Below, in pieces: positions 1 through 64,000 of a stretch of DNA of 64,000 nucleotides. The translations under genes were made by a program, and so were the position numbers. Below the pieces are notes generated by a model. The model made no database searches and was not told the origin of the DNA. It saw nothing but the letters and a program-made list of their open reading frames with translations. The DNA is from an uncultured Selenomonadales bacterium (GTDB lineage Bacteria > Bacillota > Negativicutes > Acidaminococcales > Acidaminococcaceae): the NCBI GenBank assembly GCA_900316935.1, contig ONEW01000002.1:1-64000 (forward strand). The letters run 5' to 3'. Numbering within the stretch: the stretch's first letter is position 1; every line of letters starts with the position of its first letter.

Positions 1-99
1 CTGTTCAATATAGGCTTTCCTTGCAGGCAGCATAAAAAAGTAACGAGACAGTAAAAACCATCTCGTTACTAAGGTCTAACTTTTTGGGGTCACATCACA
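1..99 (+). mobile_element. Right end of an IS3-family (IS150-type) insertion sequence, cut by the window edge
   Basis: Three signals coincide. Bases 3-35 encode the typical OrfB transposase C-terminus VQYRLSLQAA followed by a stop. Next comes a 10-bp stem (39-48 with 61-70), a usual 3' hairpin of such elements. The outer end (about 74-99) reads inward as TGACCCCAAAAAGTTAGAC, the characteristic terminal inverted repeat of IS150-type elements, beginning with TG at about 94-99. The rest of the element lies to the left. The exact boundary and target duplication cannot be fixed without the other end. Confidence 0.75.
3..35 (+). CDS. IS3-family transposase OrfB, C-terminal fragment
   Basis: Only the last ten codons and the TAA are inside the window (VQYRLSLQAA). 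IS150-type DDE transposases normally end with a Pro-Val-Gln-Tyr-Arg motif a few residues before the stop, and the IS terminal repeat follows at once. The catalytic DDE residues are off the left edge, so nothing can be said about activity. Confidence 0.65.
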   Translation, partial: VQYRLSLQAA

Positions 100-120
100 T
101 CCCTCTTTTCGCCTTCCCTT

Positions 121-354
121 TCACCGTTTCAGGTAAACGCGAAGGTATTCCTTGTAATGTTGGAGTGAAGCCAGCAAGATATCGCTGGTCGTCGAATAAG
201 GAAATTCATCGCTCAAGACCCGTGCATAAGGAAGCATCGCCTTGATTTCCTTGACATTCTTCTTCAGCTCCTCCAACTCTTCCGGGCCGGTCCGGACCTG
301 ATAGAACTTGTTCATGCTCTCGCCGTGGACCGGCTGCCTCTTTTTCTTTTCCAT
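121..354 (-). CDS. Small hypothetical protein (77 aa)
   Basis: A short, charged, mostly helical protein with a basic start (MEKKKRQ), a central Glu/Leu/Lys-rich helix and a C-terminal helix rich in Tyr, Leu and Lys. It has no signal peptide, membrane segment or cysteine motif. A good ribosome binding site (AAAGGGG, about 9 nt upstream) precedes the ATG. I do not recognise the family. The stop lies about 20 bp inside the end of the IS element, so the gene sits directly at an insertion boundary, but the frame is intact. It could be a small regulator or part of a former mobile island. Confidence 0.6.
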   Translation of the reverse strand: MEKKKRQPVHGESMNKFYQVRTGPEELEELKKNVKEIKAMLPYARVLSDEFPYSTTSDILLASLQHYKEYLRVYLKR

Positions 355-554
355 ATCACATTATCCCCTTTCTCTGTAGACGCCCGGACCAGCACAAGGT
401 TTTGCGGCCACCTTGCAGTTTTTTATCTATGCTTGGTCTGTACGCCCGTGGTGCAATGAAACTGCTGGAACTACTGTTGGAACTACTGAATCTGTCGGGC
501 CTGCCAGAGGTCCCTTTTGCGCAGCTTTACACCGGCCGGTATGCCGCGGCAGGA

Positions 555-1487
555 CTATTTCCGAAGAAACAGGTCCCGCTTGAGCATATAGTCAAAGCTC
601 CAGCTGCCTTTCGCTTCCGCCGTATCAAACTGGTTCATGACTGCATCCACTTCGTCGGCGTAATGCACGATGAAGGCTTCCTTGGTGACACATTCCATAG
701 GGGAACCTTTTTCCTTTTCGCCATGATGGGAAAGGATGATGTGCAACAGTTCCTGGATGGAGGCGGCAGGAATCTTCAGTTCCGCCGCAGCATCCCGAAC
801 CATCAGCGCGGAAATGGTGATATGTCCCAGTAGTTTGCCTTCCGTCATATACGGGAAGCCAAGCTCCGTACTGATTTCCTTGACCTTGCCGACATCGTGC
901 AGCAGGGCGCCGCTGAGGACGAGGTCCATATCCACATTCCCAATGGTTTCGGCCATGGATGCTGCCAGTTCCGCAACATTCACCGTATGTTCCAAAAGAC
1001 CGCCTAAATAGGCATGATGCATCTTCATGCCTGCAGGGGTCTTAAAAAACGTCTTGCAGAATCCGGGGTTGAAGACGGTTTCCAATATTTTCCGCAACGT
1101 CGGTGTATGGACGCTTTTACACAAAGCCTGGAATTTTTCTTCATAGGCCTGCCGGTCGAACCGGCCCTCCGGCATGAGCATAGACACATCGTCTTCCGGC
1201 TTCAACGGCTCGATGTGTTCAATCAGGACCTGCAGTCCGTTGCTCGAGTACTTGGAAACATCGACCTTCCCTGAAACAAAAAATGCCTGCGGTTTGGAAT
1301 TATCCGAGTTCCGGATGATTTCGACCGTATTCGCGTCAAACGTGATGTACGGCAGGGACCCGCTCTTGTCTTCTACATTCCCCCGGGCAAACAGGCTTTC
1401 GCTCGGCGCTTTCGATTTGCCTGTCTTGATGGTCTTCAAAATCATCGGCTGGAATACGTTTTCTCCAGCAACCAGTTCACTGATCAT
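555..1487 (-). CDS. yhaM: 3'-5' exoribonuclease YhaM-like, HD-domain protein (310 aa)
   Basis: The layout matches YhaM: an N-terminal OB-fold-like half (about residues 10-110), then an HD phosphohydrolase domain. Metal-binding residues are visible as a His pair and GLLEHTVNV near 157-170, LLHDVGK near 195-201 and SHHGE near 253-257. YhaM degrades RNA (and ssDNA) 3' to 5' with Mn2+ in the cytoplasm. Length is normal for the family. I start at the ATG at 1487, which has GGGAGTG about 9 nt upstream. A TTG at 1514 with a weaker site would add nine residues. The gene stands alone, with a hairpin upstream at 1621-1655 separating it from the Nif3-like gene. Confidence 0.88.
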   Translation of the reverse strand: MISELVAGENVFQPMILKTIKTGKSKAPSESLFARGNVEDKSGSLPYITFDANTVEIIRNSDNSKPQAFFVSGKVDVSKYSSNGLQVLIEHIEPLKPEDDVSMLMPEGRFDRQAYEEKFQALCKSVHTPTLRKILETVFNPGFCKTFFKTPAGMKMHHAYLGGLLEHTVNVAELAASMAETIGNVDMDLVLSGALLHDVGKVKEISTELGFPYMTEGKLLGHITISALMVRDAAAELKIPAASIQELLHIILSHHGEKEKGSPMECVTKEAFIVHYADEVDAVMNQFDTAEAKGSWSFDYMLKRDLFLRK

Positions 1488-1620
1488 GAGGTTATCACTC
1501 CCGGAAATTTCCAATAAATTTATGGCCCTTAACTCTTATATCATAACACAGAATCGTGATATATGTATGTTAATTTGGTCATTTCTTCATGATATCCACG
1601 GATTTTCCTGAATAACGGAA

Positions 1621-1655
1621 CCAATCCGTTTCCGCGCATTCGGGAAACGGATTGG
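1621..1655 (-). terminator. Terminator-like hairpin after the trmK/Nif3 pair
   Basis: A perfect 13-bp stem (CCAATCCGTTTCC, 1621-1633, with its complement at 1643-1655) and a 9-nt loop lie 40 bp downstream of the Nif3-like gene. On the minus strand the stem is followed by TTCCGTTATT, so the T-run is weak. A smaller AT-rich hairpin (ATAAC/GTTAT, 1661-1676) sits between it and the gene. Confidence 0.6.
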
Positions 1656-1697
1656 GTGTCATAACTTTTTTGTTATAAATGGCAGTAGCGAAGCTGT

Positions 1698-2495
1698 TCA
1701 GAGGACTGTCAGCACCGGTTTTTCCCTGGCCACCAGTACCCGTACGGCATAGCCTTCCTTACTCAAGCGCAGGGCCAGCCGGTCAGCAAAATGATTGACG
1801 ACGATGAGTTCCGTCCCCTGATGGGTACCGTCAATGACGTTGATGCCCCGTCCCTGCGCATCCTGTGCATCGTGGTACTTCACATCGCCCGTGACATAGG
1901 TGTCGGCGCCGGAACGCACTGCTTCTTGCAGGAAATCCATGCCGGAGCCGCTGCAGACGGCGACTTTACGGACCGGTTTACCCGCCGATACGACCGTGAC
2001 GTGTGCCAGACCGAGCTTCTGCTTCACTGCTTCTGCGAACGCACCGAGTTCCATCGGCTGCGGCAGATATCCCACGCGCCCCAGGCCGGCAAGCCGCCCT
2101 TCCTGAATGGCGCAGAGGGTTTCCCGGTTATCCAGGCACAGCAGTTCCGCCAATACATCGTTTACACCGCCTACGGCGCTGTCCAGGTTCGTATGGGCGC
2201 TGAAGACCGCAATGCCCTTTTCAACCGCTTCCAGCAGCAGGGCCGTGCGCCAGTCCTCATCGGTCAGGCGCCGGATGCTTTGGAAGATGGCGGGATGATG
2301 CGTCACAATCAGGTTGGCATGCAGTTCCTCTGCCTGTGCCAGCACATCAGCCGAAAAATCCAGGGCACACAGGACGACCCGGACAGGCATGCCCAGATGG
2401 CCTGCCATAAGGCCTACGTTGTCCCACTCTTCCGCAAGGGAAGGCGGCGCTATCTCGTTCAGGATTTTAATGACATTCTTCACGGACGCTGTCAT
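1698..2495 (-). CDS. Nif3-like dinuclear metal-centre protein (YqfO/DUF34 family, 265 aa)
   Basis: A clear Nif3/DUF34 member: N-terminal EEWDNVGLMAGH, metal ligands in VTHHPAIF (about residues 64-71) and in SAHTNLDSA (about 99-107), and C-terminal DGTHQGTE. This is the short form without the PII-like insert found in some Bacillus homologues. Family members bind two metal ions; proposed roles include a GTP cyclohydrolase I-type activity, but the function is not settled. The start overlaps the end of trmK by 29 bp, so the two are translationally linked, an arrangement common in Firmicutes. A GGAGGAG motif precedes the ATG. Confidence 0.88.
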   Translation of the reverse strand: MTASVKNVIKILNEIAPPSLAEEWDNVGLMAGHLGMPVRVVLCALDFSADVLAQAEELHANLIVTHHPAIFQSIRRLTDEDWRTALLLEAVEKGIAVFSAHTNLDSAVGGVNDVLAELLCLDNRETLCAIQEGRLAGLGRVGYLPQPMELGAFAEAVKQKLGLAHVTVVSAGKPVRKVAVCSGSGMDFLQEAVRSGADTYVTGDVKYHDAQDAQGRGINVIDGTHQGTELIVVNHFADRLALRLSKEGYAVRVLVAREKPVLTVL

Positions 2496-3177
2496 GTTGT
2501 AACAACTCCTCCAATTGTGTATGGATTGACTGCCAGGAATGGTACTTTTCCCCCGCTGCCGCTTCCCTGCTGTGTTCCATTTGCCGGAGCAGTGCCCCGT
2601 AACGGCGTTCCAGTTCCACCAGCCAGGCGCGGCGTAAAGCGGACGCTTTACGCAGGATCACGGGGCCGGCCACCTTTTCCAGGTCCGTCAGGGGTCCCTG
2701 TCGGCCCCATGCAACGACTAAAATCACATAGAGCCGCTCCCGTTCTCTGCAAAGGACCTCGTCGCGGATGCAGTACCCGTGTCCGGCAAGCCACTCACGC
2801 AGCACTGCCTGGCCGTTCATGGGCTGTAATATGAACGTGTGGACGCCTGCGGCGACGGCGGGATTCTCTTCCAGAATCATGCGGATGGTGCTTCCTCCCA
2901 TGCCGGCAATGACGACCGCTTCCGCTTCGCCGGGCTGCAGGCCGGACAGCCCCGGGGCCTGCCGCACTTCGATGCGCTCCCCCATTCCGTAACGGGACAC
3001 CGTTTCCCGGGCTGCGGTACAGGGACCTTCGGCAATGTCGGATGCAACCACTCTGGCACAACGCCCGGACTGAATCAGCAGGACCGGAACATACCCGTGG
3101 TCCGTGCCGATATCGGCAGCCGTCTTACAGGCGGGAACCAGAGATGCCACCGTTTCCAATCTCACTCCTGCATTCAT
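2467..3177 (-). CDS. trmK: tRNA (adenine(22)-N1)-methyltransferase TrmK (236 aa)
   Basis: A class I SAM-dependent methyltransferase of the TrmK/YqfN family. The N-terminus has the typical SLVPACKTAADIGTDHGYVP, containing the SAM-binding DxGTDHG, and the mid-region has VIAGMGGSTI followed by LQPM (the family's catalytic-site LQP motif). It methylates N1 of adenine 22 in the tRNA D-loop. AGGGG precedes the ATG by 8 nt. It is the first gene of a two-gene operon with the Nif3-like gene and has an extended -10 promoter at 3215-3223. Confidence 0.9.
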   Translation of the reverse strand: MNAGVRLETVASLVPACKTAADIGTDHGYVPVLLIQSGRCARVVASDIAEGPCTAARETVSRYGMGERIEVRQAPGLSGLQPGEAEAVVIAGMGGSTIRMILEENPAVAAGVHTFILQPMNGQAVLREWLAGHGYCIRDEVLCRERERLYVILVVAWGRQGPLTDLEKVAGPVILRKASALRRAWLVELERRYGALLRQMEHSREAAAGEKYHSWQSIHTQLEELLQHDSVREECH

Positions 3178-3214
3178 ACAAATATCCCCTGATAACTTGA
3201 ATTTTGTTATCTAC

Positions 3215-3223
3215 ATTATAACA
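3215..3223 (-). promoter_or_regulatory. Extended -10 promoter for trmK
   Basis: On the minus strand this reads TGTTATAAT, a perfect -10 box with a TGn extension. It lies about 38 bp before the trmK ATG. No good -35 hexamer is visible at the right distance, which is normal for extended -10 promoters. Two AT-rich arms (AACAAAAAG at 3220-3228 and its complement at 3260-3268) flank the site and could be an operator or part of the ltaS-like 3' end. Confidence 0.5.
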
Positions 3224-3274
3224 AAAAGAGTTGCCAGGGGAAAGGTGCAAAGCGTTTTCCTTTTTGTTGTGCCC

Positions 3275-5239
3275 TCATAAGCTCCCGGCCGTGGGTTGTC
3301 GGGACGGATTCTGCAGGCCGCCACTTTGATACAGTTCGCTGGCACCCTGGTACCACGCGATGGCCCGTTCTTCCAGGGCGGAATCCGGCGGGAGTTTTTC
3401 GTAACGGCTCTTCTGCCAGTCCGCTATGCGGAAGACGGAGGACTGTTTGCCGGGTTTCAGCATGACAAGCCGGTCCCCTTCCACATACCCCAGCGTCTGG
3501 TAGGTGCTGATGAAGGCACGTTCCTGCCCGGCAGGCACGGTGGCGATATCGCGCCCCATGAACCGCGACGTGTAGGAGATGCCCAGCATGCCCAGCAGGG
3601 TCGGCGCCAGGTCCATCTGGCTGATCAGCCGGTCGTTCACACCGGGGGCAATCAGCGCAGGGGCATAGACGAGACACGGAATATGGTACTTGTTCACGGG
3701 CAGGGCCGTTTTTCCGGCTGCCGAAGCCTGATGGTCCGCCACGATGACGAAGACCGTATTGTTGAACCACGGCCGGCGTTCCGCCTTTTTCAGGAAATCA
3801 TGGATGGCCCAGTCCGTATAACGGACACCGCCTTCCCGGCCTCCCTGCTTTGCCTGGATCCTGTCCTCAGGAAAAATGAAAGGACGGTGGTTGCTGGTCG
3901 TCATGACCATCTCGAAAGCCGGCTCTCCTTTGGCTGCATGGTCATCCATGGCCTTCAGGACCTGCTGGAACAGGGTTTCGTCTGCCACGCCCCAGACGGA
4001 TTCACAGAAAATTTCCTCCTTGGGAATGGAAAGGCGGTCCAGGACGCGGTAGCCGTTGCTGTCATAGAAGGCATTCATGTTGTCGAAATAGCCATATCCT
4101 CCGTAGAGGAAATCACTGGTGTACCCGGCTTCCTTCATGGCCCCGCCGAGCGTAGCGAGACCTTCGTAAGCAGGCCGGCGCAAGATGGACTGGCCGGGCG
4201 TCGGGGGCACGGCCAGGGATAAAGCCTCCAGTCCCCGGACCGTACGGGTACCGGTGGCATACATGCGGGAGAACATGTAGCATTGTCCGGCCAGTTCGTC
4301 AAGGTGCGGCGTCCAGTCGACGCTTCCCTTGTAGACACCCATATAATCCGTACTGAGACTTTCCACCGTAATCATGACGACGTTCGGTTTCTGCCGTGTC
4401 AGGGCGTTTTGATTGACGACCCGGCGCGTGATGTCGATCCCCTTCGTCCCCTTCCCGTCCAGAAACGTGACATTCGGGGCGGCCAGGGCCTGTTTCAGAT
4501 CCTGTTTCACCGTATCCCCGTCTTCCTGTCTGTAAAACCGCGGATAACTGATTTCATTATGAAAATAGGCGTATACGAACCCGTAGGGCCCGTTGCCCGC
4601 CAGTTCCACATTGCAGACGTTGTCGCTGACACGGTCCCGCCAAGCGTCGTCAGGCACTTTGACGGCCAGGACACACAGAACCAGGACGGCGCAGCACCCC
4701 GCCAGGGCGCCGGACCTGCCTTTGCCCTCGAAGTGCCGGGGATAACGGCGTCCCTGCAGCCAGGTCACCAGGGCTGCCGCCACGGCGATGGACGGCAGGA
4801 TGACAGGCATATTGAACGATTCCCGGATTTGGCCGATCATTTCCTGCGTGTAGATCAGGTAATCGACGGCAATGAAATTGAAGTTGGTATGGAACTCCTG
4901 CCAATACAGGTACAGGGCCACCAGCGTAAAGACCAGGAAGGCATTCAGGACAAAGGTCACGCAAAGCAGTGCGCAGCGTCCCGCTTTCCGGTTCAGCCAG
5001 CGCGTCGGCAAAAGCCAGAGCAGTATGGCCAGCGGCAGCGTAAAAAAGACGCCGGACGACGCGTCGTAGACCAGCCCTGTCAGAAAGGTGCGCAGCAGGT
5101 CTCCGGCCGCCAGCGACACCATGTCCAGCGACGTCAGGAGATTGACGGCGCGCAGAAGGGACTGCGCCGCCATATACGTCAGAAAAAAGAGGGTGAGGCA
5201 GCGGATCCTGCCTTGCCGCATCTTGTCAAACCATTGCAT
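3275..5239 (-). CDS. LTA-synthase-family phosphoglycerol transferase (654 aa)
   Basis: An integral membrane sulfatase-fold enzyme. About five hydrophobic segments fill residues 1-200, followed by an extracytoplasmic catalytic domain. Residues matching the LtaS active site are visible: Glu in NVVMITVES, the nucleophilic Thr in GTRTVRGLEAL, and Asp-His in VIVADHQAS. The family moves glycerol phosphate from phosphatidylglycerol onto an acceptor. In a diderm the acceptor is unknown and could be a glycolipid or periplasmic glucan, and phosphoethanolamine transfer is an alternative. The start is the ATG at 5239, with AAAGGAG 8 nt upstream, not the upstream in-frame ATG at 5293. It is divergent from the two-component system and shares its repeat-bearing upstream region. 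Confidence 0.85.
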   Translation of the reverse strand: MQWFDKMRQGRIRCLTLFFLTYMAAQSLLRAVNLLTSLDMVSLAAGDLLRTFLTGLVYDASSGVFFTLPLAILLWLLPTRWLNRKAGRCALLCVTFVLNAFLVFTLVALYLYWQEFHTNFNFIAVDYLIYTQEMIGQIRESFNMPVILPSIAVAAALVTWLQGRRYPRHFEGKGRSGALAGCCAVLVLCVLAVKVPDDAWRDRVSDNVCNVELAGNGPYGFVYAYFHNEISYPRFYRQEDGDTVKQDLKQALAAPNVTFLDGKGTKGIDITRRVVNQNALTRQKPNVVMITVESLSTDYMGVYKGSVDWTPHLDELAGQCYMFSRMYATGTRTVRGLEALSLAVPPTPGQSILRRPAYEGLATLGGAMKEAGYTSDFLYGGYGYFDNMNAFYDSNGYRVLDRLSIPKEEIFCESVWGVADETLFQQVLKAMDDHAAKGEPAFEMVMTTSNHRPFIFPEDRIQAKQGGREGGVRYTDWAIHDFLKKAERRPWFNNTVFVIVADHQASAAGKTALPVNKYHIPCLVYAPALIAPGVNDRLISQMDLAPTLLGMLGISYTSRFMGRDIATVPAGQERAFISTYQTLGYVEGDRLVMLKPGKQSSVFRIADWQKSRYEKLPPDSALEERAIAWYQGASELYQSGGLQNPSRQPTAGSL

Positions 5240-5312
5240 AACCGGTTCTCCTTTGCCATGTGGAATCCGGAGACTGTACCGCCTCCGTTTCATCCCATCT
5301 TAGCAAGCAGGA

Positions 5313-5373
5313 TTAAAGCCGGGACTACGGAAAATTAAACAAAGTTTAAACAGACATTAAAAAACCATAAAAC
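5313..5373. promoter_or_regulatory. Tandem 11-bp-period TTAAAC repeats: candidate response-regulator box
   Basis: TTAAAC occurs at 5335 and 5346, TTAAAA at 5357 and TAAAAC at 5368, all exactly 11 bp apart. A TTAAAG at 5313 is in the same phase, two periods upstream. Direct hexamers with a one-helical-turn period are how OmpR/PhoB-class regulators (for example Bacillus PhoP) bind. The array ends 15 bp before the -35 of the two-component promoter and lies about 75-130 bp before the divergent transferase start. Its use by the adjacent regulator is an inference. Confidence 0.6.
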
Positions 5374-5388
5374 ATTTCCCGTAGATGT

Positions 5389-5417
5389 TTGCAGTGGAGT
5401 ACAAAGATCCGTATAAT
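5389..5417 (+). promoter_or_regulatory. Sigma-A promoter of the two-component system
   Basis: TTGCAG (5389-5394), a 17-bp spacer and a perfect TATAAT (5412-5417) give a strong vegetative promoter. The predicted leader of about 95 nt contains a short GGGCC/GGCCC hairpin followed by TTTT just before the ribosome binding site, which might attenuate or mask translation. The longer open frame beginning at 5385 would overlap this promoter and is unlikely to be translated. Confidence 0.75.
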
Positions 5418-5516
5418 TTTAGAAGGAGGGGACAAAAAATACTCCCGGCCGGGTACTTCCCGGAGCTTTCTGAAAAAGGTTTGATGGGGCCATCGGCCCT
5501 TTTCCGAGGTAGAGCT

Positions 5517-6983
5517 ATGAACATCAAGACCCGCCTGATTCTGTCGCATATCCTGACCTTCTTCATTCCCATCGTCATGACCTTCTTCGTCTTCCTCCTG
5601 TGCGCCGGAGGCCTGGCCGTCTTCGCACACAGCGGGAACCATATTTATGCCGAGAACGTCAACCAGTTCCAACGTATCACCATGGTCCTCCACCACGTGG
5701 TGTTCCGCAACCTGCGCAACCATCCTGACGACAATCTGTCCGGCATGTGGCTCATGGGTCTGCTGGATCCGGACTACAACTGCATCATGGTCAGCCGGGA
5801 AGGACAGGCCGTCTACACATACGGGAATCTGTCCCTGGCAGAAGGGATGACACCGGAAATAAAGGAAACCATGGCGTCCCTGGAACAGGGTTCCAGCGGA
5901 GTACGCTACGCTTCGTCCCAAAAGCAGAACTACTTTATGGAAAAACAGGTTGTAAAAGGACGGGTATATTCGCTTCACTATTTTAACCGGATTGCACCAC
6001 CTGCTTCGGACGAGGTCTTCGAACACGCCCTGCATATCACGGAACTCGTCTGCGCCCTTTCACTCCTGGCCTTCATCCTGCTCTCCAGCTGGTTCCTGTC
6101 CCGCTTTGTGCTGCATCACATCATCCCGCCCCTGAAAGAACTGCAGCACGCCTCGGAGCGCATCCAGGAAGGAGACCTGGGTGTACGCATCGGCCACGGC
6201 CGGCAGGATGAGTTCCGCCCCGTGGTCGACGCCTTCAACCTCATGGCCGTGAAACTGCAGGATTCCCTGAATGAGCGGGAGCGGCAGGAAGAAAACCGCA
6301 AAGAGCTGATCGCCAGCATCTCGCACGACATCCGTACACCTCTGACCGCCATCAAGGCCTATGTCGAAGGACTGAAGGACAACGTGGCCTCGACGCCAGA
6401 AAAGCGGAAACAATATCTGGACGTCATCGACCATAAGACGGAAGATTTGAACCGCATGGTGGAACAACTCTTCCTGCTCTCCAAAATCGACCTGGGGGAA
6501 CGGGCCGTTCCCATGAAACTGCTGGACCTTGGACAAACACTGCGCACCATTGCCTCCGAAAACGACCTGCACTGGCAGCAGGCCGGCGCCGCCGTAAAGA
6601 TGGCCGTGCCGGAAACACCCGTTTTCATCCGGGGCAGCACGATGCTGCTGGAACGGATTCTGCAGAACCTGGTTTCCAACAGTGCCAAATACAGGACATT
6701 GCCGGAAGCGGAGGTCCATTGCCATCTTGCCGTAGAAGACGGACGCGCGGTACTGCACGTATGGGACAATGGGCCCGGGGTCCCGGAACAACTGCTGCAC
6801 CGGCTGACGGATCCCTTCTTCCGGACGGATAAGGCCCGCTCGCACACAGCGGACGGAAGCGGCATCGGCCTGACTATTGTGGCCCGGTCCATGGCTGTCA
6901 TGCAGGGAACGCTGCAAATTGAAAACGTGACGCCGAATGGGTTGTCCTTCACGATGACGTTCCCATTGGCTAAGGAGGAATGA
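5517..6983 (+). CDS. Sensor histidine kinase (488 aa)
   Basis: The domain order is complete. A membrane segment spans about residues 8-32 and an extracytoplasmic sensor region about 33-175. A second membrane segment (about 180-200) is followed by a HAMP linker and HisKA with His270 in SISHDIRTPL. HATPase_c shows the N box NLVSNSAKY, DNGPGVP and GSGIGLTIV. It autophosphorylates and passes phosphate to the response regulator encoded just downstream, whose start overlaps or abuts its stop. The ATG at 5517 is preceded by GAGGTAGAGCT. The signal is unknown; the context (LTA-synthase-like enzyme, PAP2 phosphatase) suggests envelope or phosphate status. Confidence 0.9.
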   Translation: MNIKTRLILSHILTFFIPIVMTFFVFLLCAGGLAVFAHSGNHIYAENVNQFQRITMVLHHVVFRNLRNHPDDNLSGMWLMGLLDPDYNCIMVSREGQAVYTYGNLSLAEGMTPEIKETMASLEQGSSGVRYASSQKQNYFMEKQVVKGRVYSLHYFNRIAPPASDEVFEHALHITELVCALSLLAFILLSSWFLSRFVLHHIIPPLKELQHASERIQEGDLGVRIGHGRQDEFRPVVDAFNLMAVKLQDSLNERERQEENRKELIASISHDIRTPLTAIKAYVEGLKDNVASTPEKRKQYLDVIDHKTEDLNRMVEQLFLLSKIDLGERAVPMKLLDLGQTLRTIASENDLHWQQAGAAVKMAVPETPVFIRGSTMLLERILQNLVSNSAKYRTLPEAEVHCHLAVEDGRAVLHVWDNGPGVPEQLLHRLTDPFFRTDKARSHTADGSGIGLTIVARSMAVMQGTLQIENVTPNGLSFTMTFPLAKEE

Positions 6984-6985
6984 CG

Positions 6986-7672
6986 ATGAAAGACATGATT
7001 CTGATTATTGAAGACGATAAAGACATTGCGGCCATTGAGAAGGATTATATGGAAATCAACGGATACGGCGCCGTCATCAAGGAAGACGGCACCGAAGGCA
7101 TGGAAGCGGCCCTGACCGGTCATTACAGCCTCATCCTTCTCGATGTGATGCTGCCCGGCATGGACGGATTTGAAATCTGCCGCAAGATCCGGGACAAGAT
7201 TGATACGCCGATCCTTATGGTGACGGCCCGCAATACGGACATCGACAAAATCCGGGGCCTGGGCCTCGGAGCAGACGACTACATTGAAAAACCCTTCTCC
7301 CCTGCCGTCCTGGCAGCCAAAGTGAAATCACAGCTTGCGCAATACAGACGGCTGCGTGGAACGAAGGAATTGCGGCGCATCTCCCTCGGCGGCCTCACCA
7401 TTGAACCGGACACCCGCCGGGTCTTTGTCGGCGACCAGGAACTGTCCCTGCCGAACAAGGAATTCGAGCTGCTGGCATTCCTCATGGAAAACCCGGGCAT
7501 CGTCTTCAGCCGGGAAACCTTGTATACCCGCATCTGGGGCATGGATTCCCTAGGCACGACGGACACGATTCCCGTCCATATCAACCGCCTGCGTGAAGCC
7601 GTGGAGGAAAACCCGTCCAAACCACGGCACCTGCTCACTGTCTGGGGCGTCGGCTATAAATTCCAGCCGTAA
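6986..7672 (+). CDS. OmpR/PhoB-family response regulator (228 aa)
   Basis: The receiver domain (1-120) has the acidic pair EDD near residue 10, the phosphoacceptor Asp53 in LLDVMLPGMDG, Thr in MVTARN and the conserved Lys in YIEKPFSP. A winged-helix trans_reg_C domain follows (about 130-228), with LPNKEFELLAFL and a recognition region ending DTIPVHINRLR. AGGAGG lies 7 nt before the ATG at 6986; an ATG at 6980 overlapping the kinase stop is too close to it. OmpR-class regulators bind direct repeats spaced by about one helical turn, matching the arrays at 5313-5373 and 8501-8527. Confidence 0.92.
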   Translation: MKDMILIIEDDKDIAAIEKDYMEINGYGAVIKEDGTEGMEAALTGHYSLILLDVMLPGMDGFEICRKIRDKIDTPILMVTARNTDIDKIRGLGLGADDYIEKPFSPAVLAAKVKSQLAQYRRLRGTKELRRISLGGLTIEPDTRRVFVGDQELSLPNKEFELLAFLMENPGIVFSRETLYTRIWGMDSLGTTDTIPVHINRLREAVEENPSKPRHLLTVWGVGYKFQP

Positions 7673-7720
7673 GCACCCCCTTCTTTGTGCGGTTTTCCGC
7701 ATCCTTACACCAAAACGAAA

Positions 7721-7785
7721 ACCGGCCTTCCGGCGCATCGGACCCCATCGGGCAGTCCGAACGGCGGAAGGCCGGTTTTTTCTTT
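7721..7785. terminator. Bidirectional terminator between the response regulator and the PAP2 gene
   Basis: A 12-bp perfect stem (ACCGGCCTTCCG at 7721-7732, complement at 7765-7776) encloses an inner CGGAC/GTCCG hairpin. T-rich tracts follow in both directions: TTTTTTCTTTTT on the plus strand and TTTTCGTTTTG on the minus. It separates the convergent genes. Confidence 0.85.
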
Positions 7786-7798
7786 TTAAAGATCCAGG

Positions 7799-8419
7799 TC
7801 AGCGGACACGCCGGCCGGAGAGTGGCTGGAGCGGCGCATTTTCCAGGTATCGGCCGGCAAGGTGCTGCATGGCCGGGACAATCTTCCCCGCCAGAATCGC
7901 GGCGCCGCAGGCCAGCAGGATGCCGCCCGCCACGTCACTGGGATAATGGACGCCCAGATAAAGGCGGGAAAACGACGCCATAACTGCCAGCACCAGAGCC
8001 GGTATACCAAAACGCCGTGGCAGGAAACGGTACAGCACCAGGGCGATGGCGAAGGCCGCTGCCGTATGGCCGGACGGGAAAGAGGACCCGCCTGCATGCA
8101 CGACCGGAATCAGGTCGTAAAAGGCCTCGTACGGGCGGGGACGCAGAATCAGGTGTTTCAGGATTTCCTTGCCGGCCAGGGCCAGCAGAAGGGCTGTGCC
8201 GGCATACAGGGCGGCCTGCCGGCCCTGCTTCCTGTTCCGCAGGATCAGCCAGGCGGCCAGGAAAGCGAACACCCAGAACACACCGTTGGTAACGACGTTC
8301 CAGAAGATATCGCCGCCAGGTGTACGCAGGTTCTCCTGTATCCATAACAGGACGGAATAATCCCCTTCCGTAAGTTCCGTTGCAAAATACATAGCCGCTG
8401 CATTCATTGCTGAAATCAT
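7799..8419 (-). CDS. PAP2-family membrane phosphatase (206 aa)
   Basis: All three PAP2 signatures are present: KHLILRPRP (KxxxxxxRP), FPSGHTAA and SRLYLGVHYPSD. Five to six hydrophobic segments alternate around them. Members are extracytoplasmic-face lipid phosphatases, typically undecaprenyl-diphosphatase (BcrC-like) or phosphatidylglycerophosphatase B-like, and the sequence alone does not decide between them. The context (ArnT/GT2 pair, phosphoglycerol transferase) favours recycling of a lipid carrier. AAGGAG lies 11 nt before the ATG at 8419, and a GTG at 8428 is too close to it. Its upstream region carries TTAAAC-type repeats like those before the two-component system. Confidence 0.88.
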   Translation of the reverse strand: MISAMNAAAMYFATELTEGDYSVLLWIQENLRTPGGDIFWNVVTNGVFWVFAFLAAWLILRNRKQGRQAALYAGTALLLALAGKEILKHLILRPRPYEAFYDLIPVVHAGGSSFPSGHTAAAFAIALVLYRFLPRRFGIPALVLAVMASFSRLYLGVHYPSDVAGGILLACGAAILAGKIVPAMQHLAGRYLENAPLQPLSGRRVR

Positions 8420-8500
8420 GATGGTCACCGCTCCTTTGTTTGCTGCCTTTACAATAACAGGCAGGTTTAAGGAATGTGTAACCGGAGTCTTGCGGCGGAA

Positions 8501-8527
8501 TTAAGAAATTTTAAATAATGTTTAAAC
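8501..8527. promoter_or_regulatory. TTAAAN tandem repeats upstream of the PAP2 gene
   Basis: TTAAGA (8501), TTAAAT (8511) and TTAAAC (8522) are spaced 10 and 11 bp, and the 10-mer GTTTAAACAG here (8520-8529) is identical to 5344-5353. The array overlaps the stop codon of the upstream sfsA-like gene and lies about 80-110 bp before the PAP2 start. It looks like a second, weaker copy of the candidate regulator box between the LTA-synthase-like gene and the histidine kinase. Confidence 0.45.
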
Positions 8528-9670
8528 AGGCAGAATGCCATCGAGGCGGTTCATGCGGAAATCCTCGACAACCGCCATAAACCGCGGGGTATGGACCGGA
8601 TTTTCGTGGAAGCCGAATAAATGGGACGGGCAATGGCAGTCCGTAGCGCCGAACTCATCCACGCGCCAATCCGCAATGCGGTCCACGGCCGCTGCCAGGT
8701 CGTGTTCCAGGTCGTCCGCCGTACGGATGGGGATCAGGGCCGTGACGGATGCTTTGTCCCGCAGGTAGTCGATATGCCAGTGCATCTGCTTGCGGAGCCG
8801 GCTGTGCCGGGCCAGGCGCGCTGCCAGGCCGCGCCGCGCGGAACCGACATAGACATAGAAACCTGCCGGATACTGCCGCAGCCCCAGGGCCCCTGTATCG
8901 ATTTCCCTATCCTGTGCCAGCTGAAGGACGGCCATGTAGTCGCCGCGGTTCTGATTCTCCCTGGCCAGGATTCCGGCCGGGTATTGCAGCAGACGCACCG
9001 GCTCCGGAACCGTAAAGGTGTTGTCCCAGCGCAGGGCCAGGGCCTTCCAGTCCAGTTTGGGGGCGACCTTGTAAAAAGCCTCTGCGAAGGCAGGGTCTGT
9101 ATGATAATCCGGTAAAAACCAGCGGGCGCGGTCCCAGTGGACGAGGAACAGGACGCCTGTACGGATGCCCTGATCCGCCATGGCGGCCAGTTCCAGAATA
9201 TGTTTCCGGCCCCGTTCCGTCACAGCATCGGGAAACATGGCGCCACTTCTGCTGAACAAGGTGCAGGACTTCACTTCCACATAGAAATGGTCCTCCCCTT
9301 TTTGCAGCAGCAGGTCGAAGCGGCTGTCCCCTACTGTCACTTCGCGCCGCGCCAGATGCCAGCCTTCCCAGCCCGGAATCTGCTGCGTGTCGGCCAGCCA
9401 GGCCGCCACATCGTTGTTATACTGCGTGTCGAGCAGGATGGGGACACCGTCCCGTTCGATACCGGCCACCTCGTACGGCGTCTTGCGCCCCGGCCGTGCC
9501 GCTTTCCGGACGTACAGGACCGCATGGGGAAACAGGAGTTCCCACATGCGGCCCGGGTTCGGCATATGGCACGTGACGATGGAACCCGCATCCAACCGGA
9601 CAATAGCGATGAAGCGGTTCGGGCGGCTGACGAAGGTGCCCCTGTACAAGTCTTGTGCTATGCGTAACAT
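8522..9670 (-). CDS. sfsA: SfsA nuclease-like domain fused to a DUF123 (GIY-YIG-like) domain (382 aa)
   Basis: Residues 1 to about 230 are SfsA-like: RPNRFIAIVRL, HMPNPGRMWELL, then the PD-(D/E)XK-type core FYVEVKSCTLF and MFPDAVTERGRKHILEL. Residues about 240-355 match DUF123: GDYMAVLQL, YPAGFYVYVGSA, HWHIDYLR and a Cys/His stretch DCHCPSHLFGF. SfsA proteins bind DNA and have a nuclease-like fold with uncertain function; DUF123 resembles GIY-YIG endonucleases. SfsA alone is about 230 aa, so this is a two-domain fusion. It follows the GT2 gene by 3 bp, and its stop overlaps the repeats upstream of the PAP2 gene. Confidence 0.85.
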   Translation of the reverse strand: MLRIAQDLYRGTFVSRPNRFIAIVRLDAGSIVTCHMPNPGRMWELLFPHAVLYVRKAARPGRKTPYEVAGIERDGVPILLDTQYNNDVAAWLADTQQIPGWEGWHLARREVTVGDSRFDLLLQKGEDHFYVEVKSCTLFSRSGAMFPDAVTERGRKHILELAAMADQGIRTGVLFLVHWDRARWFLPDYHTDPAFAEAFYKVAPKLDWKALALRWDNTFTVPEPVRLLQYPAGILARENQNRGDYMAVLQLAQDREIDTGALGLRQYPAGFYVYVGSARRGLAARLARHSRLRKQMHWHIDYLRDKASVTALIPIRTADDLEHDLAAAVDRIADWRVDEFGATDCHCPSHLFGFHENPVHTPRFMAVVEDFRMNRLDGILPV

Positions 9671-9673
9671 TCT

Positions 9674-11203
9674 TTAAGTATCCTGCTTTCTTTCTGCAGC
9701 TTCCGGAGTGTCGGGCGGAACGGCACGCTCCGTCCCGTCCTTTGCTTCCGGCGAGTCCGCTGCCTGGGGCTTCAAGGCCGAAGGAAACGGCCGGCGCTCG
9801 TGCCCCGGGTTCCGTCCGCGCCCGTTCTTCAGTTTTTCCTTCCGCAGACGCAGATAGGCAATACGCGGTCCGTACGGAACCGCCTCTTCCGCCGGCGTCC
9901 CCATTTCCGGACAGGCGGCCGCGTTGTCTGCCCCGGCCGGCTCCACCGGCGCGGAGGCGGAGGTTACAAAATCCGATTTGAGCGGCATCTTTTCCGTTTT
10001 GAGGATTTCGGGAACAGGAATGTCTTCCGTTTCCTTTCCATCGGCCGCGGCAGGGACCCTCTTCCGGACCGGCCGTACCGGTTTGGCCGGTTTAGTTGGT
10101 TTGGCCGGTTTGATTGGTTTGGAAGAAGGGGTCTGCTTCATCTTTTCCCGCTGGGCCTTGTCCAGCACGACAACGGGACTTTCGTTCGGTTTACGGGATT
10201 TCTGCCCGGTCTGTTCCCGGCGTTCCCGGCGGCCACGGCCGCCTTCCACATTGCTGTCAATGAATTCCTGGATGAGGAAGCGCGGACGGTGTTTCACCTC
10301 AAGATAGATTTTCCCGATGTATTCCCCGACGATGCCGATGGAAAACAGGATCAGGCCGCCCAGGAACCAGAGGGAGACGATGAGGCTCGTCCAGCCGGCA
10401 ATGGTGGCCCCCTTGAAGTGCTCCACCAGGGACCAGATGAGGACGCAGCCTGTCACGACGGAAATGCCGAGGCCCAGCTTGAGGATATAGCCGATGGGAT
10501 TGTTCGTCAGCGACGTGATACCCTGCCAGGCGAGGGCAATCATCTTTTTCAGGGGATATTTGCTTTCGCCGGCCAGACGCTCCTTCCGTTCGTAGTACAC
10601 GCAGTCATGGTTCAGGCCGATCATGGGGATCATGCCGCGCAGGAAGAGGTTGACTTCCTTGAAGTCCGAAAATGCCTCCAGCGCCCGCCGGTCCATGAGG
10701 CGGAAATCGGCGTGGTTGTAAATGAGGTCTGCCCCCATGAACCGCATGAACTTATAGAAACACTGGGCCGTAAAGCGTTTGAAGAAGGTGTCGCTTTCCC
10801 GGCTCCTGCGGACACCGTAAACGATGTCGCAGCCGCCCAGGTATTTGTCGACCATGGTGTCGATGGCATCGATATCGTCCTGCAGGTCCGCGTCCATGCT
10901 GATGGCGATATCGCAAAGATTCCGGATGGTCAAAAGGCCGGCGGTCACGGCATTCTGATGCCCTTTGTTGTGGGCCAGGCAGATACCGGAAAAGATGCCG
11001 TCCTTATGGCACAGCTCCTGAATCAGGGCCCAGGTCTTATCCTTGCTGCCGTCATTGACGAAACAGATTTTGCTGCGGCGGCTGATTTTGCGGCGCCCCA
11101 TCAGGTCCTGGAGCTTGTCCTTCAGCTTTTCCGCAGAATCCATCAGGACTTCCTGCTCGTTATAGCAGGGAATCACCATATACAGAATCGGTTGTTCATT
11201 CAT
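9674..11203 (-). CDS. GT2 polyprenyl-phosphate glycosyltransferase with a long basic C-terminal tail (509 aa)
   Basis: Residues about 1-310 form an ArnC/GtrB/DPM1-type enzyme: VIPCYNEQEV, FVNDGSKDKT and the metal site DADLQDD, then two membrane helices (about 230-295) ending HRPRFLIQEFID. Such enzymes make undecaprenyl-phosphate sugar from an NDP-sugar at the inner membrane face. Family members usually end near residue 320. Here about 190 further residues are low-complexity and rich in Lys, Pro, Arg and Ala, including Lys-Pro repeats. AAAGGA precedes the ATG at 11203 by 7 nt, so the longer frame to 11239 is not used. The partner is the ArnT-like gene immediately upstream. Confidence 0.87.
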   Translation of the reverse strand: MNEQPILYMVIPCYNEQEVLMDSAEKLKDKLQDLMGRRKISRRSKICFVNDGSKDKTWALIQELCHKDGIFSGICLAHNKGHQNAVTAGLLTIRNLCDIAISMDADLQDDIDAIDTMVDKYLGGCDIVYGVRRSRESDTFFKRFTAQCFYKFMRFMGADLIYNHADFRLMDRRALEAFSDFKEVNLFLRGMIPMIGLNHDCVYYERKERLAGESKYPLKKMIALAWQGITSLTNNPIGYILKLGLGISVVTGCVLIWSLVEHFKGATIAGWTSLIVSLWFLGGLILFSIGIVGEYIGKIYLEVKHRPRFLIQEFIDSNVEGGRGRRERREQTGQKSRKPNESPVVVLDKAQREKMKQTPSSKPIKPAKPTKPAKPVRPVRKRVPAAADGKETEDIPVPEILKTEKMPLKSDFVTSASAPVEPAGADNAAACPEMGTPAEEAVPYGPRIAYLRLRKEKLKNGRGRNPGHERRPFPSALKPQAADSPEAKDGTERAVPPDTPEAAERKQDT

Positions 11204-11244
11204 AAAAATATCCTTTAAAAGTGTCTGTATCCGAATCAAGGTTG

Positions 11245-12804
11245 TCAGGGTTCGCTGGCAAACAGGCAGATGCCGTCCTGCTCCTTGACGAGCCGCCAGT
11301 TTTCGCCGCCCATGAGGTCCTTCTGCTTGCGGTACATGTACTGCCGCATCAGGATGTATTTGGGCCGGCCGTCGGCTTTCAGTTTCGCGAGGGTCTCCTC
11401 GTTGTTCGTATCGGCTTCCAGTCCGGGAATATCCGTGTAGAGCATGAAGCCGGGCCGCAGCTGCTTATCGATGTAGAGCACGCGCTGCGGTTCCGCAGCC
11501 AGCGTCTGATACTGCAGAGCCATGGACTTGACGCTGAACCGGTCCTGCGCCAGGGGCATGAGTACCACGAAGGCCATGACCATGGTGAAGAGGCCCGTCG
11601 CCACATGCAGCCAGGCTCCCGCCTCCCCCTTCTTCCGGAAGAGGAGGACGAAGAAGACGGCGAGGCCCAGGACGATGGTAGCGATGCCGAGGACCATCCC
11701 TCCGGAAGCCAGTTCCGGCATGGACTTGCCCCCGGCTATCCACCCGGCCCCCAGGAGCAGGAACAGGATCAGGCTGCCGATGGCCCACGATTTAAAGGTT
11801 CCGTGCGCAAGTCCGAGCATGCGGTCGATGTTCCAGCCGATAAGGCCGGCCAGGGCCGGCGACAAGACGAGCATGTAGGAAACCTGCTTCGTCTTCGCCA
11901 CGCTGAAGAAGAGGAAGACGAAGGCGGCCCATACTTCGAGGAAGAGGAGCACATTCCGCTTGTCCCCGGCTTTCACGATGCCGTTCTTGATGGATTGGAT
12001 CAAAAGTCCTGTCCAGGGGAACATGCCGAGGAGGATGACCGGCAGATAGAACCACCAGTGCATACGCGACGGATGGAGCGGCTTTGCGAACCGCTGCATG
12101 TTATGGAACCCGAGGAAATCCTGGATGAACTGCCAGCCATGGTTCTGGTACATGTAGATGTACCAGGGGGAACCGATGAGGGCCGTCAGAATCAGGCCGG
12201 GAATGACGTGCATGCGGAGCATTTCCTTCAGGTTGCGTGTCAGCAGCAGATAGCAGAAGATGATGCCGCCGGGAAAGACGACCCCGATGGGTCCCTTCGT
12301 CATGACGGCCAATCCGCAGCACACATACATGAGCCAGTATTTCCGGTGTAAAAAGCAGAGCAGCGAGGCAGTCAGGAAGAACAACAGCGTCGAATCGGTG
12401 ACGGATGCCTTCCCCATGTACATGAGCATGACCGACGTACCCATGACCATGGCGGACCAGAAGGCGGCTCGCGCATTCAGGAGCCGCTTGAACGAACCGT
12501 AGGTCAGAAGGACGCTGAACACGGCCATAAGGGAAGCCGGAATCCGCGCCGCGAATTCGGAAAAGCCGCCGCAGATTTTCAGGGAAGCCACGACAAGCCA
12601 GTAGAAGATCGGCGGTTTGTCATACCAGAACTCATTGTAGATACGGGGCGACAGATAGTCGTGGAACCGGATCATCTCTTTCGCTGTTTCAGCATAGACC
12701 GGTTCATCGGGATCGAGCATGGCCACGCCGCCGATACCGCAGAGGATGTTGAAGGCGACGATGGCGGCCAGGAGCCAGAAGGCTTTACGCGATGTATAGT
12801 CCAA
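11245..12804 (-). CDS. ArnT-like GT39-family membrane glycosyltransferase (519 aa)
   Basis: A polytopic membrane protein (about 10-12 hydrophobic segments) with a short periplasmic C-terminal domain. The N-terminal loop LDPDEPVYAETAKEM carries the acidic motif of GT-C enzymes, followed by YDKPPIFYW, the signature of ArnT/PMT_2 proteins. These transfer a sugar from undecaprenyl phosphate to lipid A or another periplasmic acceptor. The donor is probably made by the GT2 enzyme encoded 41 bp downstream. The start is TTG at 12804, with AAAGGA 7 nt upstream. The true sugar and acceptor cannot be read from sequence, and aminoarabinose genes are absent here. Confidence 0.85.
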   Translation of the reverse strand: MDYTSRKAFWLLAAIVAFNILCGIGGVAMLDPDEPVYAETAKEMIRFHDYLSPRIYNEFWYDKPPIFYWLVVASLKICGGFSEFAARIPASLMAVFSVLLTYGSFKRLLNARAAFWSAMVMGTSVMLMYMGKASVTDSTLLFFLTASLLCFLHRKYWLMYVCCGLAVMTKGPIGVVFPGGIIFCYLLLTRNLKEMLRMHVIPGLILTALIGSPWYIYMYQNHGWQFIQDFLGFHNMQRFAKPLHPSRMHWWFYLPVILLGMFPWTGLLIQSIKNGIVKAGDKRNVLLFLEVWAAFVFLFFSVAKTKQVSYMLVLSPALAGLIGWNIDRMLGLAHGTFKSWAIGSLILFLLLGAGWIAGGKSMPELASGGMVLGIATIVLGLAVFFVLLFRKKGEAGAWLHVATGLFTMVMAFVVLMPLAQDRFSVKSMALQYQTLAAEPQRVLYIDKQLRPGFMLYTDIPGLEADTNNEETLAKLKADGRPKYILMRQYMYRKQKDLMGGENWRLVKEQDGICLFASEP

Positions 12805-12860
12805 CTTGATGTCCTTTCTGCGTGCCGGTCAGGCAGCGGTTGAAATGTACGTTCGGTTCG

Positions 12861-13466
12861 TTAAAAGCCCAGGTCTTCGTCAATCAGGAGGACTTCCATC
12901 TCCATATGGTTCATCTTTTTCCAGTAAATGGTCTGGGCACTGCAGATGCGGTCGGGACTCATGCAGTTGTAGCAGTGGTCCATGCGGATGGCGCAGGGCG
13001 TGCGGTAATGATGCCGCCCGGCATTTTTCGGTGCCGCCACATTGCGGGCGCGCCAGCAGGCGTCATCCAGCGTGGGAACGACCTTGTTCCGGCCGACGAC
13101 GAAATAGACCTTCTCGTGGCCGAACAGCGACCCGGCCACGCGGTTGCCCGTACCGTCGATGTTCACCATCTCGCCGGTTTCCGCCAGGCCATTCACGGAT
13201 GTCAGGAAGATGTCCGTCACCAGGCATTTGCGCGCCGTCGCATAGAAATCATCCCCCGCGCGCGGATGCTTCGGATCGCAGACTTCGTTGTGCTTTGACA
13301 GGCGGTCGAAGAGCCCCATGGCAATCATGGATTCCGAATCGCCGAAGCCGACGGTCCTGCCGTCAATCTGTCCGTCCAGCCAGTCCGCCGCTTCTGCCGC
13401 CGAAGCAAAACAGTGTACCGTATACCTTTTTTGCTCCAGCGCCTTTTTAACCTTCGTGAAATCCAT
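12861..13466 (-). CDS. LUD-domain (YkgG/LutC-type) protein (201 aa)
   Basis: A single LUD domain (formerly DUF162) spanning the whole protein: VGFGDSESM near the N-terminus, FLTSVNGLAETGEMVNIDGT and NRVAGSLFGHEKVYFVVGRNK in the core. The C-terminal part has a Cys cluster HCYNCMSPDRIC (C-x2-C-x6-C). LutB and LutC, which act in lactate oxidation, contain this domain, but no lutA or lutB lies nearby, so a role in lactate use is not supported. Single LUD genes of this length occur widely in anaerobic Firmicutes with unknown function. GGAGG lies 9 nt before the ATG at 13466. It precedes the ArnT-like gene by 56 bp. Confidence 0.82.
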   Translation of the reverse strand: MDFTKVKKALEQKRYTVHCFASAAEAADWLDGQIDGRTVGFGDSESMIAMGLFDRLSKHNEVCDPKHPRAGDDFYATARKCLVTDIFLTSVNGLAETGEMVNIDGTGNRVAGSLFGHEKVYFVVGRNKVVPTLDDACWRARNVAAPKNAGRHHYRTPCAIRMDHCYNCMSPDRICSAQTIYWKKMNHMEMEVLLIDEDLGF

Positions 13467-13549
13467 GGTCCCCACCCTCCTTCAGTATACCCCGCAAAGA
13501 TAAACTTTCCTTGAATTTATCAGGACGGCCGGAGCTGCCAGGACCCGTT

Positions 13550-13894
13550 TCAGATGTCCTTTTCCATGGCCAGCAGGGCGGCGCCGGCTGTGCAGGCCGG
13601 ACAGAAGCAGTATTTACCGCCGGCGGCCTTTACTTTCGCGGCCTGTGCCGAAAGGGCGGCCGCCTGTTCCGCGCCAAACAATTTACGGGCGTCTTCGGAA
13701 GCAAAGAACACGGAGACCTCGTCAATGGTCTGGACGTCTTCCTTCAATTCAGCCACCAGCGTGCGGCCTGCTTCCTTTTCCCGGTCCGTGCCGACGGCAG
13801 CCACGTACTTTTCCGCAGCATCCTTCAGTTCGGGGCAGATGCTCGGAGCCTGCACCAATTCCTTAACTTTTTCCAATACAGCGATTTTTGCCAT
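13550..13894 (-). CDS. Small helical protein with a C-terminal CxCPAC motif (114 aa)
   Basis: A mostly helical, Ala/Glu/Lys-rich protein ending in [13 protein letters not shown]. The Cys-x-Cys-Pro-x-Cys cluster could bind a metal or be redox-active. It resembles a family of small anaerobe proteins often labelled molecular chaperone Hsp90 in annotations. It lacks the Hsp90 ATPase fold, so that label looks wrong. AGGAG lies 8 nt before the ATG at 13894; a GTG at 13903 is too close. It stands alone between the tRNA and the LUD gene. Function unknown. Confidence 0.7.
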
Positions 13895-13914
13895 GAGGGA
13901 CACTCCTTTCTTTT

Positions 13915-13962
13915 TAAAAATGCCCGGCCTGCGCCTTCCGGAAAATGGAATGCAGACCGGGC
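13915..13962 (-). terminator. Terminator of the tRNA gene
   Basis: TGCCCGGTCTGC and GCAGGCCGGGCA form a 12-bp stem with one mismatch (13951-13962 with 13921-13932). On the minus strand it is followed by TTTTT, 18 nt after the tRNA 3' end. It also lies just before the small CxCPAC gene. Confidence 0.75.
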
Positions 13963-13979
13963 AATGTCCTTGCAGAAAA

Positions 13980-14054
13980 TGGTGGGCCTACAAGGATTCG
14001 AACCTTGGACCAATCGGTTATGAGCCGACGGCTCTACCGCTGAGCTATAGGCCC
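13980..14054 (-). tRNA. tRNA with CAT anticodon, probably elongator tRNA-Met
   Basis: A complete cloverleaf reads on the minus strand: acceptor GGGCCTA pairs with TAGGCCC, the D arm is GCTC/GAGC, the anticodon loop CTCATAA gives CAT, the T loop is TTCGAAT and 3' CCA is encoded (13980-13982). The 7-bp acceptor and a small D loop fit elongator Met in clostridia-like genomes. A CAT tRNA modified by TilS to read AUA (tRNA-Ile2) is the alternative; initiator features are absent. It has its own promoter and terminator. Confidence 0.9.
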
Positions 14055-14066
14055 ATGACAAGGTAT

Positions 14067-14096
14067 ATTATACATCAGGGATGCAGTCTTGTGCAA
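14067..14096 (-). promoter_or_regulatory. Promoter of the tRNA gene
   Basis: On the minus strand TTGCAC (14091-14096), an 18-bp spacer and TATAAT (14067-14072) lie 12 bp before the mature tRNA 5' end, and the -35 sits just after the rpoD stop codon. The tRNA can therefore be made independently of rpoD. Confidence 0.75.
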
Positions 14097-14098
14097 CA

Positions 14099-16456
14099 TC
14101 AGTCCATGACGAAATCCCGTAACTGGGCCGGCCGTTTGCTGCGCAGGCGGCGCAATGCCTTGGCCTCAATCTGGCGGATACGCTCACGGGTGACGCCGAA
14201 ATGCTGGCCTACCTCTTCCAGGGTACGCTGCCGTCCGTCCTTCAGTCCAAACCGCAGTTCCAAGACTTCCCGCTCCCGCGTGCTCAGCGTGTTCAGGACC
14301 TCGTTCAGCTTCTCCTTCAGCAGGGCGAAGGAGGCCGCATCAGCCGGGGCCGGCGCTTCATGGTCTTCAATGAAGTCGCCCAGATGGGAATCTTCTTCCT
14401 CACCGATAGGCGTTTCCATGGAAACCGGTTCCTGGGCGATCTTCAGGATTTCCCGTACCCGTTCCTCCGTTGTCTCCATCTGCTCCGCAATCTCCTTCGG
14501 AGTCGGTTCGCGTCCCAGCTCCTGCAGCAGCTGCCGGGAAATGCGGATCAGTTTGTTGATGGTTTCCACCATGTGGACCGGAATGCGGATTGTGCGGGCC
14601 TGATCCGCAATGGCACGGGTGATGGCCTGCCGAATCCACCAGGTTGCATAGGTACTGAACTTGAAACCTTTGTTGTAATCGAATTTTTCAACGGCCTTGA
14701 TAAGGCCCAGGTTGCCTTCCTGAATCAGGTCCAGGAAGAGCATGCCACGGCCCACATACCGTTTCGCAATACTGACGACCAGGCGCAGGTTGGCTTCGGA
14801 CAGACGCTGTTTGGCGTCCTCCCCGAGCAGTTTGTAACGGCCCAGCGTTTTCCTGAAGTCCTCCGTCAGGTCGGCCAATTTCTTTTCCCCGGCCTTGGAC
14901 GGCGACTTCCGCACCTTTTCCTGCAGCAGGTTCATCAGGATATGGATTTCATAGAGGCTCTTCGAGGTCGGTTCATTGGTGTCTTCGCGGTAGCGCACAG
15001 CGCTGAGCCAGTTTTCACAGGGGATTTTTTCCGACTCCATCAGGTTGTGGAGGCGTTCCCGTTCATTCTGGGTGAAGTACCGCGTCTTTTCCGCGAAAAT
15101 CTCCGGCGTGACCTCCTTGCCGTCATTATGCATCTGTTCCAGTGCTGCGATGGCCAACGGAATGGAGCGTTCGTCCGCCAGCCGTTTTTCTTCCGCCAGC
15201 AGGGTCTCAATCCGTTTGATGATCTTCTCCCGGGAAGATTTGGACGTCAGTTCCGTCACATCGGCGCTGACCTTCTTGTTGGCTTCGATGCGCAGGGCCT
15301 GTTTGCCCTTATCCATGCGCTTGGCGAGTTCGACTTCGTCCTCGCCCTGCAGCAGGCTCACACGGCCGATTTCCTTCAGATACATACGGACCGGGTCGTC
15401 AATGGCCACGGCCTCCGTGCCGGCACCGTCGGTCAGCGTCGCTGTTGCCGACAGTTCCGCATCCTCGTCGCCGTCGTCATTGGCAGGCAGGACATCGTCA
15501 TCCTCCTCGCTTTCGTCAGGAACGACGGTGTAGTTGCGTGAAGCCAGATAATCATACACAAAGTCAAGGGCGTCGTCGGACGTCACATTGGCCGGCAGGA
15601 TGTCATTGATTTCCCCATAGGAAATTTGTCCGCCGTTCTTGGAAGCACACAGTTCCAGATCGGCCAGCTTCTGGATCGGGAACCCTTCCGGCGCGTTGGC
15701 GAGCAACTCCTCGCTGAGGGTCACCTGCGAGGTTGCCTCCTTCGGTTCCGCCGTCTTTTTGGACGCCGCCTTCTTCACGGGTTTCTTTTTGACCGTCTTT
15801 TTAGTGGCTTTCGCGGTGGCCGCCGGTTCCGCCTTCGCAGCAGCCGGCTGCCTGGCCGGTTTTTCCGTTTTTCCGGGGTTCACCGGTCTCGCCTTTGGGG
15901 CGTCTTTGACTTCTTTGGGCTCTTTTTCGGCAGCGGGACCGGCCGTTCGGGCGGCCGGTGTCTTTGAGGCAGCAGTCCGCTTTTTGGGCGCAGCAGGCCG
16001 GGCCTCCGTTTTACGAGGCTCTGCCGCTTTCCTGTCTGTCGCCTTCTTCGTTGCGGAAGCCGTCTTCTTTTCCGCAACGCCGCCGGTCTTTTCCGGTTTT
16101 ACCTTGGCCGTTGTCCCTTTCACAGGACTTTTCTTCGCCGGTTCCGGTCTGGCGGATGCCTTTTTGGCGGGGGGTGCCGTTTTGGCAGGCTTTTCCGCCT
16201 GCACGGCCTTCCCGGTACTGGCTTTGGCCGGTTTTTCCGCCACTTTCGCAGTCCGGGACTGTTTTCCCTCTTCCGCGACGTTCTTCTTCACTTTCTTCGT
16301 CTCTTTTGCGGACGTCTTTTCCACGCCTGCGGCGTTGGGCTTTTTTGCGGTCCGGGAAGCGGATTCACTGGCTTTTTTTGCGGTCTTCTTCACTTTTTCT
16401 GCGTCAGCGGCTGCCATATTCTTTTTTTTGTTTGTTTCCTTCTTAGTCGTTGCCAT
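14099..16456 (-). CDS. rpoD: RNA polymerase primary sigma factor with a long Lys/Ala-rich N-terminal extension (785 aa)
   Basis: The vegetative sigma factor. From about residue 250 it has sigma 1.1 ([14 protein letters not shown]), region 1.2 ([12 protein letters not shown]), regions 2-3 ([37 protein letters not shown]) and region 4 ([13 protein letters not shown]) at the C-terminus. The first 245 or so residues are very unusual, being almost only Lys, Ala, Pro, Glu and Thr in imperfect repeats, like eukaryotic histone H1 tails or bacterial H1-like proteins. Firmicutes SigA is normally about 370 aa, so the protein is roughly twice that length. The start overlaps the end of dnaG by 14 bp (dnaG-rpoD operon). 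Confidence 0.97.
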
Positions 16457-18245
16457 AGAGCTTTGTAATCTTCCCTCTTAACTCATTACATATTTGAAGC
16501 TCTGCACTGAGCCTCGGATCATTGGTTTCGGCATAACGCCCTGCCAGGGCGCTGTGCTTTTCATACTCCGCCTCCAAGTACTGGCGCTCCATGAGGAGCA
16601 CACAGTCTGCCACGGTCTGCCGCTGCAGATCCAGAGACATGTTTCCCGTATTGTCGAGGGCCAGGATACGTGCCGTTTCGGCCTGTACTTCCCCGTCTTC
16701 GTCCCCCAGCAGTTTGTCCGCTATGCCCGCCTTGTCCTGCCGCAGATTCAGCACCTTTTCAAAAAGGCGCTGCCGCACGGAGGACTTGAATCCGATGGCC
16801 CAGAGTTTCTCCTCCTGGGGGGCAATCAGCCCGGGATTACGGATGAAGAGCAGCAATACGGTAGCCTCCGCCTGCGCCAGGGCATCAGGAACGGAATGCA
16901 GTTCCGCAGACTGCGGGGCCGGTGCAGGCGCCGCCGTCTTCCCGTCCGGAAGGCGCCGGTTCCGGCGATACTCATTCCGGATCAAGCCTTCGTCGATGAC
17001 GAGGAGCTGCGCCACCGTCTTGATATATCCGGCAGCTTCTATTTCGTTCCTGCACTCGTGCAGGTAAGGTACAATATTCGACACGGCCCGGACTTTTCCT
17101 GCTAATTCCGTTACATTATTTTGGGAAATGACATAACGGATTTGGAATTCCGTTCCGTCCCAAGCGTTTTTAACGAGCTGTTCAAATGCGTCACGGCCTG
17201 CCTTGCGCACGTACTCATCGGGGTCTTTCCCCTCCGGCACATTCAGGACCTTGACGGCCAGGCCGGCCTGTTTGGCGATGCTGACGGCGCGGACGGCATT
17301 GCGCCGGCCTGCGTCGTCACTGTCGTAGGCGAAGACGACGGCCTCCGCGATACGGCTCAGCAGTTTGGCATGTTCCTGGCTGAAAGCGGTTCCCAGGGAA
17401 GCCACAACCCGGTCGACACCGGCGGCATGGAGGCTGATGGCGTCCATGTACCCTTCGACCACGATGGCTTCCTTTGCGGACCGGATGGCCCGGAGGGCGA
17501 CATCGAGGGCGAACAGCGTTTCCCGTTTCTGGAAGATTTCCGTTTCACCCGTATTGATGTATTTCGGCACCCCGTCTCCCAACATGCGTCCACCGAAGGC
17601 GATGATACGCCCCCTGGAGTCCTTGATGGGAATCATGAAGCGGCCGATGAAGGCGTCCAGCAGGCGTCCGTCCTTTTCGCGGATCAGCCCGGCCCGCAGC
17701 ATCTGCTGATCGGTGGCGCCTTTTTTAGAAAGGTTGTGCCGCAGGGAACTGAAGCCCGGCAACGACGCTCCCAGGGAAAAGCGGCGGATGATGTCCTCCG
17801 TGATCCCCCGGTTCTGCAGGTAAGCCTGCACTTTTCCGCCGTACTGGGTCTTGGTCAGGCAGGCCGCAAAATAGCGTCCTGCCAGTTCGTTGACGCCGTA
17901 CAGTTCCTCTTTTGCCTTGGCGCGCCGCACATCCGCCGCCGTCCGGTGGGTTTCCGGCACGGGGATGCGGGCCCGTTCGGCCAGAATGCGCAAGGCTTCC
18001 GGAAAGGTCACATTCTCCATCTTTTCCACGAAGGTAAAGACATCCCCGCCGGTATGGCATCCGAAACAGTAGAAGAACTGGTTCTCCCTGTTGACGGAAA
18101 AGGACGGCGTCTTTTCTCCATGGAACGGACAACAGGCCCAATAGGAACGGCCCCGTTTCTGGAGGGAAACGTAGCCGGAGATGACATCAACAATATCGGA
18201 GCTGTCCTTCACTTTTTGTTTGAAATCTTCAAAATTCTGGTCCAT
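16443..18245 (-). CDS. dnaG: DNA primase (600 aa)
   Basis: A complete DnaG. The N-terminal zinc-binding domain has Cys/His ligands in [12 protein letters not shown] and FYCFGC. The Toprim core has VEGYMDAIS and FAYDSDDAG, and a helical C-terminal domain for the replicative helicase follows. It makes RNA primers for replication. Length is normal. The ATG at 18245 has AAAGGAG 5 nt upstream; the earlier in-frame ATG (18266) lacks one. It is first in the dnaG-rpoD pair, the classic macromolecular synthesis operon without rpsU. Confidence 0.96.
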
Positions 18246-18288
18246 AGCAGCTCCTTTGTTTCCCATATGCTTATAGTTCTAGATGGAT

Positions 18289-18310
18289 AAAAAAAATCCT
18301 GCTTTTTTTT
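18289..18310. repeat. A8/T8 inverted repeat upstream of dnaG
   Basis: Eight A, six other bases (TCCTGC) and eight T form a 22-bp near-palindrome about 45 bp before the dnaG start. A further T6 tract and the AT-rich region to 18340 make this the most AT-rich stretch nearby. It could act as an UP-element, curved DNA or a weak terminator for dgt. A TATAAG (minus strand, 18270-18275) may be the dnaG -10, but no convincing -35 is visible. Confidence 0.4.
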
Positions 18311-18390
18311 GTTTTTTACTTGACAATTAAAAAAATATATGAATGAAGAGTTTCAGTGTACACTTTTTTCCCGCAAGCGTGACTGGACGG

Positions 18391-19377
18391 TCAGTTTACC
18401 TTGGGAACAAAATTGTCATTGAAAAGGGCGACGGCAGAGGAATCCGTCAGCCCGGCAACATAGTCGACGACGGCCTGTTCCTTGCCGAACCGGTTAAAGG
18501 AAAGCTGGACCTTTTCCGGCAGGCGGGACGGATCCTTCATGTACATGTCGAGGATGGACAGAACCACGTGGACCGCCTTTTTGTGTTCCTTTTCCAGGAC
18601 GGGTCCCTCATAGACATAAGCGAACATGAAGTCGCGGAACTGCTCGACGGCTTCTTCGTAGTAAGGGTCCATGAGGATTTCGCGGCGGCCGGCGGAACAC
18701 TCCACGATATTGTGCACCAGGATGTCCAGGATTTGCGTCGGTTCCGCCCCGAGCCGCATGGCCACAAGCCCGGGCAGGGACTCCTTGCCGATGATGCCTG
18801 CCTTGACACCGTCATCAAAATCATGGCACAGATAGGCGATCCGGTCACAACGGCGCACGACGGCACCTTCCGGTGTAACCGGCAGGCGGGGCCCTGTATG
18901 GCAGAGGATGGCATCCTGGACGGCCGTCGTCAGATTGAGGCCCCGCCCGTTGCGGCCGTAATGACGGACCACCCGCAGACTCTGCTCATTATGGTTGAAA
19001 TGCCCCATGTACTGGCGGATAGCCTTTTCCCCCGCATGTCCGAAGGGCGTATGCCCTAAATCATGTCCCAGGGCGGCTGCCTCAATCATATCCTCGTTCA
19101 GCTGCAGGGCACGGCCGATAGTACGGGCAATCTGGGATACCTCCATACTGTGGGTCAGCCGCGTGCGGTAATGGTCGCCAGGCTGCAGGTAGACCTGGGT
19201 CTTATGTTTCAGTTTTCGGAAGGCCGTGCTGTGGATGATGCGGTCCCGGTCCCGCTGGAACCGCGTGCGCAGGTCATCGTCCTCCTCTTCCGTAAGCCGC
19301 ACGGCTTCCCGGCTTTTTGCGGCCCAGGGGGCCAGAAGTTCCATTTCCAGTTGTTCCGTTCGTTCGCGTGTATTCAT
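18391..19377 (-). CDS. dgt: Deoxyguanosinetriphosphate triphosphohydrolase-like protein (328 aa)
   Basis: An HD-superfamily dNTPase of the short Firmicutes type: STAFRKLKHKTQVYL, THSMEVSQIARTIGR, the HD pair in AALGHDLGHTPFGHAGE, and a late metal Asp in AYLCHDFDDG. It hydrolyses dNTPs to deoxynucleosides and triphosphate and controls nucleotide pools. The start is the ATG at 19377, with AAAGGA 7 nt upstream; the long upstream open frame antisense to ppsR is not coding. It lies between ppsR and dnaG, matching the conserved Firmicutes neighbourhood. Confidence 0.92.
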   Translation of the reverse strand: MNTRERTEQLEMELLAPWAAKSREAVRLTEEEDDDLRTRFQRDRDRIIHSTAFRKLKHKTQVYLQPGDHYRTRLTHSMEVSQIARTIGRALQLNEDMIEAAALGHDLGHTPFGHAGEKAIRQYMGHFNHNEQSLRVVRHYGRNGRGLNLTTAVQDAILCHTGPRLPVTPEGAVVRRCDRIAYLCHDFDDGVKAGIIGKESLPGLVAMRLGAEPTQILDILVHNIVECSAGRREILMDPYYEEAVEQFRDFMFAYVYEGPVLEKEHKKAVHVVLSILDMYMKDPSRLPEKVQLSFNRFGKEQAVVDYVAGLTDSSAVALFNDNFVPKVN

Positions 19378-19416
19378 GATGAATCCTTTCCCAAACAGAG
19401 GAATGAATATAAGACT

Positions 19417-19466
19417 AAAACTGCTCTCTCCGTCAGCTGGCAGATACCAGCCCCGACGGAGGGAGC
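19417..19466 (-). terminator. Terminator after ppsR
   Basis: On the minus strand GCTCCCTCCGTC (19455-19466) pairs with GACGGAGAGAGC (19423-19434) with one G-T wobble. An inner GCTGG/CCAGC stem extends the hairpin, and AGTTTTAG follows. It separates ccpN-ppsR from dgt. Confidence 0.75.
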
Positions 19467-19486
19467 AGTCGCTGTTTCTTACAAGG

Positions 19487-20323
19487 TCAGACTTCCCCGT
19501 GGTAACGTTCCTGGTTTTTATGGTAATAGTCAAGGACGATACCGGCCGTTTCCTCAATGGCACGGTTCGACACGTTGATGACCATGCAGTGGACGCGGCG
19601 CATGATGGCCTTGGCATATTCCAGTTCCTCGTTGATGCGGTTGATGTCGGCATACACGGCCTTGTCTGACAAGCCCATGGTCTTCAGGCGCGTCGTGCGG
19701 ATGTCGATCAGTTTGTACGGATCGATCAAAAGGCCGATGATGCGGTGCGGCGGCACTTTGAACAGTTCCGGCGGCGGCGCGATTTCCGGCACCAGGGGCA
19801 CGTTGGCCACTTTGAGCTGTTTGTTGGCCAGGTACATGGACAACGGCGTCTTCGAAGTACGGGAGACGCCGATGATGACGATGTCCGCCTTCAAAAGGCC
19901 CAGCGGATTCTTGCCATCGTCGTACTTGACGGCGAATTCAATGGCTTCGACCCGTTTGAAATATTCATGGTCCAGGGCATGGATCAGGCCGGCCTGGTTC
20001 TTCGGCACCAGACCGGAGTTCTTTTCAATGGCACGCAGCATCGGGCCCAGCACATCGACGACCTGCAGGTTCAGGGCCAGCGCCCGGTCTGCCAGGTGCT
20101 TGCGCAGTTCCGCGCTGACGATCGTATAGCAGACGACGGCATGGTTTTCCAACGCTTCTTCCAACGTGCGGTCAATCTGCTGCTTATTATTTACATAAGG
20201 AATGCGGATGACGTCGAACTGGGTTTCCGTAAACTGGCTCACCGTCGCCTTGATGACTGATTCCGCCGTGCCGCCGATGGAATCGGACAATGCATAGATG
20301 ACGGGGTTCTTCGAGTTACCGAT
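19487..20323 (-). CDS. ppsR: PEP synthase/PPDK regulatory kinase-pyrophosphorylase (about 278 aa), apparent ATC start
   Basis: A DUF299 protein: N-terminal NPVIYALSDSIGGTAESV, P-loop GVSRTSKTPLS near residue 155, and SNRAIEETAG at the C-terminus. It inactivates pyruvate phosphate dikinase or PEP synthase by ADP-dependent phosphorylation and reactivates it by phosphorolysis. The family begins a few residues before the conserved IYALSD, but no ATG, GTG or TTG exists there. A strong GGGAGG is followed 5-8 nt later by two ATC codons (20326, 20323) that overlap the ccpN stop, so an ATC start coupled to ccpN is the likeliest reading. The only earlier canonical start (20428) would give a long overlap with ccpN. 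Confidence 0.9.
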   Translation of the reverse strand: MGNSKNPVIYALSDSIGGTAESVIKATVSQFTETQFDVIRIPYVNNKQQIDRTLEEALENHAVVCYTIVSAELRKHLADRALALNLQVVDVLGPMLRAIEKNSGLVPKNQAGLIHALDHEYFKRVEAIEFAVKYDDGKNPLGLLKADIVIIGVSRTSKTPLSMYLANKQLKVANVPLVPEIAPPPELFKVPPHRIIGLLIDPYKLIDIRTTRLKTMGLSDKAVYADINRINEELEYAKAIMRRVHCMVINVSNRAIEETAGIVLDYYHKNQERYHGEV

Positions 20324-20969
20324 GATTGTTCCCTCCCTTGCCTTCTGCGATATCCACCAGCAGCCTGGTGAAATTCGTCTTGGTAATGCGGCCGACGATT
20401 TCGTAACTGCGGGTCTCTTCATCCGCACAGCGAACGACCGGCAGCCCGTCCACCTCGTTGTCGATGACCTTGCGCGCGGCTGCGGCCACGGATTCCTCCG
20501 GCGTGACCATGACCATTTTCGATAAAGGGGTCATGACCATGACGACCGGGACATCCTTCAGGTCCCCGCTGTTGTTCGTCGCGGCCTTCAATAAGTCTTT
20601 GCGGGACACGACGCCGACGAGCAGATTCTTTTCGTCGACGATGTACACAGAACCGACATCTTCCAAAAACATGGTGACGACGGCCTCATAAGCGTTCTTG
20701 TCATTGGTGACCGCGATGGGCATGGACTGGATGTCTCCTACGCGGATAGCGGAAATTTCTTCCATCAGCATGCCCAGTGTATTCTTCCCTGTATAAAAAT
20801 ACCCCACTTTCGGGCGCGCGTCAATGATGCCCCCCATCACGAGGATGGCGAGGTCACTGCGCAGGGCCGCACGGGTCACATTTAGCTGCCGGGCGATATG
20901 GTCGCCTGTGATGGGACCGCTTTGCCGCACGATTTCGGCGATGCGTTTCTGTCTGTTGCTCAGTGCCAT
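20316..20969 (-). CDS. ccpN: CcpN-type HTH and twin-CBS transcriptional repressor (217 aa)
   Basis: An N-terminal winged helix (IAEIVRQSGPITGDHIARQL, recognition TRAALRSDLAIL) is followed by two CBS domains (about residues 80-135 and 145-205). This is the CcpN/YqzB architecture. In Bacillus CcpN represses gluconeogenic genes and its CBS domains sense adenine nucleotides. Here, as in Bacillus, it is co-transcribed with ppsR (YqfL), tying it to PEP/pyruvate flux. The start is the ATG at 20969, with AAAGGG upstream. A strong promoter lies at 21074-21102. Confidence 0.88.
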   Translation of the reverse strand: MALSNRQKRIAEIVRQSGPITGDHIARQLNVTRAALRSDLAILVMGGIIDARPKVGYFYTGKNTLGMLMEEISAIRVGDIQSMPIAVTNDKNAYEAVVTMFLEDVGSVYIVDEKNLLVGVVSRKDLLKAATNNSGDLKDVPVVMVMTPLSKMVMVTPEESVAAAARKVIDNEVDGLPVVRCADEETRSYEIVGRITKTNFTRLLVDIAEGKGGNNHR

Positions 20970-21073
20970 TGGATGATTCACCCTTTCTGTTGTCGGGCCT
21001 GACCCGTTTCCCATTGGGAAAACAGGACGATATAGGACGTATTCTGCATTATGACGCCATATAGTATACGCTA

Positions 21074-21102
21074 ATTATAGGAAATTTTTAGAAATTGTGC
21101 AA
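21074..21102 (-). promoter_or_regulatory. Sigma-A promoter of ccpN-ppsR
   Basis: On the minus strand TTGCAC, a 17-bp spacer and TATAAT lead a leader of about 100 nt. The spacer is A/T-rich and contains AATTTCTAAAAATTT, with four mismatches to the CodY box, which is not enough to call a site. The region 20970-21073 downstream of it holds the leader only; 21103-21217 holds the 3' flank of the TPM gene and no clear terminator. Confidence 0.75.
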
Positions 21103-21217
21103 CTTATTTTTTCAATTCCTTCATTAGTCCCAATAAAAATTTCCCAAGTGGTCATACTGCACGTCCTGCAGCCGGACCCGGCCGCAAGGATGAACCTGCC
21201 AGCGGCGGAAGGCCGGT

Positions 21218-22012
21218 TTACCAGCCGCGTCCGGCACCGCCGCCGCCTCCGGAACCACCTCCGAAGCCGCCGCCACCGCTGAAGCCGCCGCCACCGAAAC
21301 CACCTCCGAAGAAACCGCCGCCATAGAAGATGCCGCCATGCTGTGTCCGGCGGAACCCGCCGCCACCGCCGCCAGGTCCCCCGAAAAAGAACCCGAAAAG
21401 GATGAGGGCGACGACGATGAAGGCCGCCACGTCGGACATGTTGATTTCCCTGGCGCGGTCGTCGGCAAAACGCGTATTGGCTGAGACATCCAGATTCTTG
21501 ATTTCCAGTCCATATTCCTTCAGGACGGTCTGCAGCACCGCCGTGTAACCCCGGGCGACCCCCTTGTCGTAGTTTCCCTGCCGGAAGTACGGCAGCATGT
21601 AGTCGTCCTGGATACGGCCGGCCAATCCGTCCGTCAGGGCGCCTTCAAGGCCATATCCCACTTCGATGCGGGAGCGGCGGTCATCCACCGCGACAAGGAT
21701 GAGTACGCCGTTGTTCAGTTTGCGGTCCCCGATACCCCACTGGCGCAAGACCGTAAGGGCATATTCCTCCGGCGCCTCCCCTTGCAGGCTCTTGATGGTG
21801 AGTACGGCAATCTGGGCCTTCGTCCGTTTGGACAGGGCCCTTGTATAGGTATTGATCACCGTTTCCGTCTGGGCGGAAAGGACGCCGGCCTCATCCACGA
21901 CGAACGTCCCGTCCGCCGGTTTCGCCGGTACGGTCGGTGCAGCCAGGGCCTGGGCGGAAGAAAGGAACAAGATCTGCAGCAACAACAGGCAGAGCACAAA
22001 TATCTTCTTCAA
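21218..22012 (-). CDS. TPM-domain secreted/membrane protein with a glycine-rich tail (264 aa)
   Basis: A signal peptide (MKKIFVLCLLLLQILFLSS, then AQALA) is followed by a TPM domain (about 35-165: VDEAGVLSAQ, LVAVDDRRSRIEVGYGLEG). Next come a membrane segment (about 190-208) and a C-terminal tail of about 50 residues that is mostly Gly and Phe. TPM proteins (YgcG type) are paired with LemA in many bacteria; TPM domains elsewhere assist photosystem or membrane complex repair, and the bacterial role is unclear. The start is TTG at 22012, with AAGGGG 7 nt upstream. It lies 26 bp after lemA. Confidence 0.87.
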   Translation of the reverse strand: MKKIFVLCLLLLQILFLSSAQALAAPTVPAKPADGTFVVDEAGVLSAQTETVINTYTRALSKRTKAQIAVLTIKSLQGEAPEEYALTVLRQWGIGDRKLNNGVLILVAVDDRRSRIEVGYGLEGALTDGLAGRIQDDYMLPYFRQGNYDKGVARGYTAVLQTVLKEYGLEIKNLDVSANTRFADDRAREINMSDVAAFIVVALILFGFFFGGPGGGGGGFRRTQHGGIFYGGGFFGGGFGGGGFSGGGGFGGGSGGGGGAGRGW

Positions 22013-22038
22013 TGGAATGCCCCTTCCGATAGAGCCGC

Positions 22039-22593
22039 TTAGAATTTGACCTGCGGCACCTTCTTCGCAGCTTCATCCGCCTGGAAATAATCACGGGCGG
22101 AAAAGCCAAGCATACCTGCCACGACGTTCGTCGGGAAGGTCTTGATCTTCGTGTTGAACTGCTGGGCCGCCGTATTGTAATCACGGCGTGCCACGGCCAG
22201 GCGGTTCTCCGTGCCGGCCAGTTCGTCCTGCAGCTGCATGAAATTCGTGTTCGCCTTCAATTCCGGATAGGCTTCGGAAATCGCCAGCAGACGGGACAAG
22301 GCATTGCTCAGTTCGCCGTTCGCCGCCGCCGTTTCACTTACCGTCGCAGCACCGGCCAGTTTGCTGCGTGCATTGGATACATCGGCAAAGACCTTTTCTT
22401 CGTGCGAAGCGTAACCCTTTACCGTATTCACGAGATTCGGAATCAGGTCATTCCGGCGCTGCAGCTGGTTTTCCACCTGGCTCCACTGGGCCGTCACATT
22501 TTCATTGGCAGCGACCAGGCCGTTGTAGGTACTGAAACAGAACCCGCCCACGATCAAGACGACGGCAACCAGGACAATAAGGAACTTCTTCAT
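22039..22593 (-). CDS. lemA: LemA-family membrane protein (184 aa)
   Basis: One N-terminal membrane helix (FLIVLVAVVLIVGGFCF) is followed by a long helical bundle with the family signatures QVENQLQRRNDLIPNLVNTV, YPELKAN and ENRLAVARRDYN. Length is typical. LemA has an extracytoplasmic N-terminus and a cytoplasmic coiled helical domain; its role is unknown. It forms an operon with the TPM gene, from a consensus promoter at 22669-22697. GGAGG lies 9 nt before the ATG. Confidence 0.92.
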   Translation of the reverse strand: MKKFLIVLVAVVLIVGGFCFSTYNGLVAANENVTAQWSQVENQLQRRNDLIPNLVNTVKGYASHEEKVFADVSNARSKLAGAATVSETAAANGELSNALSRLLAISEAYPELKANTNFMQLQDELAGTENRLAVARRDYNTAAQQFNTKIKTFPTNVVAGMLGFSARDYFQADEAAKKVPQVKF

Positions 22594-22668
22594 ATCGTCT
22601 ACCCTCCAAATTTTTAATTACCACTTTATTGATAGGAATTACAGGATATCGTTTCCCCCTGCAACTTT

Positions 22669-22697
22669 ATCGTACAAGACGCCCATCGGCCTGTCAA
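22669..22697 (-). promoter_or_regulatory. Promoter of lemA-TPM
   Basis: On the minus strand a perfect TTGACA, a 17-bp spacer and TACGAT lie about 75 bp before the lemA start. Confidence 0.7.
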
Positions 22698-22744
22698 TAG
22701 ACCTGGCAGCCCCATTTGTGAACAGATTGCAAAAACAGGGACGG

Positions 22745-22781
22745 AGAAAAAGACCCGCCGGTTTTTCCAAATCGGCGGGTC
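22745..22781. terminator. Bidirectional terminator after metK
   Basis: GACCCGCCG (22752-22760) and its complement (22773-22781) form a 9-bp stem with a 12-nt loop. On the minus strand TTTTTCT follows, terminating metK. On the plus strand CCTCTGTTTTTTT follows. Confidence 0.8.
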
Positions 22782-22829
22782 CTCTGTTTTTTTCAGTTTC
22801 GGAAGCCCTTGTCCGGCGCCGTGCATGCC

Positions 22830-24008
22830 TTATAATCCGGCCTGTTCCTTCAGGGCAGCGGCTTTGTCCGTATGCTCCCAGGGCAGGTCGATGTCCGTGC
22901 GGCCGAAATGGCCGTAGGCAGCGGTCTGTCTGTATATCGGACGGCGCAGGTCCAGGCTGCGGATGATCCCCGTCGGGCTGAGGGCGAAGTTTTTAATGAC
23001 CAGTCCGGCAATCTTGTCGTCCGGCAACTTGCCCGTGCCGAAGGTGTCAACCAGTACGGAGACCGGTTTGGCGACGCCGATGGCGTAAGCCAGCTGGATT
23101 TCGCAGCGTTTCGCCAGGCCGGCGGCCACGATGTTCTTAGCTACGTAACGGGCCGCGTAGGCAGCGGAACGGTCCACCTTGGAGGGATCCTTGCCGCTGA
23201 AGGCACCGCCGCCGTGGCGGGCCATGCCGCCGTAGGTGTCGACGATGATCTTACGGCCGGTCAGGCCGCTGTCGCCGGCAGGACCGCCAATGACGAACCG
23301 GCCCGTCGGATTGATGAAGTATTTGGTGTTGCCGTCCAGTAATGCCGCCGGTACCACCGGTTTGATGACCTTTTCGATGATGTCTTTGCGGATCTGTTCC
23401 TGCGTCACATCGGGATCATGCTGGGCGGAAACGACGATGGTGTCCACGCGGACCGGCTTGCCGTCCTCGTATTCCACGGTCACCTGGGTTTTGCCGTCCG
23501 GCCGCAGATAAGCCAGCGTCTTGTTCTTGCGGACTTCCGCCAGACGGCGGGCCAGCTTATGGGCCAGGGATATGGGCAGCGGCATCAGTTCCGGCGTTTC
23601 ATCACAGGCATAACCGAACATCATGCCCTGGTCGCCGGCACCGGTCTCGTCGTCCCGGGCAACGCCTTCCTTGGCTTCCAGCGCCTTGTCGACACCCATG
23701 GCGATATCGGAAGACTGTTCGTCGATAGAGATCAGGACCCCGCAGGTGGAACCGTCGAAACCGTATTTGGCACGGTCATAACCGATATCGAGCACAGTCT
23801 GACGGGCAATTTTCGGGATGTCCACGAAGCATTCCGTGGAAATTTCGCCGACGATATGGATCTGGCCGGTTGTGACGAGGGTTTCACAGGCTACACGGCC
23901 GTTGGGGTCTTTTTCCAGGATGGCATCGAGGATGGCGTCGGAAATCTGGTCGGCCATTTTATCAGGATGGCCTTCCGTTACGGATTCAGAAGTAAACAGT
24001 TTACGCAT
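22830..24008 (-). CDS. metK: S-adenosylmethionine synthetase (392 aa)
   Basis: A complete three-domain Met[21 protein letters not shown] (ATP/Met site), [12 protein letters not shown], the loop [16 protein letters not shown] and [11 protein letters not shown]. It makes SAM from methionine and ATP. The start is the ATG at 24008, with AAAGGAG 8 nt upstream; the open frame upstream runs through the riboswitch and is not coding. Expression is controlled by the SAM-I riboswitch and terminator at 24091-24248. Confidence 0.97.
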
Positions 24009-24090
24009 AACAAAGCTCCTTTCGTTGATAAACAGGGTGAAAGTAAATATCAGGAACAATCTATGAACTGGACTCATCTGTACGGGAGAT

Positions 24091-24125
24091 ATAAAAAAGA
24101 TGCCCTCGCAAGTTGTGAGAGCATC
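24091..24125 (-). terminator. Riboswitch-controlled terminator before metK
   Basis: GATGCTCTC and GAGGGCATC form a 9-bp stem (one G-T pair) followed by TTTTTT on the minus strand (24093-24098). It lies directly downstream of the SAM-I aptamer and 83 nt before the metK start, so it is the expression platform. Confidence 0.85.
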
Positions 24126-24136
24126 GAATATCCTTG

Positions 24137-24248
24137 TCCTCATCTTGCGATTTCTCGTAAGGAATTAGCACCGTTGCAAGGCCCTCCGGCCTTCCATGGT
24201 TGCTGCGGTTTCACAGGGCCAGTTCCCTCCGCCGCTCGTGATGAGATA
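24137..24248 (-). promoter_or_regulatory. SAM-I (S-box) riboswitch aptamer
   Basis: Conserved S-box elements read in order on the minus strand: P1 5' strand TCTCATCACGAG, then GGCGGAGGGA, CTGGCCCTGTGAAACC, GCAGCAACC, a P3 arm GGCCGG/AGGCC, AGGTGCTAATTCC (one base variant), a P4 hairpin and the closing P1 strand GATGAGGA. SAM binding stabilises P1 and lets the following terminator form, switching metK off when SAM is plentiful. Confidence 0.92.
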
Positions 24249-24264
24249 TTCACTTTTCGGATTC

Positions 24265-24292
24265 ATTATAGCAGGTTATCTGCAGAATGCAA
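24265..24292 (-). promoter_or_regulatory. Promoter of the metK riboswitch transcript
   Basis: On the minus strand TTGCAT, a 16-bp spacer and TATAAT lie about 17 bp before the first aptamer helix. The gap 24009-24340 thus holds the leader, terminator, aptamer and promoter, and then an AT-rich spacer to coaBC. Confidence 0.7.
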
Positions 24293-24340
24293 TAGGTTGA
24301 CCTGTGAGTTTAAAAATTATTTACAAATTGAGATTCCCTC

Positions 24341-25567
24341 TCAATTACAGGATTCCTCCTGCTTCGCCGCACGCCGTTCCAGGACGCGGTCGATAAGGCG
24401 CAGCGCCACGTCGTCCTTGGACATCTTTTCCAGGCTTTCCACCGTGCCGTCCGGATAGAGGAACTTGACGATGTTCGTATCCGCATTGAAACCGGCTCCG
24501 GCCTGGGACACATCGTTGGCGACGATCATGTCCAGGTTCTTCCTGCGGATCTTGGCCGCCGCGTTTTCCAGCAGGTGCTGCGTTTCCGCGGCGAATCCCA
24601 CGAGGAACTGCTGCTGTTTGTGCGAGCCCAGGATCTTCAGGATGTCCGGATTCTGGTCCATGACCACGGTCATGCCGTTCTCCGGGTCAATCTTCTTGAT
24701 TTTCTGGTCTGCCACATCGCGCGGTTTGAAGTCCGCCACAGCGGCCGCCTTGATGACGACGTCCACGCCGGGATAGACGGCCAGGCAGGCTTCCAGCATC
24801 TGCTGCGTCGTCTCCACACGTACGACGTCCGCATACGGCGGGGGCGTCAGTGCGCTGGGACCCGTGACGAGGGTCACACCGGCTCCCTGGAGAAGTGCTT
24901 CCCGGGCCACGGCATAGCCCATCTTGCCGCTGCTGCGGTTCCCCACGTAGCGGACGGGATCGATTGGTTCCCGCGTACCGGCGGCCGTGACGAGGAAGTG
25001 CAGGCCGCGCAGGCGCCCTTCCCGCAGGGCTGTAAAGCGTTCCAGGAAGGCGATGATCTCCGGCACCTCGGGCAGTCGGCCGGGGCCGTTCACGCCGCAG
25101 GCCAGGTGTCCCGCGTCCGGTTCCATGACCGTATAGCCGCGGTGCCGCAGCGTGTCCAGGTTTTCCTGCGTGGCCGGATTGGCATACATACCGGAATTCA
25201 TGGCCGGACAGACGATTTTCGGGCAGGCCGTGGCCAGCAGGACCGTACTCAGCAGGTCGTCCGCCAGTCCGCAGGCCGCTTTGGCCAGGATGTTCGCCGT
25301 AGCCGGCGCCACCACCAGCAGGTCCGCCCAGTTGGCCAGGGCGATATGTTCCACGCTGTGCTCACCCCGGTTGTCCCACATGGAGACTGCCGCCGGGTTG
25401 CCGCTGATTTCGGAAAAGAGCAGCGGCGAAACAAACTTCGTGGCATGTTCCGTCATAACGACACGGATTTCGGCGCCGCGCTTGCGCAGCTTGCTGACCA
25501 GGTCCACCGCTTTGTAGATGGCGATACCGCCGGAAACCCCCAGCACTATCTTTTTCCCGTTTAACAT
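24341..25567 (-). CDS. coaBC: Bifunctional phosphopantothenoylcysteine decarboxylase / phosphopantothenate-cysteine ligase (408 aa)
   Basis: The CoaC half (1 to about 185) has the FMN-binding GVSGGIAIYK, the PATAN motif variant APATANILAKAACGLADDLL, AMNSGMYANPATQ and the catalytic Cys in GHLACGVNGPGR. The CoaB half (about 190-400) has TAAGTREPIDPVRYVGNRSSG, AVADFKP and NDVSQAG. It converts 4'-phosphopantothenate to 4'-phosphopantetheine for coenzyme A. The ATG at 25567 has AGGAG 8 nt upstream. It is the last gene of the yicC-remA-gmk-rpoZ-coaBC operon. Confidence 0.95.
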   Translation of the reverse strand: MLNGKKIVLGVSGGIAIYKAVDLVSKLRKRGAEIRVVMTEHATKFVSPLLFSEISGNPAAVSMWDNRGEHSVEHIALANWADLLVVAPATANILAKAACGLADDLLSTVLLATACPKIVCPAMNSGMYANPATQENLDTLRHRGYTVMEPDAGHLACGVNGPGRLPEVPEIIAFLERFTALREGRLRGLHFLVTAAGTREPIDPVRYVGNRSSGKMGYAVAREALLQGAGVTLVTGPSALTPPPYADVVRVETTQQMLEACLAVYPGVDVVIKAAAVADFKPRDVADQKIKKIDPENGMTVVMDQNPDILKILGSHKQQQFLVGFAAETQHLLENAAAKIRRKNLDMIVANDVSQAGAGFNADTNIVKFLYPDGTVESLEKMSKDDVALRLIDRVLERRAAKQEESCN

Positions 25568-25601
25568 AGATGTCGCTCCTGTACCGGCGTTCATGCCGCG
25601 T

Positions 25602-25790
25602 TTATTTTTTGCGCGTATAGGTAATCTTGCCGTCCGCAATTTCCCGCAGGGCAATGCTGACTTCCTTTTCCGGCAGGACATGGCCGGGCTTCGTCAGTTC
25701 ACGGGCCCGTTTGGCGGCCAGGATGGCCAGGGTGTACTTGCTGTCGACCAGCGTTGCCAGATAATCGATGTTAGGGTCTACCATGCTCAT
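25602..25790 (-). CDS. rpoZ: RNA polymerase omega subunit (62 aa)
   Basis: A short omega subunit with the core [17 protein letters not shown] followed by [15 protein letters not shown]. Omega helps fold and retain the beta-prime subunit. The position directly after gmk and before coaBC is the standard Firmicutes order. GGAGG about 11 nt upstream of the ATG at 25790 overlaps the end of gmk. Confidence 0.93.
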
Positions 25791-25796
25791 AATGTG

Positions 25797-26438
25797 TCAA
25801 GCCTCCGTATTGTGATGAATGATTTTATCGACGATGAAATAGGTACGCGCCGCACGGTACCGTTCCGCTTCCAAAAGCGTCATGACTTTGCGGGTGGCCT
25901 TCTCCGCTACATCATTCACGATGATGTAGTCATACTCGTTGGCGTAAGATAATTCCCTCGTGGCAGAGGCCAGGCGTTTCTCAATGACGTCGACCGCATC
26001 GGTGCCGCGTTTGTAGATGCGGGCGCTGAGCTCTTCCATCGAAGGGGGAACGATGAAGACGAAGACGCCCGACGGGAACACCTTCTTGATCTGCAGGGCG
26101 CCCTGGATGTCGATTTCGAGCAGCACGTCCTTGCCTTCGTCCAGCAGTTTTTCCACGTACGGACGGGGCGTGCCGTAATAGTTGTCGTAAACCTTCGCGT
26201 ACTCCAGCAGTTCGCCGCGGAAGATCATGTCCTTGACCTGGTCCACGGTCTTGAAGAAGTAATCCTTGCCGTCCACTTCACCGGGACGGGGCTTCCGGGT
26301 CGTGACCGAAATGGAATAGCCCAAGCCGGGCAGCTGTTTGCGCAGCAGGTTGCAGATGGTACCTTTTCCGGCGCCGCTCGGCCCGGATACGACCAGCAGG
26401 ATGCCCTGCGGTTTCGAGTTCGTTTTACGCATAATCAT
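25797..26438 (-). CDS. gmk: Guanylate kinase (213 aa)
   Basis: P-loop SGPSGAGKGT near residue 20, the GMP-binding SISVTTRKPRPGEVDGKDYFF and the lid region RGTDAVDVIEKRL. It phosphorylates GMP and dGMP. It lies 1 bp after remA, with GAGGA inside the remA 3' end serving as ribosome binding site. A second Met three codons in is a possible start. Confidence 0.96.
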   Translation of the reverse strand: MIMRKTNSKPQGILLVVSGPSGAGKGTICNLLRKQLPGLGYSISVTTRKPRPGEVDGKDYFFKTVDQVKDMIFRGELLEYAKVYDNYYGTPRPYVEKLLDEGKDVLLEIDIQGALQIKKVFPSGVFVFIVPPSMEELSARIYKRGTDAVDVIEKRLASATRELSYANEYDYIIVNDVAEKATRKVMTLLEAERYRAARTYFIVDKIIHHNTEA

Positions 26439-26439
26439 A

Positions 26440-26700
26440 TCAGTCGTCTTCCTCTTCCGTATCAGAATTTACCCGGTTTGCCACCGTTTCCGGCTGCACT
26501 GCCGACAGGATGATGTGGCCGCTGTCCGTCACGATGACGGCGCGGGTGCGGCGGCCGTACGTGGCGTCAATCAGCATACCCTTCTCCCGGGCTTCCTGGA
26601 TGATGCGCTTGATAGGTGCCGATTCGGGACTGATGATGGAAACAATGCGGTTGGCAGCGACGATGTTGCCGAAACCGATGTTGATCAACTTGATATCCAT
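26440..26700 (-). CDS. remA: RemA-family DNA-binding regulator (DUF370, 86 aa)
   Basis: It matches RemA across its length: [27 protein letters not shown]... then [22 protein letters not shown]. In Bacillus RemA forms ring oligomers that bind DNA and activate matrix and osmoprotection genes. The tail is acidic (SDTEEEDD). In most Firmicutes, including non-biofilm species, the gene sits between yicC and gmk as here. Confidence 0.92.
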
Positions 26701-26717
26701 TAAAGGATGCCTCCCTG

Positions 26718-27629
26718 CTATTCGATATTCTGGATTTGTTCGCGGATCTTCTCAATCTCCGCCTTGATTTCGACGACGGTCTTCGCCAGTTCGAAATCGT
26801 TGGCCTTGGATGCGATGGTGTTGGCTTCGCGGTTGAACTCCTGAATCAGGAAGTCCAGCTTGCGGCCCACGGGTCCGCCGGACCGGAGTATTGTGCGGAA
26901 CTGGCGGATATGGCTCTTCAGGCGGACGATTTCCTCCGTGATGCTGATGCGGTCGGCAAAAATGGCTGCTTCCTGCAGCACCCGTTCCGGATCAATGGCG
27001 ACCCCCGTTTCCGGCTGCAGTTCCCGAAGCCGGTCCTTAAGGCGGACCAGCAGCTTTTCTTCGTATTCGCGGACGACCTGCGGGGCCCGGGCTTCAACAG
27101 CCTCCACATCCTTTTCGATGATGTCGAGCCGTTTATAGAAATCGCCTTCGATGTTCATCCCTTCGGTCTCCCGCATATTGACCAGGTTTGCCACGGCCTG
27201 GTCCACGGCGGTCTTCACTTTGGGCCAGTAGGCATCGCAGTCGAACAGGCCTTCCTGGGTCCGGATGACTTCGGGATAGCGGGCCAGGCTGAGAATCTCC
27301 GCCTGGTCGTTGAAGACGGGGTCTTCCACACCGATGGCCTTGCCCACTTCCAGCAAGGCTTCGTGATAGGCCTTGGCCAGCGGTTTGTCCACCATGACCT
27401 GAAGGGCATCCCCGCTCGTATAGGAAGCGGTCACGAAGACATCAATGCGGCCGCGCGCCACAGAAGCCAGGATGGTCTTGCGGATCTTGTCTTCCAGCGG
27501 GTTCAGGAAGTGCGGCAGCCGGACGGCTGTTTCCGTGTACCGGTGGTTCACGGTCTTGATTTCGACGACGACGGAAAAGTCCTCTTCCCCGTATGTGCCC
27601 CGGCCGAAACCGGTCATGCTCTTTAGCAT
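26718..27629 (-). CDS. yicC: YicC-family endoribonuclease-like protein (303 aa)
   Basis: A YicC_N domain ([11 protein letters not shown]..., EIKTVNHRY) and a C-terminal DUF1732 domain ending [32 protein letters not shown] and an [17 protein letters not shown] helix. Family members act as metal-dependent endoribonucleases in E. coli. GGAGG lies 6 nt before the ATG. It is first in the operon, with the promoter at 27677-27705. Confidence 0.94.
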
Positions 27630-27676
27630 GGAAATGCCTCCTTGCGTATGGTATACTACTGGTAAACTGTTTTCCT

Positions 27677-27705
27677 ATTATACATCAATCGGCCCCTGAA
27701 ATCAA
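27677..27705 (-). promoter_or_regulatory. Promoter of the yicC-remA-gmk-rpoZ-coaBC operon
   Basis: On the minus strand TTGATT, a 17-bp spacer and TATAAT precede yicC by about 50 bp. The divergent rqcH gene starts 40 bp away; its own promoter is not obvious, but TATTAT at 27676-27681 overlaps this -10 on the other strand. Confidence 0.7.
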
Positions 27706-27745
27706 CCGAACGGTCGTCAAAACAAAAGCAAAAGGAAGAAAAACC

Positions 27746-29482
27746 ATGAATTTGGAAGGAATCACACTTTTTACGCTGACCCGCATGCTGCAGCAGGAAA
27801 TCACGGGCAGCCAGATCTACCGGATCACCATGCCTTCCGCACGGTCCCTGCTCCTGGGCCTGCGCCGCAGCCGGGACAACGTGCAGCTCCTCATAGACGC
27901 CGACGGAGCCGCCCCGGCGGCCTGGCTCGCGGACCGCGTGCCTGATTCCCCCGTGGAACCGCCGGCTTTCTGTATGCTCCTGCGCAAACACCTGGAAGAA
28001 GGGCGTGTGACAGAGATCTCCCAGCTGGGCCTGGACCGGGTCCTCGACCTGGAAATCAGTCTGCTGGGCCAGAACAGCCGCATTGAGACGAAACATCTGA
28101 TTCTGGAACTCACCGGCAAAAACGCCAACATCATCTTTACACAGAACGGGATTATCCGGGACAGTCTGAAGCACATCAGCCCGTCCGTCAACTCTCTGCG
28201 CGCCATCCAGCCCGGCACTGCCTACCTGCCGCCGCCCCCGCAGGACGGCCTGCCCCTCCTGGGCACCGCTCCCGAAGCGGTGACGGCTGCCCTGCCGGAC
28301 GCCGTCACCGACAGCCTGGTGCGGGACCTGATCGCCGCTACGACAGGCATCGGCAAAGTGACGGCCCAGGAGCTCCTGACCCGCGCCGAAATTCCCCTGG
28401 CCGCCACCTACCTGACACCGGCGGACCGGGCCCGTCTGACTGCCGCCATCGGCACGATACAGCAGGAAATCCAGGGGGGGGACGTCTGCACAGCTTTCCT
28501 TTCCCGGCAGAACCGCTGCCAGACCATCGTGCCCTATGTGCCTGCCCTTGTACCGGACAGCAGCAGGCCCGTGGCCTTTACGGACCTCAACGAAGCCCTG
28601 AACTATGCGGCAAAACTGGAGCCCATCGTGCTGCCTGAGCGGGAACTGCTGCAGAAGGCTGCCCGCAGTGAGACCAACAAGCTGGCCAAAAAGGTGAAGG
28701 CCCTGCAGAATGACCTGGCCGAAGCGCAGGACGCAGACCGGCAGCGTGTTCTGGCAGACAGCCTGATGGCCGCCCTGTACAGGATTCAAAAAGGACAGAC
28801 GTCGTGCCGCATCCCGAACATCTACGACGGGTCGGAACTGCAAGTCAGCCTCTCCCCCGTCCTCACGCCCGCGGAAAACGCGCAGAAGCTCTATAAGAAG
28901 TACACCAAGCTGAAACGGGCCCAGCAGGCCCTGGCGGAGCAGCTGGCCGAAACGGAGGCAGCCCGGGACTACATGGAGACCATCGTGGAAAGCCTGGAGC
29001 TGGCGTCTTCGCGCCGGGAAACGGCGGAAATCCGGGAGGAACTGGAAAAAGCCGGTGTCCTCAAGGCATCCCGCAAGAGCATTCCCGTGCCGAAATCGCA
29101 CCCCCTGGTCATCCGTTTTTCCGAAGATACGCAGATCTACATCGGCAAAAACAACCGCCAGAACGACCAGCTTACCTTTAAAATCGGCAGCGGAAACGAC
29201 CTGTGGTTCCATGTACAGAAAATCCCCGGCAGCCATGTGCTGCTGAAGACATCCAGGACGGAGCCGGAACCGGAGGCCGTGGAAGCAGCCGTACTGCTGG
29301 CCGCCTACTTCAGCAAGGCGCGTAACGGAAGCAGCGTGCCGGTCGACTGCGTGCCCCGCCGTTTCGTAAAGAAACCGGCCGGTGCCAAGCCGGGGTTCGT
29401 GGTCTTCACCCACCAGAACACCTATTATACGACGCCAAAAGAGGAACTCGTCCAGCCTCTGCTCGCGAAAGCGGAAAAATGA
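27746..29482 (+). CDS. rqcH: Ribosome quality control protein RqcH (NFACT family, 578 aa)
   Basis: NFACT-N (MNLEGITLFTLTRMLQQEI) contains the Asp-Arg pair in LGLDRVLDL that RqcH needs for alanine tailing. A helix-hairpin-helix region (about 200-290), a long coiled coil (about 340-450) and NFACT-R (GNDLWFHVQKIPGSHVLL) follow. RqcH binds stalled 50S-peptidyl-tRNA complexes and adds C-terminal Ala tails. Older annotations call it fibronectin-binding protein. AAAGGA precedes the ATG at 27746 by 9 nt. Confidence 0.93.
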   Translation: MNLEGITLFTLTRMLQQEITGSQIYRITMPSARSLLLGLRRSRDNVQLLIDADGAAPAAWLADRVPDSPVEPPAFCMLLRKHLEEGRVTEISQLGLDRVLDLEISLLGQNSRIETKHLILELTGKNANIIFTQNGIIRDSLKHISPSVNSLRAIQPGTAYLPPPPQDGLPLLGTAPEAVTAALPDAVTDSLVRDLIAATTGIGKVTAQELLTRAEIPLAATYLTPADRARLTAAIGTIQQEIQGGDVCTAFLSRQNRCQTIVPYVPALVPDSSRPVAFTDLNEALNYAAKLEPIVLPERELLQKAARSETNKLAKKVKALQNDLAEAQDADRQRVLADSLMAALYRIQKGQTSCRIPNIYDGSELQVSLSPVLTPAENAQKLYKKYTKLKRAQQALAEQLAETEAARDYMETIVESLELASSRRETAEIREELEKAGVLKASRKSIPVPKSHPLVIRFSEDTQIYIGKNNRQNDQLTFKIGSGNDLWFHVQKIPGSHVLLKTSRTEPEPEAVEAAVLLAAYFSKARNGSSVPVDCVPRRFVKKPAGAKPGFVVFTHQNTYYTTPKEELVQPLLAKAEK

Positions 29483-29487
29483 CGAAA

Positions 29488-29532
29488 GCCCTGCCTCCGC
29501 CTGCAAAAGACAGCCGCAGATGGAAGCAGGGC
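29488..29532. terminator. Hairpin between convergent rqcH and the nitroreductase gene
   Basis: GCCCTGC (29488-29494) pairs with GCAGGGC (29526-29532), with extra TCC/GGA pairs inside and a 23-nt loop. On the minus strand TTTCGTCATTTTT follows, so it best serves the nitroreductase gene. Confidence 0.6.
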
Positions 29533-29555
29533 CATTCTACATGTTCTTGCGTGTA

Positions 29556-30053
29556 TCAATCCACCGTATGGATGCGGCTGGCGTCGAAACGGTCGCGCTG
29601 TCTGGCTTCGGCCATCGGATACCCTATGGGCAGGATGGCGAAGACTTCCCGGTCTTCCGGCAGCTTCAGCACGGCTTTGGCCTTTTCCATGCGGTCGGGC
29701 ACAGGGGCCACGGAAATCCAGACGGATCCCATGTCCAGCTGGGCGGCTTCGAGCAACATGTTTTCCACGCAGCAGCTCATGTCCATAGGCACGAATTCCG
29801 GTGCTTCCAGGTTCGTCGTGCGGTATACGGCGGCAATGGCCGCCGGCGCCTTGGCGACCGGTCCGGCGTAGGGGCTGCACTTGGCGAGGCCGGCCAGAAT
29901 CTGTTTGTTCCTTACCACATAAAACTCCCAGGGCCGCTGATTGACGGCCGAAGGAGCCTGCATACCGGCCCGCAGGACTTTTTCGATTGTGGCGTCATCC
30001 ACGTCGATGTCCAGAAACGTACGCATGCTCACACGTTTGAAGATTGCCTCCAT
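29556..30053 (-). CDS. Nitroreductase-family FMN oxidoreductase (165 aa)
   Basis: A short single-domain nitroreductase: N-terminal RVSMRTF, FMN-site AGMQAPSAVNQRPWEF, the middle ENMLLEAAQLDMGSVWI and C-terminal ILPIGYPMAEARQRDRF. Such enzymes reduce nitro compounds or quinones with NAD(P)H. The physiological substrate cannot be read from sequence. It lies 28 bp after the lipoprotein gene and likely shares its transcript. Confidence 0.9.
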   Translation of the reverse strand: MEAIFKRVSMRTFLDIDVDDATIEKVLRAGMQAPSAVNQRPWEFYVVRNKQILAGLAKCSPYAGPVAKAPAAIAAVYRTTNLEAPEFVPMDMSCCVENMLLEAAQLDMGSVWISVAPVPDRMEKAKAVLKLPEDREVFAILPIGYPMAEARQRDRFDASRIHTVD

Positions 30054-30081
30054 TCAAATCCTTCCTTTCAACAGCAGGCAT

Positions 30082-30819
30082 TTATCGGGACAAGAAGGCC
30101 TTGAGGGACTTCTTGAAACCGGCGATACCGAAAAAGGCGGACCGGTCGGGTACAAAGTCCGCCGTCACATTCCTCACCAGGGCCGGATCCGGCGCAATGC
30201 CGACGACGGCAGCCACGGAATGATCCGGCCGGTCGCCCATCACGAAGACACCTTCGTAATATGCGGACGGCTCTTTGCCGTAACAGGCTTCGACACAATA
30301 ACGGTACGTGCCGGCCGGCAGGGCTTCGCTGCCATTGAAGCTGTCCCCGTACCAGGTGTACTGGAGGCGCGTATCGGCCGGCACCGGCACGATGGCGGCA
30401 TTGATGTCCTTCCACTGCTGCCTGCCCAGAAACCCGGCGTTGATGAACCAGCGGTTGAGACCCGTCGAGTATCCGTCCCAGGCCTGCCGGGCCGCTTCCT
30501 CCGTCACGGCCAGCGTGCGGATGTATTCCCGGCGGTCGTTCTCAATCCACAAGGCGAACTGGTTCGGGTCCCGCCGGTCACGGGCCTGTTTCAGGGCCGT
30601 GTCCTGCCGTTTGTCCACGCCCACGGGCTGCCAGTCCAGGCGGAACACGGTGTACCCGAGCGTTTCCGCGCCGGGCCGCATCACGCCGCCCGGCGTGCGC
30701 TGAATTCCGCAGCCGGCGGCCAGAAGGATCAGGAAGGCGGAAACCAGGGCGAGACAAAAAAACGGAAGGCGCCGCTGCCGGTGGATCCGGCCCGCCTTTC
30801 CCACTTCCGTACATTTCAT
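30082..30819 (-). CDS. Predicted lipoprotein with a DUF2271-like domain (245 aa)
   Basis: A basic N-terminus and hydrophobic stretch (about 18-36) end in the lipobox LLAAGC with Cys37, so it is a predicted lipoprotein. The body fits DUF2271-type proteins: ALWIENDRREYIRTLAVT, a Trp-rich middle, YTWYGDSFNGSEALPAGTYRYCVEA. That family has an Ig-like fold and is often encoded near FMN-binding or iron-related envelope proteins, with no proven function. The start is the ATG at 30819, preceded by AGGAGGAGCC; 48 upstream in-frame codons lack such a site. Confidence 0.68.
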   Translation of the reverse strand: MKCTEVGKAGRIHRQRRLPFFCLALVSAFLILLAAGCGIQRTPGGVMRPGAETLGYTVFRLDWQPVGVDKRQDTALKQARDRRDPNQFALWIENDRREYIRTLAVTEEAARQAWDGYSTGLNRWFINAGFLGRQQWKDINAAIVPVPADTRLQYTWYGDSFNGSEALPAGTYRYCVEACYGKEPSAYYEGVFVMGDRPDHSVAAVVGIAPDPALVRNVTADFVPDRSAFFGIAGFKKSLKAFLSR

Positions 30820-30977
30820 GGCTCCTCCTCCTTCCGACCGGACGCCGGGCATCGCTTCCTCTTTATCATAACACATTTCCGGCCGTTGGTACATGACACG
30901 GAAAGAGCCCTTCCAAGGCGCCGTACAATCCCGCTTATTGCGAACCTTTCCCATTATGGACAATCTATGACAAAAGA

Positions 30978-31007
30978 TTTACAGCAATTGATAGTTTGTG
31001 CTAAAAT
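30978..31007 (+). promoter_or_regulatory. Probable promoter of the tetrapyrrole operon
   Basis: TTTACA (30978-30983), an 18-bp spacer and TAAAAT (31002-31007) give a leader of about 55 nt before the first gene. TTGATA at 30989 is an alternative -35. The leader is too short for a cobalamin riboswitch, and no B12 box is present in 30820-31067. Confidence 0.5.
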
Positions 31008-31067
31008 AGGATAAAACAAATTAAGGTTCATTCTGTAAAGTTTGAGACAGTAAGGAGTTGTCGGACT

Positions 31068-31724
31068 GTGGCTTATTCCCAATTCCGCTATGCCGTGCGC
31101 CTGTCCCTGGAAGGGCGACCCTGCATCATCGTAGGCGGCGGCCGGGTAGCACTCCGGAAAGCGGTGTCCCTGCTGGACGCCGGCGCCGCGGTGACGGTCA
31201 TCGCCCCGCGTCTGGACGACGGGTTCCGGACCCTCGGCGTGGCGGCCCCGCACCTGCGCTTTCTCGAACGCCCCTACCGCGCCGGGGACTTGAAGGGCGC
31301 TTTTTTAGTGATTGCCGCCACCGATCGACGGGACATCAACCACGCCGTCGTGGAGGAAGCCCTCCGCCTGTCCTGTCTGGTCAATGCCGCGGATGACCCG
31401 TCCGCCGGGAATTTTTCCGTCCCCGGAACCTATGCAGCCGGTGCGGTGCGTTTTTCCGTATCCACAGGCGGCAATCCCCGGTTCACCCACTTGATCCTGG
31501 GCGACCTGGCCAAACAGTACGGCCCTGATTTCGGGGCCTTTTCCACCTATCTGGACACAATGCGGGACCGCGTGAAGGAACTCCTTCCCGATCCCGATTC
31601 CCGCCGCCGGTTCTGGCGCGGCATATTAACGGACGACCTGGTGGAGGAAATCCGCCAGGGTCGTCTGGAACAAATAAAGGAGCGCATTGCAAATGAAATT
31701 GATCATTGTCGGGCTCAATCATAA
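31068..31724 (+). CDS. Precorrin-2 dehydrogenase / sirohydrochlorin ferrochelatase-type protein (218 aa)
   Basis: Equivalent to the N-terminal half of CysG (Met8/SirC type): Rossmann motif CIIVGGGRVALRKAVSLLDAGA, NAADDPSAGNF and VRFSVSTGGNPRF. It oxidises precorrin-2 to sirohydrochlorin with NAD; metal insertion is possible. The CysG C-terminal methyltransferase half is supplied by the CobA-HemD fusion three genes downstream. GTG start with AAGGAG 10 nt upstream. Its 3' end overlaps hemA by 32 bp. Confidence 0.9.
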   Translation: MAYSQFRYAVRLSLEGRPCIIVGGGRVALRKAVSLLDAGAAVTVIAPRLDDGFRTLGVAAPHLRFLERPYRAGDLKGAFLVIAATDRRDINHAVVEEALRLSCLVNAADDPSAGNFSVPGTYAAGAVRFSVSTGGNPRFTHLILGDLAKQYGPDFGAFSTYLDTMRDRVKELLPDPDSRRRFWRGILTDDLVEEIRQGRLEQIKERIANEIDHCRAQS

Positions 31725-33003
31725 AACAGCGCCCGTGGAAATCCGGGAACGCTTCAATTTTTCCCGGAACCGCATCAAGCATATTCTGCGGATTCTGAAG
31801 GATTCCGATGAATTCGTGGAATCCGTCCTCATTTCCACGTGCAACCGCACGGAGCTGTATCTGGTATCCCTCGACGGAGAGGATGGCGTGGAGGAGCTCT
31901 TCCGCAACATCGAACGGTATGCCGGCAGCGGGTTCAGCCGGGATCATTTCTATACTTTCACGGGACGCGACTGCGTCGCCCATCTTCTGAAGGTCGCCAG
32001 CAGCCTGGATTCCATGATTGTCGGCGAAGGCCAGATCCTGAGCCAGGTCAAGGACGCCTACCACCTGGCACGCAAGGCCGGGAACACGTCGACGGTCTTC
32101 AACACCATCTTCAACCAGGCCATCGCGACGGGCAAGAAGGTCCGCACCAAGACCCATATCGCCTACCGCAGCGTTTCCGTGTCTTCCGCGGCCGTCGATC
32201 TGGCAATGCAGATCATCAGCGACTTGCGGACTGCGGACATCCTCGTCATCGGCGCCGGCAAGATGAGCGAACTGACGGCACGCCACCTGATGGACAAAGG
32301 CGCCCCTTCCATCTTCGTGTCAAACCGCAATTACGACCATGCCAAGGTGCTGGCCGATAAATTCAACGGCTCCGTCATCCGTTTTGACCGCTTTCTGGAT
32401 CATGCAGCCAATGCGGACATCGTAATCACTTCCACCGGTGCGCCCCACTACATCATCGAACAGAATGACCTGTCCCTGGCTTTGCGGAACCGTCTGAAAC
32501 CCACGCCGCTGGTCCTCATCGATATCGCCGTACCGCGCGACGTCGATCCGGAAGTGACGGAACTGGACAACGTCGTCCTGTATAACATCGACGACTTGAA
32601 GAATGTCGTGGAAGAGAACAAGGAGATGCGCGCCCAGGACGCGCAGGCGGCCCTGAAAATCATTGAGGAGGACGTGGACGCCATCCGTGAACGCCTCCGC
32701 TACCTGTCCATGCGTCCGGTCATGGTCCGCCTCCATGACAAGTTCGACTTCATCCGCAACCACCTTGTGCAGAAGGCATTCCGCAAGATGCCGGACCTGA
32801 CCAAGGACCAGCAGAAGAAGATCGAGCTCCTGAGCGAAAAGATGCTCTACAAGTTCCTGCGCAACCCTATGATCAACATGGTCCATGTCGCCGGGACGGA
32901 CGAAGAAGATAAATACAGGGAAAGCATCAATCAGATGTTCCTGTTGAATTTGAAGGAAGAGGATGAGTACGGGGATGAAACAGTCTATCATTATTGGGAC
33001 TAG
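31693..33003 (+). CDS. hemA: Glutamyl-tRNA reductase (436 aa)
   Basis: Catalytic Cys in STCNRTELYL (about residue 50), EGQILSQVKDAY, the NADPH-binding ILVIGAGKMSELTARHL and a C-terminal dimerisation helix. It makes glutamate-1-semialdehyde, the first step of the C5 route to tetrapyrroles. The ATG at 31693 has AGGAG 10 nt upstream inside the preceding gene; a TTG six bases earlier is the alternative. Confidence 0.96.
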   Translation: MKLIIVGLNHKTAPVEIRERFNFSRNRIKHILRILKDSDEFVESVLISTCNRTELYLVSLDGEDGVEELFRNIERYAGSGFSRDHFYTFTGRDCVAHLLKVASSLDSMIVGEGQILSQVKDAYHLARKAGNTSTVFNTIFNQAIATGKKVRTKTHIAYRSVSVSSAAVDLAMQIISDLRTADILVIGAGKMSELTARHLMDKGAPSIFVSNRNYDHAKVLADKFNGSVIRFDRFLDHAANADIVITSTGAPHYIIEQNDLSLALRNRLKPTPLVLIDIAVPRDVDPEVTELDNVVLYNIDDLKNVVEENKEMRAQDAQAALKIIEEDVDAIRERLRYLSMRPVMVRLHDKFDFIRNHLVQKAFRKMPDLTKDQQKKIELLSEKMLYKFLRNPMINMVHVAGTDEEDKYRESINQMFLLNLKEEDEYGDETVYHYWD

Positions 33004-33895
33004 AAAAAGCCTTCTGGCCCTGTGGCAGAGCAATTACATCAAAAGCTGCCTGGAAAAGCGTTATCCGGAACTGAAGGTGGAATTGCAGAAGATCGTCACG
33101 ACGGGCGACAAGATCCTTGATGTCCCCCTGGCACAAATCGGCGGCAAAGGTCTCTTCACGAAGGAAATTGAGACGGACCTGCTGGAACGGAAGATTGACC
33201 TTGCCGTCCACAGCCTCAAAGATATGCCGACGAAGCTGCCCGAAGGCCTGTGCCTTACAGCCGTCACGGAACGCGCCGCTGTCGGCGATGCCTTTGTCAG
33301 CAACAAATACAGGCACTGGGCGGATCTGCCGCAGGGGGCCATCGTCGGGACGTCGAGCCTGCGCCGCCGGGCCCAGCTCCTCGCCAAACGGCCGGATTTG
33401 GACATCCGCGACCTGCGCGGCAACGTCGATACGCGGCTGCGCAAACTGGACGAAGGAAAATACGACGCCGTCATCCTGGCCGCCGCCGGCCTGACGCGCC
33501 TCGGCCATGGGGACCGCATCCGGGAAACCCTCCCCTGCGACCTCTGCATTCCCGCCGTCGGCCAGGGCGCCCTCGCCATCGAATGCCGCGAGGACAATAC
33601 CGAAGTACGGGAGCTGCTCGGTTTCCTGAACCATCGGGAAACAAAGATCTGCACGGATGCGGAGCGGGCCTTTTTAGGGCTGGTGGAAGGCGGCTGCCAG
33701 GTACCTATCGGCGTCCATGCGGACCTCGACGGGGACCAGCTGCATATCCAGGCCGTCATCGCCTCCCTGGACGGGAGCCGTATCATCCGCGATACCCTGG
33801 ACTCCCTCGCGGCAGACGCCGTGGAAGGCGGCCGCAGGCTGGGCACCCGCATGCTCGGACACGGAGGCCGGGAAATCCTGGCGGAAATCCTCTGA
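32963..33895 (+). CDS. hemC: Porphobilinogen deaminase / hydroxymethylbilane synthase (310 aa)
   Basis: IIGTRKSLLALWQSNYI at the start, GTSSLRRRAQL and LRGNVDTRLRKL in the core, and the dipyrromethane-cofactor Cys in GGCQVPIG (about residue 242). It polymerises four porphobilinogens. The frame overlaps hemA by 41 bp. AAGGA lies 5 nt before the ATG at 32963; an ATG four codons later gives a more typical N-terminus. Confidence 0.95.
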   Translation: MSTGMKQSIIIGTRKSLLALWQSNYIKSCLEKRYPELKVELQKIVTTGDKILDVPLAQIGGKGLFTKEIETDLLERKIDLAVHSLKDMPTKLPEGLCLTAVTERAAVGDAFVSNKYRHWADLPQGAIVGTSSLRRRAQLLAKRPDLDIRDLRGNVDTRLRKLDEGKYDAVILAAAGLTRLGHGDRIRETLPCDLCIPAVGQGALAIECREDNTEVRELLGFLNHRETKICTDAERAFLGLVEGGCQVPIGVHADLDGDQLHIQAVIASLDGSRIIRDTLDSLAADAVEGGRRLGTRMLGHGGREILAEIL

Positions 33896-33980
33896 TGCGC
33901 CGGCCGGCCGTGGTCCGGCAGCGTGAAATCACGGACGATACTTGTCAAAAGACAGATCATGAAGCAAAGGAGCTTATTTC

Positions 33981-35504
33981 ATGGCGAACAACGGTAAGGT
34001 TTATTTGATTGGGGCAGGTCCCGGAGATCCGGGCCTGCTGACCCTGAAAGGCCGGGACTGCCTGGCCCGGGCCGACGTCATCGTCTACGACCGGCTGGCG
34101 GATCCGCGCATCCTGGGCTGGAGCCGCGAAGATGCGGAAAAAATCTACGTCGGCAAGGCATCGAGCCACCACACGATGAAACAGGAAGATATCTGCCAGC
34201 TGCTGGCCAAACTGGCGGCAGAAGGAAAAACCGTCGCGCGCCTCAAAGGCGGCGATTCTTTTGTGTTCGGCCGCGGTGGCGAGGAAGCACTGCTGCTGCG
34301 GGAAAAAGGCCTTCCCTTTGAATTCGTGCCCGGCATCACAAGCGCCATCGCCGTACCGGAATACGCCGGCATCCCTGTCACCCACCGCAAGGTTGCCGCC
34401 TCGTTCGCGGTCATCACAGGGCACGAGGATCCCACGCGCCCCCATTCCGGCATCAACTGGAAGGGTCTCGCCACCGGCGTCGATACGCTGATCTTCCTCA
34501 TGGGCGTAGAGAACCTGAAGAACATCACGGCCCGTCTGGTGGAAAACGGACGTCCGGCCGACACACCGGCTGCCCTGGTCCGCTGGGGTACCCATCCGGA
34601 ACAGCGTACCCTGGTCACGACCCTCGGCAATGCTTACGACGACGTCCAGAAGGCACAGCTCAAACCACCGGCCATCTTCATCGTCGGCAATGTGGTCAGA
34701 CTGCGGGACCAGCTCAACTGGTTCGAGACGAAGCCCCTTTTCGGGAAGACCTTCGTCGTCACCCGCGCCCGCGCCCAAGCCAGCAGCCTGACGAAACGCC
34801 TCGAAGAAGAAGGGGCCGCCGTCCTGGAGGTACCGGCCATCCGCATCACGGATCCCGAAGATTACGCCCCTCTGGACAACGCCATCGACCATCTGGCGCA
34901 ATACAGATGGGTCCTCTTTACCAGCGCCAACGGCGTGGACCGGTTCTTCGAACGCCTGGCGGCCCACGGCAAAGATGCCCGCGCCTTCGCGCCCTGCAAA
35001 ATCGGGGCCATCGGATCCGCCACGGCGGACACCCTCGATGCCTACGGCATCCGGGCTGACCTCGTCCCTGCCACCTACAAGGCGGAAGATTTGACGGAAG
35101 CACTGCTGCCCCTGCTGCAGAAAGGGGACAAGGTACTCCTGGCCCGTGCCGCCAGGGCGCGCAATGTATTGCCTGATGCACTCCGGGCCGCCGGTGCCGG
35201 CGTAGATGTCGTCGCCGTCTACCGGACCGCGGCGGATTGCGGAAACAAGGACGAACTGGTGGCTGCCCTGAAGAACGGTACCGTGGACTGCGTCACCTTT
35301 ACCAGCTCTTCCACCGTAACGAATCTGCTGGATGCCCTAGGCACCGAAAAAGGCCTCCTTGACAGCGTAACCCTCGCCGCCATCGGCCCCATCACGGCTC
35401 AAACCTGTAAAAAACAGGGGCTCTTCCCTGCCGTCATGGCGGAAAAATACACCATTGACGGACTGGTCGAAGCCCTGAAGAAACATTATGCAGAAAAGCA
35501 CTGA
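33981..35504 (+). CDS. cobA-hemD: Fused uroporphyrinogen-III C-methyltransferase and uroporphyrinogen-III synthase (507 aa)
   Basis: CobA (SUMT) fills residues about 1-245: [34 protein letters not shown] and [21 protein letters not shown]. HemD fills about 250-500, with [26 protein letters not shown] and the late [12 protein letters not shown]. Together they turn hydroxymethylbilane into uroporphyrinogen III and methylate it to precorrin-2, steering the pathway to siroheme and B12. This fusion is common in Firmicutes. AAAGGAG lies 11 nt before the ATG. Confidence 0.95.
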
Positions 35505-35533
35505 CATTTTTTACTAAGGAGATGCATTACATC

Positions 35534-36520
35534 ATGACCGGTTTTCCTATTTATCGTCCCCGCCGCCTGCGCGCGACGGAGAATCTGCGCAGCATGATCC
35601 GCGAAACTTCGCTGAGTGTCAAAGACCTGATCTTTCCGCTCTTCGTTGTTCCCGGCAAAAACATCAAGACGGAAATCGAAACCCTGAAAGGCAATTACCA
35701 GTGGTCCGTGGACCGTGTCATGGAGGCCGTCGACGAAGCCGCCGCCCTCGGCATTCCCGCCGTCCTGCTCTTCGGCATCCCTTCCTACAAAGACGCCGCC
35801 GGCAGTTCCGCCTGGGACGACAACGAACCGGTCCAGATGGCCAGCAAGGCCATCAAGGCCAAGTATCCCGAACTGGTCGTCATCACGGACGCCTGCTTCT
35901 GCGAATACACGACGCACGGCCATTGCGGCGTCCTGGACGCCAAAGGCGACGTCGACAACGATCCGACCCTGGAAAACCTGAAGAAGCTGGCTGTCAGCCA
36001 GGCCCGCTGCGGTGCCGACATCATCGCCCCGTCCAACATGATGGACGGCTATGTCGCCGCCATGCGCCAGGCCCTGGATGAAGCGGGCTATACAAACGTG
36101 TCCATCATGGCCTACAGTGCGAAGTTCGCTTCCGCCTATTACGGTCCTTTCCGGGCTGCCGCTGATTCGGCCCCGGACCACGGCGACCGCAAAGGCTACC
36201 AGATGGATCCCTGCAACAGCGACGAAGCCCTGCGCGAAGTGGCCCTCGACATAGAGGAAGGCGCCGACATCGTCATGGTCAAACCGGCCATGGCATATCA
36301 GGATGTCACCCGACGTGTCCACGACACATTCAACCGTCCCCTGTGCGTCTATAACGTCAGCGGCGAATACGCCATGATCAAGGCCGCCGCTGAAAAGGGC
36401 TGGATTGATGAGGAGCGCATCGTCATGGAAACCATGCTGGGCTTCAAGCGTGCCGGTGCCAAGATGATCATCACCTACTTCGCCCTGGAAGTGGCAAAAT
36501 GGCTGAAGGAAGAGAAATAA
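35534..36520 (+). CDS. hemB: Delta-aminolevulinic acid dehydratase / porphobilinogen synthase (328 aa)
   Basis: The N-terminus YRPRRLRATENLRSMIRET is typical. The zinc-binding form is indicated by three Cys in TDACFCEYTTHGHCG, and the two active-site Lys lie in AYSAKFASAYYGPF and MVKPAM. It condenses two aminolevulinates. I start at the ATG at 35534; the ATG at 35522 directly abuts the AAGGAG and is not usable. Confidence 0.96.
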   Translation: MTGFPIYRPRRLRATENLRSMIRETSLSVKDLIFPLFVVPGKNIKTEIETLKGNYQWSVDRVMEAVDEAAALGIPAVLLFGIPSYKDAAGSSAWDDNEPVQMASKAIKAKYPELVVITDACFCEYTTHGHCGVLDAKGDVDNDPTLENLKKLAVSQARCGADIIAPSNMMDGYVAAMRQALDEAGYTNVSIMAYSAKFASAYYGPFRAAADSAPDHGDRKGYQMDPCNSDEALREVALDIEEGADIVMVKPAMAYQDVTRRVHDTFNRPLCVYNVSGEYAMIKAAAEKGWIDEERIVMETMLGFKRAGAKMIITYFALEVAKWLKEEK

Positions 36521-36559
36521 ACAGATAACCGGCAACGGAAGTTGCCATCGGAGGCAAAC

Positions 36560-37858
36560 ATGGATTTCACTAAATCGGCTGCGGTTTTCGCAGAAGCCAG
36601 ACAAGTCATGCCCGGCGGCGTCAACAGTCCCGTCCGTTCGTTCCGCAGTGTCGGCGGCATACCGCCGTTCCTTGTGAAAGGCAGCGGCAGTAAGGTCTGG
36701 GACGTGGACGGAAATGAATACATCGACTATGTCCTCTCCTACGGTCCCCTGCTCATGGGCCATGCGGCACCCATGATTGGCGAAGCCGTCAAGAAGGCAA
36801 CGGACAACGGCACCAGCTACGGTGCCCCGACACCGGATGAAGTAGGTCTGGCAAAGCTTGTGACAGAACTGGTCCCGTCCATCGAAATGGTCCGCATGGT
36901 CAATTCCGGTACGGAAGCAACCATGAGCGCCATCCGTCTCGCCCGCGCCTATACGGGCCGCGAATACATCGTCAAGTTCATCGGCTGCTACCACGGCCAC
37001 AGCGACGCCCTGCTCGTCCAGGCCGGTTCCGGCGCTTCCACCTTCGGCGTGCCGGACAGTCCCGGCGTCACGAAGGGTACAGCATCGACGACCCTTTCCG
37101 TGCCGTTCAACGATCTGCCTGCCCTGGAGAAGGTCTTCGCGGAAAAAGGCAAAGAGATTGCCGCCATCATCATGGAACCGACGCCCGGCAACATGGGCCT
37201 CGTTCTGCCCCGTGACGGCTACCTGCAGGCAGTGCGCGACCTGACGAAACGGTACGGCACCCTGCTCATCATCGACGAGGTCATGTCCGGGTTCCGGGCC
37301 GCCCAGGGCGGCAGTCAGTCCCTGTACGGCATCGACCCGGACATCACCTGCCTGGGCAAGGTCATCGGCGGCGGCCTGCCTGTCGCCGCGTATGGCGGCA
37401 AACGGGACATCATGCAGATGGTCTCCCCCGTGGGCCCCATGTATCAGGCCGGCACCTTGTCCGGCAACCCGCTGGCCATGGCGGCCGGCATCGCGGCCCT
37501 GACCTACCTGCGTGACAACCATGTGTGCGGGACCCTGGCCCGGAACTGCACGAGCCTGTGCGAAGGGCTGGCCAAAGCGGCAGAGGAAGCCGGCGTACCG
37601 GTCCACGTTCACCACCTGGGGTCCATGTTCACGGTCTTCTTCTCCGCCAAAGATCCGGAGAACTACGACGATGTCTGCGCCTGCGACCAGGAGGCCTTCA
37701 AGGTCTACTTCCATACCATGCTGGAAAACGGCATCTACCTGCCGCCGTCCCAGTTCGAGACGAACTTCATCTCCCTGGCCCACAGCGAAGAAGATTACCG
37801 GAAGACGGTTGCAGCCGCCAAAAAAGCATTTGCCGCCGTGGCCGCGATACGGAAATGA
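36560..37858 (+). CDS. hemL: Glutamate-1-semialdehyde 2,1-aminomutase (432 aa)
   Basis: A class III aminotransferase fold: QVMPGGVNSPVRSFRSVGG, MVNSGTEATMSAIRLAR, IIDEVMSGFR and the PLP Lys in LPVAAYGGKRDIM. It isomerises glutamate-1-semialdehyde to 5-aminolevulinate. GGAGG lies 5 nt before the ATG at 36560. It is the last gene of the operon, ending at the terminator at 37878-37920. Confidence 0.97.
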   Translation: MDFTKSAAVFAEARQVMPGGVNSPVRSFRSVGGIPPFLVKGSGSKVWDVDGNEYIDYVLSYGPLLMGHAAPMIGEAVKKATDNGTSYGAPTPDEVGLAKLVTELVPSIEMVRMVNSGTEATMSAIRLARAYTGREYIVKFIGCYHGHSDALLVQAGSGASTFGVPDSPGVTKGTASTTLSVPFNDLPALEKVFAEKGKEIAAIIMEPTPGNMGLVLPRDGYLQAVRDLTKRYGTLLIIDEVMSGFRAAQGGSQSLYGIDPDITCLGKVIGGGLPVAAYGGKRDIMQMVSPVGPMYQAGTLSGNPLAMAAGIAALTYLRDNHVCGTLARNCTSLCEGLAKAAEEAGVPVHVHHLGSMFTVFFSAKDPENYDDVCACDQEAFKVYFHTMLENGIYLPPSQFETNFISLAHSEEDYRKTVAAAKKAFAAVAAIRK

Positions 37859-37877
37859 CAAGACCAGATCCGCATGT

Positions 37878-37920
37878 AAAAAGGACGTTTCCAGTTTTCT
37901 TGCTGGAAACGTCCTTTCCT
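37878..37920. terminator. Bidirectional terminator of the hem operon and aminopeptidase gene
   Basis: AAAGGACGTTTCCAG (37880-37894) and its perfect complement (37903-37917) form a 15-bp stem with an 8-nt loop, with A and T flanks on both sides. It sits between two convergent genes. Confidence 0.85.
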
Positions 37921-37928
37921 ATGTCCTG

Positions 37929-39353
37929 TCACAGTCTCTGCGCCTTTTGCAGGAAGGCTTTGTAGCCGCGCATGGTTTCATATACGTCAGCCTTGCTCGT
38001 CGCCTCCCAGGGCGAATGCATGCTCAATACGGCAACGCCGCTGTCGATGACGTTCATACCGTAAAGGGCCATGATGTAGGCGATGGTTCCGCCGCCGCCC
38101 AGGTCGACCTTGCCCAGTTCGGCCATCTGGAAGTTGATCTGTTCCGCTTCGTATATCTTACGGATCTGGGCGATGTATTCGGCATTGGCGTCATTGGAAC
38201 CGGATTTGCCGCGGGCGCCGGTGAACTTGTTCAGGACCATGCCGCCGCCCAGGAAGGCCACATTCTTTTTATCGAAGCTCTGTGCATACAAAGGATCGAA
38301 GGCACTGCTCACGTCGCTGGAGAGCATGGTGCTGTGCGCCAGACAGCGGCGCAGGGCCAGTTCACCAGGCTTGCCGGCCAGGGCCAGCAGTTCCGCCACG
38401 GTGTTTTCAAAGAATTTGGACTGCATGCCCGTAGCACCGACGCTGCCGATTTCCTCCTTGTCGACGAGGATGCAGCAGGCCGTCCGTTTCACGGTCTTCA
38501 CATCCAGCATGGCCTCAAAGGACCCATAGGCGCAGACGCGGTCATCCTGTCCGTAGGACAGGATCATGCTGCGGTCGAAGCCGGCCTCGCGGGCCCGGCC
38601 GGCCGGAACCACTTCGAGCTCGGCGCTCAGGAAATCCTCTTCCGTCACGCCATACTGTTTTTTAAGGATGTCCAGGACGCCTTTCTTGACGGCGTCCTTG
38701 GCGGCCGTATCCTTTTCTTTGGCATCTTTCGCAGCCTTGCCGAAACGCAGCGGCCGGTTGCCTACGATGACGTCGAGGGCTTCGCCTTCAATGACGCTGG
38801 CAGCCGGTTTCACCATCTGTTCCTGGGCCAGGTGGATGAGCAGGTCGGACACGAAGAAGACCGGATCTTCCGGTTTTTCACCGACGGCAACCTTCACAAC
38901 CGTACCGTCCTTTCTGGCGATGACGCCGTGGATGGCAAGCGGCAGGGTGACCCACTGGTATTTCTTGATGCCGCCATAATAATGGGTGTCGAGCAGGGCG
39001 AAGCCTCCATCTTCGTACAACGGGTCGGACTTGATGTCCAGGCGCGGGCTGTCGATGTGCGCCCCCAGGATGTTCAGTCCCTCTTCCAGGTCGTCGCTGC
39101 CCATGTTGAACATGACGACGCCCTTCTTCATGTTGATGCGGTACACCTTGTCGCCCTTCTTCAGCGGTGTGCCCTTGGCGATGTATTCATCCAGGGGCCG
39201 GTACCCGGCGGCCTTCATTTCGCCTTCCATCACCTCGACAGCTTCCCGTTCCGTCTTGGCGTCGCTCAGAAAGTCGATATAGCCCTTGCAGAAGGCGTCG
39301 CAGTCCTTTAACTGTTTCGCCGTGTAAGTCTTCCACGTATTCTTTTTCTCCAT
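37929..39353 (-). CDS. M18-family aminopeptidase (474 aa)
   Basis: A zinc metallopeptidase of the aspartyl aminopeptidase family: GAHIDSPRLDIKSDPLYEDGG (His and Asp metal ligands), LLDTHYYGGIKKYQW, DKEEIGSVGATGMQS and the C-terminal AVLSMHSPWEATSKADVYE. Length is normal. It removes N-terminal residues from peptides in the cytoplasm. AGGAG lies 8 nt before the ATG at 39353. It follows the G1P dehydrogenase gene by 12 bp, so it probably belongs to the idi2 operon. Confidence 0.93.
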   Translation of the reverse strand: MEKKNTWKTYTAKQLKDCDAFCKGYIDFLSDAKTEREAVEVMEGEMKAAGYRPLDEYIAKGTPLKKGDKVYRINMKKGVVMFNMGSDDLEEGLNILGAHIDSPRLDIKSDPLYEDGGFALLDTHYYGGIKKYQWVTLPLAIHGVIARKDGTVVKVAVGEKPEDPVFFVSDLLIHLAQEQMVKPAASVIEGEALDVIVGNRPLRFGKAAKDAKEKDTAAKDAVKKGVLDILKKQYGVTEEDFLSAELEVVPAGRAREAGFDRSMILSYGQDDRVCAYGSFEAMLDVKTVKRTACCILVDKEEIGSVGATGMQSKFFENTVAELLALAGKPGELALRRCLAHSTMLSSDVSSAFDPLYAQSFDKKNVAFLGGGMVLNKFTGARGKSGSNDANAEYIAQIRKIYEAEQINFQMAELGKVDLGGGGTIAYIMALYGMNVIDSGVAVLSMHSPWEATSKADVYETMRGYKAFLQKAQRL

Positions 39354-39365
39354 TATGATCACTCC

Positions 39366-40430
39366 TTACAGTTCACACATGATGCGGTACATTTCCCGGA
39401 ATTTTTCAATCCGGTACTGTTTGGGCATCATCTCCATGGTATTGAGGATGGTGTACCGTTCCTTCCGCACATCTTTGGCGTAGACCCAGGCTTTGACGAA
39501 CATCTCTTCCGTAATACCCCGGCGGGCCGGATTGAGATCGATGCCGTAGGCTTTGAGCAAATCCACCAGGATGCTGTAATCCCGTCCCTGCAGCATGGCG
39601 GCACCGATGGTGCCGATGCCGACGACGATGCCGTGCGGCAGCCCGTGGCTATACAGTTCGTCCAAAGCGTGGCAGAAAAGATGATCCGAGCCGCTGCAAG
39701 GCCGCGAATTGCCCGCAATCTGCATGGCCAGACCGCCCATCACAAGGGACTGGGCCAGCATCTGGATGCCTTCGGGGGTATCGAAATTCTGCACATTGGA
39801 ATAAAGCAGGGCTGTTACGGCCCGCTCGCTCAGCATGTAAGCGAAATCGTCCGTATGGCGTCCGTTGAAACGGCAATCCAGGGTCCAGTCGCAGAGGGCG
39901 GTGTAATTGCTGATGACGTCGCCCACACCGGCCTGCATCAACAGGCGGGGCGAGTTGCGGATGATGTCCGTATCGATCAGCAGGCCGTCAGGCGTCTTCG
40001 ACGTGAAGGAATGGCTGCGGCCGCCTTTGGCCAGCAGCACGGAGACGGGGGAACAGACACCGTCATTGCTCAGCGCCGTCGGGATGGCGATATAGGGGAT
40101 GTTGGAAACGAATCCCGCATATTTGGCCGTGTCCAGAGCGGTTCCGCCGCCGAAGCCGATAATCAGCCGGAACCCTTCCAGACTGATTTTTTTGGCTACG
40201 GTGACAGCAAAATCAAAAGAGCTCTTCTCTACTGTCACGACTTTATATTCATGAAGCTGGGACAACATCTCCACCACTTTGTCCTGGAGACGCTGCAGCA
40301 GCCCTTCGGTCGTCAGGATCAGCACCTTGCCCGATTCCTCGCCAGGCAGATAGTAATGCAGGTTGTCCCGCAGTTCTGCCAGGGCATCCGGTTTCACCTT
40401 CATGAACAAAGGCAGGCTGAAATTGTTCAT
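39366..40430 (-). CDS. sn-Glycerol-1-phosphate dehydrogenase family protein (354 aa)
   Basis: A member of the iron/zinc alcohol dehydrogenase superfamily of the EgsA/AraM (G1PDH) branch: nucleotide-binding LIIGFGGGTALDTAKYAG, IPTALSNDGVCSPVSVL, the metal Asp in GVGDVISNYTALCDW, and His ligands in SGSDHLFCHALD and SHGLPHGIVVG. The family reduces dihydroxyacetone phosphate to sn-glycerol-1-phosphate, the backbone of archaeal lipids; Bacillus AraM makes heptaprenylglycerol this way. The start overlaps the stop of the type-2 IPP isomerase gene by 4 bp (ATGA), so the two are translationally coupled. Glycerol dehydrogenase-type activity is the alternative. Confidence 0.85.
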   Translation of the reverse strand: MNNFSLPLFMKVKPDALAELRDNLHYYLPGEESGKVLILTTEGLLQRLQDKVVEMLSQLHEYKVVTVEKSSFDFAVTVAKKISLEGFRLIIGFGGGTALDTAKYAGFVSNIPYIAIPTALSNDGVCSPVSVLLAKGGRSHSFTSKTPDGLLIDTDIIRNSPRLLMQAGVGDVISNYTALCDWTLDCRFNGRHTDDFAYMLSERAVTALLYSNVQNFDTPEGIQMLAQSLVMGGLAMQIAGNSRPCSGSDHLFCHALDELYSHGLPHGIVVGIGTIGAAMLQGRDYSILVDLLKAYGIDLNPARRGITEEMFVKAWVYAKDVRKERYTILNTMEMMPKQYRIEKFREMYRIMCEL

Positions 40431-41509
40431 CCGCGCTTCCTCCTCGTTCCGGCCCGGGGCCGGCGTTCTTTACCTACATCATACCCGCGGTTCCGCACAA
40501 AGTCCAGCAAGGTTCCCGTAAAGACCAGAGGGATCCGGCGCAGTTCCTTGATGGTGGCGGCACCAGTCAGCACCATGACGTCCTGCAGATCGGCCAGTAT
40601 GTCCTTCAGGGCCGAGGCCGCCGCATCGACACCCAGCCCCAGGGTCAGGGCGAGCACGTTGGCACTCATGCCGGCCGCGTCCGCACCGAGCGCGAGGGCT
40701 TTTGCGAGATCCAGACCGTTGCGCAGACCGCCAGATGCGATGACCGTATCCCACGGGGAAGCCGACTGGGACACGTCCAGCAGGGACCAGGCCGTCGGGA
40801 TGCCCCAATCCGCCAGGAACTGGCGGCGCTTGTCCCCGCTCCGCGCCGTTTCGATGGCCGGGAAACTCGTCCCGCCGGAGCCGGCGACGTTGAAGCAGGT
40901 AAAGCCAAGGGCCTGCAGTGTCTCCACCTGCTCGCGCGCCATGCCGCAGCCTGTCTCTTTGACGATGACGGGGACGGTCACGGCCTCCCGGAGGCGGCTG
41001 AGATTATCCAGCAGAGACGCGAAATCCCGGTCTCCTTCAGGCATGCAGAGTTCCTGTGCCACGTTGAGGTGGATTTCCAGCACATCGGCATCCAGCATGG
41101 CGACGGCGGCGCGTGCCTCTTCCGGCGTGGCCAGGGCACTCAGATTGGCAAACAGGATGCCCTCCGGGTATTCTTCCCGCACAATGGCATAGGAATCGGC
41201 GTACCTGCCTTCCTTCACGGCCCCGTATTGGGAGCCGACCGCCATGGCGCAGCCTGCCGAACGGGCCACGCGGGCCAGCTGGCGGTTCACCCGTTTCGTT
41301 CCTTCCGAACCGCCGGTGATGGCATCGATGAAGAGGGGCACAGGCAGTTCAAGGGCCCCTATGCGGGTTGTAAGGCAGACACGGTCCGGATTGACCGGCG
41401 TGAGGCAGTTGTGCAGGAAACGGACGTCGTCCAGCCCTGTGCTGCGGCCGCCATCTCCCAACTGCAATGCGTAGTGGATATGGTCCAGCTTGCGTTGTTC
41501 TCTTGACAT
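40427..41509 (-). CDS. fni: Type 2 isopentenyl-diphosphate delta-isomerase (360 aa)
   Basis: An FMN TIM-barrel of the Idi-2 family: N-terminal KLDHIHYAL, PLFIDAITGGSEGTKRVNRQLA, GSQYGAVKEG, EIHLNVAQELCMPEGDRDF, VPVIVKETGCGMA and NVAGSGGTSFPAIE. It interconverts IPP and DMAPP with reduced FMN and NADPH. MEP-pathway organisms (ispH lies next door) make both isomers directly, so the enzyme adjusts their ratio. The C-terminus ends in a basic stretch (KERRPRAGTRRKRG). GGAGGAAGTACATC precedes the ATG. Confidence 0.94.
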   Translation of the reverse strand: MSREQRKLDHIHYALQLGDGGRSTGLDDVRFLHNCLTPVNPDRVCLTTRIGALELPVPLFIDAITGGSEGTKRVNRQLARVARSAGCAMAVGSQYGAVKEGRYADSYAIVREEYPEGILFANLSALATPEEARAAVAMLDADVLEIHLNVAQELCMPEGDRDFASLLDNLSRLREAVTVPVIVKETGCGMAREQVETLQALGFTCFNVAGSGGTSFPAIETARSGDKRRQFLADWGIPTAWSLLDVSQSASPWDTVIASGGLRNGLDLAKALALGADAAGMSANVLALTLGLGVDAAASALKDILADLQDVMVLTGAATIKELRRIPLVFTGTLLDFVRNRGYDVGKERRPRAGTRRKRG

Positions 41510-41566
41510 GATGTACTTCCTCCGGGCTCCCTCGGATTCATAATCGGCAGACCCTATCGGTCCGCT

Positions 41567-41598
41567 AAAAAAAGAGGACGGCCTGCACCGTCCTCTTT
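41567..41598 (-). terminator. Terminator of the trpS to ispH-S1 operon, or leader hairpin before idi2
   Basis: AAAGAGGACGG (41571-41581) pairs with CCGTCCTCTTT (41588-41598) over a 6-nt loop. On the minus strand seven T follow the stem, which marks a strong terminator 10 bp after the ispH-S1 stop. The idi2 genes therefore need their own promoter in 41510-41566, where I see no clear hexamer pair. Confidence 0.85.
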
Positions 41599-41608
41599 CA
41601 TGGTCTTC

Positions 41609-43738
41609 TTACTTCTTCAGGCCTTCCAGCTGTTCCGCCATGGCATTGTTCGTCAGGGCTTCATCGCTGTTGTGGCTCATGTATGCATCCATCTGCGCCT
41701 TTTCAGCATTTTTCTTGGCGCGGGTCAGGGACAGGCCGATCTTTCTGTGGGCACGGTCCACCTTGATGATCATCGGTTTGACTTCCTGCCCGATCTTCAG
41801 GACGTCTTCCGGTTTTTCAATGCGTTCTTCCGCGATTTCGGACACATGGATCATGCCTTCCACCTTGTCATTCAGGCGTACCAGGGCGCCGAAGGGCAGG
41901 AAGCGGTCCACCACGCCATCCACCACGTCGCCTTCCTTGAAACCGGCGGCAGCGGCAATCCACGGATCTTCCATGGTAGCCTTGATGGACAGGGATACGC
42001 GGCGGTTTTCTTTATCGATCTTCTTGACGAAGACTTTGACCATGTCGCCTTCCTTGGCAACCTCACCAGCCTTGGCACCGCGGTCATAGGACAGTTCGCT
42101 GTTGTGCACCAGGCCTACCAGGCCATCGACGACTTCCACGAACAGGCCGAATTCAGCGACCTTGACGACTTTGCCTTCGTAAACTTCGCCTTCGGCGATT
42201 TTGCCGTAAGCAGCTTCTTCCTTGGCCAGGCGGGCAGCACGGGCGGCTTCACGGGCAGCTTCGCGGTTGGCCAGCCATTCTTCATGTTTCTTGGCTTTTT
42301 CCGCTTTCAGGAGGTCGCGGCGGGAAACAACGATGCGTTTCTTTTCCGGATCGACTTCAATGATTTCCGCATCCAGTTCCTGGCCGACATACGGCGCGAA
42401 ATCGTCGATGTGGCGCAGTTCCACATGGGAAGCAGGCATAAAGCCTTCCACGCCTTCCACGGCAACAGCCAGGCCGACTACGGGGCGCACATTCTGACCT
42501 TCGGCTTCGCGGTCGCGGTCACGGTTGCGTTTCTTGATGACGCGCAGCACTTTGACTTTGGCGGGACGCTTTTCGCCTTCCGCCAGGGGAGCGATATTCT
42601 TCCAGGCAGCTTCCTTTTCCGCACGGATCTTGGACAGACCGACGAAATCTTCGGAGCCGGAGGGGATGACGACGGCTTCCACTTCGTCGCCGACATTCAA
42701 CGTGTTCATCAGTTCATCGCCATTGGCGTCAACGGCCCAGTCCTTCCAGGCAATCAAACCATCGCGAGTATATCCGAAATCGACGAAAACGCCTTCTTTA
42801 TCTACCTGACTGATTTTACCTTTGACGAGCTTGCCGGGATGAACACCGAAATCCTCCATACTGGCGTCCAGCATCGCTGCAAAATCGCCTTCCATTTTCT
42901 TGTTTTCCATGTTTTCCATTGCCATGACAGCCTCCTTAATTATGCGATCCGGAGTTGATGCTCCGGCCGTAATACCTACTTTCCTGCACCCATGGAACAT
43001 TTCCGGGGAAAGTTCCCTGGCGGTCTCTACTTGATAGCACCGGGGGCAGATGGCACTAACCAGCTCAGTCAAGTGTTTTGTGTTCGCACTGTTCCTTCCG
43101 CCAATGACGATAAAGGCATCCACCTTGTGGGCCAGTTCCGCCGCGGCCTGCTGCCGCTGGGAAGTGGCCAGGCAGATGGACTTTTCCACCCGGTATTCGC
43201 CGGGTCTCGCCTGTTGCAACGCCTGCAGCATTTCATCAAATTTCGCGCCCTCCAACGTGGTCTGGCTGAGGACGCAATATTTGTGCGCAGAGGGCACTTC
43301 ACCAATATCATCCTTACATTCTAAAATAATACCATTTTTTTTACAAAATGCCAATATACTTTTTACTTCCGGATGTCCTTTTTCCCCAATGATGATGACG
43401 GTATATCCGTCAGAAACCGCCTGTGAAGCCTTTTTCTGATTCATTTTGACATTCGGGCAGGTGGCATCCAGAATATGTAAATTTTTTGTGGCAGCCGCTT
43501 CATATACTTCCGGGCCTACGCCATGGGAACGGAAGATGACCGTTTCTCCCGGCACAAATTCCTCCAGGGATTCCTTGCACAGGATCCCTTTCTGCTTCAA
43601 TGCTTCCGTAAACTGGGGGTTGTGGATGAGCGGGCCCAGCGTCGCCGCCGGCAGGCTGTCCGCCGCGCTTTCCGCAATCTGCACGGCCCGTTTGACGCCG
43701 TAGCAGAAGCCACACGGATCGGCTACAATGACTTCCAT
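41609..43738 (-). CDS. ispH: IspH fused to ribosomal protein S1-type domains (709 aa)
   Basis: Residues 1 to about 280 are 4-hydroxy-3-methylbut-2-enyl diphosphate reductase, with iron-sulfur Cys in DPCGFCYGVKRAV, DATCPNV and SICLATSQRQ, and substrate residues in GGRNSANTKHL. Residues about 300-690 hold four S1 RNA-binding repeats: GKLVKGKISQVDKEGVFVDF, a second with an Arg/Asp-rich insert, GEVYEGKVVKVAEFGLFVEV and GDVVDGVVDRFLPFGALVRL. The fusion is known in Clostridia and Negativicutes and joins the last MEP-pathway step to an S1-like protein. It is the last gene of a nine-gene operon. Confidence 0.95.
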   Translation of the reverse strand: MEVIVADPCGFCYGVKRAVQIAESAADSLPAATLGPLIHNPQFTEALKQKGILCKESLEEFVPGETVIFRSHGVGPEVYEAAATKNLHILDATCPNVKMNQKKASQAVSDGYTVIIIGEKGHPEVKSILAFCKKNGIILECKDDIGEVPSAHKYCVLSQTTLEGAKFDEMLQALQQARPGEYRVEKSICLATSQRQQAAAELAHKVDAFIVIGGRNSANTKHLTELVSAICPRCYQVETARELSPEMFHGCRKVGITAGASTPDRIIKEAVMAMENMENKKMEGDFAAMLDASMEDFGVHPGKLVKGKISQVDKEGVFVDFGYTRDGLIAWKDWAVDANGDELMNTLNVGDEVEAVVIPSGSEDFVGLSKIRAEKEAAWKNIAPLAEGEKRPAKVKVLRVIKKRNRDRDREAEGQNVRPVVGLAVAVEGVEGFMPASHVELRHIDDFAPYVGQELDAEIIEVDPEKKRIVVSRRDLLKAEKAKKHEEWLANREAAREAARAARLAKEEAAYGKIAEGEVYEGKVVKVAEFGLFVEVVDGLVGLVHNSELSYDRGAKAGEVAKEGDMVKVFVKKIDKENRRVSLSIKATMEDPWIAAAAGFKEGDVVDGVVDRFLPFGALVRLNDKVEGMIHVSEIAEERIEKPEDVLKIGQEVKPMIIKVDRAHRKIGLSLTRAKKNAEKAQMDAYMSHNSDEALTNNAMAEQLEGLKK

Positions 43739-43781
43739 TTTAATTACCTGAACCTTTTCGTTATTTTCTTAATGATTTTGT

Positions 43782-44507
43782 CTATACATTATCTGTTTTT
43801 GCATCGACAGCCTGTTCCGCCGCTTCCCCTGCGGCCAATCGTTTGCGGCGGGCCTCTTCGGCTTTCGCGGCAGCTGCCGTAATGGCCTCGAAATGCTCCC
43901 GTTCTTCCGGGGGCACGATCTGCCGCTGCAGCGCAATGACCTGCTCCCGCCAGGCTGCACCCAGTTTTTCCAGGTTTTCCCGGCCGATGCCGCCCGTCGT
44001 GTCATATTCCAGCGGCCTGCCGAACAGGATGCGGACCTTCGGCCAGCCGGCATGACGCTTCAGGTCACTGCCCCAGATGGCCGTGGGAATGATGACGGAC
44101 TTCGTCTTCACAGCCATCATGAAGGCGCCGCCGCCGGCCCGTCCCAGGGCGCCGGTCTTGCTGCGCGTCCCTTCGGGAAAGATGGCGAGGATGCCGCCCC
44201 GCTTCAATATGCCGAGGCCGGTCTTGATGGCTTCCCGGTCCGCACCGCCGCGTTTGACAGGAAACACGCCCAGGTGGCGGATGATGAATCCGAAGACAGG
44301 ATTGCTGAACAGTTCCTCCTTGGCCATGAAGTTGACCGGCCGCGGGCAGGCCGCACCAATGGTCGGCGGGTCCAGCAGGCTGATATGGTTGGCGGCCAGT
44401 ACGGCGCAGCCGTCCTTCGGAATGTTTTCCGTTCCCTGGATTTCCCAACGCAGCCATACCTTGAAGATCCAGGGAAAGGTGAGGTGGCAGAATCCGTAGA
44501 AGCTCAT
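43782..44507 (-). CDS. plsC: 1-acyl-sn-glycerol-3-phosphate acyltransferase (241 aa)
   Basis: Acyltransferase motifs in order: NHISLLDPP (NHxxxxD, catalytic His), MAKEELFSNPVFG, GGADREAIKTGL and FPEGTRSKTG. It makes phosphatidic acid from lysophosphatidate at the membrane. The C-terminal 30 residues are Ala/Glu/Lys-rich helix. The ATG overlaps the cmk stop by 4 bp. Confidence 0.92.
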   Translation of the reverse strand: MSFYGFCHLTFPWIFKVWLRWEIQGTENIPKDGCAVLAANHISLLDPPTIGAACPRPVNFMAKEELFSNPVFGFIIRHLGVFPVKRGGADREAIKTGLGILKRGGILAIFPEGTRSKTGALGRAGGGAFMMAVKTKSVIIPTAIWGSDLKRHAGWPKVRILFGRPLEYDTTGGIGRENLEKLGAAWREQVIALQRQIVPPEEREHFEAITAAAAKAEEARRKRLAAGEAAEQAVDAKTDNV

Positions 44508-45187
44508 GCCCGCAGCCTTCTTTCCGCGGCCAGTTTCAGGATGGCGCCCACCACTTCGTCAATGGACATATGCGAAGTATCCAGATAGACGGCATCTTCG
44601 GCCTGTTTCAGGGGACTGGTTTCCCGTTCCATATCCTGTTTATCACGGGACACAATGTCGGCCTGCAGCTTATCATAGTCCACCGCCTGGCCTTTGGCTT
44701 CCAGTTCCTTGCCGCGGCGGCGGGCCCGTTCTTCCACACTCGCCGTGAGATAAATCTTGCACGGCGAATCAGGGAAGACGACCGTACCGATGTCCCGCCC
44801 GTCCAATATGACATCGCCTTCACGGCCCATGCGGCGCTGCTGCGCCACCATGGCCTCCCGCACGGCCGGTACGGCGGCAACACGGGACACCAGGCCGGTC
44901 ACGGCGGCGGAGCGGATGGCTTCCGTCACTTCCGTGCCATCCACGAACACGCAGTTGAGGCTCCCTTCCGGCCGGAAACTGATGCGGATTTCCCGGGCCA
45001 GCCGGCCTGCCAGTTCCGGGGAGAAGGGCTGCCCCGTCTGCAGGAGTTTCCAGGTCACGGAGCGGTACATGGCGCCCGTGTCGATATAGGCAAACCCAAG
45101 GGCGGCCGCAGCCTTCCTGGCGATGGTGCTCTTGCCGGCACCGGCCGGTCCATCGATTGCGATTACAAAACCATTCTTCAAGTTCAT
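44504..45187 (-). CDS. cmk: Cytidylate kinase (227 aa)
   Basis: P-loop IAIDGPAGAGKSTIARK, then YIDTGAMYRSVTW, DGRDIGTVVFPD and the CMP-binding SRDKQDMERETSPLK. It phosphorylates CMP and dCMP. An AAAAGG lies only 2 nt from the ATG at 45187 but 8 nt from a TTG two codons on (45181), so the true start may be that TTG. It precedes plsC in the usual Firmicutes cmk-plsC-ispH-S1 order. Confidence 0.94.
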   Translation of the reverse strand: MNLKNGFVIAIDGPAGAGKSTIARKAAAALGFAYIDTGAMYRSVTWKLLQTGQPFSPELAGRLAREIRISFRPEGSLNCVFVDGTEVTEAIRSAAVTGLVSRVAAVPAVREAMVAQQRRMGREGDVILDGRDIGTVVFPDSPCKIYLTASVEERARRRGKELEAKGQAVDYDKLQADIVSRDKQDMERETSPLKQAEDAVYLDTSHMSIDEVVGAILKLAAERRLRA

Positions 45188-45199
45188 CACCTTTTACCG

Positions 45200-46531
45200 T
45201 TATTTTGTATCTTCCAGCGCGGCGGCCGTGCCGGCCACGTAACCGCTGCTGAAGGCGGCCTGCAGGTTGAATCCGCCTGTGTAGCCGTCCACATCCATCA
45301 CTTCGCCGGCAAAATAAAGTCCTTTCACTTTAAGCGAAGCCATGGTTTTCGGATTGATCTCCTTCAGGCTCACGCCGCCTGCCGTGACGATGGCCGCTTC
45401 CACGGGCAGCGTCCCGGCCAGGGGAATGGAAAAATGCCTGAGTGTTTCCCGCAGGGCCTGCCGTTCCTGTTTGGAAACCTGGCTTACCGCTTTGGCACCA
45501 TCCAGATACGCCGCATCCAGGATGGCGGCGACCAGCGGCTGCGGTACGAGTCTGCGCACGGCCTCTGCCAGGGTCCGTGTCCCGTCTTCCTGGAAGTCCC
45601 GCAGGATGCGGGCATCCAGCTTCTCTTCATCCAGGGCGGGTTTCAGGTCGAGGACGAGGTCCAGGCCCTGATTGCCGTAATGCACCAGGCGTGCCGCCGT
45701 ACGGCTCAGGGTCAGGGCGATCGGGCCGGCCACGGTGCCCCGCGTGAATTGCAGTTCGCCGAATTCGCTGGTTACAGCCTGTCCGTTGTCGCACAAGGTG
45801 GCCCGCACGTTTTTCAGGGCCAGGCCGTCCAGCCCTTCCGTAAACCCTTCTTCCGACTGGAGCGGTACAAGGGCCGGCAGCAGCGGTTCCACCGTATGCC
45901 CCAGTTTCTCCAGGACCGGCACGAAGTTGCCGTCCGAGCCGGTTCCCGGATAGGAGGCACCGCCTGTACAGACGATGGCGGCGTCCGCGTCCAGTACATG
46001 GACCGGTCCCAGCTTCTCCTGCCGCCGGGAAGCGGAACGGTAATCCTGCCCTTCTTTGCGGCCGTCGTCTTCCACATTGCAATAGCGCACGCCGGTCACC
46101 CGGCCGTCCTTTAGGACGAGGCCGGCCGCCCGGGCGTTCGTCACGACGCGCCCGCCTGCCTCCGCCAGGATGGCGAGCAGCGTGTCCAGGACATCCTGCG
46201 CGCGGCCGCTGGCCGGGAAGACCCGTCCGCCCCGTTCCTTAACCAGCGGCAGGCCGTGGCTTTCCAGCAGGTCCATCATGTCTTCGTTTGTAAAGCGCCG
46301 CAATGCGCCGTTCAGGAAGCGGCCATTGCCGGGAAGGTTGCGGATGAAGTCCGGAATGGCGCAGGTATTGGTGATGTTGCACCGCCCCTTCCCCGTAATC
46401 ATCATTTTGCGGCCCGGTACGGCCATCTTTTCCAGCACGACCGTCCCGGCCCCATTCTGCGCCGCCGCAATGCCGGCCAGAAGGCCCGCCGCGCCGCCGC
46501 CGATGACAACGACCCTCTTCCCCTTACGCAT
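45200..46531 (-). CDS. BaiN/HI0933-family flavoprotein (443 aa)
   Basis: An FAD-binding VVVIGGGAAGLLAGIAAA at the N-terminus, the family signature MMITGKGRCNITN, CTGGASYPGTGSDG in the middle, and the C-terminal LYFAGEVMDVDGYTGGFNLQAAFSSG. These are NAD(P)/FAD-dependent oxidoreductases of unclear substrate; one clostridial member (BaiN) acts on bile acids, which cannot be assumed here. The start near 46531 lacks a strong ribosome binding site and overlaps the rluB end, suggesting translational coupling. Confidence 0.88.
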   Translation of the reverse strand: MRKGKRVVVIGGGAAGLLAGIAAAQNGAGTVVLEKMAVPGRKMMITGKGRCNITNTCAIPDFIRNLPGNGRFLNGALRRFTNEDMMDLLESHGLPLVKERGGRVFPASGRAQDVLDTLLAILAEAGGRVVTNARAAGLVLKDGRVTGVRYCNVEDDGRKEGQDYRSASRRQEKLGPVHVLDADAAIVCTGGASYPGTGSDGNFVPVLEKLGHTVEPLLPALVPLQSEEGFTEGLDGLALKNVRATLCDNGQAVTSEFGELQFTRGTVAGPIALTLSRTAARLVHYGNQGLDLVLDLKPALDEEKLDARILRDFQEDGTRTLAEAVRRLVPQPLVAAILDAAYLDGAKAVSQVSKQERQALRETLRHFSIPLAGTLPVEAAIVTAGGVSLKEINPKTMASLKVKGLYFAGEVMDVDGYTGGFNLQAAFSSGYVAGTAAALEDTK

Positions 46532-47252
46532 GGAGACCACAGGCTTTCTTCAGGGAAGCCACTTCCCCGTCGCTCAGGTCGCGGCAACGTCCCCGGCCGA
46601 CGCCCTGCAGCGTCAGCGGTCCCATCTTCACTCGTTTCAGGTAGCGCACGGGGAAGCCGATATAGTCACACATACGCCGCACCTGCCGGTTCCGGCCCTC
46701 GTGGATCACCACCTGGAAATGGGTCAGGTTCTTGTCATGGTCATACTGCATCAGGTTGACCGTGGCAGGCGCCGTCATTCCGTCTTCCAGCTTTACGCCC
46801 ATGCGCAGCATGTCGAGTTTTTCCTCGGGAACGATGCCCGGCACCGTCACCTCGTAAGTCTTGTTGACCTCGTGGCTCGGATGGGTCATGGCCTGGGCCA
46901 GTTCCCCGTCGTTGGTCAGAAGGAGGAGTCCTTCCGTATTGTAATCCAGCCGGCCTACAGGAAAGATCCGTTCCGGTACGTCGCGGACATAATCCGCCAC
47001 GGTCCGGCGTCCTTCGGGATCCTTCATGGTCGTCACGACGCCGCGGGGCTTGTAGAACAGGAGATACACCTTCCGCTCCCGCCGGATGGGTCTGCCGTCC
47101 ACCTGGATGAAGGCGCGGTCATCCACCTTGGTGCCGAGTTCCTTGACGACGCGGCCATTCACCTTCACCCGGCCGGCCGTAATGTATTTTTCCGCTTCGC
47201 GCCGCGAAGCCACGCCGGCCTGGGCCAGCACTTTCTGTAAACGTTCTTCCAT
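46524..47252 (-). CDS. rluB: RsuA/RluB-family pseudouridine synthase (242 aa)
   Basis: An S4 RNA-binding domain (LQKVLAQAGVASRREAEKYI) is followed by the synthase core with catalytic Asp in PVGRLDYNTEGLLLLTNDG and the late GRNRQVRRMCDYIGFPVRYL. Position after scpB is typical of the 23S rRNA U2605-type enzyme RluB. The start overlaps the scpB stop by 1 nt. Confidence 0.93.
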   Translation of the reverse strand: MEERLQKVLAQAGVASRREAEKYITAGRVKVNGRVVKELGTKVDDRAFIQVDGRPIRRERKVYLLFYKPRGVVTTMKDPEGRRTVADYVRDVPERIFPVGRLDYNTEGLLLLTNDGELAQAMTHPSHEVNKTYEVTVPGIVPEEKLDMLRMGVKLEDGMTAPATVNLMQYDHDKNLTHFQVVIHEGRNRQVRRMCDYIGFPVRYLKRVKMGPLTLQGVGRGRCRDLSDGEVASLKKACGLHA

Positions 47253-47887
47253 CAGGGTTCTTCCTCTGTCTTCTCGTTTTGTTCGTTTTGATTTTGCGCT
47301 GCCGGCTTGTCCTTTTCCGGGAAATCCGGCAGAGAAAGCTGCTGGGGATGGCGGGCCGCTTCCTCTTTCAGCAATTCGGGCATTTCCGGCAGATCTTTGA
47401 GGGAACGCAGGCCGAACACCGTCAGGAACCGGTCCGTAGTCTTATAGAGGATGGGATGGCCCACCGTCTGTTTGCGCCCGGCTTCCGTAATGAGCTGCCA
47501 ATCCAGCAGCGTGTTGACGACGCCGTCCACCTTGACGCCGCGGATGGATTCCATCTCCGCCCGCGTGACGGGCTGACGGAAGGCGATAATGGCCAGGGTC
47601 TCCATGGCCGCGTTGGACAGCTTCAGCTCCTGCGTGACGGCAAGCTGGCGCACAGCCCGGTCGAACGCCGGCTTGGTGCACAGCTGGAACCCGCCTCCGA
47701 CTTCGCGGAGCATGATACCCCGGTCCGCCGCCTTATACGTTTCCTGGAGGGCCGTCACCAGTTCCCAGACCTGCGGTTTGTTCAGTCCCAGCAGTTCCGA
47801 GAGCTGGGCCACGCTCAACGGGTCCCCTGCCGCAAACAGGACGGCCTCCAGTTTCGCCATTTCAAACTCCTGCGGCATCTGTGGCAT
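47252..47887 (-). CDS. scpB: Segregation and condensation protein B (211 aa)
   Basis: Two winged-helix domains: KLEAVLFAAGDPLSVAQLSELLG at the start, and LSNAAMETLAIIAFRQPVTRAEME, RGVKVDGVVNTLLDWQLI in the second. ScpB dimers bind the kleisin ScpA in the SMC condensin. A charged Gln/Glu/Lys tail follows. AAGGAGG lies 5 nt before the ATG at 47887, and the gene overlaps scpA by 26 bp. Confidence 0.95.
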   Translation of the reverse strand: MPQMPQEFEMAKLEAVLFAAGDPLSVAQLSELLGLNKPQVWELVTALQETYKAADRGIMLREVGGGFQLCTKPAFDRAVRQLAVTQELKLSNAAMETLAIIAFRQPVTRAEMESIRGVKVDGVVNTLLDWQLITEAGRKQTVGHPILYKTTDRFLTVFGLRSLKDLPEMPELLKEEAARHPQQLSLPDFPEKDKPAAQNQNEQNEKTEEEP

Positions 47888-48602
47888 GCGTCCCTCCTCC
47901 TTCCCGTAAGAAAATGTAGATCGGTTCAAAGGCCTGGCTCTGGGCGATGCGGACGATCTTCAGGCGCAAGAGTTCAAGCACAGCCAGAAACGAGGCGACA
48001 CGCTCGCTCTTCAGCCCCGTCCGCACAAAGGCCTGGTTCAGTTCCACCCCTTCCGGATGTTTGTGCAGGTAATCCACCATATATTCCATCTTCTGACGGA
48101 TATCGAATTCCTGCCGTTCCACCACGACGGTCTCCTGCACAAAGGGACTCGCGAGGGCCGCCAGGGCTTCCAGCAGGGCCCCGGCGGGATACGGATGCAG
48201 CTGCCGCAGCCGGCTGTCCGCAAAATACGGTTTGCGGGCATGGTACTGCGATGCCTCTTCCTGGAGGGCGGCCAGCTTACGTGCCACCTGCTTGAAACGC
48301 TGCAGTTCCACCACCATGTCGATCAGGGCCTGGCGGGGATCCTCTTCATCCCCGTCCCCGCCGTCGGGTAATTTGGGCAGGAGCATGCGCGACTTGATCT
48401 GCAAAAGGCGCGCCGCCATGACCAGAAATCCGCTCGCAAGCTCCAGGTCCGGCTCGGCCATGGAGTTCAGGTAGGCGATGTACTGGTCCGTGATGGTGAC
48501 AATGGGGATGTCGTATATGTCTATCTTCTCTTTTTCAATCAGATGGATCAACAAATCCAGCGGTCCTTCGAAATCGAGGACCTTTACTACGGGTTCCGCC
48601 AT
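47862..48602 (-). CDS. scpA: Segregation and condensation protein A, kleisin (246 aa)
   Basis: The N-terminal SMC-binding domain FEGPLDLLIHLIEKEKIDIYDIPI and the helical FLVMAARLLQIKSRMLLP are followed by a C-terminal winged helix (FLAVLELLRLKIVRIAQSQAF). It bridges SMC heads. AAAGGCGG precedes the ATG. It is encoded between the M50 protease and scpB, as in many Firmicutes. Confidence 0.95.
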   Translation of the reverse strand: MAEPVVKVLDFEGPLDLLIHLIEKEKIDIYDIPIVTITDQYIAYLNSMAEPDLELASGFLVMAARLLQIKSRMLLPKLPDGGDGDEEDPRQALIDMVVELQRFKQVARKLAALQEEASQYHARKPYFADSRLRQLHPYPAGALLEALAALASPFVQETVVVERQEFDIRQKMEYMVDYLHKHPEGVELNQAFVRTGLKSERVASFLAVLELLRLKIVRIAQSQAFEPIYIFLREGGGTHATDAAGV

Positions 48603-48612
48603 ATGCCGCCTT

Positions 48613-49236
48613 TCAGAAGAGGATGCCGGCCACCCTGAAACAGAGGTTCAGGTAAAGCTGCGCCAAAGGCCCGATGATGTAGTTCGCGATGCCGCTGTAG
48701 CAGATGAGGATCAGGAGCCAGAAGCCGTAGCGCGAAACCATGCTGTCATATTGATAAGCCGCCTCGTAGCTCAGGAAGGTCTCCAGGATTTTGGAACCGT
48801 CCAGCGGCGGGATGGGAATCAGGTTGAAGAAACCGAACCACACGTTGTACAGGATGGTCCAGTACAGAAAACTGTAGGCCATGCCGGACGTGAATCCCAG
48901 GCTCTGCCGGAACTGCAGGATGAAGACGCACAGGAAGGCGATGAGGAAATTGGCCGCCGGGCCGGCAAAGGAGACCTTCCGCATGCCGGAATTGTAATCC
49001 TTATAGTAGCGCGGGTCCACCTGGACGGGCTTGGCCCAGCCAAAGCCGACCAGGACCAGCGCAATCGTGCCAAGGATATCGAGATGGGCCAGCGGATTCA
49101 GGGTCAACCGTCCCGTCATGCGCGGTGTCGGATCCCCGAGGCTGTCCGAAACGCAGGCATGGGCATATTCGTGTATCGTCAGGGCAATCAGAAGGGCCGG
49201 CGCGCGGAACAGCAGGGTCGATAAATCAAGAAACAC
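48613..49236 (-). CDS. Site-2-protease-family (M50) membrane metalloprotease (207 aa)
   Basis: A short rhomboid-like bundle of about 5-6 hydrophobic segments with the zinc motif HEYAHA in the second helix, NPLAHLDILGT, and the third ligand in PPLDGSKI. This matches the YwhC/Rv-type minimal S2P family. Substrates are unknown. GTG start with GGAGG 8 nt upstream. It sits between trpS (36 bp) and scpA (10 bp). Confidence 0.9.
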   Translation of the reverse strand: MFLDLSTLLFRAPALLIALTIHEYAHACVSDSLGDPTPRMTGRLTLNPLAHLDILGTIALVLVGFGWAKPVQVDPRYYKDYNSGMRKVSFAGPAANFLIAFLCVFILQFRQSLGFTSGMAYSFLYWTILYNVWFGFFNLIPIPPLDGSKILETFLSYEAAYQYDSMVSRYGFWLLILICYSGIANYIIGPLAQLYLNLCFRVAGILF

Positions 49237-49272
49237 GCTTGTTACCTCCGTGGAATGGTTGGAAACGGTCCG

Positions 49273-50313
49273 TCAGAAAGGATTGGCCAGCAGGCCGATC
49301 TTCTTCCGGACCTTCGCCAGAGTGCGGCCGGAAATGCGTTCCGCCCGTTCGGCGCCCATCTTATAGGTTTCTTCCAGATAGGCCTTGTCCCCTATGAGGC
49401 GGGCAAAGTTTTCACGGATCGGGCGCAGTTCTTCCGAAACGGCTTCGCCGACGGCGGTCTTGAAGTCGCCATAGCCCTTGCCTTCGAACTCGGCTTCGAT
49501 CTGTCCGTAAGTCTTGCCCGTTACGACGGAATAAATCGTCATCAGATTGTTGATGCCCGGCTTGTCGTCGCGGTAGCAGACATGGGCTTCGCTGTCCGTC
49601 ACGGCACTGCGGAACTTGCGCATGATCGTATCTTCGTCGTCGAGGATGGAGATGCGGGATTTCGGGTTCGGGTCGGACTTGGACATCTTCTTCGCCGGAT
49701 CCTGCAGGGACATGATTTTCGCCCCCTCCTTCGGCAGGAAGGCTTCCGGCAGTTTGAAGACGTTGCCGTAGATGCCGTTGAAACGGTTCGCCACGTTGCG
49801 AGTGAATTCCAAATGCTGCGTCTGGTCTGCGCCGACAGGCACGTAATCAGCCTGGTACAGCAGAATGTCCGCCGCCATCAGGGACGGGTATGTGAAAAGG
49901 CCCGCGTTGACGTTGTCGGCATGTTTGGCCGCCTTATCCTTGAACTGGGTCATGCGGGACAGTTCGCCGAACATGGAGTTGCAGGCCAGAATCCAGCCCA
50001 GTTCCGCGTGGCTGCGGACATGGCTCTGGATGAAGACCAGGCTCTTTTCCGGATCGATGCCTGCGGCCAGGAGCAGGGCGAAGGCTTCCAGGCTCTGCTT
50101 GCGCAGGTCTGCCGGGTCCTGGCGGATGGTAAGGGAATGCAGGTCCGCTACAAAGTAATAGCAGTTGTAATCTTCCTGGAGCTGTCCCCAGTTGCGGACA
50201 GCACCGATATAGTTGCCCAGCGTGAAGATGCCCGTAGGCTGGATTCCGCTGAGGATGATCTTCTTCTTTTCCGGTTTTGCTTCAACCGGAGCCGTCATTT
50301 TTTCGTCTGACAA
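49273..50313 (-). CDS. trpS: Tryptophanyl-tRNA synthetase (346 aa)
   Basis: A class I synthetase. HIGH-equivalent region SGIQPTGIFTLGNYIGA, YYFVADLHSLT, and the KMSKS loop KKMSKSDPN. Length is normal. The start is TTG at 50313, because AAGGAGG lies exactly 7 nt upstream; an in-frame ATG five codons later is too far away. First gene of a nine-gene operon whose leader carries a 15-bp perfect hairpin. Confidence 0.95.
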   Translation of the reverse strand: MSDEKMTAPVEAKPEKKKIILSGIQPTGIFTLGNYIGAVRNWGQLQEDYNCYYFVADLHSLTIRQDPADLRKQSLEAFALLLAAGIDPEKSLVFIQSHVRSHAELGWILACNSMFGELSRMTQFKDKAAKHADNVNAGLFTYPSLMAADILLYQADYVPVGADQTQHLEFTRNVANRFNGIYGNVFKLPEAFLPKEGAKIMSLQDPAKKMSKSDPNPKSRISILDDEDTIMRKFRSAVTDSEAHVCYRDDKPGINNLMTIYSVVTGKTYGQIEAEFEGKGYGDFKTAVGEAVSEELRPIRENFARLIGDKAYLEETYKMGAERAERISGRTLAKVRKKIGLLANPF

Positions 50314-50335
50314 AGCAAGTCCTCCTTCAAAGAAA

Positions 50336-50372
50336 AATAAAGAGTACATAATGAGCATATGTACTCTTTATT
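50336..50372. promoter_or_regulatory. Perfect 15-bp inverted repeat in the trpS leader/promoter
   Basis: AATAAAGAGTACATA (50336-50350) is repeated inverted without mismatch at 50358-50372, with a 7-nt centre. It overlaps the end of the -10 box and the expected transcription start. As DNA it would be a repressor operator. As RNA it is a hairpin at the very 5' end followed by TTTTTC, which could be a stabiliser or attenuator. The leader is too short for a T-box. Confidence 0.7.
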
Positions 50373-50399
50373 ATACGCCACTTTCAACCGTTTTGCCAA
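50370..50399 (-). promoter_or_regulatory. Promoter of the trpS operon
   Basis: On the minus strand TTGGCA (50394-50399), an 18-bp spacer and TATAAT (50370-50375) precede the trpS start by about 57 nt. The -10 overlaps the inverted repeat at 50336-50372. Confidence 0.7.
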
Positions 50400-50427
50400 C
50401 AAGTAATAATGCCCTTACACCGTCTCC

Positions 50428-50826
50428 TTAAAAGGCATCGGCACCGCCGAAGCTGGCACCGCCGACGATGCGGACATCGTCGACGTCGAAAGCCTGCATG
50501 ATGTCCTTCAGGTTGTCCCGCAGCAGCAGGGTGCGCAGCCGCTCGCTGCCCGACACAATCAACAGTTTCTTGCCGGACTTGTTCACATTCTGCAGCACGC
50601 TGAAACGTTTTGCGAACAGCTCCTCTCCGACAATCTTTTTCAAGGCTTTCAGGCCGGCCAGCAATTCCGGTTTTTCCCGGGCGATGCGGGCTTCCAGCGG
50701 CTCAAAGGCCGTCGTCCTGACGGACAGGTTGACAGGAACATCGATGATTTCCTCCATCCGTCCTTCCCTGCTTTTCACAATCCGTTTCTTCATATGGCTC
50801 ATGTTCATGGGTTCGATACCAGGCAT
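50428..50826 (-). CDS. Hypothetical protein (132 aa)
   Basis: A basic N-terminal part (HMKKRIVKSREGRMEEII) and a C-terminal alpha/beta part with LLIVSGSERLRTLLLRDNL and AFDVDDVRIVGGASFGGADAF. No signal peptide, membrane segment or cysteine motif. The second half is faintly like the small single-domain folds of DnaA-N or DciA, but the match is too weak to name. AGGAGG lies 8 nt before the ATG at 50826, supporting a real gene. It is alone between fba (divergent) and trpS. Confidence 0.6.
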   Translation of the reverse strand: MPGIEPMNMSHMKKRIVKSREGRMEEIIDVPVNLSVRTTAFEPLEARIAREKPELLAGLKALKKIVGEELFAKRFSVLQNVNKSGKKLLIVSGSERLRTLLLRDNLKDIMQAFDVDDVRIVGGASFGGADAF

Positions 50827-51021
50827 AAAAAACACCTCCTGTCAACGCCGCCGGTAACCGGCCGGCTTGTCCGGCACGATTTTAATTAAACTGTAATCTA
50901 ATTAGTAATGTATCCTGTTAATTTCATGGTATCATGTCCGCCTGAATTTGTCAAACCTGGCTGCCTGCCCGGAACCAGCCTGTATGGACGTTCCGCGCTC
51001 TTAAAATATTACAAAATCTTT

Positions 51022-51041
51022 AAAACAGTATACACTGTTTT
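51022..51041. promoter_or_regulatory. 20-bp palindromic operator candidate in the fba promoter
   Basis: AAAACAGT and ACTGTTTT flank a 4-bp centre (ATAC). The palindrome ends 13 bp before the -10 box and occupies the -35 position, where a bound protein would block or replace sigma contacts. No identical copy was noticed elsewhere in the window. The binding protein is unknown. Confidence 0.6.
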
Positions 51042-51051
51042 CCATAAGATG

Positions 51052-51060
51052 TGCTATAAT
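51052..51060 (+). promoter_or_regulatory. Extended -10 promoter of fba
   Basis: TGCTATAAT is a perfect extended -10; no -35 consensus is present upstream, where the palindrome lies. The leader is about 60 nt and AT-rich, with AAGGAGG before the start codon. The gap 50827-51127 holds this promoter, the palindrome and, near 50849-50861, a GCCGGT/ACCGGC palindrome upstream of the hypothetical gene. Confidence 0.65.
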
Positions 51061-51115
51061 GAAATCATAGTAAAACCTGTTCCAGGATAATCCATTATAT
51101 AACCCATTATTTTAA

Positions 51116-52057
<942 letters not shown>

Positions 52058-52092
52058 GCATGGTAAAAGGACGGCATCTGCGCAGAAATCAG

Positions 52093-52133
52093 AAAAGACC
52101 TGCTCTCCCTACGGGAAAGCAGGTCTTTTCATG
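52093..52133. terminator. Bidirectional terminator between fba and ugd
   Basis: AAAAGACCTGCT (52093-52104) and AGCAGGTCTTTT (52118-52129) form a 12-bp stem extended by TCCC/GGGA inside. T-runs occur on both strands. It sits between two convergent genes. Confidence 0.85.
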
Positions 52134-52168
52134 CTCCGGGAGCGGGGCGGCGTAATGATTTCCACACC

Positions 52169-53335
52169 TCAGTCCCTGTAGAACAGGTCCCGCGTGTAGA
52201 CCTTGTCCTTCACGTCCGCCAAATCTTCAGACCAGCGGTTCGTGAGGATGACGTCGGACAGTTTCTTGAACTCATCCAAATCCCTGATGACGCGGGAACG
52301 GTAAAACTCCTTCGCCCCCAGTGCCGGTTCGTACACGACGACTTCGATACCTTTTGCCTTGATGCGCTTCATGACGCCCTGGATGGCGGAAGAACGGAAG
52401 TTGTCGGAATGGCTCTTCATGGTCAGGCGGTACACGCCGACGATGCGCGGGTTCTGCGCAATGATCCTGTCCGCAATGTGGTCCTTGCGCGTACGGTTGG
52501 CCTGGACGATGGCGGAAATCAGGTTCTGCGGCACGTCGCGGTAGTTGGCCAGCAGCTGTTTCGTGTCCTTGGGCAGGCAGTAGCCGCCGTATCCAAAGGA
52601 AGGATTATTGTAGAAGTTCCCGATGCGGGGATCCAGGCAGACGCCCTGAATCAGCTTCTTCGTATCCAGATGACGGATTTCCGCGTACGAATCCAGCTCG
52701 TTAAAGTAGGCGACGCGCAGGGCCAGATAGGTGTTGGCGAAAAGCTTGATGGCTTCCGCTTCCGTCGGTCCCGTGAACAGGACGGGGATATCCTTGTCCT
52801 CAGCTCCTTCGGCCAGCAGGCGGGCAAACACGCGGGCCCGTTCGGACTCCTCTCCGACGATGATGCGGGACGGATGCAGGTTGTCATAGAGGGCCCTGCC
52901 TTCGCGCAAAAATTCCGGGGAAAAGAGGATGTTGTCCGTATGGAAACGTTTCCGGACTTCCAGCGTATAGCCGACAGGCACTGTCGACTTGATGATCATG
53001 ACAGCCTGCGGATTCAGTCCGGTGACTTTGCCGATGACGTCTTCCACGGACGATGTGTCAAAAAACTGTTTGTCCGGATCGTAGTCCGTCGGCGTGGCAA
53101 TGACGACGTAACCCGCACCGGTAAAGGCCTCCTGCGGATCCAGGGTCGCCCGGAAATGGATGTCGTCCCGTTTCAGGAAACGGGAAATGTCGGCATCGAC
53201 GATGGGCGACTTTTTTTCATTCAGCATCCGGACCTTTTCCGGCAGGATATCCAGGGCCGTCACCTCGTTATGCTGCGCCAGCAGCAGGCCCACGGACAGC
53301 CCGACATAACCGGTACCGGCAATGGCGATTTTCAT
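52169..53335 (-). CDS. ugd: UDP-glucose 6-dehydrogenase-type nucleotide-sugar dehydrogenase (388 aa)
   Basis: NAD-binding [36 protein letters not shown], then the catalytic Cys in [15 protein letters not shown] (about residue 250) and [14 protein letters not shown]. It oxidises a UDP-hexose twice to the uronic acid, most likely UDP-glucose to UDP-glucuronate for envelope glycans. Length fits the 388-aa bacterial subtype. GAGG lies 9 nt before the ATG at 53335. It is the third gene after the radical SAM and HAD genes. Confidence 0.9.
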
Positions 53336-53394
53336 AACGGTATACCTCACTTCGGTTCATTCTAACACAGTACAGGCGGAAAGAAAAAGCCAGG

Positions 53395-54054
53395 TCACAC
53401 ACACAGGATTTCTGACAGGTATTCCTTCGCTTCCTTCAGGCTGGGCACGATGATTTCAGCCAGGGAGCGCATTTCCGCACCGGGCTGCTGCAGATCCGGT
53501 ACCATGATCGGGTGCATGTCGGCCGCGTGGGCCGCCCGGATGCCGTTCGGAGAATCTTCCACCACGTAGCAGCGGCCGGGTTCGACGCCCAGTTCGCGCG
53601 CCGTCAGAAGAAAGATGTCCGGTGCCGGTTTACCGCGCTGCACGTCGTCGCCACCTTTGACGACATCAAAATACGGCAGCAGGCCCGCATCGCCGAGTTC
53701 CAGCCGCACAGAAGCAAGACGCGTGGACGACGCCAGTGCCACGGGAACGCCCAGTCCCTTCAGGTACGCCAGAATCTCCCGTACATGCGGTTTCACAGGC
53801 AGCCGTCCCCCGTCGTACCGGTCATGGAAAAGGCGCGATACCTCGTCCTTGTACCGTCCGTAAGGGTAGGCATCGCCGTAACGGGCCCGGTAAACCTGCT
53901 CCGTCGCCTCATACGTGAGGCCCATGCACTGGTAGCAGACTTCCTCGATACCGGGAATGCCGTATTTGCCGGCCACGGTTTTCCAACACTCGATGACCAG
54001 CCGTTCCGAATCGAAAATGACCCCGTCCATATCAAAAATGACAGCGTAATCCAT
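53395..54054 (-). CDS. HAD-superfamily hydrolase, beta-phosphoglucomutase-like (219 aa)
   Basis: Motif I FDMDGVIFDSERL, helical cap with YQCMGLTYE, motif II ALASSTRLASVR, motif III Lys in GKPAPDIFLL and motif IV VVEDSPNGIRAA. This subfamily includes beta-phosphoglucomutase and sugar phosphatases; the substrate is not predictable. AGGAG lies 6 nt before the ATG. It follows the radical SAM gene by 21 bp. Confidence 0.88.
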   Translation of the reverse strand: MDYAVIFDMDGVIFDSERLVIECWKTVAGKYGIPGIEEVCYQCMGLTYEATEQVYRARYGDAYPYGRYKDEVSRLFHDRYDGGRLPVKPHVREILAYLKGLGVPVALASSTRLASVRLELGDAGLLPYFDVVKGGDDVQRGKPAPDIFLLTARELGVEPGRCYVVEDSPNGIRAAHAADMHPIMVPDLQQPGAEMRSLAEIIVPSLKEAKEYLSEILCV

Positions 54055-54075
54055 GCTTTGCTCCTGTCGTAACTC

Positions 54076-54684
54076 TCAATGTTCAAACTCGCGGATGCGG
54101 TACGCGGCCCCGATTTCCCGGCAGATGGCAGCGCATTTTTCTTCGTCTTCCCGGGAGATGGTCGTCGCTACCGTCGAAAGGACCGTATGGGGAACCGTAC
54201 GGACGCATTCGCGGGCAAAGTCCAGCATGGCATCAAAGGACTTTTCCCCAAAGGCAGGACGCACCACTTCCAGATAGCGTTCCTTATCCGGTGTGTTGAG
54301 CGAAATGGAGACCGTGTCAATGCGGTTCTTGAAGAGCGGCACGATGTTCCGCCCGTTGATGAGGTTCCCCAGCCCGTTCGTATTGATGCGCACCGGCATG
54401 GAAGGCCAGTGTTCCTTCACATAACCCGCCGTCTGCAGCACCCGTTCCAACGCTTCCGTCGGTTCCCCGAACCCGCAGATCACGACTTCCTTGTATCGCG
54501 GCACGTCGAACTGCCTGAACGCTTCCCGGACCTCGCCGAAATCCGGTTCGTGGTCGAGCCACAAGGACCCGGACCGGCCCTCCCGGTCCTTGAAGTTGCG
54601 CAGACAGAACGTGCAGTCATTGCAGCATTTATTTGTCAGGTTAACATAAAGGCCCTGGCGTACCTCGTACAGGATAGTCATCAT
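54076..54684 (-). CDS. TatD-associated-type radical SAM protein (202 aa)
   Basis: A compact radical SAM domain with the cluster motif C-x3-C-x2-C in NKCCNDCTFC, GFGEPTEALERV and INTNGLGNLINGRNI. This size and sequence match the small radical SAM proteins usually encoded beside tatD in Firmicutes. No tatD is adjacent here. There is no SPASM or B12 domain. The reaction is unknown. A consensus promoter lies at 54752-54780, and AGGAG lies 9 nt before the ATG. Confidence 0.85.
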   Translation of the reverse strand: MMTILYEVRQGLYVNLTNKCCNDCTFCLRNFKDREGRSGSLWLDHEPDFGEVREAFRQFDVPRYKEVVICGFGEPTEALERVLQTAGYVKEHWPSMPVRINTNGLGNLINGRNIVPLFKNRIDTVSISLNTPDKERYLEVVRPAFGEKSFDAMLDFARECVRTVPHTVLSTVATTISREDEEKCAAICREIGAAYRIREFEH

Positions 54685-54711
54685 GTCTCGTCACTCCTCA
54701 CATAAGATGCA

Positions 54712-54727
54712 GCGGCTGATCAGCCGC
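54712..54727. repeat. 16-bp perfect palindrome in the radical SAM leader
   Basis: GCGGCTGATCAGCCGC is self-complementary and lies 28 bp before the start codon, within the transcribed leader. It could be an operator or a GC-rich RNA hairpin (5-bp stem, 6-nt loop). No T-run follows, so it is not a terminator. Confidence 0.45.
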
Positions 54728-54751
54728 AAACCAATCCTTTATACAGTATCA

Positions 54752-54780
54752 ATTATAGAGTGCGCACCGGCTTCCGTCAA
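54752..54780 (-). promoter_or_regulatory. Promoter of the radical SAM-HAD-(ugd) genes
   Basis: On the minus strand TTGACG, a 17-bp spacer and TATAAT. The -35 lies 10 bp after the metallophosphoesterase stop, so the downstream genes have their own transcript. Confidence 0.75.
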
Positions 54781-54789
54781 ATACGGACC

Positions 54790-55902
54790 TTACCGCAATT
54801 CGAGGACGACGATTTCTGGACGGTTCCCGACGCGTACCGGGGACCCCCAGAGGCCGTACCCGCTGGACACGACGCCCAGCATGGAACCGAAACGGCGGGC
54901 GCCGTAATCCAGCAGGTACATACGTCCCGTGATAAAGTTCAGCGGCGCCTGCTGTCCCGCATGGGTATGTCCGCACAGATAGAGGTCGTACCCCGCGTCG
55001 CGGGCTTCCAGGAAGCGCTGCGGCTGGTGTTCCATCAGGATGCGCACCTGCTGCGGGTCGCTGCCTGCCAGGGAGGCCAGGAAAGGATTTTGGGGCATGG
55101 TCCGGTAATCTTCCAGCCCCACAAGACGGATGCGGTCTGGCAGACTGACGGCCCCGTTGACCAGAAAACGGATACCGGCGGACTCAAAGAGGCGCTGTTC
55201 CGCTACAACACGGCCATCGTAATGGTCGTGATTGCCGCGTACGGCATAGATTCCGTACGTACTGCGGATACCGGCAAGGGGCTCATAACTCTTTTCACGC
55301 AAAATCCAGATCAGCTTGTTATCAATCAGGTCGCCACCGAACAGGACCAGGTCCGGTTTTTGCGCGTTGACCTTGCGTACCAGCTCCTCTGCGTAGCTCC
55401 GTCCAAACAGACCGCCCAGGTGGATATCCGTCACGAAGACCACTTTTTGTGGGGACTGCAGGCGTCCGCCCGTATCGTACGTCAAGGTGCGGATGCGGGG
55501 ATGCAGGGCATTCCAGCCGCCACAGATGACGATGGCAAGGACGATGGCAAGGGCCGCCCGGGCGTACCAGCCAATGACGGCCTGCCCCGCGTCCAGGCCG
55601 GGATGTAAGGCGCCGGCAACAAGGAGGCCCAGGCGCAGGACCAGATACAGGGCGAAGAAATACAGGGAATAATGGAAAAAGGCCAGCCAGTACCCGCCCA
55701 GGTAGGACAAGAAACGCAGCACCGGCAGGGGCAGCCCGGAGTCAGGACCGCGGAACTGCACCCAGCCGAACACGAGGGGAAAGACCAGAATCACCAGGGA
55801 ATACCAGTGCCGGAAGAAAGGCACACCGGACCGGTACATAAGCCAATAAAAAAAGGTCATGACGAAGCCGATGGAGGTCGTCATGAAATAGAATCTGCCC
55901 AT
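54790..55902 (-). CDS. Membrane-anchored metallophosphoesterase (370 aa)
   Basis: Four hydrophobic segments (about residues 8-130) are followed by a calcineurin-like phosphoesterase domain with metal motifs VTDIHLGG, FGGDLIDNK, RGNHDHYDG and the late CGHTHAGQ. This matches the YkuE/YaeI family, in which related enzymes act on lipid substrates such as UDP-diacylglucosamine or c-di-nucleotides; the substrate is unknown here. GAGGT precedes the ATG by about 8 nt. Upstream is the codY terminator. Confidence 0.9.
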   Translation of the reverse strand: MGRFYFMTTSIGFVMTFFYWLMYRSGVPFFRHWYSLVILVFPLVFGWVQFRGPDSGLPLPVLRFLSYLGGYWLAFFHYSLYFFALYLVLRLGLLVAGALHPGLDAGQAVIGWYARAALAIVLAIVICGGWNALHPRIRTLTYDTGGRLQSPQKVVFVTDIHLGGLFGRSYAEELVRKVNAQKPDLVLFGGDLIDNKLIWILREKSYEPLAGIRSTYGIYAVRGNHDHYDGRVVAEQRLFESAGIRFLVNGAVSLPDRIRLVGLEDYRTMPQNPFLASLAGSDPQQVRILMEHQPQRFLEARDAGYDLYLCGHTHAGQQAPLNFITGRMYLLDYGARRFGSMLGVVSSGYGLWGSPVRVGNRPEIVVLELR

Positions 55903-55914
55903 GTTTCATTACCT

Positions 55915-55949
55915 CAGAAAAACGGACCCGGAAAAATTTCCGGATCCGT
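55915..55949 (-). terminator. Terminator of the xerC-codY operon
   Basis: On the minus strand ACGGATCCGGAAA pairs with TTTCCGGGTCCGT (55937-55949 with 55922-55934, one G-T pair), followed by TTTTCTGA. It lies between codY and the metallophosphoesterase start. Confidence 0.8.
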
Positions 55950-55960
55950 TTGGTTTGACA

Positions 55961-56827
55961 TCAGTATTTGGAACTGCGATGGTGGTTCCAATAGTCGCGG
56001 TCGTAAGAGCCCGGGGAGAAGTCCGAATTCAGGCGGATGTCCGGACTGACTTCCTTGGCGTGTTTCTTGATCTCGTCCAGCAGGTATTCATTACGGATCT
56101 TGATGTACGTACCCTTCATGCCCAGGGACTTGGTCTCGATGAGGCCGGCGCTCTGGAATTTGCGCATGGCGTTCACGATGACGGAACGGGTGATGTTGAG
56201 GCGGTCCGCCACCTTGGAGGCAATCAGGATGCCTTCGTTGGACTTCAGTTCCGTCAGGATGCCGACGATGGCTTCCCACTCGGAGAAGGACAAGGTCGTG
56301 AAGGCGATCTTGATGACCGCCTCCTTGCGGATGCGCTCTTCCATAGCCGCTTCCCTGTTGTGCAGCAGCTGGATGCCGATAACGGCTGCCGCATATTCGC
56401 CGAGCAGCAGGTCATCGTCGTTGAAATCGCGGTCGTACCGGGCCAAGATCAGCGTGCCGATCCGTTCACGGTTGCCCCGGATGGGGATGATGGTCGTCCG
56501 TTTCTCGCCGTATTTGCAGACCTTGCTTTCGTCAAAGGAGCACATATGCTGCTTATGGCTGATGTTGGAGTGGGTCTCCTCCATACTGTTCACGAATTCC
56601 ATATAGGGATGGGGGAACTTCATGTTGTCCAGCACCAGGCCGCGCATCACATCGCATTCGAACCCGTCCTGCAGCCCGTAGCCAAGGACGGTGCCGTCAT
56701 TGGCCACCACATAGGTGTTGCAGCTCGTCAGGTCACGCAGCAGGTCCGCCACTTCATTAAAGGAAACCTTGCCGCCGCGCTGCATCAGGCTGTTCAACTT
56801 TCTTGCTTTCTCCAGCAATGCCGTCAT
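55961..56827 (-). CDS. codY: GTP-sensing pleiotropic regulator CodY (288 aa)
   Basis: An N-terminal GAF domain for branched-chain amino acids (LLEKARKLNSLMQRGGKVSFNEV, NTYVVANDGTVLGYGL) and a C-terminal winged helix (EGILIASKVADRLNITRSVIVNAMRKFQSAGLIE), then YIKIRNEYLLDEI. CodY represses amino-acid and nitrogen genes when GTP and isoleucine are high. It is about 25-30 residues longer than the Bacillus protein, mostly at the C-terminus. GGAGG lies 5 nt before the ATG at 56827. It directly follows xerC; hslV and hslU, which lie between them in Bacillus, are absent. Confidence 0.95.
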   Translation of the reverse strand: MTALLEKARKLNSLMQRGGKVSFNEVADLLRDLTSCNTYVVANDGTVLGYGLQDGFECDVMRGLVLDNMKFPHPYMEFVNSMEETHSNISHKQHMCSFDESKVCKYGEKRTTIIPIRGNRERIGTLILARYDRDFNDDDLLLGEYAAAVIGIQLLHNREAAMEERIRKEAVIKIAFTTLSFSEWEAIVGILTELKSNEGILIASKVADRLNITRSVIVNAMRKFQSAGLIETKSLGMKGTYIKIRNEYLLDEIKKHAKEVSPDIRLNSDFSPGSYDRDYWNHHRSSKY

Positions 56828-56895
56828 TTTGTCCTCCATTCCGGCACAAGTGCCGTGTAATCGATACTGTAAGACGATTCCCGGATACCCCCTCA

Positions 56896-57813
56896 TCAGG
56901 CCCTTGGGAAGTTCTTCTGATAAACCTTGTTAATGCGTTCATTCGTGATATGCGTGTAAATCTGCGTCGTGGAAAGGCTGGCATGGCCCAGCAGTTCCTG
57001 AACGGCCCGCAGATCGGCGCCGTGTTCCAGCAGATGGGTCGCGAAAGTGTGCCGTATGGTATGGGGGCTCACCTTCTTGCGGATGGCCAGCTGCTGCACG
57101 TATTTATCGAGGATGCGGCGGACGCTTCGGTCCGTCAGGCGGCCGCCCCGGTTGTTGATGAAGACGAACCGGTGCTCTTCCACGCCGTACTTCTGCATGA
57201 TCGGTACGCGGCTCTTCTGGAAATAGGCCAGCAAAGCTTTTCGGCATGTATGCCCGATGGGCACGATCCGGTCCTTGTTCCCTTTGCCGTGGAGCAGGAC
57301 GAACAGGCTGCCCAAGTCTATATCGCCCGTCTTGAGTCCGGCCAGCTCGGAAACACGGCAGCCCGTGGCATAGAGCATCTCCAGGACCGCCCGGTCCCGC
57401 AGGCCCAGCGCGGTCTCCTCCGGCAGGTCCAGGATGGCGTCGATTTCCGACTCCTCCAGAAAGACCGGCAGACGCTTGTCCAGCTTCGGCGTACGGATGC
57501 CGGCGAAGGGATTCGCCGTGACCAGTCCTTCCCGCAGCAGATATTTATAGAAGGACCGGAGGGAAGAAATGCGCCTCATGATGGTGCGGCGCGCATAACG
57601 CTGCTGATTCAGGAAGGCGAGATAGGACCGGATGTGGATTACCTGCACCTGGGGCCAGGTAAAGCCGCTGCCCAGTTTCGGGAGCAGGAACTGCTCGAAA
57701 TCCTCCACATCCCGGCGGTAGTTCTCTCCCGTCAGGACGGACCCGTCCTTTTCCACGAACAGGTACGTGAGGAAGGCCTCCATCTGCCGTTTTCTGTCAT
57801 CTCTTCCTGACAT
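56896..57813 (-). CDS. xerC: XerC/XerD-type tyrosine recombinase (305 aa)
   Basis: An N-terminal SAM-like core-binding domain (to about residue 105) and the catalytic domain with Arg in ATGCRVSELAGL, Lys in GKGNKDRIVP, HTIRHTFATHLLEHGADL, LGHASLSTTQIYTH (catalytic Tyr). It resolves chromosome dimers at dif. Position downstream of trmFO and upstream of codY matches Bacillus codV (XerC). GGGAG precedes the ATG. Confidence 0.93.
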   Translation of the reverse strand: MSGRDDRKRQMEAFLTYLFVEKDGSVLTGENYRRDVEDFEQFLLPKLGSGFTWPQVQVIHIRSYLAFLNQQRYARRTIMRRISSLRSFYKYLLREGLVTANPFAGIRTPKLDKRLPVFLEESEIDAILDLPEETALGLRDRAVLEMLYATGCRVSELAGLKTGDIDLGSLFVLLHGKGNKDRIVPIGHTCRKALLAYFQKSRVPIMQKYGVEEHRFVFINNRGGRLTDRSVRRILDKYVQQLAIRKKVSPHTIRHTFATHLLEHGADLRAVQELLGHASLSTTQIYTHITNERINKVYQKNFPRA

Positions 57814-57916
57814 CGTTTTCTCCCAATCGATAGAATGCAGACAGTTTTGTATCTGTCAGAATTTTTAAAGCTTGCATTATTATTCTATTTTTCAAAAACT
57901 TCATCTGCGTTAACTT

Positions 57917-57945
57917 ATAATATCACATTAAATTGAAAATTACAA
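57917..57945 (-). promoter_or_regulatory. Promoter of xerC-codY with a CodY-box-like spacer
   Basis: On the minus strand TTGTAA, a 17-bp spacer and TATTAT, about 105 bp before xerC. The spacer and -35 edge (57927-57941) read ATTAAATTGAAAATT on the plus strand, sharing 10 of 15 positions with the CodY consensus including the intact half GAAAATT. Autorepression by CodY is plausible but the match is weak. The region 57814-57993 is otherwise AT-rich leader. Confidence 0.6.
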
Positions 57946-57993
57946 TTAACAATTTTATTAAACATTTTATATTCAGGCAAAATTATGACCTTT

Positions 57994-59364
57994 TTATCCT
58001 TCGGGAAGTACATCTGAGTTGCACATTTGTCTTACCGGCTGAAAAGCGGCCATTGCCCTTTCGGAATAGAGGGCGTTCCGCACCTGTTTCTTATGGACAT
58101 GTTTTTTCTGCAGAGGCGGTGTCAGGCCGTAATTGACATTCATGGGCTGGAACTTCTCTACCTCGGGGTTGCTGATGTAATGGGCCAGGGCCCCCATGGC
58201 CGTAACGATTGGAAAATCAACCGTGCGTTCGTGCAGCCAGGCGCGGGACGCATGGATGCCGGCCATCAGACCCGAAGCAGCCGATTCCACATACCCTTCG
58301 ACGCCCGTCATCTGGCCGGCGAAATACAGGCGGGTATCGCTGCGCAGACGGAACGAGGCGGTCAGCACTTTCGGCGAATTCATATAGGTATTCTTGTGCA
58401 TGACGCCGTAGCGCACGAACTCCGCCTGCTCCAGACCGGGAATCATGCCGAAGACACGGCGCTGTTCCGGCCACTTCAGGTGGGTTTGGAACCCCACGAT
58501 GTTGTAGAGCGTGCCGGCAGCATTGTCCTGGCGCAGCTGGACGACGGCATAGGCTTCGCGGCCGTTGCGGGGATCCCGGAGGCCGACCGGTTTGAGAGGG
58601 CCGTACCGCATGGTGTCTTCCCCGCGGCAGGCCATTTCCTCAATGGGCATACAGCCTTCGAAGACATTGCCCTGCTCGAAGTCCTTGACTGCCGCCGTTT
58701 CCGCATGCTGCAGGGCTTCCCGGAACGCTACATATTCCTCTTTTGTGTAGAAGGGACAGTTCAGGTAAGCCGCTTCGCCCTTACCGTACCGGGAGGCACG
58801 GTAAATGACGTCGTAGTTCAGGGATTCCCCGGTCACGATGGGCGCCGCCGCATCAAAGAAATGCAGGGAGTCCGCATGAATCTTCCGGACGATGGCGGCA
58901 CTCAGGGCATCGCTTGTAAGGGGCCCCGTGGCAACGATGACATAGCCTTCCAGACTGTCCAGGTCCGTCACCTCTTCGGTTACCACCGTAATCAGGGGAT
59001 GTTCCCGGACAGCTTTCGTCACGGCCGCGGAGAAACTCTGGCGGTCCACGGCCAGAGCGCCGCCTGCAGGAACCCGATGGGCATCGGCAGCCTGCAGGAT
59101 GACGGAACCCAGCTGGCGCATTTCCTCCTTGAGGAGGCCCACGGCGTTCTTCACGTCGGCCGCGCGGAGGGAGTTGCTGCAGACCAGTTCCGCAAACCCG
59201 TCGGTTTTATGTGCCGGATCCGATTTCAGGGGGCGCATCTCGTGCAGAATGACGGGAATGCCGCGGCGGGCCACCTGCCAGGCAGCCTCGCTGCCGGCAA
59301 GGCCCGCGCCGATGACGTGGATCGGTTCTTTCCGGATATTGTCCATGTTCTTTGCCTCTTCCAT
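57994..59364 (-). CDS. trmFO: Methylenetetrahydrofolate-tRNA (uracil-5-)-methyltransferase (456 aa)
   Basis: FAD-binding [24 protein letters not shown], the family signature [31 protein letters not shown] (a conserved Cys) and [18 protein letters not shown]. It makes ribothymidine at tRNA position 54 using methylene-THF. The ATG at 59364 has GAGG 7 nt upstream; an internal ATG six codons on also has a GAGG. It lies after topA, the conserved order. Confidence 0.95.
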
Positions 59365-59385
59365 TTCATTACCTCTTGGTGTTGG

Positions 59386-59416
59386 AAAAAGGAGGCGTAC
59401 ACTACGCCTCCTTTTA
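59386..59416. terminator. Terminator-like hairpin after topA
   Basis: AAAAGGAGGCGTA (59387-59399) and its complement (59403-59415) form a 13-bp stem with a 3-nt loop. On the minus strand TTTTTCC follows. It lies between topA and trmFO and could reduce read-through into trmFO. Confidence 0.8.
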
Positions 59417-59426
59417 CAAGGTCTGT

Positions 59427-61649
59427 TTATTTGCGGGCCGCCTTGCTTTTTGTGGCAGCGGAGGCCGTTTTACGGGCGGATGTCTTTTTTGCCGCGGTTT
59501 TACGTGTTTCCCTGCCTTTCACGACTTTCTTGACTTTCAGCAGGTCCGCTGTCGTGGTCTTCTTGCGGGAAGGCCTCTTCGACAGGGCATCCTCACAATC
59601 CGGATTCGAGCAGACCCGGCGGACCTTGCCGCCGCGCTCGGCATGCTCCAGCAGCATATGGCCGCATTTCGGACAGGTCTCATTGGTCGGTTTGTCCCAC
59701 GACGTGAACTTGCACTCCGGATAATTGGAACAGCCGTAAAAGACCTTGTTGGTCCGCGTGTGCCGTACGGTGATGTCGCCGCCGCACTGCGGGCAGCTCA
59801 CGCCGATCTTTTCCAGCAGCGGTTTCGTGTTACGGCATTCCGGAAAGCCCGGGCAGGCCAGGAACTTGCCGTACCGGCCTTCGCGGATGACCATCTCGCG
59901 GCCGCATTTTTCACAGATGACGCCGCTCTTTTCCAGCGGCGGCGGATCCTTGGGGATGACTTTGTCCGCCTTTTCCAGCAGGGCTTCGAAGGGTCCGTAG
60001 AAGTTCCGCAGGACTGTCAGTTTGTCTTCCTTATGCTCGGCGATTTCGTCGAGTTCCGTCTCCATTGCAGCGGAATACGGGATATTGATGATGCTGCCGA
60101 AGTAGGTCGTCAGCAAATCGACGACCTTCTTGCCCAGGTCCGTCGCCACGAGCTTTTTGCCGTCCTTGACGACATAGCCGCGGCTCTGGATGGTCTGGAT
60201 GATGGGAGCATACGTGGACGGACGGCCGATGCCCTCCTCTTCCATTTTCTTGACCAGGGAGGCTTCGGTATAACTGGCCGGCGGTTCCGTGAAATGCTGG
60301 ACGCCGTGTTCCACTTTATGCAGCACCAGGGAACGGCCCGGTTCGATATACGGAACGGGGCCGGAACCTTCCTTCTTCATGTCCTTCTTATCAGCCAGAC
60401 GCATGAAGCCGTCAAAAGTCATGACGGATCCGCTGGCTTTGAGTTCGTAGTTTCCGGCAGCAATCTGCAGGGTCGTCTGGTCATATTTGGCCGGTGCCAT
60501 CTGGCAGGCCATCGTACGGTCCCAAATGAGCTTATAGAGGCGGTACTGTTCCTTCGTCAGGTACTTTTCCACTTCGGAAGGAGTCCGCGTGATGGACGTC
60601 GGGCGGATGGCTTCGTGGGCGTCCTGGGCATTGTTCTTGTTGGAGAAGAAGTTCGGTTTGGCCGGGCAGTATTCCCCTCCGAACAGTTGGCTTACAAATT
60701 CGCGGATGGAGGTCAGTGCCTCGGCGGCCAGGCGGGTTGAATCGGTACGCATGTAGGTGATGAGGCCGACGGATGTGCGGCCGATGCTGACACCTTCGTA
60801 CAGCTGCTGAGCCACGAGCATCGTGCGGCGCGTCGTAAAGTTCAGGCGGTGGGCCGCTTCCTGTTGGAGCGTACTCGTCGTGAACGGCGCCGGCGGCCGG
60901 CGCGTGACGGGTTTTTTCACAGCGTTCACCACGCTGTACGCGGCCTGCTGGAGGTCGTTTTCCACGGCCACGGTCTCAGCGGCCGTATGCAGTTCCAGTT
61001 TGGCGCCGTCCTTCTTCACGACATCGGCTTCAAAAATCGGTGCCTTTGCTTCTTCACGGAGTTTGACCTTGACGGTCCAGTATTCTTCCGGTACGAAGGC
61101 CTCAATTTCCTTGTCCCGGTCGGCGATGATCTTCACCGCCACGGACTGTACACGGCCGGCGGAAAGGCCTTTGCGGACTTTGCGCCAGAGCAGGGGGCTC
61201 AGTTTATAACCCACGAGGCGGTCGATAATGCGCCGCGTCTGCTGGGCGTCCACCATGTCCATGTCGATGGTGCGGGGATGTTTGAGGGCTTCCTTGACGG
61301 CCGACGACGTGATTTCATGAAACGCGATGCGGCACAGCTCTTTCTCGTTGATGCCGAGGATATGGGCCAGATGCCAGCTGATTGCTTCCCCTTCGCGGTC
61401 CGGGTCGGTTGCCAGATAGACTTTGTCCGCCTTGGCGGCGGCCGCCTTCAACTCACGGATCAGGTCGCCCTTGCCACGGATGTTGATGTATTCCGGCTGG
61501 AAATCATGTTCCACGTCGACGCTGAGCGTGCTTTTCTTCAAGTCCCGCAAATGCCCCATGGAGGCCTTGACGGTATATCCTCCGCGCAGGAATTTCGTAA
61601 TCGTCTTCGATTTGGTCGGAGATTCGACAATGATCAGGTTATTGCTCAT
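59427..61649 (-). CDS. topA: DNA topoisomerase I (740 aa)
   Basis: Toprim motifs [12 protein letters not shown] and [24 protein letters not shown], and the catalytic Tyr in [11 protein letters not shown]. Three C4 zinc-ribbon units follow (CEKCGREM..., CPQCGGD..., CPKCGHM...). The last ~40 residues are Lys/Ala/Arg-rich ([15 protein letters not shown]). It relaxes negative supercoils. GGAGG lies 6 nt before the ATG. It follows dprA by 21 bp, as in Bacillus (smf-topA). Confidence 0.97.
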
Positions 61650-61670
61650 GAATCCTCCTTGAATTCAAGA

Positions 61671-62804
61671 TTAAACAGTTTGAAACCAGCGCCCGCAGGC
61701 GTCCCTTCCCACCAGGCCCTTCATCTGCATCTGCGTCAGGTAGACGTGCATGTCGAGCGGCCCGCGGCCGAGGAAGGCAGCGAGTTCTTCCGGCAGGACC
61801 GGTCCCTTGGAAAGATAATCCAGGATCTTCCGTTCTGTATCCGTGCACGCGGCGGCAGGCCGGTTGCCGGAATTGGGGAACAGGTTCGACCCCTCCCTCC
61901 CCTGCCAGCGGGGAAAGAGTTCCTCCAGGATATGGGCCGGTTCCAGGACGGGTATGCCCTGGCAGCGGCGGATGAGGTCATTCGTTCCGCGGCACAGCTG
62001 GCTGTAGATGCTGCCGGGAATACAGAATACGGACCGGCCTTCGTCGGCTGCATATTCCGCCGTAATCAGGGCCCCGCTCCGGGGGGATGCCTCGATGACC
62101 AGCACACCGCGGCAGATGCCGCTGATGATGCGGTTCCGTTCGGGGAAATGGTACCGTTCCGGGCGGGTGCCCGGTGGATATTCCGAAAGGACCGCCCCCT
62201 GTTGGGCGATTTTCCCGAACAGGCTGCGGTTTGCATAGGGATAAGGGATATCCACACCGCATCCCAGGACGGAAATCGTGGTGCCGCCGGCTTCCAGCGA
62301 CGCTTCATGGGAGATGGTGTCGATACCCTGCGCCCCACCGCTGACGATGGTGAGGCCTGCTTCGGTCAGGGCCCGGGCAAACCAGGCCGCCGACTTGCGG
62401 CCGTACTCATCCGCCAGACGCGGTCCGACGATGGCCACACACTGGTCCGTATCGGGCAGAGTGCCTTTCACATAAAGGGCCAGGGGCGGTTTCCGGATTT
62501 CGCGCAGCAGCGGCGGATAGGCCTTGTCTTCCAGGGTGATGAGGCCGATGCCGAGGCGGCTGCAGGATTCCTCCAGCCGGGCCGGCAGGTCCCGGTCCCG
62601 CATCTGCAGGAACCGTTCCACCGCGCGGGGGGCCAGGAGCCCCGATGCCCGGAGGGCCCTTTCTGAAGCTCCGTAAAAATCCCGGATGCTTCCAAAACAT
62701 TCTTTCAGCTGCAGCAGCAGCTCCCCGTGCCCGGAGAAGGTTTTGGAAACGCCCAGGGCGGCCCAGTGGAATTTCTCTTTGGAATTGTCCTTCGTATTGG
62801 CCAT
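61671..62804 (-). CDS. dprA: DNA-processing protein DprA/Smf (377 aa)
   Basis: A helical SAM-like N-terminus (about 1-90), then the Rossmann core with VAIVGPRLADEYGR, TIVSGGAQGIDTISHEASL, VLGCGVDIPYPYANR, PERNRIISGI and a short winged helix at the C-terminus. DprA loads RecA on incoming single-stranded DNA in natural transformation. AAAGGAGG lies 5 nt before the ATG at 62804. Competence cannot be inferred from this gene alone. Confidence 0.93.
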   Translation of the reverse strand: MANTKDNSKEKFHWAALGVSKTFSGHGELLLQLKECFGSIRDFYGASERALRASGLLAPRAVERFLQMRDRDLPARLEESCSRLGIGLITLEDKAYPPLLREIRKPPLALYVKGTLPDTDQCVAIVGPRLADEYGRKSAAWFARALTEAGLTIVSGGAQGIDTISHEASLEAGGTTISVLGCGVDIPYPYANRSLFGKIAQQGAVLSEYPPGTRPERYHFPERNRIISGICRGVLVIEASPRSGALITAEYAADEGRSVFCIPGSIYSQLCRGTNDLIRRCQGIPVLEPAHILEELFPRWQGREGSNLFPNSGNRPAAACTDTERKILDYLSKGPVLPEELAAFLGRGPLDMHVYLTQMQMKGLVGRDACGRWFQTV

Positions 62805-62838
62805 GCAATCCTCCTTTGCAAATCTGTGACTATATAAA

Positions 62839-62868
62839 TAAATAGCATACACCCAGATAGAAAGTCAA
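62839..62868 (-). promoter_or_regulatory. Promoter of dprA-topA
   Basis: On the minus strand TTGACT, an 18-bp spacer and TATTTA, about 35 bp before the dprA start. A further AT-rich stretch TATATAAATA follows. Confidence 0.6.
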
Positions 62869-62895
62869 CAGCAAAAGCACCTTTTCACAACTTTT

Positions 62896-64000
62896 CTACA
62901 TATATATAATATCGCGGACCACGACGGCGGCCGCCTCGCCATGACCACAGCGGCGGCGCAGTGCAGCCCGTTCCCCGTCCCGTTCCGCGGCACTTTTGGC
63001 GGCAGCGGAACGCAGCAGGGCCGCCAGTGTATCCGTGTCCGCGGCCGTGGAGGCCCCGCAGCAGGACGATAAAAACGCCGCATTTTTCTCTTCCTGTCCG
63101 GGCAAGGGGCGATAGATGATCAGGGGAACGCCGCAGGCCAGGGTTTCGGCAGCCGACACACCGCCTGCCTTGCTGACGACGGTATCACAGGCCGTGAAAA
63201 GGTCCGCCATATCGTTCCGGAAGCCCCATACGGTGAGCCGCGCGCCGTACCGCGTCCGGGCCAGGCCGGCCAGGCGGTGGCGCAACGCCTCGTTCCGGCC
63301 GGTCACGGCGACAATCCGGAGAAATTCCAGCCCGGGCCGGTCCAACACGGCGCACATTTCCTCCATGGGCAGCAGGCCGCCCCCGCCACCGGCCGCCAGA
63401 CAGACGAAATCTCCGTCCTGCCAGCCGTACCGGCGCCGCAATGCGGTCCTGTCCGGCTCTCCGCCCGGACAGGTAAAAGCCTTGCGCAGCGGAATGCCCG
63501 TGACCAGGACGCGCGGTGGCTCCAAGCCGTTCCGGGCCGCCAGTTCGCGTACCGTCTCCGCCAATTCCGGAGCCGCTACATAGTACGTGTCGGCACCAGG
63601 GCAGACGAGCCATTGATGGACCGTGAAATCCGTCACGACGACAGCCAGGCGCAGGCCGGGATGCCAGAGGCGCTTGTAACGGGACACGATGCCCGTCGGT
63701 GTGGCATGGGTGCTGATGACGATGTCCGGAGCCTCCCGGTCCAGATAGGCCTTGCCGAGACGGCACAAAAGGGCATTCAGGGCATTCCGCACCCAGAGCG
63801 AACCGCCGCCGTTCCCCCACCGGTACGACAGGGCATACAGGACAGGGCAATGACGCAGCACCCAGCCGTACCCGCCCAAGAACAACCGACTGATCCACTG
63901 AGGGAAAAAGCGGAACACGTCCCCCTGCTCCACACAAAGGTGCGGATTTTCCGAAAGGGCCTCTGCCAGTGCCTGGGAAGCCATCCGGTGTCCGCTCCCG
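62896..64000 (-). CDS. MGDG-synthase-type (UgtP-like) glycosyltransferase, 5' end off the window
   Basis: The frame is open to the right edge, where GSGHR encodes the expected glycine-rich donor/lipid-binding loop, so about 10-20 N-terminal residues are missing. An MGDG_synth domain (CVEQGDVFRFF, DIVISTHATPTGIV) is followed by a GT-B C-terminal half with CLAAGGGGGLLPMEE, VWGFRNDMADLFTACD and KAGGVSAAETLACGVPLI. Family members add glucose or galactose to diacylglycerol at the membrane. MurG-like activity is less likely given the N-terminal domain. It lies upstream of dprA on the same strand, with about 90 bp between. Confidence 0.87.
   Translation of the reverse strand, partial: GSGHRMASQALAEALSENPHLCVEQGDVFRFFPQWISRLFLGGYGWVLRHCPVLYALSYRWGNGGGSLWVRNALNALLCRLGKAYLDREAPDIVISTHATPTGIVSRYKRLWHPGLRLAVVVTDFTVHQWLVCPGADTYYVAAPELAETVRELAARNGLEPPRVLVTGIPLRKAFTCPGGEPDRTALRRRYGWQDGDFVCLAAGGGGGLLPMEEMCAVLDRPGLEFLRIVAVTGRNEALRHRLAGLARTRYGARLTVWGFRNDMADLFTACDTVVSKAGGVSAAETLACGVPLIIYRPLPGQEEKNAAFLSSCCGASTAADTDTLAALLRSAAAKSAAERDGERAALRRRCGHGEAAAVVVRDIIYM

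Follow-up and report, generated by a model that had tools for sequence, protein, structure and literature searches.

The window analysed here is the whole stretch of 64,000 nucleotides, and it belongs to the genome denoted G000, which is compared below with those of two sister species, denoted G008 and G009. In the window, an array of hexamers is located between a two-component system on the plus strand and a divergent gene on the minus strand, and a second array is located upstream of a PAP2 gene on the minus strand. The features are as follows.

3275..5239, minus strand: LTA-synthase/OpgB-like membrane protein with the sulfatase fold (ltaS-like gene), the main predicted target (Pfam Sulfatase, 3.1e-42)
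5297..5305, minus strand: extended -10 TGCTAAGAT of the ltaS-like gene, from the sequence and the variants in relatives
5313..5318, minus strand: half-site CTTTAA nearest the promoter, in phase with the array at an offset of 22 bp, with exactly 10 nt between it and the -10 downstream
5335..5373, minus strand: four half-sites in 11-bp phase (GTTTTA 5373-5368, TTTTAA 5362-5357, GTTTAA 5351-5346, GTTTAA 5340-5335)
5389..5417, plus strand: promoter TTGCAG (5389-5394)-N17-TATAAT (5412-5417) of the kinase-regulator operon, kept in G008 and G009
5517..6983, plus strand: sensor histidine kinase, HAMP-HisKA-HATPase_c by domain matches
6980..7672, plus strand: response regulator of the OmpR class, for which binding to the array is predicted (Pfam, NCBIfam; clade-wide co-occurrence with the array)
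7799..8428, minus strand: PAP2 protein, undecaprenyl-diphosphatase-like, a predicted target (Pfam PAP2, 1.9e-23)
8451..8456, minus strand: -10 TATTGT (8456-8451) of the PAP2 gene in the extended -10 context TGTTATTGT, from the sequence
8467..8472, minus strand: half-site CCTTAA nearest the promoter of the PAP2 gene, in phase with the second array at an offset of exactly 33 bp, with 10 nt between it and the -10
8500..8527, minus strand: second array, upstream of the PAP2 gene, reading ATTAAG-N5-TTAAAT-N5-TTAAAC on the plus strand and conserved in G008 and G009
11245..12804, minus strand: ArnT-like glycosyltransferase, upstream of the PAP2 gene on the same strand (NCBIfam ArnT, 9.2e-41, below the cut-off; Pfam PMT_2)
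13484..13516, minus strand: tentative weak site ATTCAA-N5-GTTTAT-N10-TATACT, upstream of the LUD-domain, arnT-like, GT2, sfsA and PAP2 genes

The minus-strand genes downstream of the two-component system are PAP2, sfsA, a GT2 gene resembling ArnC/PgfS, the ArnT-like gene and the LUD-domain gene. For the ltaS-like protein, the secure assignment from its sequence is to the sulfatase fold only; it stays below the equivalog cut-offs of NCBIfam, with 45.9 versus 970 bits for LtaS and 53.6 versus 572 bits for phosphoglycerol transferase I (OpgB), and its best match in the PDB is 3lxq (VP1736). The PAP2 protein is SepP/YbjG-like in NCBIfam, under the cut-offs.

By its domains, a receiver (PF00072, 2.8e-25) and a Trans_reg_C winged helix (PF00486, 5.5e-26), the product of 6980..7672 is a member of the OmpR/PhoB class. 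It reaches the cut-off of none of the listed NCBIfam models: VanR, YycF and MtrA are the best matches, every one under its cut-off, PhoP is missing among the 25 best matches, and PmrA scores 129.8 bits with a cut-off of 330. The nearest solved structures are those of RegX3 (the best) and MtrA, with the BasR structures ranking lower. By the tests made, the regulator would therefore be placed outside the PhoP and PmrA families, though it appears to work like them. At least eight further OmpR-class matches are present elsewhere in the genome. It is also noted that the leader of the kinase operon (5440-5510) contains the inverted repeats CCCGGCCGGG and GGGGCCATCGGCCC, which are poorly conserved in G008.

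The repeat array and its orientation

The first-pass annotation described four phased TTAAAC hexamers and one more in phase with them. The positions, the 11-bp period and the phase of these hexamers hold, with the exact hexamer being present in only two of the five units (5335 and 5346) and near-matches in the other three (TTAAAA at 5357, TAAAAC at 5368 and TTAAAG at 5313); the unit at 5313 lies two 11-bp turns ahead of that at 5335, with no match at 5324. Over the four consecutive units, 22 of the 24 letters agree with the consensus, a score that was never reached when the intergenic region was shuffled 2000 times with its dinucleotides preserved (mean 13.3, maximum 19), while the real intergenic sequence at periods other than 11 gives 13-15 matched letters. 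A three-unit scan of the window with at most three mismatches returns this array as the single match, where 0.00 are expected. The array is thus real and lies far above chance.

Moreover, the array at 5335..5373 is kept in both sister species with diverged spacers, and so is the half-site CTTTAA. When G000 is compared with G008 over the three main arrays, differences fall on 7 of 60 positions within hexamers and on 16 of 35 within spacers (p=0.0004), and such conserved hexamers among diverged spacers are the pattern expected for a binding site. The lack of conservation in relatives, which the earlier annotation had named as evidence against its reading, is thus the opposite of what was found.

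On the minus strand the repeats take the form GTTTAA-N5-GTTTAA and point toward the ltaS-like gene. The promoter of this gene has no recognisable -35, and its -10 hexamer is TAAGAT (5302-5297), with TAAGAT in G009 and TAGAAT in G008. With the minus strand giving the functional orientation, the array is best explained as a site for activating the ltaS-like gene rather than the kinase promoter. The orientation toward the kinase promoter read before is hence reversed, and the unit at 5313 becomes the promoter-proximal box of the ltaS-like gene, whereas the proposed control of the divergent phosphoglycerol transferase turns out to be the best-supported part of the earlier reading, with a minus-strand unit 10 nt from the -10 of that gene. 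The kinase-regulator promoter that had been placed 15 bp past 5373 is indeed present; relative to it the array is reverse-oriented, with 38 nt between its end and the -10.

The PAP2 promoter repeats the ltaS-like layout, with 11-bp units of which the last is 10 nt from the -10. In the relatives the half-site CCTTAA of this promoter is kept as CCTTAA or CCTTAT, and the -10 as TATTGT or TATGGT. The ArnT-like homologues in relatives are also preceded by an array. At the weak site at 13484-13516 there is one strong unit, GTTTAT; the layout is kept in G008, and G009 is not alignable there.

Occurrence of the layout across genomes and genes

In the loci around orthologous regulators, the layout was given a score that combines the three best-matching units out of four, at an 11-bp period, with a -10 located 10 nt past the final unit, and a score of 20 or more was taken as a pass. 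For 21 orthologue loci, scored with a matrix drawn after some of them had been seen, the mean is 22.9 at period 11 and spacer 10, as compared with 12.7-14.1 at other periods (7-15) and 11.9-16.6 at other spacers (4-17). By contrast, the loci of 68 less related OmpR-class regulators have a mean of 11.5, and none reaches 20. Because of the way the matrix had been drawn, it was frozen and then applied to 40 loci fetched later, several of which come from genomes of one genus, with the result that 24 of the 40 pass at 11/10 (mean 21.4), whereas 0-3 pass when the period is changed and 1-9 when the spacer is changed. Among the 16 loci under the threshold, some show the layout by eye with weaker units, a post hoc observation. 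The assignment of the repeats to the adjacent regulator, proposed from the first, is thus borne out by their co-occurrence with its orthologues in many genomes, together with the conservation of the hexamers.

In the more distant genomes the layout is found at PAP2, ArnT-like, flippase-DUF368-kinase-regulator and other genes. The genes downstream of the layout are mostly envelope genes (PAP2 undecaprenyl-pyrophosphatase-like, ArnT-like, ltaS-like and DUF368), and in the held-out loci the direct neighbours that can be named are mostly PAP2, ArnT-like or an unnamed protein of 210-220 residues. In some of the closest relatives (e.g. L306 and L307), an ArnT-like gene takes the divergent position held here by the ltaS-like gene, and the arrangement by eye is two units, a skip and one unit, as in the window. 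The unnamed protein of about 210-220 residues (MNKLKxxYDVV...) has no Pfam match and is encoded beside the two-component system with an array upstream (L040 7269-7931, L041 5988-6614, L042 7777-8406, L344 3094-3750 and L345 7177-7824).

The regulator clade is present in 115 of 300 sampled genomes of the class. In the first set, the array-bearing loci encode the recognition helix VHI-[N/Q/G/S]-[R/K], and no array accompanies the regulators with K or R in place of N, Q, G or S (those of Lachnospiraceae and a few others); in the held-out set there is one regulator with K/R, and its locus is likewise negative. As the groups with and without the array are related by descent, this correlation is suggestive only. 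Lachnospiraceae regulators with VHIK and no array nearby are those of L051, L052, L053, L055 and L072, and such members of the clade may use a different half-site.

A genome-wide motif scan, suggested in the first-pass annotation, gives a single strong three-unit match besides the array in the window within the assembly of 1.95 Mb. This match, CTAAACAATCCTTAAACAAAGTTTAAAC, lies on another contig directly upstream of the Shine-Dalgarno sequence of a gene that we tentatively call lpxT-like by resemblance. The protein has a PAP2 match just under the Pfam cut-off. Its array has 17 identical bases in common with that in the window and is positioned downstream of a conserved extended -10 and ahead of the start codon, which suggests repression. 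In G008 an array is present at the equivalent position with different spacers, and in G009 it is degenerate. In lpxT-bearing relatives that lack this regulator there is no array at this place, the 11-12 of 18 matching letters being at the shuffle level, and these relatives still possess other OmpR regulators.

The looser part of the scan was less productive: patterns of two units, or with many mismatches, are no more frequent in the genome than the reversed-pattern control. Single weak sites therefore mean little, and they are used here only together with conservation and position. One such case is a two-unit island upstream of bacA, which is present in all three species (G000, G008 and G009) within otherwise diverged sequence; a single GTTTAA unit lies ahead of bacA in G025.

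Two further elements were observed. The conserved array-like site AGAAACGAAGMCTAAACATTTCCTTAAG (L192 7807-7834, L193 8951-8978) precedes a DUF368 gene in G008, the product of which is presumably undecaprenyl-phosphate translocase-like; DUF368 was rejected as a target in the genome of the window, where the gene is absent although the array-like site remains. An element of roughly the form GTTTACRGTATGATTRTAAYACTATTYTACCAY is conserved in all three sister species (L248, L249 and G000:C38:13841-13873) and looks like the operator of a different regulator.

Comparison with known systems and alternative explanations

The closest known arrangement would be the Salmonella PhoP box, (T/G)GTTTA-N5-(T/G)GTTTA, rather than the Bacillus PhoP box. 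The Salmonella box lies about 12 nt from the -10 and overlaps the -35, and it works in one orientation at a given place, with the reverse box being active at 27, 37 or 48 nt (PMC3335776). Direct GTTTA repeats with an 11-bp period are common to the architecture I promoters of Salmonella and E. coli PhoP and to the promoters described here (PMC3335776); in both, the box replaces the -35 at about 11-12 nt from the -10 and the orientation matters, the spacing here being 10 nt after the hexamer, i.e. 11 nt after GTTTA. The promoters here differ in the number of half-sites, which is three or four with a gap of one unit in many cases, and in their hosts, which are diderm Firmicutes and clostridia. 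The agreement in geometry supports a regulator that works like PhoP and not membership of the PhoP regulon. The enterobacterial PhoP regulon includes lipid A and envelope modification.

There is also a likeness to the PmrA/BasR regulon, where activation of PmrA in E. coli induces ArnT and EptA while LpxT is inhibited (PMC2904496): the targets here include an ArnT-like protein and a sulfatase-fold phospho-transferase, with the lpxT-like gene apparently regulated oppositely. Unlike in that system, the effect on lpxT would here be transcriptional, from an array between promoter and start codon, and the half-site is GTTTAA. VanR, YycF, RegX3 and MtrA are the closest response regulators by sequence, and their NCBIfam models score far under the cut-offs here. 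In the open-access literature searched, no paper describing this motif or regulon was found; the mode of action is of a known kind, whereas the same searches gave no account of the regulator clade, the box, the fixed geometry or the combination of targets.

The boxes of Bacillus subtilis PhoP, which the first-pass annotation had taken as the model, are of the TT(A/T/C)ACA type. They share with the array an OmpR-class regulator and 11-bp direct repeats in several copies, and differ from it in the half-site (here TTAAAC/GTTTAA), the orientation and the apparent class of targets, those found being envelope rather than phosphate-starvation genes. This box was rejected as the best model, since the geometry that recurs, and its orientation, suit the opposite strand. 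It is likewise unlikely that the array is mainly autoregulatory for the plus-strand kinase-regulator promoter in the manner of such boxes. That the array stops 15 bp ahead of a good promoter conserved in the sister species would agree with this, as would the activity of reverse Salmonella PhoP boxes at about 37 nt from the -10 (PMC3335776), with 38 nt here; however, the kinase promoter already has a -35 and a -10, the strongest recurring geometry faces the other strand, and the other clear targets (PAP2 and ArnT-like) are envelope genes in the GTTTAA orientation, with no obvious phosphate-starvation gene among them.

That a different OmpR-class regulator, e.g. a master regulator of the PhoP/WalR type, binds the array with the neighbouring regulator being incidental is still less probable. 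The genome has OmpR-class candidates enough for it, and 11-bp repeats are bound by many members of the class, but the arrays track this one clade across families, with 0 of 68 loci beside less related regulators having them; moreover, lpxT lacks the array in relatives without this regulator despite their other OmpR regulators, and in the closer set the presence of the array also tracks the recognition-helix residue. Least probable, to the point of being hardly credible, is that the units are an AT-rich UP element or bent DNA, with A-tracts in helical phase, boosting the promoters with no dedicated regulator: the AT-richness of the units and a phasing close to the helical repeat would agree with this, but the period is 11 and the signal drops sharply at 10 and 12, the distance to the -10 is exact, many units keep their terminal G/C and a single regulator clade is tracked.

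Proposed mechanism and its meaning

Based on these results, the reading we prefer, and consider highly probable, is that the array is the tandem site of the adjacent regulator, which activates the ltaS-like gene and further envelope targets. Judged from the sequences, the array would represent the binding sites of an undescribed clade of OmpR-class regulators working like enterobacterial PhoP/PmrA. The phosphorylated response regulator encoded alongside would bind the array, its dimers being arranged head-to-tail on the minus-strand GTTTAA half-sites 11 bp apart, with CTTTAA (5318-5313) substituting for the missing -35. With the last half-site in the place of the -35, class II activation of the ltaS/opgB-like gene is expected, in which the bound regulator would recruit RNA polymerase.

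Activation by this regulator is also predicted for the PAP2 gene at 8428 and, probably, for bacA elsewhere in the genome, and the regulator would block the lpxT-like gene by occupying the array between promoter and start codon. As the array lies 38 nt before the kinase -10 and reverse boxes of Salmonella PhoP are active at such distances, autoregulation of the kinase-regulator operon is plausible, the reverse-oriented array possibly serving self-tuning.

PAP2 and BacA proteins recycle undecaprenyl pyrophosphate. The same compound is the phosphate donor of LpxT (PMC2229476), and the theme of the regulon would thus be envelope phosphate chemistry and undecaprenyl-phosphate supply. Physiologically, we infer that the system may adjust the phosphate groups of the envelope and the recycling of undecaprenyl phosphate under envelope stress.

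An apparently undescribed two-component system thereby gains a predicted DNA code, a promoter geometry and a target list, and it is a system present in over a third of the sampled genomes of the class (diderm Firmicutes, presumably with many gut and oral bacteria among them). Through the charge of the outer membrane and the supply of undecaprenyl phosphate it may be relevant to the response of diderm Firmicutes to polymyxins, bile or bacitracin. Finally, we put forward, tentatively and as somewhat less likely than not, that diderm Firmicutes own a PhoP/PmrA-like envelope-charge system that evolved from a separate regulator clade. A single regulator would there switch on ArnT-like and sulfatase-fold enzymes and those that recycle undecaprenyl pyrophosphate, and repress an lpxT-like gene. 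If this is true, the phosphate of undecaprenyl pyrophosphate would be steered off lipid A and the carrier lipid recycled under envelope attack.
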